This document shows, one piece after another, positions 1 through 64,000 of a stretch of 64,000 nucleotides of DNA. Position numbers and translations under genes: made by a program. The notes under the pieces are model-generated. The model worked only from the letters and a program-made list of their open reading frames with translations, ran no database searches and was not told the DNA's origin. Each line of letters opens with the position of its first letter. The stretch's first letter is position 1. The DNA is taken from contig NC_079219.1 of assembly GCF_029633865.1 (NCBI RefSeq), forward strand, positions 13,737,637-13,801,636, written 5' to 3'. The DNA comes from Lampris incognitus (Eukaryota > Chordata > Actinopteri > Lampriformes > Lampridae).

Positions 1-509
1 GGTGAGTACTGCGTTGTGAGAACGGGGAACAAAGAGCAGGACGTGTTTTACGGTCGCGCAGCGCTCGCGGACGTGTACGAAACAAACCCCGTGACAGAGG
101 GGAAGGGTCTTCCCAGCTGGATATATATTTCCGTAGTATAAACACACATCGGCGTCCCGTTGTCAACCGATCGATCGGTTACCGTTGAGGGGAGACATTT
201 GGGAAAGGACTTGTATTTTTTTCCACGCAAGCGGGACGAGGTCTTGACCATGTATAGACAAAAGACTCGAAGTCACGTGGTTAAAAGCCCCGGAAACACA
301 TCGTCCGCTAGATGACGATGTGTGTTAATATGTAACTATTTTTGTTTTTGTTTTGTTTTACTGTACGGCGGGGTTATGGGGGAAAGGACAAGGCTTATGC
401 GATATTTCACTCAGCTTTACATATGCTGCCAGCGCCATGTCTAAAGGTCCCACCGCTGACACATAGAGCCTCTATTTAACGCCATTACTGACCACGCGTG
501 TTTTACTTC

Positions 510-2707
510 ATGGACAAAGAAAAGTCCGCTGACAGTGTAAGTAGGCTAGTCCTATACGTTTTCTAGACCACGGTCATTTCAGACATTCTTGTGTTAGAGA
601 TGTCTTTACTTTAAGCTAAGGCTAGCTTACAGCGTTGTCGCAACGACAAGCTGTCCCGTATCGGCCTATAAAGCTCAGGCAAGCCACGTTGATAACCCGT
701 ATGCAGCGTATATGCAGTCTATTATACATATTCTCTATGCCTCATTGCAGCATGGTCAGTGTTCTTGGCTGGAGATGCAGCAGTTTATTGGCGACCTTAT
801 CATATCTGGAAACGCCTCCAGTCAGTCAGTAAAGGAGCAGCAAGATGTACTTCACGCTGCATGGGGGATGACGGGAGGAGAAGCTTTGGGGCTCAAAGGC
901 GCTCAACTCGAACCCCTGCACCAACTAGGACGAGGTCAGGACAAACCTGAAACAAGCCACAACCGACAGATTCTGTCTGGGGCAGCAGGAAGGCGTGTAG
1001 AAGTCAGGGATAGACAAGAGGTTGAGTGTGAGTAACACATTTTCTTACTCCAGATTGATTTGCAGGTGATTTCATTGATTCGTGGCTTCTGTTGACTGAG
1101 AAAACTAGGGTAGCACACGTTTCATTGCAACCTTTTCTTTTCTACTCATAGATGAGCTTCACGGCTGCACTTGCCCTGGCTGCCCATTTTCCACCCCTCC
1201 TCCTTCCTTCGAGACTTTAAAACCCAAGAAATCTGCACCCTCACTGCCACGGTCAGACACAATATACCACCCCAAAGACTTCAGCAGTACTCCTCTCATG
1301 AACCTGAGCCAGTTCCTACCAAGAGATGACAGTACTGAACCCGGCAGCACCACCACATCTCACGTAGAGCACAGGTCAACCGGCTCGTCCCTGAGGGAGA
1401 ATAAAGAGACTAGTGGGCAGAGTTCTAGTTTAGCTTCAGACCAGAGCTCTGCTAGTCCTCCATCCCAAGGTTCCTCACTGTCCCACTTCCATATGTTTCC
1501 CTGTTTGTGTTGCCACCGTAGCCTGCAGACCTGTGCACAGATATTGAGACACAAGGAAGGAGCAGAATCTTCCTTTCCTCATGGCCACAGCCATCCCCAT
1601 CATCATTTCCATCACCATTGCACATTTGCGGCTTGCCTGCCCTGCCCTCCACTAGCCCACTCACATACCCACTCCGGACAGCTCTCCGGCCCGTTTCCAT
1701 GTCTGTCGTGCCAGCATTCCTTTCCCACCTGCGCTCAGCTCTGCCACCCACAGCCCGGCCAGTCTCACACTCGGCAGCAAGAGAAGGGAGATAGGACTGC
1801 CATGACCTCATCTTTGCTACACCCATGTATGCACTGCACTGCCTCCTTTCCCAGGCCGTCACAGTTGCTGCAACATCAGCGCTCTGTCCATTCCCACAAA
1901 CCAGCTGGATTCATCTGCACAGAGTGTGGCAGGGCCTTCAATTCACACAGCAACCTCCGCATCCACCTCAATGTACACAGCGGTGCCCGGCCCTACTCTT
2001 GCACTGACTGTGGAAAGAGTTTCAGCCAGTCAGGGGCTCTGAAGATCCACAGGCGGATTCACACGGGAGAAAGGCCTTACTCCTGTGCATTCTGTGGGAG
2101 GGGGTTCCCCCATTTGGCAGGGGTCAGGGCCCACCAGAGGACCCACACGGGAGAGAAGCCATACCTCTGTAACCACTGTGGGAAAAGTTTTACCCAATCA
2201 GGGGCTCTGAAGATCCATACCCGCATCCACACCGGGGAAAGGCCCTTCATCTGTAGTCTTTGTGATAAGGGCTTTTCCAACCGCTCCGGGATCCGCTTTC
2301 ACTACCGGACAGTTCACGGGCTGACCCCAGAACCTGGAGGAGGAGTTAGAGCCGGGGTTTCATATCAAGGACTCGCAGGACCTGCATCAACCGCTGGTCG
2401 TCCGAAGAAGGATCTGTCAGCTAACATGGGATTAAATACATGCAGTAGCCCCGAGAGCGAGTCGTCTGCAGCTTTGAGTTCCAGAGGTCCTCTTGACCCA
2501 AATGCAGCTCCCTTGGGGCCTGATGATAAGTCCCAGGCTGAGAGAGCGAGCCCAGACAGTAACAAGGTGAGGCTGCTGTATACATGTGAGGACTGTGGCC
2601 TGCACTTTAAAGATGCTCTGTCCAGGAACAGACACCAGGCTGCGGCTCACTACTCTGAGGACGGGGAAGAGGGGGACACTCATGAAGGGGCAAAGGATGA
2701 TGGCTGA
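510..2707 (+). CDS. C2H2 zinc-finger protein gene, three-exon model
   Basis: Proposed joined exons are 510-536, 616-1027 and 1152-2707, giving 1995 nt (664 codons plus stop). The 1027/1152 junction is well supported: donor GTGAGT, acceptor after TACTCATAG, and a split TAT codon that keeps both sides open. The first exon (ATG at 510, donor GTAAGT at 537) and the 616 acceptor are phase-compatible but tentative; translation could instead start at the ATG at 712. Exon 2 encodes a helical-looking segment with no domain I recognise. The product is probably a nuclear DNA-binding protein; its targets cannot be inferred. I do not recognise an ortholog. Confidence 0.6.
1152..2707 (+). CDS. Zinc-finger exon, seven C2H2 fingers
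   Basis: This last coding exon is open from the acceptor at 1151 to TGA at 2705-2707. From about 1826 to 2313 it encodes six consecutive C2H2 fingers, with Krueppel-type linkers (TGERP, TGEKP) between fingers 3 to 6. A separated seventh finger (CEDCGLHF, then H-x4-H) lies at about 2585-2663. Fingers 3 and 5 are nearly identical (SGALKIH core), so part of the array looks duplicated. Upstream there are two degenerate Cys-rich motifs (CLCCHR and CLSCQH) around a His-rich stretch at about 1580-1680, which may be decayed fingers. The tail after the finger block is Ser/Pro-rich. The C2H2 fold is directly visible in the sequence. Confidence 0.92.
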
Positions 2708-3895
2708 GGCACAAATTGATTTTGTTGAGGGAGATAAGAGGAAATGACACAAACCCCTTACATTAGAATGAATTCATTTTTAAAATACAGTTTTGTAAAT
2801 GTATAACGTAAAACACATTCATAACTTTAATGTTACTCTTCTGCAGTTGTAAAACTATTATTTGCTACGTATTCTAATTTGTGACGCCGTGGATTTTAAA
2901 GGGCAAATGAAATTTATGTGCCGCTCTTATGTTTTGAGGAATGAAAGATAGCTTTTGCATAGCTTAATATACATTGATGGCTGTTGATTATCTGTATAGA
3001 TTTGTGTTGCAAGTTTTTAGCACCTTACGATTGTTGACAAATCTCACATTATTTCTGCGTTCTGTATTCTTTCTTCCCTTGGTAGGTGTTAATGGTACAG
3101 ATGGTTGGTAGGCATTTTTGAATATTTGTGCAGATTCATCTCTGCTACGTGTTTTCAAAGTATTCTCAAATAACCTTATACATCTCTTTAGTCCACCACA
3201 GTCGCATTTGACGAAACAGCCTTGCACACCTCGGGTAAAAAAAAAGAAAAGTGGCTGTACTGTGCCTTATCCAGAATTTGAACAAGGAAAGTGGGCACAC
3301 TTTCCGAAATGCACGATAAAAGAGAGGCGTAAGAACAAGCAATGACATAAATATGTAGTATGGCACTTAATATGGTATTTTTCTCTAATTTGGCAGTTTT
3401 TATGCCTCGGTTTTTGAAGCACAGTTTGCAAACCAAATTTGAGACCTATTTTAGGGTCCCCTCACAATAGTCACTATAAAATAGTAAACTAAAATAAGTC
3501 TGGTATAGTCTCACATGTAAGTTGTAGCGATATTGTATAATTCTGATTAAGCGAAGGATAAAAGGGGTGCTTTGAGAATATATAGGTGGGGTTTAAAGAT
3601 TTATAATCAAAGTTAATTTTTACTGTTTTTCTTGATTTATCACTTATTTACTTCTCAATGAAAAGATTGATGTGCTTTGTTGAAAAAAAAAATTCTCAGG
3701 CACTGTCAACCCTGAAAGTTTGGACCACATGGATCAATTGGAGGAAGCTCCAACTGACTAACCTGAATTTGGGATTTATGCAATGCTTTTGAAACAGTAC
3801 AGTGGTAAAAGAAAAGAAAAGGGAATGCTTCTTGTACCATTACCCCATTGATCTGCTCCAAATTACTTTCAAATAACTCAGTCATGGAAAAGGAT
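2708..3895. other. AT-rich downstream flank of the zinc-finger gene
   Basis: No coding, RNA or repeat feature is recognised here. It probably contains the zinc-finger 3' UTR, but I see no clear polyadenylation signal close to the stop codon. Confidence 0.4.
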
Positions 3896-4200
3896 TCTGG
3901 GGCGTCGTGCTGGCTTGGTTAAAATGTTATCTCGCAGTGAGGTGGTCCTGAGTTCAATTCTAGCCCATCTATGTGAGGTTTGCATGCTTTCCCTGGTTAT
4001 GCGAGTTTCCTCCCCAACAGTCCAAAGATGATGAAGTGTGTCAGGTGAAGTCTATAGATTGCTCATAGGTGTGAGTGACTCGTGTGTGTATTTGGGGACC
4101 GAGATGGACTGGTTGGTGCCCAGTGCCTACTGGCGTAGGCTCCCATCCCTCTGCAACCTTGAATTGGATTAAGCAGATACAGTAAATGAATGGCTATTAA
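3896..4200 (+). repeat. Degenerate SINE-like interspersed repeat (family B type)
   Basis: This contains the series typical of a very common fish repeat in diverged form: a B-box-like 'gagttcaattct', 'gtttgcatgctttccc', 'gagtttcctccc', 'agtccaaagatgatg', 'tgcccagtg', then 'ggattaagcagat...aatgaatgg' at the end. Younger relatives in this window are at 11374-11685, 17228-17588, 53582-53915 and 61114-61935. Divergence suggests an old insertion. Confidence 0.65.
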
Positions 4201-5213
4201 AATATTTTCTGTAATGGACCGAGACATTTGATGATATCCTCAAGGTTAATACACAACCCCTATGTCAAAAACACAACAAGGCCCCTTAGCAGGTTTTTGT
4301 GATAGTATATTTGATCTCAAAATGAATATTTTTCTCTGAGTTTGACTTCTTCCACGGGGAGGTGAAAGCACATTATCAGCGTCGGAAAAAGTGCCCCTGC
4401 AGCTGGCAGGAATTCAGTCTCTTGCTCAAGGACACTTTGGAAGTTGAACCCAGGCCTTGTTTTGAAGGCCTTGTGTTTGAAGGACGGTCTCCTGAATTGT
4501 TTTCGCCACTCTTGCTTTTCTGGCTTCTGTTGTTGAAGGTGTTTTTTTGTGATTATGAGGAACAATGATTAGAAATGTCATCTGAACGTTTGTGGCTCAT
4601 AAGAGCCATCTGCTGGGCTGATACACAAACATAGAAAAATACATTATTATTATTTTCTTTAACATTTCCTGTTCTTGAAAAATAAAGTTAAACACTAGTT
4701 ATTATTGATCTGACCTGCCAACTGTATGTTGTAGAGGTAACATGTTAATGATGGTGATAAATATTCAATGCATTATGTATTTCTTTACAGTGTTTTGAGT
4801 CTCTCCAATTATATTATGCTGAAGTATAGAGTGCTGAATTGTTAAACTTTGTGAAAGTGCATACTGCAATTTAACACTAACATTTCATCCATAAATAATA
4901 TTTCAGACATTACTATCTGTCTTTGTGCACCATTGAATATTTCAAAGCAAATTGTACCACAATTGCAAGACCTACAGGGAGATATTCATGGCTCCGAGGT
5001 CATTGTGTGCCCTCATTTATGGAAGGCATCCCAACACAAGTTCTCAACAGTAAGAACCCCCCAGTATTGGAATACCACCTCAGTCAGCACTAGTATAGTT
5101 TGGATAACACTGTCTCAGTTTAGTGTCCACTTAAGACCATACTAAAAGCTGCTCTGGTGCAAACAGTCTAACTTAAGAGGGTCTTTTTCTCTCCCTGTTC
5201 GAGTTCACTGCAC
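4201..5213. other. Intergenic / 3' flank between convergent genes
   Basis: This lies between the zinc-finger gene (plus) and the dcbld1-like gene (minus), which converge here. It is AT-rich and no gene is seen. Part of it is probably the 3' UTR of the dcbld1-like gene, read on the minus strand. Confidence 0.4.
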
Positions 5214-5656
5214 TCAGAATGGCTCCTCGTATGTGTGCTGCTGTAGTAAAACAGCAGAGGACTGGGGCTTGGCATAAATCACACTGACGGGCCGTGGGCC
5301 GTTGGCATGAAGTGATGGGGTGCAGTAGCCGTTGAGCAACACTCTGTTTGAGGGACAGTCGTACTGAGCATGGCTGGATGGTGTCCTTGCGCCAGCACTG
5401 GGAGCTGGCGTGGGAAGGCCGTGTGTATTGTCATGCACAGCCACTGGAGGGCTTGGCAGGTGGGACTCAAGGGGCTGCTCAGTGAATGGCGTGGCATACT
5501 CTGGCTCAGGGGGAAGGGGCTCAGCATACTCGGGCAAGTTGCTAGGGGTGTCATAATGACTGAAGGTGAAAGGGGTGGTGTAGCCCTCCTCTGGGGTGGG
5601 CCGAAATGTTGATCCCATCTTCGTTGACGTGGCCGTCATGCCAGGCTCAGCATAGT
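5214..5656 (-). CDS. dcbld1: dcbld1-like terminal exon: YxxP-rich cytoplasmic tail
   Basis: Starts after an ACTCCAG acceptor with a split GAC codon and ends at TGA (5214-5216). It has the family signature GSTFRP, followed by repeated YxxP motifs: YAEP, YTTP, YDTP, YAEP, YATP, YDCP, YCTP and YAKP. In DCBLD proteins such motifs are phosphorylated and recruit CRK/CRKL. The stretch EYAEPLPPEPEYATPF is close to both human paralogues. Confidence 0.9.
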
Positions 5657-6792
5657 CTGGAGTGATAAATGGTCAAAACACAAATAACATTGAAATTATT
5701 TCATCACTGGTGCAGTGGCAGCTTTCACTGGTGTGGTAAGTATATGAAATAGCTGCATTGAATATCACCCCATTAACTCACTGAAGCAAAAATGCAAAAA
5801 TGAAGTCTTTGTTTCTCATGGTCTAATGTCAAGGACATGCCTTCTCAATAGCCAGTCTCATACCGGGACAACGTTGAACGCCTGCACAAGATGACTGATC
5901 ACCAACAATGTAGTCTCTAATGACAGGAATGGGGGCTGACAGCAGAGCTCTCAGTCAGGCTGAGTGGAACCCTACCGCCACCCAGATATGAGAGGGTGGG
6001 TAGTTTGGGGGCCTTAGACTCTACCCAAGATCACACAGGAAGCCTCAGAGAGGGAGCTATTTTCATTAGACAGGCTTTAGTGAGGGCTCTGATTGTCTTC
6101 GCCATTGACCCTCTGTCCTGTTTATCACTGGACCTCTCAGTGAAGGGCCCCTTTGCTGGGGAAGTGATGGGGTGGGGGGTGGGGCAGAGTAGGCTGGGTG
6201 CCCTTTATCGAGCTCCAATTAAAGGGTCTCTTTCAGAGAGGTTCTGTGGACCAAAGAAAGGAATGTTTATACTACAACTGGGTGATGGGCTGAGCCAGGG
6301 GAAAGAATGGACAGCCCATGGAGAAAGCTGTTTGCCTGTCAGAGTTGGTCTGAGCTCCTGAAACTGGCCAGTCAAGCCCAAGGACGGGAGGGGAGCAGAG
6401 TTTGAAGACTTATTGGACAGTCATGCTAACACGGCAGCCGTAGGCCTCTTACAGTTTTGCGGTGTGACTATCTTTCAGGCTTAAGTACCACAGAGAATTG
6501 ATACACCATATTCAACAAACGGCAAAAAGATGACACCGCGTGACAACTTGCTGAAAAGCCACGGTGGTTGGTTTCTTTCTGTGATGTTGTGTACTCCTTA
6601 ATTTTTCAATTGTACTGTGCTGAAAAGCCCAATTGTGAATTCTTACCATTGAGAGGGGAGTTGGGTAGAGCATCATGGACACCCCGCTCCAGAGGGTAGG
6701 AGATAAGCTCTGTCTGTGAGCAGGGGGTGCTCTTCCCCTGGAGACTCTCACAACCTGCTGGATGGGCGGACAGAAGGACGGATGGACGGACA

Positions 6793-6839
<47 letters not shown>

Positions 6840-9800
6840 CAATGACTTCCTAAGAGAAGTATGGAGAATGTTGTAAACAGGGGCCTTTATTTACCTTTGG
6901 CTAGTGAGTAATTCTTCATTTGCTCATCCTTTTTCCTAAAAGGAGAATGGTTGAAAGAAGGAGAATGGTTGAAAGTATTAGCAAACACCACTAATCTTTT
7001 GCATTTTCACGTACACTTTTGTTAGTAACCAGTGCGTGAATAAAGGAATGAGTTTCAACCCGATGTTGGTACATTATTTAACGTATTTTAATAATCCGTG
7101 CTAGGTGTAGGGTATGCAACTATTCTGAGTATAGTCGTATATGATTGGGTTAGTATCAGGCAAGCGTCCTCCATTGTAGCCAATCAGAGTGAGGCTCTCC
7201 AACACACCGGGGGGGGGGGGGCTTTGCGGCTATGTGTGGGTCGCTGAACAAGATGTTTTTTTTAATAGAAAAAATACGAAATCTAGAGAGACAGACCCGT
7301 ACTGTACGTGGAGTGAATGTGTTGCCGTCTACAAGAATCCTTTGGGACGGATTCGTGTTTCCTGGGGTGCGTCGGAGAAGGTATCCTGCTAGGAGGCGGC
7401 GAGTGACCACCAGCTAGCATGATTCCCCCGACTAGCAGTGGAGTGTTTGAAATGGTCATGGATTGAGGACATTGGAAGTCAGTGCTTCGTCGGTGCCGTG
7501 AGTTTCAGAGGAACCTTTTTCATTGTTGTAGTGTGCATGAGGCACGAAGAGGATCGTAGACAGACATTCGTGCATGAGGCTCTCTCCAGCACTAGCTTAG
7601 TACCGTACTGGATTAGCCTATAGTGCTGTAAACTACTAATAAAACACGTTAGTCCCTAGCTAACGGGTCTGACCCTTTAGCCGAGCGGTTAGTGATGTCG
7701 CCTTGTGGTGCAGTACACCCCGTATCGAATCCCGCACCGGGTGAGAAAATAGCTCGGTTACATTGGTGGCAGCGGTGGGATCCGGAAGTGTGCAGATCCT
7801 CAGAAGTCTCTTCGGAGCGCGGGAATAACAAAGCGGCGAGGGCGCGCTTCCGGGGAGGGTGACGACTGTAAACTACTAATAATACACGTTAGCTCCTAGC
7901 TAACGGGTCTGACCCTTTAGCTGAGCGGTTAGCGATGTCGCCTTGTGGTGCAGTACACCCCGTATCGAATCTCGCACCGGGCAAGAAAGTAACCGGTTAC
8001 AGTGCTGTAACGATCATGGATGAGTAGGCTCGGTAGCCCTTGGCTAGCGGGTCGGACCCTTTAGTGGACTGGTTAGCGTTGTCGCCCGCGGTGCGGGAAA
8101 TGCGGGTTCGCGTCCCGGCTGTGGAGACGGTCCGGCCGGGCTGCCCCCCTGATTCGCCGCGAACCCGTATCTCCCGTACCGCGGACGACAACGTTAACCA
8201 GTCGACCAAAGGGTCCGACCCGCTAGTTAAGGGCTAACGTGTCTTACTTTTTCGTGTACGTTACAGTACTAACCGTTAGTCTATTTGTCAGTGAAGCTAG
8301 CTAGCTCACTGGTCGTAGTGGCTCGTTAGTTCTTAATGCTGGGACTGCGCGCGTTCGGATGAACTGCTGGATGCTGAGAAGAGGACTCGGAGGACAGTCG
8401 TGTTTTTTTAGTTGTGTCAGACGGAAGATTGCTTGCCTGAGAAAAAGTTATTTCAAGAACAGTGTGAACATTGAACGCATTGCTGTTGGCGCAATCGCAC
8501 TTCTACAGTGAGTCACGTAGACTACACGCATGTCATGTGGTTTGCCCTGCCGTACAGGCGTCTCTCCAGTGGCTCATCTCGTGTGCCCAGGATTCATCAG
8601 TCTGGTATTTGTGTCAATTTCGTTATTACTCATTACTAGACTGTGTTAAAAAACGTACTGAACTGTTTATGTTTGAACCTTCATTGGTTTTGATACTCAA
8701 CATTTAGAGTGAGTTTCTCATTTGAGGTTGTGTTGATATTGTGTATACCAAGAGATAATGTGTATACAAAGAAAGTCAAACTTATGTTTTTTTGCATTTT
8801 ATTTTTTTGCTATTATCAGCCTATAGTATTACATTCAATTAATACTAAGCTGTTGTTGCCTGTTGATTCATCTTTACTGTGTTTGGACTTTAGGGTTTAT
8901 TACAATACTTACCTGAGGGTTGATAAGTATTTTGGAGTTGTGTATTTACCTTGGAGTAGGGGCGTCTCAACTGTCCTGTTAGTTCTGGGGAAGGAGGGTT
9001 ATGCTGAGTTGGATCCATAACACAGCATACACGCTACATGTCAGGGGCCGCCGTGTCAAATACCTTAGCGTGAAGCCCACCTCACGATAGGGTGTAACGT
9101 AATAACCACTCTGTTCAGTAGGATAGGCATCCACATACTTACCCACGTAGGTGCTGAGACTAAATGCATTGGGAATGGGGACCCAGATCCCTTCATTAAC
9201 CTAATCTTTCAAGGTAAATAAGTACTATTACTACCCCTACAAGGCGTGGCTTATTATGCCCGCTACATATGTAAATAACAGCGCACAGTAGTGATGGTGT
9301 TAAGTACCTTCTTTTCCACCAAACTCCAGCCAACAGACAACCGACGCACGTTATCATTCCCAGGACCACACCCACCCCGACGATTACCGGCTGACTGGAG
9401 CCTGGAAGGGCATTAGTGGGACAAGAGTGGAGAAAAAAAGAGGAACTGTTTGAGTAAATAGTGTGAGTAATGCACTTTACTGCAATGCACACAATGAGAC
9501 ATTTCGACTCTCAGAATTCACGCATCATGTGCGTAAGTTGCAGTCGGGGCTATCAGGAACTTACTTGTGTCTTTCACAAAGACCAGCCCGTCTGTGGGAA
9601 CTGGGTCGGAGCTTTCTGTGCCGATGTTAACTTTGAGGGGAGGAGATTCTGTAGAACCAGATGTACGACGATCACAAAATGAAAAACAGGGATCATACGA
9701 TGCCAGATAGAGAAGTTTACTGAAACTCACGCTCACTTGGTGAACGGGACCTGGGTGTTATTCTGGCAACAGGACAGCCCCGGAGCTGGACCTGAACTGA

Positions 9801-12800
9801 AGCTCTGCCGTGCCAGCTCAGTGGCTGCAGCCGCACGAACCGAGCCACCACAGGAGGGAACAGGCTGTTAAGAACACTCAGGTGGCCATCTGAGTGGGCT
9901 TCAAACACCTATAAACAATTAATGGCAAGTTAATCATTCACAAAAGACACTGTCCTGAACTAATAAAAGGCACTTCTCCGTTGTGAAACTGACTCCGGAC
10001 TGTTGTGCCCTTATTGAAATAAATCATCAATCCACAGCAGTGAAAATGCATACCTTTTTTTCTTTACTGAGCGCACCTTTGTAAACCTTCCAGTTCTTTC
10101 TGTCTTTGCTGAAGCGAAGACTGTAGGACTCTACGTAGAACTCATGCGATCCCGTTGTAATTATTCCTACAAATAGACAGCGTGTCGTTTTCAGTGCAAA
10201 ACTCTGAATACCCTTTTTAATGCCATGATACCAGCCATTCTAGCAGAATAAAACCATATCTGATGGAATTGTCAGGGATCAGGCACACTTTATTTGTCAT
10301 TTTATTTCATGTACTTGCGTACATGAAATGAAATGAAACATTGTTTCCCCCAGCCCACAGCAGTGCAACACCAAGACAAAAACACATATCCAAATATTAC
10401 AAGAACTACAAGAACACACATCCAAACTAACACATAAACTAACATACTATATCCAAACAAAAAAGAAAAAAAGAAATCACTGTCCAAGGGAATGAACTCC
10501 AGCCAGGATGACTGTCAGAACTGCCGGTCTGCATGGGCTATGTCAGCTCTCCCAGCCAGACACCCTCGACACACCTCCCTGCACCCCACCAAAAACACCA
10601 CAGTTAACGCCAGGCGAGGCTGCCGCCAGACCACCCCTTGGTGTTATCAGAACTGCTGGTCTGCATGGGCTAGCAGTTAGCTTAGCCTGCCCCGCTTCTG
10701 CGTCCTGTCAGACCGCCCTCGGTGTTACCTCCTCGGGCGCAGCTCCAGGCAGGGCAGTGGCCACTGGGCCCACAGGATACAGCAGACCAAGCTCCCCCGG
10801 CCGATCCAGCGCCAGCTCTCCCAGCCATCAAACAAAGACAAAACTTAGACGCAGACATGGACAAAGACACTGCATGGACAGTACTGGGTGAGGCGGCCGC
10901 AAACGTGAATGGACACCGCCATCTTCCCACACAGGTACTGGGTGAGGCCGCTGCAAATGTGAATTCATGCTGGCGTCTAAATCATTAAATCATATTATGA
11001 TATACTAGCAGAGGTACCCGGCGTTGCCCGGGGAAAATATTCTCGCCAAAACAACCAACACGATCTGATCTTTATGATATAATCGATGATGAAATATAGG
11101 ATAATCTATGATATGATACATGTGATAAACAAATGTCGAATAAACGAATGTTATTAATGAAAATGATCAAATGTCATAATTTTCAATCCATTCATTAAGC
11201 TTCTTTCCCAATGTGTGTATTAATCGCCGCAAATCCGCCACCGCAAATCGCCACAAAATAAACCCAATTTCGCAAATAAATAAACAAAATTTTACTTGGT
11301 TTTTGAAATATGTTTTGAACTGTGCAATCCTTGGAAAGTGCTGATTCTAAAGATACCTTTCTTTTTGTTCTACAATGAGTATTTCTGGAGTTCAACCCAT
11401 CCTATTGTATAGGAGCAGTGGGCAGTTGCAGCACCCTGGGACCAACTCCACTTCTTTCCTATTGCCTTACTCAGGGGCACAGACAGGAGTATTAACCCTA
11501 ACATGCCAGTCTTTTTGATGGTGGGAGGAAACCAGAGCACCCGGAGGAAACCCATGCAGCCATGGGGAAAACATGCAAACTCCACACAGAAAGGACCTGG
11601 GACGGCCTGGGGTTCGAACTCAGGGGCCCTCTTGCTGTGAGGCAACAGTGCTAACCACTCGGCCACCATGCCGCCCAGTGGTTAATGGTTAATTATTTAC
11701 AACAAACAAAACATAATTCTGTAAAAAGTCAGCTCCCGTATTCTGATGAAAGGCTCAGAGATTTTGCCCTTTTGTTACCTGCGACGGTGTTTTTGTCAGT
11801 CAGCTCCAGCTCTAGCCACGGATTTTGATCATTATTGTCTGCCGTCCAGAGTGGGAGCTGATCACCAGAATCCATGTTTCTGCGATTCAAGTACATTCTT
11901 TGGCCGTGACTATCAGTTTTTCCCCAGAAGGACGAAGCATTAAAAGCAGAGATAGTCAGGTTCCTGTTGCATTCTGTTGAAGATGGAAAGGGAGGGTACA
12001 GGAGGTCAGCGGTTACAACAACACCTAGAGGAATTTTTGTGGAATCTAACTGACATCTGTGGCACAGCGTCATTGCTTTCTTGGCAATAAGTTAACTTTC
12101 TTGTCAAGAGGTGTCATTTTTATAGCTTAAAAAAAGCACCCATTCAAATTTTTAGGTATAAATGCTCTAGCAGTATTTTAGGCTGGCTCATACCATGGCT
12201 AAACAGCAGCTTCTTTTCAGATAATGATCCCCTGTAAAAAGAAAAAAGAAAAGTCAGTTTTCTTCCATTCATTCAAACACAAACAAGACAAAAGCCTGAT
12301 AATGTCCAATTTGAGCTCATCTAAAGCTGCTTTGGGGACTTGTTTATAAAGGCCATTAGTAGTAACAGCAAACGTACATCTTGGACAGGATTCCATTGGC
12401 GAAGGTGGACTCGTAACGCGTGAGGCTTCTCCCACGAGTCAGGCTGACACGTCCTCCCAGGCTATCAGACACCACCCCGGCATGGACTGCAGACCTGCAC
12501 AGCACTGATGTCTGCAGGAGAGGGGATGTGTGGTATAATTTTTTTGGGGGGGGGGATTTTTTCTCCCCAGTTGTACTTGGCCAATTACCCCACCCTTCCG
12601 AGCCATCCTGGTCACTGCTCCACCCCCCCCTGCCGATCCGGGGAGGCCTGCAGACTACAACGTCTCCTCCGATACATGTGGAGTCGCCAGCCGCTTCTTT
12701 TCACCTGACAGTGAGGAGTTTCGCCAGGGGGGACGTAGCGCGTGGGAGGATCACGCTATTCCCCCCAGTTCCCCCTCCCTCCTGAAAAGGTGCCCCAACC

Positions 12801-14477
12801 AACCAGAGGAGGCGCTAATGCAGCGACCAGGACACATACCCACATCCGGCTTCCCTTCCGCAGACACGGCCAATTGTGTCTGTAGGGACGCCCGCCCAAG
12901 CCGGAGGTAACACGGGGATTCGAACCGGCGATCCCCGTGTTGGTAGGCAACGGAATAGACCGCTATGCTACCTGGAGGCATAATTTGATTGAATATTTTG
13001 AGCCATCAGTTCTGATGATTCCTGTAATCACCGATGCAACCTGGCACGCAGCCAAAAGGGACACCAATACTATAACTGAAAGAACAGGTCTTACATCTCG
13101 GTAACCGTGTTCAGAGCTTCCCCAGACATCTCCGGTAACATTCCTACAGCCAGCGGGGCAGTATACACTAGGGGCAGAACAGAATGACACATGAAAGACC
13201 CTCTTCGTTCCAATGACACAATAAGTTTGGGTTTTAATCAACATAAAATAAACGTTATTCATCTTTGCCTTGGGGAAAACAAATTGTGCAGACGTGACGG
13301 TACAAAGGGCGTAAATTTAGGGCGGTTTTGTGGATCTTGAGAAATTACCACACTTACCTAAAATGTTGTGAAATGAAATGTGATCCACGCTGTAAACATG
13401 AAATGAGATCTGCAAAAGGAAGAAAGCTGGAAATCAGGGAAAATGTCTCGAATAGTGTGTTAGGATGCACTCAGAAAATAGCTTAACTGAAGTTCACCCT
13501 GGGTTGAAATATAACAGCACGCTGAAGCTGCAGACTGGTCTTGGCAACCCCCCCCCCCACACACACACACAGACACACAGACAGACACACACACACCAAC
13601 ATACAGGTAGATACTGTGAGGCTAAAGCACTCCTGCACCCTTATAAGTGTGTGCTATATATTTGGGGACAAGCGGTCCGTCACCGTTGATGTGATGGAAG
13701 CCTATGTCGCTGTGTCTCGGTCCTGGTTCTCACAGTGCAGAGAAAGGTCTTTATCGCATCACGTGGGACGGGGAGTAATTTGTATGACTGACGGCAGCCT
13801 TGGCTCCGGGAAGAGCAGGATTTAATAAACAACCCAGTAAAAACAGGAAACCTGGGATGCATATTGACCATTTCACCGAGAGGAAAGGAAGCATATCTTT
13901 GTACTCGAGTGTGTGTTGGAACTGATGTTGTGAAGTCTACAATAGATCTAAACTCAGCACGAGTACACAATGTTCTAATATTAATAAATAAGAATACATT
14001 TAAACTTCAACACCTTCGTGCGCCTTTTTTTTTTTAAAATAAGTCTCACCACAGTATTGTAATCCCAGGTCTTAGGTCGGTCACAAATGCTGGTATTCAC
14101 CGGTGCACACATCAGAAAGCCGGCGGCGGTTTTGATCGTGGGAGCGCAACGACTTAGTGAATTTTACCTACAAATAACCGCTAATTCGCCAGACTTTGGC
14201 TTGAGACCGGCTTTGCAGTGGTTAACGTGCTGTTGATGCTTCTCAGCCGAGGTGGGGCAGGGGGGGGTATAAAACAGACGAGAACAGAACATAGCTATCC
14301 GCCCACTCAGTGTGGCAGAGTGAAGCCCGAGGCCTCTCTCTCTCTCCATTCACGCTGTTACAGGGAGCCTGCTCTCCTGCCTTTTGAGCAAACACTCGAG
14401 GAGGGACACAGATGGGGTGTGCATGCCAATAAGCGGCGAATGTGCACAAGAACACACATGCACGCACCTCCGTATGT

Positions 14478-14551
<74 letters not shown>

Positions 14552-17500
14552 CAGAGCACAGAGACAGCCTGGTGGTAAACATCCGCGTATGTAAACTTGC
14601 AAAGTCGCCAACTGATTCGTTCAGTTTGTAGTGAAGAGAATTTGTCTTGATGAAACAACATGAAGTATTTCATAGTACAAACATGCGCTAAAATAATGTA
14701 TTCAACGCACAAAGGCGGCGATATTGCTTCTCTGACAAGACATGCAGTTTTCCTGCCACTTTGAAATCCAATTTGAATCCGTGAATGGAATCTGTGCAGC
14801 AGTTGCGTTTGGTTCCTCGGGCGCTACAGGCGACAACTGAATGCAAAACACATCAGTGTGTGTTTCCCTGTTTCAGGAATGATTACTGCGTTTCTCAAGA
14901 GGCTCGAAGAGACCGGTGTGGTCACTGTTTTTGGTCATCGTGCTGTAAAACCACGTCTCATTTAGGAACAACAATATCACTACATTTGTATTTCTTTTTT
15001 TTGTGTGTGGATTTTTTCCCCCTTTTCTCCCCAGTTGTACCCGGCCAATTACCCCCACTCCTCCGAGCCGTCCCGGTCACTGCTCCACCCCCCTCTGCAG
15101 ACTACCACATGCCTCCTCCGATACATGTGGAGTCGCCAGCCGCTTCTTTTCACCTGACAGGGAGGAGTTTCGCCAGGGGGGGACGTAGTGCATGGGAGGA
15201 TCACGCTACCCCCCCCCCCCCCCGATCAGGCGCCCCGACCGACCAGAGGAGGCGCTAGTGCAGCAACCAGGACACATACCCACATCCGGCTTCCCATCCG
15301 CAGACACGGCCAATTGCATCCGTAGGGACGCCCGACCAAGCCGGAGCTAACACGGGGGGGAGGGGGTTCGAACCGGCAATCCCCATGTTGGTAGGCAATG
15401 GAATAGACCGCTACGCCCCCCCCCCTCACATTTAGATTTCAATGTGTGTAGAAATTAAATTTGATTATTTCAGTTTGTACAAGTATGACTTCTGAGATTT
15501 GTGCTACTAATCAAGCAGTTCAGAAGCTGCGCTGTGCTGTTGACTGTGGGTGGCTCTTCTGTTCCCTGTCCCAGTGACTAGTAGCTAATGGCTGTTCATG
15601 GTCACACTCCTTTCTAAGATGAAATCTGGTGTGACCAAAAAGGCCTGGTGTGACAAATGGCATTCTTCAGTAACTCTATGAGCACATTACAAACACAACA
15701 CTAATCACAAAGTGCACCAACATGACTTAGACCGGAGGAACAGTGTCAGGTAGACAAGTTGCCTACCTTGGTACTGGTCTGTGGCGTAGGACAACAGAAA
15801 CCCTCGTCCTGAGCGGTGTGGACCTGACTTGAAGATTATCATCACTTCATTACTGCCAACGGTCACATTCTTCTGCGAAGCATTAAGCGTCCCACAGAGT
15901 GGACCTATAAACGTGTAGACCCATAAACTGCAATCATTAAAAAAACAAAAAACAAACCCAACCAGCGTTTCTACCGTGTTTCCATTTACACAGGCATGTG
16001 CACGTAGACATGGGCACTGACTGCACTAGACTCTGCAAATGGAAAAAACAAATAAATAAATAAATAATAATAATCATACGACAGTCGCAAGTTCTTTCCA
16101 TCCAAAGTATCAGCACACAGACAATGCCTAATTTGGATGACTGGGCTCCTCGTAATTCATGACAGCCATAAGACAGTTAAGTATCACCTAACTACACCTA
16201 ACCACTGTTTTACACTACAGAGGAATGGTGCATAGACTGGCGAAAAAACATGAGTAAGAATATCTGGAGAGACCTTAAAATATCATGAGCTACGCCCTTT
16301 GGAATCCGTTCATAAACACAGTGTATTATGAAAGGTAATTGTATAGTTCTTGGATCCGTCATCCAATATCTCGGTGTGTCGTCACACATTTGTGCCCCCA
16401 GGACACGACTTATACACCTGGTTTGAATACGAGCATTTGTTGTGAAACTTGGGTTTGTCTCCTCTGTCGGTAGGTTGCATTGCACACAGGCGAATGTAGT
16501 AGTCAAGAATGGCAGAGATCACATGGAACAGGTTCGATAAAGAGGCAAAGAAGAAAGGGGAATCACAGCAGATTGTAAAGTGACACAGCACAACCCATCA
16601 ACCATGTCCAAGAGGTAGAACTATCACCCATCAACAGGACCCTAATTTTAAAGGAGAGACACAGCTTTTCAGCAGTCAGATCTATGGTGGTAGTGCTGAG
16701 TAATATGGAAAATATCATCATGATCATCATCATCGTCTTCAGGTCGAGTATCCTCAGATGGCTCTGACCCTCTCACGCCAGCCGTCTCCATCCTGCATAG
16801 CAGCTGGAAGACCCTCAGATGGACATCCTGTGTTGTTGACAAGCTGATTGATGTAATTTCTTGCAGGCCTTCCCACACGTGTCTTTCCGCGTTTGGGTGA
16901 CCAAAGCAGTGTTGCTTGTGAGTTCTTCCTCGCTCCTCCAGCAACGACCAGCAAATCGAACCCTTTGTTCTCGGATAATGTTTGAGATGGCGGGTATATT
17001 GTCATAGAGACACTTCTTTGTAGGGTGCTTCTTCCAGGATACATTTAGTGCAGCGCGCAGCATTCTGGTGAAAGCCCTCATCAAGTTTGGATTCAAGCCA
17101 CTTAGTGAGGGCCTGAGAAGATGATCCATCATCATGATATCGTCATGATGATCACAGGGAGTTTTACACAATATCGATATATATCACAATATCTGCTGAC
17201 ATAGGCAAAAATACCATGCTTAAATTAAATTAAGTTTCCTTTATTAATCCCCTTGGGGAAATTAATTTGCTGCAAATTAACCCATCCTAGCTGTGATCTG
17301 TGTAGCTAGGAGCAGCAGGCTGCCACCTTCATGCTGCGCCTGGAGACCAACACCAGTTTTTTTCCCACACAGACAGGAGTATTAACCCTAACATGCATGT
17401 CTTTTTGATCGTGAGGGAAACCAGAGCACCCGGAGAAAACCCACCGCAGACACAGCGAGAACATGCAAACTCCACACAGAAGATGACCTGGGATGACCCC

Positions 17501-20500
17501 CCCAAGGTTGGACAACCCCAGGGTTCGAACCCTGGACCGTCCTTGCTGTGAGGCGACAGCGCTATCCACTGGGCCACCGTGCCACCCATCCATTAAGAAT
17601 CCAGCTGAATTTCATCACAGTGAACCGTTTGGTTTACACATCATATCAAACCAAAACTAGTTTTTAAATAATACTCCTTCAAATATCATCAACATTGTGT
17701 GTCCCATTACGACAATATCCAAATTTCATCCCAGCACAATGCCACTGAGAGACGATAAACGTAAAAATTGAATTACTGTAAAGCCCCATATAGTGGTGGC
17801 CTAAAGCAAACTTACCCACGCTGGGTACCCCATTGTTGGCCATGATCACAAGTGAGCCATTGCTACAGTTGTGGCTGCTCTCGATGTCGAAATCCCCAAA
17901 CAGCAGGCGTATCACCTGACCGTGTGGCACGCGAAGCTTCCACTTGCACCAGGAGTCCATGGGGTAAGTGCCCGGGTAGTTCTGAGAGGCCAAGGTGCCA
18001 CTGTCTGTGCCAAGCACTGTGTGGCCACAGCCATTACCTGGAGCAATGATATCACAGTGAGGGTACTGACAAATACTGAGTGCAGTGAGAGGAGCTGATC
18101 ATCAACAAGACCACATTAATTTGTAGTACATCCATGATTCATACAATCCCACAACATGAGCATCCATACAAGTAAAGCATGTTGTTGGGTATTTTTGCCA
18201 TTCTGTAGTTCAATCTCTCATCATGATCCCGATTTCTTTTTGGATTTTTTCCCCCTTTTTCTCCCCAATTGTATCCGGCCAATTACCAGACTCTTCCAAG
18301 CCATCCCGCTCACCACTCCACCCCCTCTGCCGATCTGGGGAGGGCTGCAGACTACCACGTGCCTCCTCCGATACATGTGGAGTCACCAGCTGCTTCTTTT
18401 CACCTGACAGTGAGGAGTTTCACCTGGGGAACGTAGCACGTGGGAGCATCACGCTATTCCCCCCAGTTCCCCCTCCCCCCTGAACAGGCGCCCCAAACAA
18501 CCAGAGGAGGTGCTAGTGCAGCGACCAGGACACATACTCACATCTGGCTTCCCACCCGCAGACACGGCCAATTGTGTCTGTAGGGATGCCCAATCAAGCC
18601 GGAGGTAACACGGGGATTCGAATCAGCGATCCCCGTATTCGTAGGCAACGGAATAGACCGCTACGCTACCCGGACTACAACATGATACTGATTTCTGACA
18701 GGATAAAATAAACTTACACCCTATGTAAGTTGCATCCCCCCCCCCCTACTTATTAAATAGCATGAAAAAAATGGACTGGATCTTTGCTGGCAAAGACAGC
18801 TCGGCTCGTTGCGTAGGTGTGAGAACTGAATGCATGATTATCAGCGTGGGTAGAGCAGCTGGAGCCTGAGGGAGGTCCGAATTCACCACCGTTTACTCAC
18901 AGTAGACGGTGTCATCGCCAATTGTGTGAATTAAATTAAGTATTCGGGGCTTGGTAAATTCAAGTAAGATGAGTAATTAAAGTCTCCTGTTTGAACAAAG
19001 CAGAGGAAGTGAGTCTTTGGCTCATAACCGTGAGATGAGCTGTCTCTGCTTATAAAACGACATAGGGTTTAAAACGGGGCCTTATGTCGGACTTCGTAGA
19101 TCAGGAAAAAAAACCCAATTTTTCTGTTTTTTAAATTTTATTGTACAGTGCCGTCTTTACACAGCGCATACGGGATTCTACTTTTTTATTTCCATTTTTC
19201 TTTCGATTTCGAAATTTTTTTTTCTGGTAAATATTTATTTCATGAATGTGATCATGCCTACATCCTCTGATCTGCAGTGGCTGTGACTAACACCCAGATC
19301 AGAGTGGAAAAACACAATTATTTATCTGAACCGCCATGGGTCACAGACAACAGATGAGTCAAGTTTCTCAGTGGGCGCAGAGGCAAATGCTGTGTAGGTG
19401 GTGGATCAAAAACAGAGTCGACAACAACAACAAAAAAAACATCCCGGAATGGTCAAAAAAAGAGGATCAACAACAATCTGACTGAGGTAGTCAACACTCC
19501 CTGGCTTCCATATAAGGATGGTAAGGATTCGGAAAGGGGAAATGGAGGATGACCTTCCAACTTGACGAATGCCACACATCCTCCCTGTCTGAGTCCACAA
19601 GCTTTGGCTGTTATTGCACCTCCTCACGTCCCCCAAGGATTCCCTGGAAATGCCACAGCCACATGCTGTAGCCGTGGGCAACAGACCATGGATCTGTGTC
19701 ACCTTCCGGTGGGAGGCCACAGGGGCAGTATTCCTGGTAACACTGGGGAGGTGTTTTTTCCTGGGGAGGGGGATTGAGGGTTGACTTTCCTCTGTCTTCT
19801 TAGCATTGTCTATCACCTAACACCCATCTGCTAGCCAAACCATAGCATAGTTTTATAGCCAGTGAGGGACATGGTGTTTTTTGTTTTTTTTTTGAGTTTG
19901 GAAAATAAATCCACCCTGTTCCTTGGTTTGAGTCCGATTTCCTCTAAACATCTAGACCCTCTTAAAGCGTTTATTGCAAACGCATGTCTGCACCCATCTG
20001 CTCTGCCATAGGATGACATGAAATATTTGTAAGAGCTTTCCATTTTCCAGCATGCAGGGGTGATTATTTCAAATGGTTGGAATATCACCGGGGATCCGGC
20101 TGGTTGGGGGACAGGCAGACAATCAGCAGCACCTCAACAACACCGTTTTACATCTTCGGGGGTTTGCTGGCAGGTCTTTACAGGTCTAAACTGGCAGACG
20201 GGATGCTCACCTGTGCTACCTAATCACAGTACCTTATCCTCTTGTGTCAGTCACAGCGTTACAACACCATGTGGTTTTCAAATACTTTCCCCCTGGTATG
20301 TTGCCCTACCCTTACCTAATGCTTCTTTCCCAAACAGAGTCAAATGATTCAGAATAAATAATTGACCCTGGTTAATTAATTCAGTCCCTAGACAAGAAAA
20401 AAACCCCAAAACAAAACAAAAAAACAAAAACAAAATACAATATATACATATATATACACACACACATATATATACACTCACTGGCCACTTTATTAGGTAC

Positions 20501-22642
20501 ACCTTGCTAGTACCGGGTTGGACCCCCTTTTGCCTTCAGAACTGCCTTAATCCTTCGTGGCATAGATTCAACAAGGTACTGGAAACATTCCTCAGAGAGT
20601 TTGGTCCATATTGACATGACAGCATCACGCAGTTGCTGCAGATTTGTCGGCTGCACATCCATGATGTGAATCTCCCGGTCCACCACATCCCAAAGGTGCT
20701 CTATTGGATTGAGATCTGGTGACTGTGGAGGCCATTTGAGTACAGTGAACTCATTGTCATGTTCAAGAAACCAGTCTGAGATGATTCGAGCTTTATGACA
20801 TGGCGCGTTATCCTGCTGGAAGTAGCCATCAGAAGATGGGAACACTGTGGTCATAAAGGGATGGACATGGTCAGCAACAATACTCAGGTAGGCTGTGGCG
20901 TTGACACGATGCTCAGTTGGTACTAAGGGGCCCAAAGTGTGCCAAGAAAATATCCCCCACACCATTACACCACCACCACCAGCCTGAACCGTTGATACAA
21001 GGCAGGATGGATCCATGCTTTCATGTTGTTGACGCCAAATTCTGACCCTACCATCCGAATGTTGCAGCAGAAATCGAGACTCATCAGACCAGGCAACGTT
21101 TTTCCAATCTTCTATTGCCCAATTTTGGTGAGCCTGTGCGAATTGTAGCCTCAGTTTCCTGTTCTTACCTGACAGGAGTGCACCCGGTGTGGTCTTCTGC
21201 TGCTGTAGCCCATCTGCCTCAAGGTTCGACGTGTTGTGCAGTCAGAGATGCCCTTCTGCATACCTCGGTTGTAATGAGTGGTTATTTGAGTTACTGTTGC
21301 CTTTCTATCAGCTCGAACCAGTCTGGCCATTCTCCTCTGACCTCTGGCATCAACAAGGCATTTTCGCCCACAGAACTGCCGCTCACTGGATATTTTCTCT
21401 TTTTCGGACCATTCTCTGTAAACCCTAGAGATGGTTGTGCGTGAAAATCCCAGTAGATCAGCAGTTTCTGAAATACTCAGACCAGCCCGTCTGGCACCAA
21501 CAACCATGCCACGTTCAAAGTCACTTAAATCACCTTTCTTCCCCATTCTGATGCTCGGTTTGAACTGCAGCAGATCGTCTTGGCCATGTCTACATGCCTA
21601 AATACATTGAGTTGCTGCCATGTGATTGGCTGATTAGAAATTTGCGTTAATGAGCAGTTGGACAGGTGTGCCTAATAAAGTGGCTGGTGAGTGTATATAT
21701 ACACACACACATATATATGTATATTTATATAAATAAAAACAACACAAGTACTTGCATATTTCAATTTGTCCGACTGTGCCAATTTGGCCTATGGGCTACG
21801 GAGGAATAATCTGTGATTATATGTATCTCTCTGCGCGTGTGTGTGTGTGTGTGTCTGTGTGTGTGTGTCTGTGTGTCTGTGTGTGTCAGTGAATGGTCAA
21901 TGTGACTCATGCTGACCCCCTTCCTGAGCAGGGAATACTGTCATATGCTGTTTGGAATTACTGCTGATTCAGAAACCCTTTGGAAAAGGTAAGGGGATGA
22001 TTGTGTTAAGTCAGTAAACACAAACGGGACCACTCATTGTGAGATAGTGCCATGGCATCACGACTGACCATTGAACCTACATGTTGACCCCCCCCCCCCC
22101 CCGTTGAGAAACACAAGGCGCCTATGCCACCAACATCAACAGCATATTTCCTTTGGTCCACATCCCAAGACTGATACCAGAGCAATTCAAAGCTGTCGAA
22201 ACTTATGTTTTTAAATATCGTATACATCTGATAATGCTGTCTATGACAAGACACTGCTATAACTACACCTATGGAAAGAACAGCACGTAATATGTTGTCA
22301 TTGAGCTTATAACACGTGAAACAACCGACGAAAACAGCAAAAAATAAATAAATAAAATAAAATAGAAAGTAAAACGTGTTTTATTCTGCTGACCCTCGCA
22401 TGAATCCAGTCACCAGCCCCCAGCCACACGCAGCAATCTGCATCACCAACTCATAACGATGCTTGGGATGCGAGACGTGATGGCTCGGTTAAACGTTTGC
22501 CTTTCATTAAAAATGTCGACAAAATCAGATAAACCTTACCCTCCTGACCGCGGACAGCCAACGAGCAGACACAAACAACGATCCAGAAACGGGCAGCGAG
22601 AGATTTCACAGTGTCCTTTCTATATCCAGGCTTCGTAAGCAT
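5214..22642 (-). CDS. dcbld1: CUB-LCCL-discoidin type I membrane receptor (DCBLD family)
   Basis: Seventeen coding exons in transcript order: 22642-22540, 18037-17816, 15904-15767, 13409-13358, 13167-13095, 12511-12378, 12231-12194, 11973-11779, 10166-10077, 9999-9974, 9908-9731, 9648-9565, 9401-9308, 9159-9064, 6935-6895, 6754-6647, 5656-5214. Every junction has GT-AG ends and matching phase; the total is 2115 nt (704 codons plus stop). Order: signal peptide (1-34), CUB (about 35-154), LCCL (about 155-253), discoidin/FV-FVIII C (about 254-416), stalk, one membrane helix (about 449-472), cytoplasmic tail. DCBLD proteins are transmembrane scaffolds whose tyrosine-phosphorylated YxxP motifs bind CRK/CRKL SH2 domains; nine YxxP are visible here. 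The LCCL (CPAGCRNVTGD, GSLSEKKLLF) resembles DCBLD1; parts of the tail resemble DCBLD2. The family is near certain, the paralogue likely. Confidence 0.88.
5657..6646 (-). other. Last intron of the dcbld1-like gene
   Basis: No exon or transposon is recognised. The open reading in the 6000-6360 part has no splice context or family similarity. Confidence 0.5.
6647..6935 (-). CDS. dcbld1: dcbld1-like exons 15-16: cytoplasmic tail, proximal part
   Basis: Exon 15 (6935-6895, 41 nt) reads KKDEQMKNYSLAKG, the basic region after the membrane. Exon 16 (6754-6647) reads CESLQGKSTPCSQTELISY and onward, like the DCBLD1 segment ending AEFTISY. The acceptor at 6755-6756 was chosen over one 17 nt downstream because only it keeps phase. 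A (CA)n tract lies inside the intron just upstream of exon 16. Confidence 0.75.
6784..6835 (+). repeat. (CA)n microsatellite
   Basis: An (AC)-type dinucleotide tract about 30 nt upstream (in transcript sense) of the acceptor of dcbld1-like exon 16. On the transcribed strand it is (GU)n, so it could influence splicing. Confidence 0.9.
7627..8001 (+). mobile_element. TRIM-like miniature LTR retrotransposon with tRNA-like LTRs
   Basis: Two direct repeats, 7627-7762 and 7867-8001, are offset by exactly 240 bp and about 90% identical by eye. Each begins TGTAAACTAC and ends GGTTACA. The 104-bp interior starts with TTGGTGGCAGCGGTGGGAT; from its second base, 18 bases are complementary to the 3' end of cytosolic tRNA-Leu plus CCA, as I remember that tRNA, so it is a good primer-binding site. 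A purine-rich GGGGAGGG lies just before the second repeat. GTGC flanks both sides (7623-7626 and 8002-8005). No coding capacity is possible. Each LTR has TAGCCGAGCGG (A-box-like; TAGCTGAGCGG in the second) and GTATCGAATCC (B-box-like; last bases differ in the second) about 40-50 nt apart. It lies antisense in a dcbld1-like intron. Confidence 0.72.
8034..8235. repeat. Palindromic pair of tRNA-like sequences
   Basis: Two near-identical arms, about 8034-8113 and 8154-8235, are inverted relative to each other around a ~40-bp GC-rich centre. Each arm contains GCGGGTCGGACCCTTT, an A-box-like segment and a B-box-like GGGTTCGCG. The arms are related to the tRNA-like part of the neighbouring TRIM LTRs and to the copy at 23240-23350. 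The structure would fold into a long hairpin. Confidence 0.7.
8236..9030. other. Unassigned intronic sequence, possibly repeat-derived
   Basis: This part of dcbld1-like intron 14 has two short open stretches (8471-8707 and 8709-9020) with no recognisable domain. The end around 8955-9020 looks like repetitive DNA, but I cannot name a family. Confidence 0.3.
9064..9648 (-). CDS. dcbld1: dcbld1-like exons 12-14: stalk, membrane helix, juxtamembrane YxxP
   Basis: Exons 9648-9565, 9401-9308 and 9159-9064. Exon 12 is an acidic/Pro stalk (NIGTESSDPVPTDG). Exon 13 encodes the single helix (VIVGVGVVLGMITCVGCLLA) followed by the stop-transfer WWKRR. Exon 14 is 96 nt, phase 2-2, so it can be skipped without shifting the frame. 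It is Tyr-rich (STYVGKYVDAYP...GYYVTPYREVGF) and resembles the DCBLD2 YDLPYWDRAG juxtamembrane segment. Its donor (GTATTT) is weaker than its neighbours', so exon 14 may be alternative. Confidence 0.72.
9731..11973 (-). CDS. dcbld1: dcbld1-like exons 8-11: discoidin (F5/8 type C) domain
   Basis: Exons 11973-11779, 10166-10077, 9999-9974 and 9908-9731. Landmarks are NPWLELELTDKNTVAGIITTGS, then FYVESYSLRFSKDRKNWKVYK, then LFPPVVARFVRLQPLSWHG and VQLRGCP. These match the order and spacing of discoidin domains in DCBLD proteins. Exon 10 is a 26-nt microexon needed to keep phase; its donor (GTGCCT) is weak. Intron 8 carries an SVA-like composite repeat and a SINE. Confidence 0.88.
10285..10980 (-). 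mobile_element. SVA-like composite repeat (family C), copy 1
   Basis: Read on the minus strand, the 5' end has two units of about 65 bp carrying GAATTCAC, GCGGCCTCACCCAGTAC and GAAGATGGCGG. A tandem segment of about 190 bp units with GCTAGCCCATGCAGACC-type sequence follows. The 3' end has GGGCTGGGGGAAACAATG and a hairpin of ATTTC repeats (10300-10340). It is non-coding. The same architecture recurs at 28745-29805 and 30105-30915. It lies in dcbld1-like intron 8. Confidence 0.7.
11374..11685 (-). mobile_element. Family B SINE (tRNA-type head)
   Basis: Read on the minus strand it begins GGGCGGCATGGTGGCCGAG, with A box TGGCCGAGTGG and B box GAGTTCGAACCC. The body continues TTTGCATGTTTTCCCC and TTTCCTCCGGGTGCTC, and ends near TAGGATGGGTTGAAC. 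It lies in dcbld1-like intron 8. Confidence 0.8.
12194..13409 (-). CDS. dcbld1: dcbld1-like exons 4-7: LCCL domain
   Basis: Exons 13409-13358, 13167-13095, 12511-12378 and 12231-12194. They read DLISCL...HFSVYCPAGCRNVTGD...[25 protein letters not shown]...YESTFANGIL...GSLSEKKLLFSH when shortened to landmarks. The CPAGC, GYRD and AxHAGV signatures of LCCL domains are intact. Exon 4 is only 52 nt and exon 7 only 38 nt. A SINE ends about 28 nt upstream of the exon 6 acceptor. Confidence 0.9.
12542..12976 (-). mobile_element. Family A tRNA-derived SINE, copy 1
   Basis: The tRNA-like head is at the high-coordinate end: on the minus strand there is an A-box-like TAGCATAGCGGTCTATTCC and a B box GGTTCGAATCCCCG. 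The body includes CTGTCAGGTGAAAAGAAGCGG and ends in a G/A-rich tail. Flanks GGTATAATTT (12532-12541) and GGCATAATTT (12977-12986) look like a target-site duplication with one mismatch. Its 3' edge lies next to the exon 6 acceptor. Confidence 0.88.
14478..14550 (+). repeat. (CA)n microsatellite
   Basis: A nearly pure dinucleotide tract of about 36 repeats in dcbld1-like intron 3. It generates false open frames in several phases. A shorter (CA/GACA)n tract lies at 13555-13600. Confidence 0.95.
14995..15427 (-). mobile_element. Family A tRNA-derived SINE, copy 2
   Basis: Same body as the other family A copies, with poly-C expansions at 15210-15223 and 15417-15425. Flanks ACATTTGTATTTC (14982-14994) and ACATTTAGATTTC (15428-15440) are a 13-bp target-site duplication with two differences. 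Confidence 0.88.
15767..18037 (-). CDS. dcbld1: dcbld1-like exons 2-3: CUB domain
   Basis: Exons 18037-17816 and 15904-15767. Exon 2 opens with GNGCGHTVLG and includes SGTLASQNYPGTYP and the FGDFDIE motif typical of CUB domains. Exon 3 has PLCGTL and closes with SGRGFLLSYA, the conserved end of the domain. Cysteines expected for two CUB disulfides are present. The intron contains a LINE 3' fragment (16690-17130) and a SINE (17228-17588). Confidence 0.9.
16690..17130 (-). mobile_element. 3' fragment of a non-LTR retrotransposon (LINE), frameshifted
   Basis: Minus-strand translation gives RMLRAALNVSWKKHPTK, then IREQRVRFAGRCWRSEEE in one frame, and then LLWSPKRGKTRVGRPARNY plus a CPSEGL...DGDGWRERVRAI tail in another. 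This order is the C-terminal region that follows the reverse transcriptase in a common animal LINE group. Only the end of the ORF is present and a frameshift near 16930 separates the two parts, so it is dead. It sits between the two CUB exons of the dcbld1-like gene. Confidence 0.75.
17228..17588 (-). mobile_element. Family B SINE
   Basis: The minus strand starts GGGTGGCACGGTGGCCCAG with an A-box-like element and B box GGTTCGAACCC. It ends in the family tail CCCCAAGGGGATTAATAAAG, seen here as its complement at 17236-17255. It lies in dcbld1-like intron 2. Confidence 0.82.
18238..18680 (-). mobile_element. Family A tRNA-derived SINE, copy 3
   Basis: Full-length copy with tRNA-like head at the high-coordinate end. 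CATGATCCCGATTTCT (18222-18237) and CATGATACTGATTTCT (18681-18696) form a 16-bp target-site duplication with two differences. It lies in dcbld1-like intron 1, in the sense orientation of the gene. Confidence 0.92.
20475..21693 (-). mobile_element. Tc1/mariner DNA transposon, nearly intact
   Basis: The 1219-bp element is bounded by inverted repeats starting CACTCACTGGCCACTTTATT at the left and the matching CACTCACCAGCCACTTTATT (complement) at the right. It is flanked by TA, inside a (TA/CA)n stretch. The minus-strand transposase is read in two pieces, 21546-21151 and about 21150-20507. Only a single one-base frameshift near 21175 separates them. Confidence 0.93.
20507..21546 (-). pseudogene. 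Tc1-family transposase, one frameshift
   Basis: The N-terminal part (from 21546) reads MGKKGDLSDFERGMVVGARR with paired-type helix-turn-helix signatures (SISETADLLGFSRTTISRVY). The catalytic part has WSDESRF (first Asp), QQDNAPCH (second Asp) and SPDLNPIEHLW (Glu), the DDE triad of Tc1 transposases. It ends KAKGGPTRY-stop at 20507. The frame changes by one base in the HRV/LLSGKN region at about 21170-21180; no other lesion is seen. It would bind the terminal repeats and cut and paste the element into TA sites. Inferred inactive here because of the frameshift. Confidence 0.88.
22540..22642 (-). CDS. dcbld1: dcbld1-like exon 1: start codon and signal peptide
   Basis: ATG occupies 22640-22642 read on the minus strand. 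A short basic N-terminus precedes a hydrophobic core (FWIVVCVCSLAV) and a small-residue region ending RGQEG, a standard secretory signal. The donor is GTAAGG and the exon ends in phase 1. Intron 1 (18038-22539) carries a Tc1 copy and a SINE. Confidence 0.85.
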
Positions 22643-22719
22643 GATTTCCAAAGTTGTACTCGGAAAGTAAGGTGCAAAACCCCCAATTACTCGAGGCGCC
22701 TCTGTTAAAGTTGGAGTTG

Positions 22720-22790
22720 CAAGGTGGCGATTGTTTACTATTGGCCCGGGAATCGCTGGCTTCGCCCCTATTGGCTCTTCCCGTGTGTCA
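22720..22790 (-). promoter_or_regulatory. Paired CCAAT boxes upstream of the dcbld1-like gene
   Basis: ATTGG occurs at 22740-22744 and 22770-22774, i.e. CCAAT on the minus strand, exactly 30 bp apart and about 100-130 nt upstream of the ATG. CCAAT boxes bind NF-Y, and such spacing is common. No TATA box is evident. Confidence 0.5.
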
Positions 22791-23239
22791 ATCTAAAGAT
22801 CCCCCGACATTCCATTTCCATATAAGGGCGAGTGGGGCTATAGGTGAATACTGATCCGAGGCCAGTGGGTCAGCCGCTGGAAGTCGTCGTAAGAAGGTTT
22901 TGAGAAGACTTCAGCGCTGATTCTGGATCTACAGTCTCTCTGCAAATTCGTACAGGCTGTTCTAAACAGCAGAAAACACCAGTCAGCCCCTGTCGTATTT
23001 TTCTGTACGTTTTGTCTCGTTATGTGCGCCACGACAACAAACACATTTCTGAAATATTTCGACGCGCACCATTACCGAAGCGCCTACACGTCTGCCAGCC
23101 GGCAAAAAGCCGCACAATCCTGCCATCTTGTGGAGAAACCCCGTCAGTGACAAACACACGTAAAGGCAACTGCATTATTTTTTGTTAGGTTTATTCCACG
23201 GCAAGTCAATATTGATAAGAAGACACGCTGGCCGCTGGC

Positions 23240-23355
23240 TGGCGGGTCTGACCCTTTAGTCCAGCGGTTAGCGACGTCTCCTGCGGTGCCGGCGGTACGG
23301 GTTCGCTTCTCGGCCGCGGCAGTTCCTGTGGTTGACGTTGTCCCCCGAATTCGCT
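23240..23355 (+). repeat. tRNA-like sequence related to the TRIM LTR
   Basis: It carries GGCGGGTCTGACCCTTTAG, an A-box-like TAGTCCAGCGGTTAGCG and a B-box-like GGGTTCGCTTC in the same order as the arms at 8034-8235 and the LTRs at 7627-8001. It lies between the divergent dcbld1-like and gmeb1-like genes. Confidence 0.6.
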
Positions 23356-23499
23356 ACAATATGAACGCTCCAGACAGGCGTTACCTTCCGCACAGCGGCG
23401 TTACCGACGTGTTACAGCTCAAGTTGTTGTATGAGGGCGAGTAATCGTTATTTTACACATTTGCGGTAATGTGGTTTTTTTTTTTTAAAAAAAAGCTTA

Positions 23500-23764
23500 A
23501 CACGTCTCAGCCCATGACTTCCTAATGGCCCACAGCCGTGCAAAGCCGGCTTGTGAGCCGAGCCACTCTCGCATAAGAACAGCCTGACCGATTTCCACAT
23601 TGCGTGCGAACCGGCCGCCTGTCGTGACAGCGGGACAGATGCTTCTCAGGCGAGCGCTGCCTCCGCTGCAGGAAGTGTGGCGAACGACACGGCACCACGC
23701 ATGCTCTCTCTCGGAGCTCCGTACGAGCGGCGGAGGATGTGCTGTTCCCCTCCGCTTTGAAACG
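23500..23764 (+). promoter_or_regulatory. gmeb1: Candidate promoter / non-coding first exon of the gmeb1-like gene
   Basis: A CpG-rich segment ends in an ACG|GTGAGT donor at 23765. The first coding exon (from 24988) begins with an acceptor 17 nt upstream of its ATG, so an upstream non-coding exon is required; this is the best candidate. G-rich runs follow directly (23820-23990). Confidence 0.45.
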
Positions 23765-25004
23765 GTGAGTCAAAAAAGCTCAAATGGCGAGTTTAATCAG
23801 CGTCTGAGGTAAGTTTTTTTCCCCCCCGCGGGAGGGGCGGGGGGAGGGGGTCCTCCGCGAAACTGAGATCCGGACGGCGCGCCGTCGCACTGTTGTGGTT
23901 GGGGGGGGGGGGAGGGGGGATGTGCGTGCCGCCGCACCGGCAGGCAGACGTCAGTATGAGTTGGGGGTGGGGGTGGGGGGTGGGGGGGGGTGCGACAAGT
24001 CACGCAACTGTCCCTGCAGGAGTTAAAGAGGTTTTAACAGCGCCGCTTTGATCACGTCCGGAGGAATCTGCTTTATTTACCGCAGTGCTGATTTCGCCAC
24101 TGACTTCTGGATAATTCCTCACTTCTCATTTGTTTGCTCAACTATCGGATCATGCGACCGGACAGTTTGTATCGATCTATTTACTTCTATTATCAGCAAA
24201 TGTCTTTAAGTGCAATGACTCACTTGCTATTTTTTGTTGGCTTTTTTGCTATTTATTGTTAATTTTGTTGCGGCATGGAAGTAGTGAATTTTATTTTAAT
24301 TTTTACATTAACCCCCAGCGGTGCATTTTTAGAGAAAATATGCATGTTTTGTCAATTGTATCCCCCCCCCCCCCTCCACATATTGTCCTATTCGTCTGTT
24401 TGGCCATACAGTACGACAAAGTAATTACGTTCAACGAACGGAAGGAGGAATTGACAGTTTCCCTGTGGGCCCAACACTCAACTCGTTTTGACTATACACA
24501 CTGAAAACGACATTTGCACAAGCTATCTATATGGATAATGATATCCAGTGAGTGTAAGCGGCTGATTAGGTTTGAGCAAAGTTGCATCAGTCTTGACATG
24601 TGATGTGAAAATGAAGCAGAGTTGCAAAAATGGACACGTCTTTCTAGTTTTCAGTCCATATGGATCAGCTGAGACTTTAGTTGTTCCGTTATGCTACTTT
24701 TTTTAGTGATTATTTTTTTCTTTAGTCCCGGGAGAACTTTATCCCATCAGATTTGTACACGAACAGCTCTTGCAGAGGAGCCAGGCTGTGGCTATGCGTG
24801 GATTATTTTATTATGCCACCATGCTCTCGGTGTGGATCCACTGCCGTTACATTTGCACGTCAGAGGAAGGCCCGGTGGCGGGGTCAGCTTTTATTGACAA
24901 CTAGTATACGCTCTCGATTAAAACACCAACGAGTGCTCTTGTGCATGCTGGATTCTGATCTTCGCATGCACGCTTGTCCCTCTGCAGCTCTGCTGGGAGG
25001 GGTG

Positions 25005-34063
<9,059 letters not shown>

Positions 34064-34792
34064 GAAAGGATCCCAGAGGAATGTTCTGGAATATAGTGAG
34101 TGAGTGTGCCTGTTTTTCATATGAGCCAATATTCTGGAAGAAAAGCGGATTACTTTCGGTGTAGTTGGCAGCCCGCATTTGTTCTTGTATAATGGATCCC
34201 CGGTACTGGTGACTTTACTATATGTATGAGTCCCCCCCCCCCCCCAATTAGCCTAAATATCTTTTGTATGTCTGTAAATATACAGTATTTCCTTCTATTT
34301 ATGCAACTTGTAGGACCTTTCCCCTCGTCTAGAGACAGTTTGAGGATTTGTGATGTATATGTGGGGAAACATGTTTTTCTGTGTCCTGTTCCTCTCAATT
34401 TTATAACGATATTTCTTATAAAACATTTTTTCACCGGGGTTGAAATACTTATATTGTGAACAGCGGTTCTGTGTTTTGTTTGCATAACCAGTTTAGCCGG
34501 CTCAAGGGAAATCTATTTCACTCAGGTTTGTTTATGTACGCCAACAAAACGTAGCCTACTTCACCTATGCACCCACGTGCACCGCCTGGGGGTCACAGAG
34601 CGGCGCCGGCGGTGTTTGACATTGAACATATTGCATACGTTTGTTATGTTGTGGCTGTGGAAATGTGCACTTGTTTTAAAGAAAAAGAAAAAAAAAGATT
34701 CTTCTGAAGCTCTTCCAGCACATTGCTTTCTTCTTGTCACTCTCTCTTTTTCTCAATGCCGAACACGAAACTTGTAAAGGGGGAAAAACTGC

Positions 34793-34798
34793 ATTAAA
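34793..34798 (+). other. Candidate polyadenylation signal ATTAAA
   Basis: ATTAAA lies about 730 nt after the gmeb1-like stop codon, in an A/T-rich context. No nearer AATAAA is seen. Confidence 0.3.
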
Positions 34799-34924
34799 AT
34801 ATATAGCACCTTTAAAAAAAAGAAAAAGGAGTCCGCCAGCTAACGAGCTACTGTAAAACGAAAACTTTAAGGTCAGAAATTTTTACCATGATTTTTTAAC
34901 TCTAAGGATAGATTTATTTATTTA

Positions 34925-35375
34925 TTCGTGGACCCCCCCTAATTGTATCCGGCCAATCACCCCACTCTTCCGAGCCGTCCCGGTCGCTGCTCCACCCTCT
35001 CTACCGATCCGGGGAGGGCTGCAGACTACCACATGCCTCCTCCCATACATGTGGAGTCGCCAGCCGCTTCTTTTCACCTGACAGTGGGGAGTTTCACCAG
35101 GGGGACGTAGCACGTGGGAGGATCACGCTACCCCCCCCCCCCAGTTTCCCCTCCCTGCCTGAACAGGCGCTCCAACCGACCACAGGAGGCGCTAGTGCAG
35201 CGACCAGGACACACACCCACATCCGGCTTCCCTCCCGCAGACACGGCCAATTGTGTCTGTAGGGACGCCCGACCAAACCGGACGTACCATGGGGTGGGGG
35301 GTGGGGGGGGTGGGGATTCGAACCGAAGATCCCTGTGTTGGTAGGCAACCAGAATAGACTGGCACGCTACCTGGA
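34925..35375 (-). mobile_element. Family A tRNA-derived SINE, copy 4
   Basis: Same body as the other copies. It has a poly-C run at 35131 and a G-rich expansion near 35290-35315 that splits the B-box region. It is followed by a (TTC)n tract at 35380-35432. Confidence 0.85.
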
Positions 35376-35959
35376 CTTTTCTTCTTCTTCTTCTTCTTCA
35401 TCTTCTTCTTCTTCTTCTTCTTCTTCTTCTTTTTTTAAGATTCTGGTTTGAGGAATACCTGCTTCAGCTGATAGATGGGGGGGGGGGGGCATGGACTTGA
35501 CATGTTCCCTACTCCATTCATCTATCCAACACCCCTCGACTATATTTAAATACATGAATCTCCATATGCACATGCAATTAACTATATATATATAATTAGT
35601 GGGGAAAGCTACGTCTAAATAACGGGACATGGTGGGACACTGATGCTTCGGTGATCACGTCATATTGCAGAATGACGATCATGTGGTCCTGCAGGGTTGG
35701 ATATGAGGTTTTTTTTTATTTCTATAATGATTTACATCTCAGAGGGACTCGTGGCTGTTCGTCTAGAAACACGTTAACTCGCTGATCTCTCCTATGACCG
35801 AGCTCAGGTAACACCTGGGTGGGATTTTTTAATCTCTGTGATGACAGCTGGCCGATCTCTCTAATTTCAATCCTGCAATAGAGATGTGGCACCGTAGTTT
35901 CATTCATGACGCTCGAGGCAGACTGAGTGATGGTGATGGCCAGACAGCTGGGTGACGAA

Positions 35960-36358
35960 TGATTTTTATTTTTTTGGATTTTCCCCCATTTTTCTCCCCA
36001 ATTGTACTTGGCCAATTACCCCACTCTTCCGAGCCCTCCCGGTCTCTGCTCCGCCCCCTCTGCCGATCCGGGGAGGGCTGCAGACTACCACATGCTTCCC
36101 CCGATACATGTGGAGTGGCCAGCCGTTTCTTTTCACCTGACAGTGAGGAGTTTCACCAGGGGGGCGAAGCGCGTGGGAGGATCACGCTATTTCCCCCAGT
36201 TCCCCCTCCCCCCTGAACAGAGGAGGCGCTAGTGCAGCAACCAGGACACATACCCTCATCCGGCTTCCCACCCGCAGACACGGCCAAGTATGTTTGTAGG
36301 GACGCCCGACCAAGGTAACACGGGGGCGGGGGGGGGGGATTTGAACCGGCGATCCAAG
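35960..36358 (-). mobile_element. Family A tRNA-derived SINE, copy 5 (5' truncated)
   Basis: The body is complete on the low-coordinate side but the tRNA-like head stops after the B-box region (TTTGAACCGGCGATCC). The internal region around 36215 is shortened. Confidence 0.82.
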
Positions 36359-36439
36359 CAAGGAGTTTTTGTGGTCAATGCCAGTGCCTCTTTCAGACAC
36401 GATGTCCTATTGGAAATTAGTGCTCAACATTGAAAATGA

Positions 36440-36765
36440 GGCCAGGTACATTTCTTTTTCATTTCTCCCAATTTAGTGGCCAATCGATCCCTACTTTAGT
36501 TCAAACACCCACCCTCGTACTGCATTCTTTCCCCAACTGCATCTCTCCGGCCGGCAGTCTCGAAGGAGACGCCTCGCCACTTCCGTGACAAGCCGACTCC
36601 GCCCCCCTCTCGAAGACAGCGCTGCCAATTACTGCTGCTTCATCGAGTCCGGCCATAGTCGGATCTGACGAGACCGAGGCGCGAACCCCGGTCCCCAGTG
36701 GGCAACTGCATCGACACCGAGCCGATGCTTAGACCGCTACACCACCGCGGACCCTGGCGAGGTAC
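36440..36765 (-). mobile_element. tRNA-derived SINE of a different family (family D)
   Basis: Read on the minus strand it starts CGCGGTGGTGTAGCGGTCTA (A-box-like) and has GGGGTTCGCGCCTCGGTC (B-box-like). Its body, with GGAGTCGGCTTGTCACGGAA, shares nothing with family A. It ends in a T/A-rich tail near 36440. Confidence 0.75.
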
Positions 36766-36769
36766 ATTT

Positions 36770-38393
36770 CTTGTTCCGTCACACGTGTTTGGCTACGAGT
36801 GGCTGGGAGTGGGAAGCTGTCATTGGTGCTTTGCTTCCAGTGATGCTTACAAAGACTTGTCAGCGACTGTGACACCCTGTCACCACGGGTCTTTGTGTTG
36901 AATGTGCAGAGCGCTGCTGTCACCCTGTCACCTTTGTGGTACATTAAGACATCACGCGGTTGAGTTGGTTCAAATCGCCACCATATGGCTCGAAAAGGAT
37001 GCAACGTGGTTGCCGCGCAACGGGCAGGTGTGATTACAGGTGCTCGCTCGACACACACGTTGCTCCGTCGGTCAAATTAAGTCATTTGCTTGAACAAATC
37101 CATCGCTCATCCGTCATCCGGGGCGAACAGCATTAAAGTTCCTGGCGGAGGCCTCAGATGTCTCGCTGCAGGGGTGTGCGTCTGTTTCCCCCTTTAATTG
37201 AATCCAGCGCCTCTAATGTTCATGCAGGACAACAACATGAGTAATGAGCAGCCTACATAATGGCACCTTGATCCAGTTGGGCTTTCTGGAGCCAAAGCCC
37301 AATTGTGTTTTAACACTGCCTCGGACCACCTCGCTCGGAGGCTGCCGTGGCATCAACATGATGGAAAAGTGTTGAGTTTGGACGCAGAATCCTAAACCCT
37401 GTGTCCTACCATGATGCACACTGTAGTGTAATGTAAGGCCTGTAAAAACTGGGCGCGCCAGACACACAGCCACGTCTGTCATCAATAACTCAGGGGCGTG
37501 GGTTAGGCCTGGGTTGTCAGTGTGGCCCACGCTGCAGAAGAAATGAAGGAAGTGAAGATGATCCCAGGGATCCCAGGGGGATAGCCTCGTTAAAAAGAGA
37601 ATTAATCAAGTCAGATGTGGTTTTGTGCAGATCTTAATTCGTTTTCTTCAAGCCTCGTTTCAGCCAAGATTCAGGACAAAAGAAATCAAACAAAAAAGAA
37701 AACCGCTTCCGTGCACCGTTTACTCCATTCACATTTCATGTAGAAATGAAGAAACCGTTTCACCAAAACAGAGACTTATAATGTCCCCTTATCTTCAAAT
37801 AAGCCTCAGTTATCTCATGGTCTCTTAAGGGTCAATTGTCAAAATGTCCAAAAACAAGTTACAGATCAAACTAAAGGTGTATGTGTGTGTGTGTGTGTGG
37901 GGGGGGGGTTAAGACTCAAATTGATGGGAGGGGTGTGGGTATTGAAGAGAGAGGGGGAGTCCAGACTGGGGGGTAAAGGGGGTAAATATGAGACAGGTGG
38001 GTGCTGTTGAAGTGGGAAGAGTAGAGAGAGGGGGGGGGGGTAAAGAGGAAAAAGAAGCAGAGTATTTCTTGCTTGGCAGCTGGGAGGTTTTAAGGAGGCC
38101 AGTCCTCATCATCACACGCCAAGAGAGTTTCAACAAACTCGGCAGGACGATCCAGCAGTGTGGTTCTCCGGGTAACGAACAGCTCCAATCAAACACACCG
38201 GGAGCCAAGAGGTACAAAAAACCCCATCAAACCCACTGATGGTGTTTGCCGGTGGTCCCGGAGAGTCTGATGCGGCTCAGGGATTCTTCACGCCACTACG
38301 CGCTTGGTATGACCCACTATAAATGAGAATCAGCATGGATTTAAACTCGGCTTGTACTTAAGATGTGGCTCAAACACTAGCTTCCTGCGATGT

Positions 38394-38430
<37 letters not shown>

Positions 38431-39715
38431 GCACGCACGCACTCCCCCACAGCTGTCAGCAATTATCACGCGCGCCTCTGCTGTGCAGTAAAGGAGCAGT
38501 CCGCTGTTTTATTCGGCTGGGCTGCGACACTATGGAGGGACATGTCTGAGGATGCTGGCTGACGAGTATTCATGGCGAAATGAATGACGGTCGTGCTAAC
38601 CTGTATTTCATAGAGCAATCGTGCACAGTGTGAACCCGGCAAATGAAAGCTGAAGGACAAATTATTCTTCCATGTGGGCTTCAGAAGCATATTGGCTTAA
38701 AGCAGCCTGTGTACTCATTCACTGGCCGACTTTTCAAATGAATATTTGCTTTCAGTTCATGCATCATATACATTTAATGAGACGTTTGGATAGGGACACT
38801 CGTTCATCCCAAGCAAACGGGCAGCCGTCATCAACGTGGATGTGTGGCCGCATCGAATCGAAGGAAACAGAAGGGAAGAATGAACGTTACAGAGCAACAT
38901 GCTTTGCCCTGGTCTTAAATTAGGCCACCATTAGGCTTTTAAGTCTTCTCTGCGTGTCTTAAATAAGCACGACGAACATTACTTTGGGTAAAAATTAACT
39001 TTAACTACACCCTTATTATAGATATGGCCCAGAGAGAATTAGAATATGGCTCTATTCGCAGACAGTGAGAAATTAAATCACAGTTAAAACGGATGGGTTA
39101 ATGACTGAATAGCCACCCACTGACTACCCTCTCCCTGAACGATGGCATAACCACACAGAGGTTAGCTGATCCAAGCAGCTTCTCTCCATGGCCAAGTCGG
39201 GGTCTGCTCTTTAGTATCGTGCTTAAAAAGCTTAGCCTGGATACAATATGATAGCATGTAGAGGCTGTTTAGATAATGAGCATTTGCCCCAGACTGTTTC
39301 CATTGTTGTGGCCCTGATAATCCCGCGGTACCTGCGGCTGAGCCTTAGGTTGCGGTGAATAGTTATTGCCGTGAGAGCTGCTGGACAGTGAAGATTAAGC
39401 ATTTTTCTAATTACAAATTCAGCCAAATGGGTTCAAAATTAAATATTGTAAAACCAGAGGAATAAATTAAAACCCCTACCACCTCACACACACACTTGTC
39501 TTTCTAGACTTGTGAGAACCCTCATTACTGACTACATTCATTAACCCTCATTCACTACCTTCATAGTCTAATCTTGATTCTAACTTTAAACCCAAGTCCT
39601 AATCCTAAAATAGACAGTCGAAAGAAGTGAGGACTGGCTGAAATGTGCTCAGTTTTAAGAGGTTTTTAGGCAAGGCTGAAAACTCAAATTGGTCCTCAGA
39701 AATATAGCTGAAGAA

Positions 39716-39765
<50 letters not shown>

Positions 39766-39960
39766 GCGCGCACAGAGTATAATCAACAGACACGCACGGC
39801 AGCCGTGCCCGTGCAGATTTCCTGCTAACCAAATTGCTTCACCCGGTACCAGGCAGCGCTCTCACGCATCAGTCTGCCCTCTGCTCTCCGGTGAAATCAT
39901 CTCGGCTTGTGATTGGTTGGCAGGTAAACCTGCACATTCTTGGTCAGCGCCCCCGTAGCT
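36770..39960. other. Intergenic region between the gmeb1-like gene and the next gene
   Basis: No exon recognised. It contains (GT)n at 37878-37900, (CT)n at 38398-38428, and a (CA)n/(CG)n tract at 39718-39772. The AT-balanced stretch 39200-39430 has no repeat and could be regulatory. Confidence 0.4.
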
Positions 39961-40366
39961 CGTGTTTGCCTGCGTCCGATCATCAAGGCAGCCGCTCGGC
40001 CACGCCCACCGCCAAATTTGGCAAGCTCTTGTCCAAAGTCGAAAATAACACGTTGTCGTTACCGGTAAACGCCACTTGGGGGCACCCACTCCATATCGCC
40101 TGACTTGTCCAAGCCCCGGGAAGGCAAGAGGGAAAGAGCGAGAGAGAAATTTCTCTCAGAAGTGTTTACCCTGACGTCAGTTTAGCAGGGCGAGCCGTGC
40201 TCCGTCTCCACACTCAGTAAGAATTGGGGGGAATAGATGAGCCGCCGCACTACAACTTGCGCTCCTACCGGACACCGAGGAGTCAATGTAAACGTTTTCT
40301 TCTGCTCTAAAAGTGGACTAAAAAACAACAACAACAACAACAACAACACCCAAACAAGCCAGCACG
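39960..40366 (+). promoter_or_regulatory. Putative promoter and 5' UTR of the signal-peptide gene
   Basis: Elevated CpG, purine-rich GAGAGAGAAA segment near 40140, and no upstream exon with a compatible donor. No TATA box is placed with confidence. Confidence 0.35.
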
Positions 40367-40445
40367 ATGAACACCTGCGCTTTTTTGCTGCTTTTGTTGA
40401 GATGTACCGTTCAGATCTACGCCGATGGCATCGAGGGGCCAACAG
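40367..40445 (+). CDS. Signal-peptide first exon of an unidentified gene
   Basis: ATG at 40367 has A at -3. It opens MNTCAFLLLLLRCTVQIYAD, a clear secretory signal peptide, then GIEGPT and a phase-1 donor GTAAGG at 40446. Phase-1 exits are usual for signal exons of extracellular or single-pass receptor genes. An (AAC)n tract (40322-40350) lies in the presumed 5' UTR. No later exon is found in the remaining 23.5 kb, so intron 1 must be long. A receptor tyrosine phosphatase of the PTPRU/K/M/T group would fit the layout, but the sequence does not prove it. Confidence 0.6.
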
Positions 40446-41072
40446 GTAAGGGACCCTCCTCACACATCTCGAAAACGCTGCTTTTGGAAGTTTTGCGGTT
40501 TGATTTGAACCCCGGGAGAGATGCCCGGCTCGGCTGCGGGCTCTTTGAAAGGGCAACTTTTGAGTCACTTTAGTTTGAGCCGCTTCCCCCCTGGCGTGTG
40601 TGTTTTCTGCAGCATGTGGCTGGCTGCTGGCTGGCTGCTGCTGCTGCTGTAAATCACCTGAGTTGCATAAGACAACGTCGGTCCCTCCTGTAGAAAACTA
40701 CTGATAGTTGCCCTTTATCGCCTTGAACCCAAGTATGACGAACTACCTGGCGAAGGTGCCAAATAATGTCGCCGTGTTCATTTCGGGGCGAGTTGCGTCT
40801 GGCTGTTCCTGGGAAGCTGCCGTTTCCCCCTTTTGCCAAACAACGGACGAGTCGGCTGCACATATCTCTCTTTTTTTGGCCATTGCTCGACCACATTTAA
40901 AGGGATAGGTAGTTTCAAACACGTTTAACAGTTGCAAGGCATCGTTTGCAGCTGGCGTGGCCTCACGCAACGTGGTCACCATAATGGTTAATCCCCAGCC
41001 AAGATAAGGAATCAGGAAAACTGTGGTTATAATAAAAAAAAAGGGATGTCATCCAGAAACCAAACCCAGTGC

Positions 41073-41144
<72 letters not shown>

Positions 41145-41672
41145 GCTATTGGATTACAAAATGAATGTTTGGACTCGTGGAATATTACTGGGAAAAGTTT
41201 ACATCCAAATGGGTTTTATTCTGTTGTAACATCCTACTACCAGCTGTAATCCAGAAACATGCCTCTTCCCCTCATAACGGTGACCAGGGTACCACCACTG
41301 TGTCCACAAGATAATTCTCCACCCCCCCCACACACACACACAAACACACACAATGGAGCAATGCTAGAAAATGCTGTTGATCTAATCATTAAGGATGCCA
41401 TGGTTTACTTTTTTTTTCTAGTGCCAGGCCAGTTTATGCTCTCGAAATCCAGACACGACGATGGGAAATAAGAAATAATGCATGTTGGATTTGTTTCAGA
41501 GTTCATTGTCCTTTTTTGCACATTTAAAGGGCCAACATGAAGAGCTGCACTATGATGGGCATGCCCTTGTTCGACGGAAGGATAGAAATACTGTCATTTT
41601 TCAACACCGTGCACCCACAATTGTGCCCTTTGGTGTTCCTTCTACATTTGAGTCAGTAATTTTGCAGGGTAA

Positions 41673-41707
<35 letters not shown>

Positions 41708-44700
41708 GAGACAGAGAAGGAGAAGAGTAAAATGACTAGTTCAATAGGTTATGCAGCATTACATCGTTATATCAATTTTCTATGACTATGATTCATACCT
41801 CTCATATTCAGTCCTCAATTCTTGGGTTTTATTTATTTATTTATTTGTTCTGTTGGACAGGAAAGTTCATGTTCAGGTTATTCAGAGGCAATGGCAAGCT
41901 TTCTGACTGGATGCTTCATCCTCGTTCAGTGAAGAGTCTTCCTCTGAATGAGTAGATCGCATTGATAGCAAGGGGAATTTCAAAATAATGTGATGAATAT
42001 CGTCACCGCTTCGATTTGTCGAAGGAGGAATACGGTGGGATTCGTCGAAGGATGGATTTTATGAATTTAATGTGTTGTCTTGGAGTCCGGCTCCGTATAC
42101 GTTTATCCTTGAATCAGTGCAAATCTCTTGTCTTCCTGTTTTCGGCTCTTTTGTCTGCGAGTCTCTCTCGCAGTCTCTGTCTTCGAGTCTCTTCCTGTCA
42201 CACGCATGCACACACAAATGCATACGTGCACACATGTATGCACACATTCGGATCATATTTATCACTGTCTTTTTTCCTTTAGCTTGTACGAACAGTGTAA
42301 TAAGTCAGTAGTAATGGCTGCCAGTACCCCGAGGGCTGCTACGGCCTGACATAACAATTCGAAGAAGTAATGCTGACATTTGACCGAGACTTCTCACTTC
42401 TCATTTCCCGGCTCACGTTATCAAATTAAAAACGATGTAAAAAGCAGGATTTGGGTCTCGCACTTGGATTTCTCTGTAACGGTTCTGCTTTGTTTCGTGC
42501 AACGAGGGATGCTTCATCAAGGCTCAGAGATGCAAAACTATAGTATGTGACGCGCTGCAAAAAAAAACCAAAACACAACAAACCAAAACACGACAAATTC
42601 ATGCAAGCAGAATGTGTATTGTCAGGAGGTGAGTGGAGCAGATCATTAAGAAGAATGGGCTGAGACATAAGGAGGATTAAATCACACACAGGTAATTAAA
42701 AGAGCTCAATGGAACAATGACGCCTTACTCAGGGTCCGTACGATGGCGCTGACAAAAACAGACACATTGTTGACTATTTAGTTTGCTAACTGGAGTGTTG
42801 CAAGCCTCACAGCCGGTCCCATTACCTTTTCATTAGCCAATAATAGCGGCGGTGCCGGTTTTGTGGATTTTATTCTGAGTGACTGACTGATCCTTTGGCC
42901 TGGCTCCGCTCACGCTCTCCCAATGTGTTTTCACTCGCCCAACTCATTCACAGAGACAGGAAATTAACAGTGTTGAGGTGGTCTCGGGTCGTGTTCATGT
43001 CTGTTTTGATTTAACACGTTCTCCCCCTTCATTGTGTCAGGACCGTGCCTTAACCTCGGCAGTTGATGCCATTTCACTCCGCTTTCTTCCCCACCCGCTT
43101 CATGTTTGGCCGTATCCAGCACTAATGCCCCGGTCCGCACAGTCTGCCATTTCGCTGGAAGTAGGAATTTCCATCTGGCCCCCTCATTGGCTGCCCTTGT
43201 AGTATTATTGATGGGAGGGGGGGAAAAATTACTCTATTTGTTCCCACAGCACAGAGAAAATGGGCATGAAAAACTGTTGTTTAGACCGCATTTCTATATA
43301 CATATAGCCCAGTCTCGCATTTTTTTACTTCTCTGTTCCGTCTGATGGAAATGGCACAGATAGTCACTCACCATCTGCACCCCCCCCACCCCCGCCCCCA
43401 TAAGCCTGGCATGCCATCGACTGAGCAGTATAATCTGGGCCAATTATCCCGTGTCACATATTTCATTTTACAGTTTCATCCAAGGCTAAGACACCGTATC
43501 CTTTCCCTCATTTCAGCCTTAAGTAAGATAACACTTTGGTTCGAGATGAAAAAGAAACGTGGGGGCCCAGACTGTTTAGTGACAAGATGGCGAGGAATGT
43601 GTCATACTTCAGGGAAGAGCATTTACATCATATTCAGCAGCCACGTCGGGGAGACGGAATTTTATAGGGCCAGACACGCAGACTCAGACGTCAACACAAT
43701 GACAAACGCCTGTTCCCCAAGCATACACAAATAGGTAGGTGTGGTGGAGGGTCGGTGCTCCGCAGTCCTTGGTGTTGAATTTTTTAAAACGCGTGAGCCA
43801 CGTGAAACAAATGGTAATCAATTATCTCGAGCAGCTTTTTTTTTTTTTAAAAGCAGCCCCTTTATGCCATTTGAATGCGTTCTCGGCTGCCGCTGAAAGC
43901 GTTTTGCTGTGTGGTTGATCGTACGATGCAGTATTGATGTCACGGCTCTCTATTTATGATATATGCACTTTTGCTCCCCAGCGTGCTGGCCGTAACGTGC
44001 CCCCCCTAAATAGGCAAATAGATAGTCATCAGAAAGGGCATTACCTGTACGCCTGAGCTGCATTTCTGAATTATTGTGAGTAAAAAAACCGAACCGTCAC
44101 ATTGTTGCAGGTCCAGAGACCGTTGACTGCTTGCTCGGCCACACAGAGGAGATGCTCCCCGCAGGAGTCGGGCCCCCCATCCGTGGCTATAGTGGGTGAG
44201 GAGCAGGGGGGATTCGATCGAAATTGGACATTTTCCTACTGAAAGGCTGGTTGATTTCCGTGTTTGTGGCATCCTGGGCAGTATTATGGAAATTACAGGG
44301 GGGGGGGGGGCAGAGAGAGAGGATGGGAGAGAAAAGGAAAGAAAAAAAAAAGAGAAAGAGTGAGAGGAGAGAACGGGAGAGGGATTTGGTCTGTTAAATT
44401 GTCAGGATGTTTTGCTCTCCGCTGAGATCGCAGCAGGACGTTGTTTGCTTATGGGTGCTGTCCATAACTGCCGTCCATGGTTGTGCGTGATTAAAAGGGT
44501 GTTTAGGAGAGCGGTGCTCCGCTCCACAGCCTGTCTCCTTCCACTCCTCAGTCTGATCTACAGTAATGCTGGGCTGTGTGGAGGAGAGCCAGCACCCGAT
44601 TGGCTGACACATCTCACAGGCCTGGAAAATGAAACATATCCATCTGTGTGTTTAAGGAATTTTGCTGGATGCCAAGGGCTATGATTTGTATTCCCCATCA

Positions 44701-47700
44701 CCGAGCACGTCTCTAGCCAAGGGGCTCCAATGTTTTGAGCCAGTCTCATTTTTCTGTGATGCATCATACCTCAGTTCCTCCTCGTGCCATCCTCTACGCT
44801 GCGCTGCTGCTTAAATACATGTCATTGTCATGCCTTTTCAATTCCAGGAAGCTTTTGGGCTGTTGTAATGATAGTTTCAAGCATCGTGGGGGTTACTCTT
44901 TTGTCCCTTTCACACTTCTTAACAGAATCCCCAAACACATTCTGTGTGCTTTTAGTGGTCCTATGTGCTCCACTTGAGGCCTCTTCGAGGACTGTTTGCT
45001 CTTCAGAAAGGTCACGGACAGGGTGGGAGCCATGTTTGTGAGGCAGAGGGAAGAGCAGGTTGCTGCCTCTGGTGGCCGGCTGAGTGTAGGGCAGCGCCTC
45101 TGAGCAGGATCATTTCTGCCTTGGGTGTCTTCTACCATTCAGCCTACCGTCTCTTTGTGCCTTTGCCCCCTCACAGCGAAAGCCCACCGGCTGATATTTG
45201 TGGGCTAACAAAAGGCTGTGAAAGGAACCACTCCAAGGCAGAACAAGGCTGACAGGGGTGATAATTATATGTGACACTTATTATCCTGGCAAGGTCTCTT
45301 TCATTGTAACAGAATTATTAAGGGGTCAGGACTCAAGACTACTTTTTACGACCAGCAAATGGGGGACCAAAAATCTAATTTGCTCCTTTTGGAAACGAGT
45401 TGATGACTGTAGAGCGGTAGCTAGAAAGACACTCGAGAATTAGTAAAGCAAGACATAAGCTATGAATGAATATTTGGCCAGTATTGCTTCAGTGGGTTTA
45501 ATGAGCGTTAAGGTGATTAGACCCTGTCAACATAGTGATGTCCAAGATTACTAATGTATTCGAGTTAATTCTTTTAACGCTTGCTTTCATAGTCTGTAAC
45601 TGAACACTCCTGCAATGTGATTTATTTTAACAGAGATTTTTTTCCTCTTTCTACTCAACTATAATAGTGTTTTTTTCTTGCAGAGGTTTGCCAAATTTGT
45701 TTTTTTAATGCACGTTCTGCTTTTGAAAGGGATACACAGAAAACTTGAACTTGCACTGTATCATGTGCTGTGAATATTTTAACATACTGATATGTGTGTG
45801 TTTACATGTGTGTGTGTGTTTTTTTGTGTGTGTACGAGTGTAATCATCAGCATCTTCCTCTATGAGTGTCTTTGCATGCAGCGTAGGGGAAGCAGAGGAA
45901 ATCAGGCATGAGCTGGCCATGCAGGAGGGTCCTATGGCTCCGAGTGATTCAGCGCTGACACTGATGTTAGCAGTTACTGGAGATGCTGGCATTATGGTTC
46001 TCCAGGGCCACTGTGACTCCGTGACTCCTTCTAGTCCGCTGGAAGTCATCCCGAGCCTTCGAGAGATTTATAGCCCGTGGCCTGCCTTAGCCTGGCCCTC
46101 CCGCACTACTCCGCTGCAACAGCCGGAGAGCCGGGGCTCTCAGCGACCCCACCCAGGTGATATTAATGTGGTATTGATCTTTCAAGCTCCAGCAAGGCCA
46201 TTTTACTTAGATTTCATCAAAGCGGCATCCAGCGTGTGACCCACCACTTTGATGTCGGGGGTTTGAATTAGCCATCCGGGCAGGACTGGCACGGCTTTAA
46301 TAAGGTCTAGCCGCTGGCTTTTGCGGATATGGAACATTGCCAGTATTGTATAGAGCAAAGTACAGATGGAGCTGTGAAAAGTAGAAATCCTCTCAAACCT
46401 CAAAGACTGAGCCCGGCGGAGTCCTTTCCATAAGAGGGCTCTATATACCACAGAAGAAAACCACGGTGTACTGCATACCGCCATGAAACACGCAGTTGAT
46501 TGACCATCCAAAATGACAGGCGTACAACAGTTATGTCGTATTATGTCACTTAAAGGGCATGTATCGCAACCGACGTAGAAATGTATATCTCGAAGTGTTG
46601 CGAGCCTGTGTTTACAGATCGCACATGAGGCAAAGGAAATTGTTTAGCTTGAACACACACAGACGCACACCCACACAGATAGGCCATATTATCTCACTGC
46701 ATAGGAAGGTGGACGTGATTTGCAGCCGATAAAGGCACTCGTTCTCCCCCAGAGGTAGCTAGCTTTAGTCTGCAGTAAGTGGGTCTGCAAGACTGATGCT
46801 GCAAGGGCTGCAGCTTATGCTTACCCAGAGGAAAGAGACTCTCGTGTGCTGTTTATATTTAGCCCACTGGCCATTGTTCAGCTCTTTACCATACGATTTT
46901 GTCAATACCAACAAATGTATAGATAGATTCCTAAGCACGCTATCCTGATGTGCTTTGTGAATTGGGGGTGGGGGTCGAGAGGTTGGCAAGCAGTGTCGAA
47001 TTTTTCCCAGTTTTTTTGTTTGGGTTGCCTGGTCTTTGTACGAGATACCTCCAGTGAAATTTGAAACTCATGTGCTCTTCAGAAAATCAAAACAGTCCAT
47101 TTAAGCCTTCCCTTCCTCCCGCCTGTGTAATGAATGTGGGTTTTAGTTGTCTTTGTGTGATGATGACTGCTCTCTTTTAGGGAAGGTGGTATATCTGGTC
47201 GGACCAGTCTCCTTTGGCAAAGGAATAGCCTCTCAGACCCTGACATGAACCGTATCATCAGTAATCTTCATCTCTGTAATGTATCTTATACTCATCACCA
47301 CATATGTTGGCTTTATTATAGGACTGGGTCTGCTGAGGACCAGGAAGGTGTAACAGAGCAGGAATAATGTGGTGGCGTTCTGCAGTTCTTTATGAGTCCC
47401 GTAAAATACTCAAACAACTATAAGAAGTGTAAACTAAACCAGTTTTATTAGTTATACGTTTTTTATTAGTTTATGGCTTTTAACCTGCATACATCTTCCT
47501 TGCAGGTCTGGAAGTTTCTGAAGTGAATACATTTGGTCTCTCCCTGCCTTGTGGCATACTAGTTTCCTATGGAGCAGAGGAGGTTTGCAGGTAATGGGCA
47601 GATAATGGCAGCTGGGATGGCCTGCTAGTATATCACTGTCACGCAACGCCACGCCCTAACCTGCTGACTGACCACGACTACGCGTGGGATGGAAGAAGCA

Positions 47701-47768
47701 CTTGATCAGAAGTTCCTCTTTTAAACCTTAACACCAATTTTGCGTGCACTTTTGTCTCAGTCCCATTC
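40446..47768 (+). other. Presumed long first intron, proximal part
   Basis: No exon recognised. Contains (CT)n at 41083-41141 and (GA)n at 41671-41720. Long repeat-free stretches (42720-43000, 44400-45250, 45860-46520) are the places where conserved enhancers would be expected in a developmental gene, but conservation cannot be judged here. Confidence 0.45.
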
Positions 47769-47776
47769 ATTGTATT

Positions 47777-48138
47777 AGGGCTGGGCCATATGGACAAAAT
47801 CAAATATCATGATATTTTTGACCGAATACCTCGATATCGATATTTTGATGATATTTGTAGAGATGATAATTGGTGCTCACACAACATATTTACACAATAA
47901 CATTTTTTTCATACACACTCATTAGTAATGTGGATATGATGTCCAAACAGGTGGAGACAGATGATAGAACAGCTAGAACAGTCTAATAAGTTCAGAAAAT
48001 TGCATCTTTTTACTGTAATTCAGCCTTTAAAACCAGGAAAAGACAACATTTATGTCATATCATGATATCCAAAATCCCAGATGATATCTAGTATTGTATC
48101 ACCATATCGATATAATGTCGATATACTGCCCAGCCCCA
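47777..48138. mobile_element. hAT-like MITE with 8-bp target duplication
   Basis: Ends AGGGCTGGGCCATATGG and the inverted ...CTGCCCAGCCCCA. Flanks ATTGTATT (47769-47776) and ATTGTAAT (48139-48146) match at 7 of 8 bases, as for hAT elements. The interior is rich in ATATCGATAT. Confidence 0.8.
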
Positions 48139-48337
48139 ATTGTAATGATTGTGAAATACATATATGCGATCCTTAGCCCATACTGGACAGCTTGTCTCTG
48201 GCCTCAGTGTCAGAATGAAATGTGAATAGAGACGGTAGGAATGCATGTCGGAAAGGTATTATGATGTGCGACACGACTGGCTTCTGTCCGTCACTTGAAA
48301 TTGTCTCGTCAAGTGATGTTAGCAAACGAAATGGGTC

Positions 48338-48751
48338 ACACTGTAGTTGAAGGGGTGTGCATAAGACTGACATGACACTCTCATAACCATGACATGACAC
48401 CTGTCATGAGCATTAAGGAATCTTTATGAATGTCTTTGACAGTTGTCATTAATTGTCATTCGGTCAGTTATGTCCTTTTTGATGCGAAGTTGACATTGTT
48501 TGAGATGTCTTTGTTGCAGCAACCCAAGTGGGACCGAGCCGCTAGATTTGACATATTTTGCACATCTGTAGCTGGAAAACAGACATCTCAAACAATATCA
48601 GCTTTGCATTAAAATGACATAGTTGACCAAATGACACTTAATGACAACAGTCATAAACATTCATAAAGACTCCTTCATGTTCATGACAGGTGTCATGTCA
48701 TGGTTATGAGAGCGTCATGTCAGTCTTATGCATACCCTTTCAAATACGGTG
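48338..48751. mobile_element. Long-armed foldback MITE
   Basis: Arms of about 190 nt are inverted copies; both contain GCATAAGACTGACATGAC, CTCATAACCATGACATGACA and TTGTTTGAGATGTCT. The unpaired centre is only about 30 nt. Not coding. Confidence 0.85.
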
Positions 48752-49129
48752 TTGCCGCAAAAAGTGTTGAGGAACTGCAACGGCTTGGGCAGCTTTGTTC
48801 TGATTAATATGTTAGTGGGAGATGGAACAAAGGCAGAGCCTATTGATTTCTCATACACAGCCTGTCACAGTCAGCTTATTGTCTTCTTCCTCTTGAAACT
48901 CTCCCCGCGCTCTTTTGTGACCTCTCATCACTTTCCTCTTCACTTTGACGTTCCTGCATTTCAGCTGTTGCTCAAGGGATGATGTGGAGTGATCCTTCAT
49001 AAAAGAATGAAAATAAATAAAGTAAAATAACAGTAAAAAAAAAAGAAAGAAAAAGAAAAAAATTATCTCGGCTGATTCATATTATGCTGTGCCTGGCTTA
49101 AGGTACAGGACATGCACAGATCAGGGATC

Positions 49130-49163
49130 TATCTATCTGTCTATCTGTCTAGCTATCTGTCTA

Positions 49164-49194
<31 letters not shown>

Positions 49195-49329
49195 GAAATG
49201 GAAGGAATGTCTGTCTCGATAACCGTTCAACCGATCGACTTCCCACTTGGTGGGTGTATTGTTTAGGACCCATGGAAGTTGAGTGTCGAGTGTGAAGTTG
49301 TTTGGATGCACCGTTGTCGAGAAAATCAC

Positions 49330-49393
<64 letters not shown>

Positions 49394-49451
49394 CACACAG
49401 ACAGACAGACAGACACACACACTCACACACACACACACATATATGTATATA

Positions 49452-49485
<34 letters not shown>

Positions 49486-49640
49486 GACAGACAGACAGCG
49501 ACGTTCATCCTGTGACGACCGGAACAGCGCCACTCTGCTATTGCAACCCACACTGTGGTCATAGGAGGGATTACACCCGAACGTGCACCCTACTAGTCTG
49601 TCTATCTGTCTGTCTGTCTGCCTGTCTGTTTGTTGTCTAA
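49130..49640. repeat. Microsatellite-bounded interspersed repeat
   Basis: A (TCTA/TCTG)n tract (49130-49196), a unique-looking core (AACCGTTCAACCGATCGACT, CACTTGGTGGGTGTATT), a compound (CA)n/(TA)n/(CAGA)n tract (49334-49498) and a second (TCTG)n tract (49595-49630). Confidence 0.7.
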
Positions 49641-51169
49641 GGTGACATTAAAGACTGCGGCCTGAAGGATGAATTTTACCTCATTTCCCAGCATATTTAC
49701 ACACTTTGAGTCAAATATTCAGTGACATTAACCAAAAGGGATGTCTCCTGACCGAGAAAATCTATGCCCTTCATTCTCAGATCAGCAATACCATACCATT
49801 TTTGTGTAGCTCAGTAACGGCTACAGTGCAAAGCCCCATAATGCTCTTAAATGGCTGTGTAATTCATGCATGTAGTTAATGCACGCCCACATGTTCATGT
49901 CCAAAGCACTGCTCATCTTCATACCAAAAGCCGAGGTATGGATGGATATAAGCGGCCTTGACAAGCTGGTACACCGACAAATGGACAGACAATGCCTTCT
50001 AGGATGCAATTCTCCTTCGTAGCACCGTGGCCCTGCAGGACCAGATATCGCTCAGCTGCCTGGCATTCCAATGAGACGTCTCGTCAAACAGTCTCAAAGA
50101 CTGTTTGTTCCTCCTCTCTCTGCCTGGCTCAGCCAAATGGCTAAAGGGAAGGGAGGAGGGAGAGGTGATTGCTCAAGGAGGGATGGGGTTTATGGGTGGA
50201 TTGAGGTGGGCGCCGTCATACCCAAGTCTCACTGTTCAACTGGGTGTGCTGAGCTTTGCCAGCTCTCTTTCATCTCCCCTTCTCCAGTAGGACAGAGGCA
50301 GCCCATGTTTGTGTGTCTCACATTAGCACAAAGCCAGAAATCGACCAGAGTCCACTGGGCATCGTTGACAAAGAGCTGAATTCAGAGGCGTAAACAGTGG
50401 ATTATGTGGGCCTTACTGTGTGTGGGTCTCTTTGTTTATGTGTGTGTATCATTTTTATCACACATGTACTTGTGTATGTGTGTTTTTTGTATGCTCATGG
50501 ATTGATGTATGTGTGTTGGTATATGCAGAGGGTGGCAGATTGTTGATTACGCCCACCTGATAATATGTTAATATTTGCTAATCTCCTTTGGCCATTTCAA
50601 ACATCTATACATCACAAACATGTGGATTATCGCCATTGTTCACTTTATATTTTTCTTCAGTGTGAAATGCTAATGTGGAAAATTAGCATACCATAGTAAC
50701 AATATGATCCCCTGATGATAGATATACGTTACATCGCTTGGAGCAAACGAGTGAAGTTAGGCCAATGAGAACAGACTCAGATGTAGGAGCCGGTCTGTCT
50801 TTAAAGACTGAGTAGTCTGACTACACTGTGTGTCAAAGACCTCAGCACAGGTCCGTTTGCTTTACTTTGGGTCAGCCAGGGTAATTAAGAATCAGCTTAG
50901 GCTGGGATTACGTCTGGAAGTAGGCTGATCACAGGGGACAGGAGAAAAGGCATTAGCCGAAGAACGGTGGTTAATATGGGTATTACTCTGCTTAGCACTG
51001 GTATCATTAGACAGTAAGACAACTGACAATGGGGCCCTGAGATCTGCCACTATCTCTTAATAGGTTGTACGGCGGATAGCTTTGTTCATGTACATTGTGC
51101 TATGCCGTCTACCGTCTTGCTATATATCTTGTTCTCTCACGCATTCAAATTTTAATAATTAGTCTCTAA

Positions 51170-51487
51170 TTAGGTCATGGTAATACTTGAAGGTAGAATG
51201 AGTAGAATTTGTTGGTTTCGGTTTGCAAGCACAACGTTCACAGTTGGCCCCGCCTCCCCCCGGCTCAATGACACCAGAAGGACACGCCCCCTGACCACAG
51301 TTGCCACAACACATCCCAGTGTACAGGCCAACTCCGTGTCGCTCTTCATCCCCATCCTATCCTTCAGTGCTCGCCAGCGGGTGAAAGCCGACCCCAGATC
51401 CGCTCTCGTTTTGGAACGAGCTTTGCCCGCTTGGTGTTTCGCCTCGCTATGTTTGGGTATTTCCGGCGCTGTGGCCGCCACAGGCAT
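51170..51487 (-). pseudogene. Probable transposon-derived ORF, first exon only
   Basis: Starts MPVAATAPEIPKH on the minus strand and has KTRADLGSAFTRWRALKDRM followed by GMKSDTELACTL. I recall this 'RxNIGxAFxRWRxL...KSDxEVAxFLL' type motif from repeated fish ORFs. A TATAAAAA box lies about 60 nt upstream of the ATG (51539-51546). After ACTLG the similarity ends, so either an intron starts there or the copy is truncated. The family assignment is from memory and uncertain. Confidence 0.5.
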
Positions 51488-51842
51488 AGCTTCCGCTTGG
51501 ACGCGTGCTTGCGATCTTGATCACCTGGTCTCTACGTTTTTATAGAGTCCCGCTGCCCAAAGGTTAACGCCCGGAAACACGGCAAAATAAGAAAATACAG
51601 GCAGACGACAGGGTCTGTGCGGATACAGACACCGCCACACACGTCTAGTGGCTCATAAGTGATGACTGAGAGGGATTATTTTTGTACTGGTCTATACATT
51701 GATTTTTTTTAGGAAAATCCTACTTGCTCTACCTTTAACTGTACATCTCCCTGAGGTGGTTTGGTGGTGTTCAAAAGTGTTTGCACCAGTGTCTTTGAAA
51801 CAAAACGTGCATGATTGTTCATCTCTCTTGTGAATACATACA

Positions 51843-51845
51843 CAT

Positions 51846-51941
<96 letters not shown>

Positions 51942-51945
51942 AGAC
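51843..51945 (+). repeat. (CA)n microsatellite
   Basis: About 45 uninterrupted dinucleotide repeats in the presumed intron, one of the longest in the window. Confidence 0.95.
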
Positions 51946-53149
51946 AAAGACATGCAGACACAAAACACACACTCATGCAACTGCTCTTTTGGAGATATTT
52001 CGGTGGAATGTAATTAATGTTCTCATTAACTGAGTGAAGGAGCTCCAAGGCAGAACTAAAAGCCTGATACCCTCGGGGTGCCTGACGGTGTAGGCCGCTC
52101 TCTTCTTTAACAGTGCACTGTTGCCGAAATGGATAGCCTGTGTTTAACATGTGAGCCAACGAGTTGCCGTACAACTATTTTTCTAGTTAGGCCCAGACCT
52201 TTATTGTGTTCTGCGTGCAGGGGTAACCTGATCCTCGTAGCCTTTGGACCACCTCCATAACTGAAGCCATTCCTTGCCCTTTTAAAAAGGACATGGAACC
52301 AGGCCAGTGTGAATAATACAGACCTGAGGAAAAGGGTTTATCCAAACATAGAAAGGTCGCATTGGATGGCCCGGCTAATTCTTCTCGTTATGCTTCTTTT
52401 CCATGAGCAATTACATGTATTCCTCATATAAGCATCCCACAGACCGGAAAAAACATTACTACAGATTGTCGGATTTACTAGTCGCCGACAGAACAAAGCA
52501 TTATACTGTTTTGACCTTATTGAAAGGGAGTGGAGGGGGTTGTTTTCCTCAGTCAGTCTTTTAAAGCTAATCCCATCAGAGGGACTGCTCAGTGTGGAAG
52601 GCACACTCAGTCACCTCTGAGGTACTGCAGCCAGAAATCCAAGGCAGACAGGAATGTGTTTGTCTGCCTTACTTGGCTTTATTCACTGCAGGCTCGGCTG
52701 AAAAAGCAAAGGAGGAGAAAGCTCTGCCCTGAGATTTTGATTGCTTAATTTCTTCCTCTTTCTGAGCCAAGTTAGCGAGCCACAGTCTGAAACTTGTGAG
52801 CATCTATGTCTATGGAAAGGAGAGAGAAAAAAGAAAAAAAAGAAATAGGAGAGATTGTTAAGCTGCGTTTTTGTGGTGGCGGTGGCCCGAGTGAGGCGGC
52901 GTGGCGGCTCTGACTGTCATTACAGCAGATGAATTAGCTGGGTTTTACCTCTCAGATGAGGACTCCTCGCTCCGCTGGCCATCTTTTGGCTTGGTTAGGC
53001 CTGTCCTCTACTAGGGTAATGGGCCTTTTTAGTGGTGAGACCACAGAGCTGAGGATTTATCCCAGTCCAGTGAGTCCCTCCGGCGCCATGAGATCCTGCT
53101 GAAGGATTTAAGATTGGTCTGTCTGTCTCTTCTTCCGCAGGAATTTATT

Positions 53150-53437
53150 TGTGATAAATATCTGTGCCTTCAACCGTTGTACACGTGTTGTGGTGTGGGG
53201 CGAGCAGCAAACCCCTGTGTAGGTGCTAGTCCAGTGGAAATGCATTGACATTTTCCTGGAAAATTTGTTTTGGGCTGTTTGCAGCACTTTTGACTTGGGT
53301 TGGACGTAGTTTCCCGACTGAAATTTGCCAATCTGATAACCTTTCTGAAAATCCTTGAACCCCCCTCTGTTACCCAGGCACAACATATTGTTTGAAAATA
53401 TTTGCAATAAAGTATAAAATCTCACCTTTGTGTGGCT
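53150..53437 (-). repeat. Unclassified repeat, left inverted copy
   Basis: On the minus strand it begins GGACAAGCCACACAAAGGTG and includes TACTTTATTGCAAATATTTTC. The same sequence in the opposite orientation begins at 54598. See the finding on this pair. Confidence 0.75.
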
Positions 53438-53581
53438 TGTCCAACTCTATTTTCAAATGCATCTGTCAATATGGACGCACCTGTTCTTCTTATACGCCTT
53501 GTTTTCTGAAATCTGTAGGAAGAACGCCGTGAACGACACGTTTCTTTTCTTTAAAGGAAATCTTTTTATATCATCCAGTAT

Positions 53582-53915
53582 GGGCAGCACGGTGGCCCAG
53601 TGGTTAGCACTGTGAAGGTCCTGGGTTCAAACCTCAGGCCGTCCCAGGTCCTTTCTGTGTGGAGTTTACATGTTCTCCCCGTGTCTGCGTGGGTTTCCTC
53701 CGGGTGCTCCGGTTTCCTCCCACCATCAAAAAGACATGCATGTTAGGGTTAACACTCCTGTCTGTGCCCCTGACCAAGACAACGGAAGGGAGACTGGAGT
53801 TGGTCCCTGGGCGCTGCACTGCGGCTGCTCACTGCTCCTAGCTACACAACTAGGATGGGTTACATGCAGAGGATGAATTGCCCCATTGGGGATTAATAAA
53901 GTATATCTCAATCTT
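53582..53915 (+). mobile_element. Family B SINE
   Basis: GGGCAGCACGGTGGCCCAGT start with A box TGGCCCAGTGG, B box GGTTCAAACCTC, body GTGGAGTTTACATGTTCTCC and tail GGGGATTAATAAAGTATATC. Complete copy between the two inverted repeats. Confidence 0.85.
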
Positions 53916-54009
53916 AATGGTGATAACAAGGAGAAGTAATGTGTTTTCAGTGCACAGTAAAGAGCCGCAGCAGAAGAACGGTAATGCGCCATATTGACAG
54001 GTGCATTTT

Positions 54010-54600
54010 ACAGTAATTATAATAATGATGATAATAATAATGCATTACATTTATAGAGCGCTTTATCTAGACACCCAAAGCGCTTCACAGTGAAGTGGAG
54101 AAACTCACTTCAACCATCACCAATGTGTGGCACCCACCTGGGTGATGCACGGCAGCCATTTTGCACCAGAATGCTCGCCACACATTAGCTTGAGGTGGAG
54201 AGGGAGGAAGCATTGAGCAAATTACATGGGGGATGATTAGGTGGCCAGATGGCGAGATACAGATTGGAAATTTTGCCAGGACACTCTTTGCGATAAGTAC
54301 CATGGGATCTTTAATGGCCACAGTGAGTCAGGACCTTGGTTTAACATCTCATCCGAAGGACGGCATCTCCTACAGTGCAGTGTCCCCATCACCGCACTGG
54401 GGCATTGGGATTTGTTGTTGTTGTTTTTCATTAGGACCAGAGGGAAGACTGCCCCCTACTGGCCCACCAACACCACTTCCAGCAGCAACTTAGTTTTCCC
54501 GGGAGGTCTTCCATCCAAGTACTATCCAAGTCCACACCTGCTTAGCTTCTGTCGTTCGGCAGAGCCAGGGTACATGTTGGTATGGCTGCCAGTAGACCTG
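54010..54600 (-). mobile_element. 5S rRNA-derived SINE
   Basis: The high-coordinate end holds, on the plus strand, CATCCAAGTACTATCCAAG and CTGCTTAGCTTCTG, the complement of the 5S rRNA internal promoter region (GAAGCTAAGCAGG...TTAGTACTTGGATG). The body ends at AGCGCTTTATCTAGACACCC, a widespread fish SINE segment. Diverged from 5S, so not a functional 5S gene. Confidence 0.82.
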
Positions 54601-54860
54601 GACAAGCCAAACACAGGTGAGGTTTATACTTTATTACAAATATTTTCAAATAATGTGTTTCACTTGGGTAACAGAAAAGGTTCCAAGAATTGTCAGGTTT
54701 TGGTTGGGGAAACCTTCCCCAAACTCATCAAAAGTGCTGCAAATGGCAAAAAAAACAAAACAAAAACAAAACAAAAGCAAAACCCCAGGTTTTCTAGGAA
54801 GCTGTCAGTGCATTTCTACACGACTAACACCCACGCAGTTGTTTGTGCTAATCCCAAATG
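54598..54860 (+). repeat. Unclassified repeat, right inverted copy
   Basis: Begins GGACAAGCCAAACACAGGTG and aligns with the minus strand of 53150-53437 for about 250 nt. It has an extra A-rich insertion at 54747-54783. Confidence 0.75.
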
Positions 54861-55765
54861 GGGCTAATGTTGCGGTAGATGTCAGTGGTGGTAGTGGGGG
54901 AGGAATTGGAGAGGAGACATATTTGAAGAGGACATTTAAGTAAAACAGTATGAGATCTGCAATATTAATGTGACCACTTTCCTTTGGTCTGAAGGTGAAA
55001 AAGCGATCAGGCAGTTTCCTTATTGGGTACATGACACATCATATTATGCATTATTTTGATTCAGACAAAAACCGTTTAATTGGTAATGACATGTCTCACA
55101 AGAACCCGGAACTCAAACTACTCAAAAATGTTGGCGCTCAAATTGAGTTGAATTTCACATTAAAAGCTTTCTCCGGTGGGGTGCTGGGGAGATGGAGAGA
55201 GGGTTCACTCCTGGGATCCCATGGCGGCAGTGCTGAGCTACACAAAAGGATCATCTGCTGGCTCTGTCACCCCCCCCCCGCCATTTTTTTTACACCCCCC
55301 CCCTCTTCTGTTCTCATTTTCTCCAAGTATCCATCATCCTACCGTCCCCTCTACAGCTGAGGCTCTCCGTATCTCCGGTCTGCCTTTGTCCTTGTCCAGG
55401 GCTGCTCTGGGAGCTACGGCACACCTGAGTGTCTCCGCGAAGGGCTGAGCATCCCAGGCAGGAGGCAGGAGGAGCGGCACGAGCTCAAAGCAGACTTGTT
55501 TCGGTGTATGTGTGCCTGTCCGCCTCCCCAGGCGCTCATTAATCTAGAGTGAAGGTGTGCATTTCCTCCGGCTACAGGGGGAAACACACATGCACACGCT
55601 GAGGTTAAAAGGCCCCCGACGGAGAAGTAATTTCCCTGCCCGGGGTGATGGGAGAGGGTAACTTTATTAGCTGCGCTCCGCTACAGATTTACTTGATTAT
55701 ACGAGCCAAGTCTGGATGGCGACACTGCTGCGGAGGGAGTATGGCACACCTTCACCCGGGGTGGG

Positions 55766-55820
55766 TGTGTGTGTGTGTGTGTGTGTGTCTGTGTCTGTGT
55801 CTGTGTCTGTGTGTGTGTGG
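55766..55820 (+). repeat. (GT)n / (GTCTGT)n microsatellite
   Basis: A (GT)n tract that turns into TGTGTC hexamer units and back. Confidence 0.9.
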
Positions 55821-56084
55821 GAAGATTGTGATTTGTATGATGTTGGGAGGGCGAGTCAGTTGACACACCTGGGACCTCCTGCTAGTCTGTAATCTGTGGA
55901 GGGAATGATCTTCAGATAATAAGCAGGCGCTGTTCTGGAAAGTGCTCTCTGTAACTCTCTTAGGCTGGTGAAGGACACGCCTCCTTTTAGGAAGCACGCC
56001 ACACAGGCAGGTAGACCGTAACACAAACGCACACAATCGGAGACTTAAGTGCACACACACACGCGCACACACACACACTCACTA

Positions 56085-56902
56085 TGGCTGGCTAATATGG
56101 ACAAAATCAAATATCACACGAACGCCTCAAAGCCGTGTCAGTAATGTGACGGCGTTTTCGGGGCTGGTCGTAAGATATTCACACACGACAAAATGTAGAC
56201 AACATGGCCGTTAGCAATGCAGATGTGTTGCCTAGGCAGGTAGAAGCATCCGTTTCTCATTGCACATGGCTGGAATAGTCTAAACAGTTCAGAAAATGGT
56301 ATCGCTGTACTGTAATGCGGGGCGCCCAGGTGGCGTGGCGGTCTGTTCCGTTGCCTATCAACATGGGGCTCGCCGGTTAGAATCCCTGTGTTACCTCTGG
56401 CTTGGTCGGGCATCCCTACAGACCCAATTGGCCGTGTCTGCGGGTGGGAAGCCGGATGTGGGTACGTGTCCTGGTCGCTGCACTAGCGCCTCCTCTGGAC
56501 AGGTGGGGCACCTGTCCGGGGGGGTGGGGCTGGGGGGGGGATAGCGTGATCCTCCCACGTGCTACGCCCCCTGGTGAAACTCCTCACTGTCAGGTGAAAA
56601 GAAGCGGCTGGCGACTCCACGTGTATGGGAGGAGGCATGTGGTAGTCTGCAGCCCTCGCCGGGTCGGCAGAGCAGGTAGAGCAGCGACCGGGACAGCTCG
56701 GAAGAGTGGGGTAATTGGCTGGATACAATTAGGGAGAAAGGGGGGTGGGATCCAGAAAAACAACTTTACTGTAATGCAGCCTTTCAGGACCAGGAAAAGA
56801 CGGCAACTTTTAAGCTGTATCACGACAACTGACACCCCACATGACATCTAATCCCCTAACACAATAGCGATACATCAGTATATCGCCCATATTAGCCAAC
56901 AA
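56085..56902. mobile_element. hAT-like MITE carrying a nested SINE
   Basis: Ends TGGCTGGCTAATATGG and the inverted CCATATTAGCCAAC. The interior parts (AGTTCAGAAAATGG, CAGCCTTTCAGGACCAGGAAAAGA) match the MITE at 47777-48138, so the two are related. Split at 56318/56767 by a family A SINE. Confidence 0.78.
56319..56766 (+). mobile_element. Family A tRNA-derived SINE, copy 6, nested
   Basis: Plus-strand copy with head GGCGTGGCGGTCTGTTCC. The 11-bp duplication TACTGTAATGC is perfect at 56308-56318 and 56767-56777. Confidence 0.92.
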
Positions 56903-57157
56903 CAGACACAGGATGGAAACTGATTTAGATTTTGAGTCAATAAGCTGGACCGACCATCCTTTTTACAAGACACGATTAGATTTTTCCCCCGCTGTTTCCT
57001 GTTTTATGTTGTGTTTGTCTGTGACTACCAAGCTGACATAATACTCCCACAGCACGTAAACAGCCAGTTCTTTCCACGGGGGCTGTTGCCATCTACAATA
57101 CCCATTAACAGATCACATTTCATACTGACACCGTATGCACACACACTGACCGTCAGG

Positions 57158-57158
<1 letters not shown>

Positions 57159-57221
<63 letters not shown>
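57159..57221 (+). repeat. (CA)n microsatellite
   Basis: About 31 dinucleotide repeats. Confidence 0.95.
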
Positions 57222-57222
<1 letters not shown>

Positions 57223-57711
57223 CTGCCCTTTTACCACTCGCAGGGCAAATGCCATTAACCTCTTTTAACCCGAATTGATCCACGGGACCTCTTGGATTTT
57301 ACCCTGTCTATATCAGCCTATGTGATGGGATTAGGACTGGGTGTGGTGGTTTTTACCACCCCCCTGCCGCCGCCCCCCGCCCCACGAGACTCACCCTAGG
57401 GCAAGAATGTGAGCAAGATGAGGTCATATTGGCCAGTTTAGTGCAACAGTGTGTTACCTCCGTTGTGTCAGCCCTCCTCTACCTGCCGCTTTGTGCCTCA
57501 GATTAAACCCTTTAAACCCCTTAAGGGAGTTGCCATGGAGGCCACTCTCATCAATTGCTTTGCCTCTCATCCCGTAATGCACGGTAATGGGGGAGGGCTT
57601 TGTGCTCGCACTCACCTGTTGAAGCAACAGCGTGCACGTGTCGCTGTTGGTATTTGTGTTTGTGCTCTGAAAATATGTTCCGTGGGAATGCTGCTGGAAT
57701 ACAGCGTTTAT

Positions 57712-58995
57712 AATACATGTTCATAATACATGTTCATAATACAGTATTCATAATACATGTTCATAATACAGTGTTTCTTATACATGGTCATAATACAGTA
57801 TTCATAATACATGTTCATAATACAGTGTTTATAATACATGTTCATAATACAGTGTTTATAATACATGTTCATAATACAGTATTCATAATACATGTTCATA
57901 ATAAAGTGTTCATAATACAGTATTCATAATACATATTCATAATACAGTGTTTATAATACAGTGTTCATAATACAGTATTCATAATACAGTGTTTATAATA
58001 CAGTATTCAGAATACAGTGTTCAGAATACAGTATTCATAATACAGTATTCATAATACAGTGTTTATAATACATGTTCATAATACAGTATTCATAATACAT
58101 GTTCATAATAAAGTGTTCATAATACAGTATTCATAATACATGTTCATAATAAAGTGTTCATAATACAGTATTCATAATACAGTGTTCATAATACAGTATT
58201 CATAATACAGTGTTTATAATACAGTATTCAGAATACAGTGTTCAGAATACAGTATTCATAATACAGTATTCATAATACAGTGTTTATAAGACAGTATTCA
58301 TAATACAGTGTTCAGAATACAGTGTTCATAATACAGTGTTTATAAGACAGTATTCATAATACAGTATTCATAACTGTTTATAATACAGTATTCATAATAG
58401 TGTTTATAATACAGTATTCATAATACAGTTTTCATAATACAGTGTTTATAATACAGTATTCCCAATACAGTTTTCATAATACAGTATTCATAATAGTGTT
58501 TATAATACAGTATTCATAATACAGCATTCATAATACAGTGTTCATAATACAGTGTTTATAAGACAGTATTCATAATACAGTATTCATAACTGTTTATAAT
58601 ACAGTATTCATAATAGTGTTTATAATACAGTATTCATAATACAGTTTTCATAATACAGTGTTTATAATACAGTATTCCCAATACAGTTTTCATAATACAG
58701 TATTCATAATAGTGTTTATAATACAGTATTCATAATACAGTATTCATAATACAGTGTTCATAATACAGTGTTTATAAGACAGTATTCATAATACAGTATT
58801 CATAACTGTTTATAATACAGTATTCATAATAGTGTTTATAATACAGTATTCATAATACAGTATTCATAATACAGTGTTTATAATACAGTATTCATAATAC
58901 AGTATTCATAATACAGTGTTCATAATACAGTGTGTATAATACAGTATTCATAATACAGTGTTTATAATACAGTATTCATAATACAGTGTTCATAA
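57712..58995. repeat. AT-rich minisatellite, 14-bp monomer with 216-bp higher-order period
   Basis: About 1.28 kb of variants of ATTCATAATACAGT / GTTTATAATACAGT / GTTCATAATACAGT. GTTTATAAGACAG recurs at 58338, 58554 and 58770, exactly 216 bp apart, each followed by the same ordered variants (including ATTCATAACTGTTTATAATA and ATTCCCAATACAG). Confidence 0.95.
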
Positions 58996-59241
58996 GCAGC
59001 GCTTAGCTGCTAACTACACTGGCATGTGTGCTTGAGCCCCCAATGAAGACCAAGCACCCCCCCCCGGACTCCTTTAACACATCAGAGAACACATACACAC
59101 ACACATGCACACACAGATGCGCACACAGACACACACACACACACCAGTTTGTTACCACACCAACCAATGTCCTCGCAAATTCACAATACATGTGTAGACA
59201 CCAGCTTGCTACCACACACACATACACACACTCACACACAC

Positions 59242-59310
59242 CAATTTGTTACTAAACAAACCTCACACACACACACACACACACCAGTTTGTTCCTAAAC
59301 AAACTAATGT

Positions 59311-59383
<73 letters not shown>
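59242..59383 (+). repeat. (CA)n microsatellite cluster
   Basis: Several (CA)n tracts separated by copies of CCAGTTTGTTCCTAAACAAAC-like spacer (also near 59144 and 59243), i.e. a small tandem duplication with microsatellites inside. Confidence 0.85.
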
Positions 59384-59386
<3 letters not shown>

Positions 59387-59968
59387 CTGTCAGCGGCCCA
59401 GTCATGCTCCGTGGTCAAGGTGAGGGGGTGTGAAGGGGCAGGTGAAAGCGGGGAAATGCAAACACATTGAGATGAGAGGAGCCGGGGGAGAAGAGAAAGA
59501 AAGGAAAGCCGTTCCGTCTCGCGCACCCTGTTGACAGCGGGCCTGTTATTGTCAGGTTATTGTGGGGTTGGAGCTGACAGGTCTGCTCTGCTGGAGTCCA
59601 GGGGAGCCGCTTGCTGGGGTGAGGTGTTCTCTGGGAAACCAGCGTTAGGCTGCATATCCAGCTTTGGAGACACAAAACGTGACTCTAGTCGTATGGAAAA
59701 CCAGTTTCCCTCGCAGCGGTGGCTCTAGGAGTGCTCCGCCTCTTCCTGTGGTGGGCGGGGCTAACATCAGCCGAGCCTGTTCATCCCGGTTCATCCCAGC
59801 AATCAGAGTAATGACCGTTTACAAATGTGGTGGCGCAAAGTACATCAACATACGCCAGTCAGAGTAGTTCCCATCGCAGAGCTTAATTTTGGGGACCATC
59901 GCAGGGTTGTGTACTTCTGCTCGTGTCCGTTATCGCGTCAGCGTGTGCGGCGGAGGTTCACAGCGAAG

Positions 59969-59989
59969 CCCCCCCCCCCCCCCCCCCCC
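59969..59989. repeat. Poly-C run of 21
   Basis: An uninterrupted 21-base cytosine run in a GC-rich context; G-quadruplex-capable on the minus strand. Confidence 0.9.
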
Positions 59990-60547
59990 GGGCGCCAGCA
60001 GATCCAGACAAAGCCGGCCACACACAGGCACGTCATTAGTGGTTATACCGTCAACGCCGCCGTGTTATTATCTCTGCCGGGCTCGGGCCTCCAGCGGGAG
60101 GCAGCGCGCCGCTGCTCCTGGTAACAGGTGTGCTCCTGTTTGCCGAGCTGCCTTCCCAGGGTCGAGATCCCCTGCCCGCGTGGAGAAAACGCCGGCCCCC
60201 CTCCCCGCAGCCCTCTAATGAAGTCAGCCACGGCGTGACAAATGGCTGCTCTCTGGAGGGCCAGTGCAAATGGGGCTCGGATTTGTCATGTGGTTGGGAT
60301 CGGGTTTTATCCTGCCTGGAAATAGTTGGTAATAGCAGGAAAGGGGCTTGGGTTCGGGCGGTGGTGGTGGTGGTGGTGTGGGGGGAGAGGGCGGTTTTCT
60401 TCAACAGATTGTACAAGTGGCCTCTTGCCCTCTCTTGTTTGTGGGCTAAAGAGTTCAGCGGAGGGGTTCACCTCTGCAGGATGCAACACAAAGGTGCACA
60501 TAGACCCAGTCCGCTTAATACATGTACTGTAGGGCTGAACCACGTTG

Positions 60548-60584
<37 letters not shown>
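60548..60584. repeat. (TA)n microsatellite
   Basis: About 18 TA repeats. Confidence 0.95.
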
Positions 60585-60585
<1 letters not shown>

Positions 60586-61113
60586 ATTTGTATTGCAACA
60601 TTAAAGAATAAAAAGTAACATTGTTTCACCTACATGAAGTATTCGACTTTGAAAGCTCCAATTTTTAAAGAATTTATCGCTCTACCAACGATAAGGTTCA
60701 TTTTACAGGGGAAATAGTGCAGTAATCCAAGAAGTCCCTAAGTCAGACTAAATCAGGGGTCCCAAAATTTTGTCACCCACTTGTGGAGATACTTTTTGGC
60801 CCGGGACCCACCAAATATTTTGTGCATTAAAAACCGATAAATTCTTATTACCTGTCGAAAGCTGAGCTAACTAGCCGTCCTCTCTAGGCTGTGTCGTATA
60901 CCGGTGCAGCATTCCTCAGTTCAGGCCTCAGTCATGGCCTGCTTCATAGTCATGATGACCGTTTTAGCGGTATTTTGAAATACGATTAAATCTTTGGATT
61001 GTTTGCAATGACTCAAAACGTGTGACAGTGAATACTTTCTTTTTTTATTTATGTAATATCAGATATTTGAGCACACAAAAGACAATAAATGTGCCTTTTA
61101 TCCCTGTGTATGT

Positions 61114-61935
61114 AGTACGGTGGCGCGGTGGTTAGCACGGTTGCTTCGCAGCAAGAAGGTCCTGGGTTCGAGCCCCGGGGTAGTCCAACCTTGGGGGTCG
61201 TCCTGGGTCGTCCTCTGTGTGGAGTTTGCATGTTCTCCCCGTGTCTGTGTGGGTTTCCTCCGGGTGCTCCGGTTTCCTCCCACAGTCCAAAGACGTATAG
61301 GTCAGGTGAATCGGCCATACTAATTTGCCGCTAGGTATGGGCGTCCGGGTAGCGTGGCGGTCTGTTCCGTTGCCTACCAACACAGGGATCTCCGGTTCGA
61401 ATCCCCGTGTTACTGTCGGCTTGGTCGGGCGTCTCTACAGACACAATTGGCCGTGTCTGCGGGAAGGAAGCTGGATGTGGGTATGGGTCCTGGTTGCTGC
61501 ACTAGCGCCTCCTCTGGTCGGTTGGGGGCGCCTGTTCAAGGGGATGGGGAAATTGGGGGAATAGCGTCATCCTCCCACGCACTACATATCCCCGGTGAAA
61601 CTCCTCACTGTCGGGTGAAAAGAAGCGGCTGGCGACTCCACATGTATGGGAGGAGGCATGTGGTAGTCTGCAGCCCTCCCCGGATCAGCAGAGGGGGTGG
61701 AGCAGCGACCGGGACGGCTTGAAAGAGTGGGGTAATTGGCCGGATACAATTGGGGAGAAAAAAAGGGGGGGGGATTTGCCCCTAGGTATGAATATGTGTG
61801 TGTGTGTGGGGGCCCTGTGTGATGGCCTGGCGACCTGTCCAGGGTGTCTCCCCGCCTTCCGCCCAGTGACTGCTGGGAGAGGCTCCAGCATCCCCGCGAC
61901 CCCGAGAGCAGGATGAGCGGTCGGGATAATGGATG
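61114..61935 (+). mobile_element. Family B SINE interrupted by a family A SINE
   Basis: Head TACGGTGGCGCGGTGGTTAG with B box GGGTTCGAGCCC runs to 61322. After the insertion it resumes at 61791 and continues to GGATGAGCGGTCGGGATAAT and GGATGGATGG. Confidence 0.88.
61340..61773 (+). mobile_element. Family A tRNA-derived SINE, copy 7, nested
   Basis: Starts GGCGTCCGGGTAGCGTGGCG with B box CCGGTTCGAATCCCCG. The 17-bp flanks ATTTGCCGCTAGGTATG (61323-61339) and ATTTGCCCCTAGGTATG (61774-61790) differ at one base. Confidence 0.95.
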
Positions 61936-62226
61936 GATGGATTCCCATGTGTCCATATACGATGGGTTTATTGTCGACATGCAGCGACCCCCCCTGGCAA
62001 ACCATGGAAATCACCGGACCAAATGGTACTATTTGTCAGCTGCGCCTCAGAAGCCGCTGGTAGGAACGCGGAGCTTGCTAAATATCGTTTCCTGTCAAGC
62101 AGTCAGTCACGTTTTAGCCCCGCATGACTGATGGGCCCAGTTTGCTTAACTCTGCATCCTTTGCAATGCAAGTGTTGCACATTTTTCTGTCGTAGTCTCC
62201 ATTTTGAAATGATATATAGCTCAGCC

Positions 62227-62229
<3 letters not shown>

Positions 62230-62284
<55 letters not shown>
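62230..62284 (+). repeat. (CA)n microsatellite
   Basis: About 27 dinucleotide repeats. Confidence 0.95.
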
Positions 62285-62287
<3 letters not shown>

Positions 62288-62553
62288 GTCTCAGTGATTT
62301 GTCCGGGTGTGTAGAAATCCCTGGATTGATATGGAGATGTGAAGGTGCCCCGCTTTAACAGTTGGAATATTCAGTCGTACCCACGGGGGAGGGGGGGGTA
62401 ATTCAATTACACCCCGAAGAGGAATATTCAGTTATGCCTGGGGGAAGGATTACTGGGAGTGTTGGGAGAAGTGCTAATGTCACCGTGGCTCAACAGACTT
62501 CTCTCTCTGTTTATTATAATTTTTTATATTTCCGTGCATGCGGAGCGCCATTC

Positions 62554-63002
62554 CTCCCCAGCCGGTCCACTCATCCCGTCATCAGTCCATCCCAGTCACC
62601 TCCTCTCCAAACCATCCCAGTCACTTCCTCTCCAGACCATCCCAGTCACCTCCTCTCCAAACCATCCCAGTCATCTCCTCTCCAGACCATCCCAGTCACC
62701 TCCTCTCCAAACCATCCCAGTCACCTCCTCCCCAGCCGGTCCACTCATCCCGTCATCAGTCCATCCCAGTCACCTCCTCTCCAAACCATCCCAGTCACCT
62801 CCTCTCCAGACCATCCCAGTCACCTCCTCTCCAAACCATCCCAGTCACCTCCTCTCCAGACCATCCCAGTCACCTCCTCTCCAAACCATCCCAAACCATC
62901 CCAGTCACCTCCTCTCCAGACCATCCCAGTCACCTCCCCTCCAAACCATCCCAGTCACCTCCTCTCCAGACCATCCCAGTCACCTCCTCTCCAGACCACC
63001 CA
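62554..63002. repeat. 25-bp minisatellite with ~174-bp super-repeat
   Basis: CCATCCCAGTCACCTCCTCT-type units repeat every 25 bp (for example at 62761, 62786 and 62811). A distinct spacer GCCGGTCCACTCATCCCGTC appears at 62561 and again at 62735. All three frames stay open because 25 is not a multiple of 3 and the unit lacks stops, so the apparent Pro/Ser-rich proteins are artefacts. Confidence 0.95.
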
Positions 63003-63897
63003 GTTTACCCAACTCTCCTCCACCTTAGGCTGTGTGTATACACCAGCGCCCTCCTTTTACCGCCACCCCCCCTCCCCGTTATTGTCGATGTAAAGAATGT
63101 GTTGTGGCATGTTCTCAGCAGTAGGTGGCAGGGGGGGAAGAATTTTGCAGAAATGCCCCAAACTGAATTTTCAGGTGGCCAATAGTAACGGCCGTAGCCA
63201 CCACCCGCGCTTCTCCTATGCCTCTTTTAAGTGCTGGTAGAGTTAAAAAAAAACGGGAGGGGGGGGGGCGGTGTGCCTGCTGGCTAAAGGGCCTCATATC
63301 TGCCCGATCTCTCCCGCCCCTCCCTCACCCCCTCCGTCCCCTCCCTCCCCCGCGACATCGCTCCGTCCACCTCTCCCCTTTCATCGCCCTCTCTCATCTC
63401 TCTCTCTCTCTCTCTCCCAGTTCATTTCCTGTCCCCCCCCCCCCCCCCCGTGGTGTGATGGTGTTGTGTGCGTGTGTGAAGCCTCCAATCAATGCCGGCA
63501 GCAAGACCGGGCAGAACTGGTGTCACCTCCCCCCCCCCCCCCCAGCAAAGCCCCACCGCGAGTGTGTGAGATTGACAGGCTGTGTAGCTGGATGTGCTCC
63601 GCTCCACTGCACTGTGTGTGTGTGTGTGTGTGTGTGTGTGCCTGTGTGTGCCTGTGCGTGTGTGTGTGCGTGTGTGCATGAGACCCGAGTGGTTTTTGGA
63701 AGAGAAGGATAGCAGTAAGGGGAGACAAGGAGTGGAGGGGGGGGGGGGAGAACAGAGGACAGGGGAGCCAGCTCTGCTTTAGTCGAGTTTACATAATTAA
63801 TGTTTTGTTTAACCCTACTGTGTATACACAATATTGGCTGTGATCGCGCACAAAACTCTCGTCAAGGGGATGAGTGTGGAGCTTCCTGCATCAGCCT

Positions 63898-64000
63898 GAC
63901 GGGAGCCTCCGGTCCGGCTGGAGCCTCCGGTCAGGCTGACCCACCTGACGGGAGCCTCCGGTCCGGCTGGAGCCTCCGGTCAGGCTGACCCACCTGACGG
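63898..64000. repeat. 49-bp minisatellite running off the window
   Basis: GACGGGAGCCTCCGGTCCGG starts at 63898 and 63947, with a third start at 63996; period 49 bp. Each unit contains GGAGCCTCCGGTC twice. The array continues past the right edge. Confidence 0.92.

Follow-up and report, generated by a model that had tools for sequence, protein, structure and literature searches.

We analysed a 64,000-bp window of the Lampris incognitus genome (NC_079219.1, positions 13,737,637 to 13,801,636), in which repeat analysis revealed a 375-bp element at 7627-8001 consisting of two long terminal repeats (LTRs) around a 104-bp interior, with a repeat spacing of exactly 240 bp (Table 1). The ungapped core of the direct repeat is 126 bp with an identity of 93%, and the two LTRs differ at 10 of 135 aligned bases and by one gap. 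A first-pass annotation had described two TG...CA repeats with the same spacing, interior length and GTGC flanks, and both its coordinates and its anatomy proved right. The purine tract that it placed before the second repeat, GGGGAGGG, is also present, but seven mixed bases (TGACGAC) separate it from the 3' LTR, so that it does not abut the repeat. No stop-to-stop frame of at least 110 aa overlaps the element, in agreement with the earlier statement that it can encode no protein, and no structure signal was obtained for the interior (fold z -0.3). The element thus has the features of a TRIM, namely two LTRs, a primer site, a purine tract, a length below 1000 bp and the lack of a protein.

Table 1. 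Features of the analysed window, in window coordinates.
Feature	Position	Strand	Remarks
Target-site duplication, left, GTGC	7623..7626	.	same as 8002-8005
5' LTR	7627..7762	+	TGTAAAC...GGTTACA, 136 bp, TG...CA
Box A-like TAGCCGAGCGG	7678..7688 (LTR position 52)	+	exact to the consensus TRGYNNARNNG
Box B-like GTATCGAATCC	7722..7732 (LTR position 96)	+	two mismatches to the consensus GGTTCGANTCC
Interior	7763..7866	+	104 bp, non-coding; starts with a single spacer T
Primer-binding site TGGTGGCAGCGGTGGGAT	7764..7781	+	complementary to the 3'-terminal 18 bases of mature tRNA-Leu(AAG)
Polypurine tract GGGGAGGG	7852..7859	+	identified from the sequence; putative role
3' LTR	7867..8001	+	135 bp, TG...CA
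Target-site duplication, right, GTGC	8002..8005	.	same as 7623-7626
Fold-back (palindromic) family-C LTR, TGTAACG...CGTTACA	8006..8265	.	260 bp, flanks GTGC/GTAC, directly after the right GTGC
CUB domain	17679-18098	-	Pfam
Tc1-like transposase fragments	20507-21597, 31910-32284	-	Pfam
Old diverged family-C LTR relic	23211..23358	+	75-79% identity to the window LTRs, the 8006-8265 arms and the L005/L012 LTR
5S rRNA match	54477-54593	-	58.8 bits; gene, pseudogene or SINE3 head
Tandem repeat, 14-bp unit	57698-58995		about 95 copies
tRNA-Ser(CGA)	61135-61221	+	ARAGORN

Two further frames on the minus strand of the window, 11729-12091 and 5214-5672, had no Pfam match. Together with the CUB domain frame, they look like parts of a DCBLD-type gene, in which case the TRIM would sit in an intron of this gene.

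When the 375-bp query was searched against the 1.48-Gb host genome, 2,558 first-look candidates were obtained, of which the best 40 were scored; these are the copies nearest to the window copy, which is among them, and not a random sample. All 40 begin at query position 1, and 39 of them span 1-375 and one spans 1-373, with identities of 94-100%. Exact 4-bp duplications flank 31 of the 40 copies, and nine have no exact duplication, five of these being one base off. Since the flanks of L028 recur in L029, L030 and L046 and those of L037 in L038, the scored copies represent 36 independent sites. The duplication is exact at 27 of these 36 sites, as compared with a mean of 1.2 and a maximum of 7 in 2,000 permutations. 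It was also found that the duplicated sequence prefers the form NTAN, a central TA being present in 19 of the 27 exact duplications versus 5.6% of background 4-mers. The divergence between the paired LTRs averaged 4.5% (range 1.5-7.4%) over the 40 copies, with the window copy at the old end. Exact matches to an internal 21-mer and to an LTR 21-mer numbered 2,164 and 4,066 genome-wide, respectively, and the reversed-pattern controls gave none; the resulting LTR:interior ratio of 1.88 is not itself a sign of surplus solo LTRs and is unusable as a solo-LTR count.

Solo LTRs were observed individually. One LTR of the window family (family A), with TAAA on both sides (L060), was the sole family-A LTR in a sample of 20 regularly spaced 10-kb pieces (200 kb in all, GC 44.5%), and a second one, with TATG on both sides, lies beside an array at L069:2200-2334. 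At 5176-5314 of the latter locus, a family-C start appears by eye to be joined to a family-A end in a chimaera without a duplication. Arrays with three full LTRs are present at L010 and L034, and L021 has a partial third LTR. The genome search that the first-pass annotation had suggested thus yielded thousands of copies, of which the 40 scored begin and, but for one, end at the same positions and mostly carry 4-bp duplications, and two solo LTRs that also carry such duplications. Copies with other end positions, a lack of solo LTRs or a duplication confined to this locus, which would have spoken against its reading, were not what was found, because copies with the same ends recur together with solo LTRs and arrays. 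These data, together with one helper candidate described below, bear out the assignment as a TRIM-type LTR retrotransposon. Pattern scans of IMG/VR gave no match.

The 18-base primer site is exactly complementary to the end, with CCA added, of a host tRNA-Leu(AAG) gene detected by ARAGORN at L085, as expected from the earlier proposal of a tRNA-Leu primer. ARAGORN runs over the 200-kb sample and three loci detected no tRNA. The primer site followed by a non-C base occurs at 225 genome sites, L080 and L082 being among the sites listed, and one locus out of these 225 sites, seen in two pieces (L086 and L087), was examined as a helper candidate. At this locus (C1:48086323, L086), 29 bases, CTCGGTTACATTGGTGGCAGCGGTGGGAT, are identical to window 7753-7781 and cover the LTR tip, the spacer and the primer site; 19 of the 29 belong to the spacer and primer site and are expected in any user of the same tRNA-Leu. 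Apart from the LTR tip with the primer site, the helper piece seen contains no long identity, and the helper LTR body gave no BLAST match to the TRIM LTR over the 149 bp examined. This LTR fragment contains AATAAA and has no A/B boxes. The first open frame downstream of the LTR had no Pfam match, while a frame 2 kb downstream (L087) matched RVT_1 (E 2.9e-9) and reads by eye like a Ty3/Gypsy reverse transcriptase. It is thus likely, as judged from these sequences, that the Ty3/Gypsy-like element at C1:48086323 is the helper of the TRIM. An autonomous partner with the same LTR ends and tRNA-Leu site, which the first-pass annotation had called for, is accordingly represented by one candidate locus with 29 shared bases and an RVT_1 frame.

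The consensus sequences of the Pol III promoter boxes A and B are TRGYNNARNNG and GGTTCGANTCC. The box B-like sequence of the LTR agrees with 8 of the 10 specified bases, and the starts of the two boxes are 44 bp apart, which is a tRNA-like spacing. Of 2,000 shuffles, 19 attained the best A+B score of the 5' LTR, as did 19 of 1,872 equally long pieces of the window, and 82 of 2,000 shuffles attained that of the 3' LTR; the box A used in this scoring was one base too long, so that box A is understated. The LTR was not recognised as a tRNA by ARAGORN or by the Rfam tRNA model, even with a relaxed E-value. The earlier claim of a tRNA-like A/B-box module in the LTR therefore holds for the exact box A and the spacing, but it is weakened by the two mismatches in box B and by the 1-4% of shuffles that score equally well. 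The two off-consensus bases of box B are shared by at least 97% of the 72 LTRs sampled, while box conservation in family A (0.975 and 0.982) is hardly above that of other stretches (0.965-0.979) and gives no clear signal.

The evidence that the module is real lies in the relatives, subfamily B and family C, whose sequences argue in its favour. Subfamily B is one element with two LTRs (L031:878-1264) and CTAG on both sides. Its primer site is retained, as is most of its interior, of which 96 of 115 columns are identical to the window interior (10 columns are one insertion, and 104 are TRIM bases). From box A to box B, its 5' LTR is identical to the window LTR at 45 of 56 columns versus 33 of 52 upstream, and its 3' LTR at 44 of 56 versus 34 of 56 upstream, in a comparison that draws on the two LTRs of this single element. 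Its box B is GGATCGAATCC, and its box A has a mismatch. Family C (L005 and L012) has a different LTR body with a similar module, in which box B, GGTTCGCGTCC, lies in a similar place and has one mismatch. The primer sites of family C are close to TGGTGTCAGAAGTGGGAT, which we take to fit tRNA-Leu(CAA). The box B core is GTATC in family A, GGATC in subfamily B and GGTTC in family C. On the sense strand, TTTT is absent from 35 of the 36 independent family-A copies and AAAA is present in 34. A TTTT-free sense strand would fit read-through by RNA polymerase III, and it is weak evidence because about half a TTTT is expected by chance according to a rough hand estimate.

The right GTGC of the TRIM is directly followed by a palindrome, the halves of which are inverted copies of the family-C LTR; its 87-nt arms are 86% complementary (fold z -19). 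A weak Rfam match of this segment to VA RNA (32 bits versus a cut-off of 62) was attributed to a chance resemblance, as the segment forms a long hairpin. A genome search with 8006-8265 gave 5,228 candidates, and among the 40 that were scored, nine other fold-back sites matched most of the query on both strands. In eight of the nine, both ends are TGTAAC or deviate from it at one to two bases; L071 is truncated. A family of palindromes built on a single fixed junction is ruled out, as the centres differ: L073 includes the LTR end and most of the primer site before it turns back, L077 and L078 reach the first few primer-site bases, and L074 and L076 end earlier. A purine tract lies on one side of L070, L073, L075, L076 and L077, as it does for a 3' LTR, and L072 consists of two TRIMs in mirrored arrangement. 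L074 and L076 have identical flanks on both sides (host sequence on C14 and C18); L074 is the palindrome alone, and L076 consists of an LTR, an interior and the palindrome at these common flanks. By eye, L078 lies within a larger inverted repeat of its own flanks, and this arrangement speaks for a rearrangement at that site. Three fold-backs without a purine tract lie between near-duplicated 4-mers with one mismatch each (GTGC/GTAC in the window, GTAT/TTAT and GTAT/ATAT), an agreement that is weak evidence because NTAN is preferred. Fold-back LTRs thus recur and behave like LTRs, and their origin may lie either in reverse transcription or in later rearrangement.

The window TRIM is separated from the fold-back LTR by one 4-bp duplication (8002-8006). 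The subfamily-B copy likewise lies at a distance of one 4-bp duplication from an older tRNA-LTR element (L031:874-878), and by eye the same spacing separates a TRIM from a diverged family-C LTR at L010:875. This stacking is most simply explained if the NTAN duplicated by an older insertion serves in turn as a preferred target.

The 3' end of tRNA-Leu, GGTTCGAATCCCACCGCTGCCA, has seven exact matches in the genome, one of which is the called tRNA-Leu(AAG) gene at L085. After an LTR end (..GGTTACAT), L080, L082 and L084 carry 26, 27 and 31 contiguous bases, respectively, complementary to mature tRNA-Leu with CCA included, and beyond these other or inverted element sequence. At L083, 31 such bases follow an end that is unlike the known LTR ends. 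The L085 gene continues with GATC, so that CCA is unencoded in the one gene seen; a copied mature tRNA-Leu primer would therefore explain these junctions best. They may also derive from an unusually long ancestral primer site. L079, a tRNA-like fragment without CCA, and L081, with an incomplete CCA, were not counted among the primer-copy junctions, and a tRNA-Leu called at L084 by ARAGORN under other settings was read as a chimaera. As a separate observation, the sequence AGTCTCTTCGGAG of the TRIM interior (window 7805-7817) also occurs in the tRNA-Leu-like variable-arm fragment at L079, which may be chance. At L084, the TRIM interior and a tRNA-Leu-like fragment are fused at AGTCTCTTCGGAG, and L085 and the TRIM interior share only a 10-mer, located elsewhere.

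Animal TRIMs with tRNA-like LTRs, fish elements included, have been described as Helenus (Kojima 2024, PMC10886601). According to the accessible part of that paper, Helenus elements are 311-1263 bp long and carry an A/B-box module in the LTRs, the animal members make 4-bp duplications, the vertebrate members use tRNA-His, -Leu or -Lys as a primer, and a Gypsy helper was proposed from primer-site similarity. The zebrafish element LTR-11_DR has 5,575 LTRs and 2,618 interiors and occurs in tandem arrays, and one interior is identical between zebrafish and goldfish families (PMC10886601). The window TRIM resembles Helenus in its tRNA-like LTR, 4-bp duplications, tRNA-Leu primer and arrays, in a primer site common to a Gypsy-like element (29 bases at one locus), and in an interior better conserved than the LTR (family A versus B). 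In Helenus, a box B with GGTTC is conserved, outside the definition given in the paper, and the tRNA origin was traced with Censor and tRNAscan-SE (PMC10886601). Family A differs in having GTATC instead of this usual GGTTC, which is found in family C. The NTAN preference, the stacking and the primer-copy junctions are absent from the examined text of PMC10886601, and 'palindrom' and 'inverted' do not occur in its main text. Cassandra is a plant TRIM that lacks genes, carries a Pol III promoter module in its LTR and forms short tandem arrays of about three LTRs, as far as the examined text goes (PMC7215508), and it is the only validated member of the Pol III-promoter kind of TRIM according to Kojima 2024 (PMC10886601). 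Its module is of 5S rRNA type, whereas the window TRIM is an animal element with a tRNA-like module, and of the two it is Cassandra for which transcription has been shown. The first-pass annotation suggested an animal counterpart of such TRIMs, which was correct, but this kind had already been published as Helenus. The window TRIM is therefore a new family, with two relatives, of the Helenus kind, as far as a comparison by description goes.

We consider it highly probable that the element is a Helenus-type TRIM, for which the following cycle is proposed. The 5' LTR would give rise to an RNA whose start probably lies at the tRNA-like module and which would thus probably be made by RNA polymerase III. 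The RNA would be taken up by proteins of the Ty3/Gypsy helper, and mature tRNA-Leu(AAG) would prime the minus strand at the complementary 18-base site, with the purine tract presumably priming the plus strand. The helper integrase would then insert the DNA at NTAN and generate the observed 4-bp duplication. LTR-LTR recombination would be the route to the solo LTRs and three-LTR arrays that are present in the genome. The TRIM is gene-less, and none of the observations requires it to serve the host.

An ordinary Pol II TRIM, derived from a Gypsy relative by deletion, in which the A/B resemblance is coincidental and transcription starts at a TATA-like stretch in U3, is possible but doubtful. It would account for the two mismatches in box B, for the 1-4% of shuffles that match the A+B score, for the lack of a structural tRNA match with ARAGORN and Rfam, and for an AATAAA in the 5' LTR. 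However, in 81% of 72 LTRs this AATAAA has G as its last base, and A/B boxes are missing from the 149-bp helper LTR fragment. The diverged family C keeps GGTTCGCGTCC with one mismatch in a similar place, subfamily B has GGATCGAATCC, and the missing TTTT in 35 of 36 copies points weakly in the same direction.

Two other explanations concern the nature of the element itself. tRNA-derived SINEs (SINE2) are short, non-coding and equipped with an A/B-box module, as is the window TRIM, and the two 135-bp tandem repeats with a module typical of SINEs might suggest such a SINE in repeated form or a local tandem duplication. Either is practically inconceivable, being refuted by the genome-wide copies: the 40 scored copies have the same start and 39 the same end, 31 have exact duplications, and TG/CA ends, a primer site and two solo LTRs with the same end bases are present. 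Unlike SINE2, the window TRIM moves as an LTR element, as is shown by its LTRs and primer site, by the 4-bp duplications and by the solo LTRs. A DNA transposon with inverted ends is suggested by 8006-8265, a palindromic unit with TGTAACG/CGTTACA ends and near-duplicated 4-mer flanks. This is very improbable, as the palindromes are built of LTRs that at other places (L005, L070, L072, L073, L075) lie next to primer sites and purine tracts, and their centres differ.

With its thousands of genomic copies, the TRIM described here allows Helenus to be tested independently, and the structure, the duplications, the solo LTRs and a helper candidate with a common LTR tip and primer site all hold. It also offers material for testing Pol III transcription of these LTRs and the recognition of a TRIM with an unrelated LTR body by its helper. 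We further suggest, tentatively and as a reading somewhat less likely than not, that the fold-back LTRs and the 26-31-base tRNA junctions are integrated by-products of aberrant reverse transcription, in which strong-stop DNA was extended past primer base 18 or snapped back, LTR termini at both ends having allowed insertion. If this is true, intermediates in the replication of a retroelement without genes would be preserved in the genome, and with them a physical trace of the use of the primer. The fold-back LTRs and primer-copy junctions could reveal how the reverse transcription of such elements fails.
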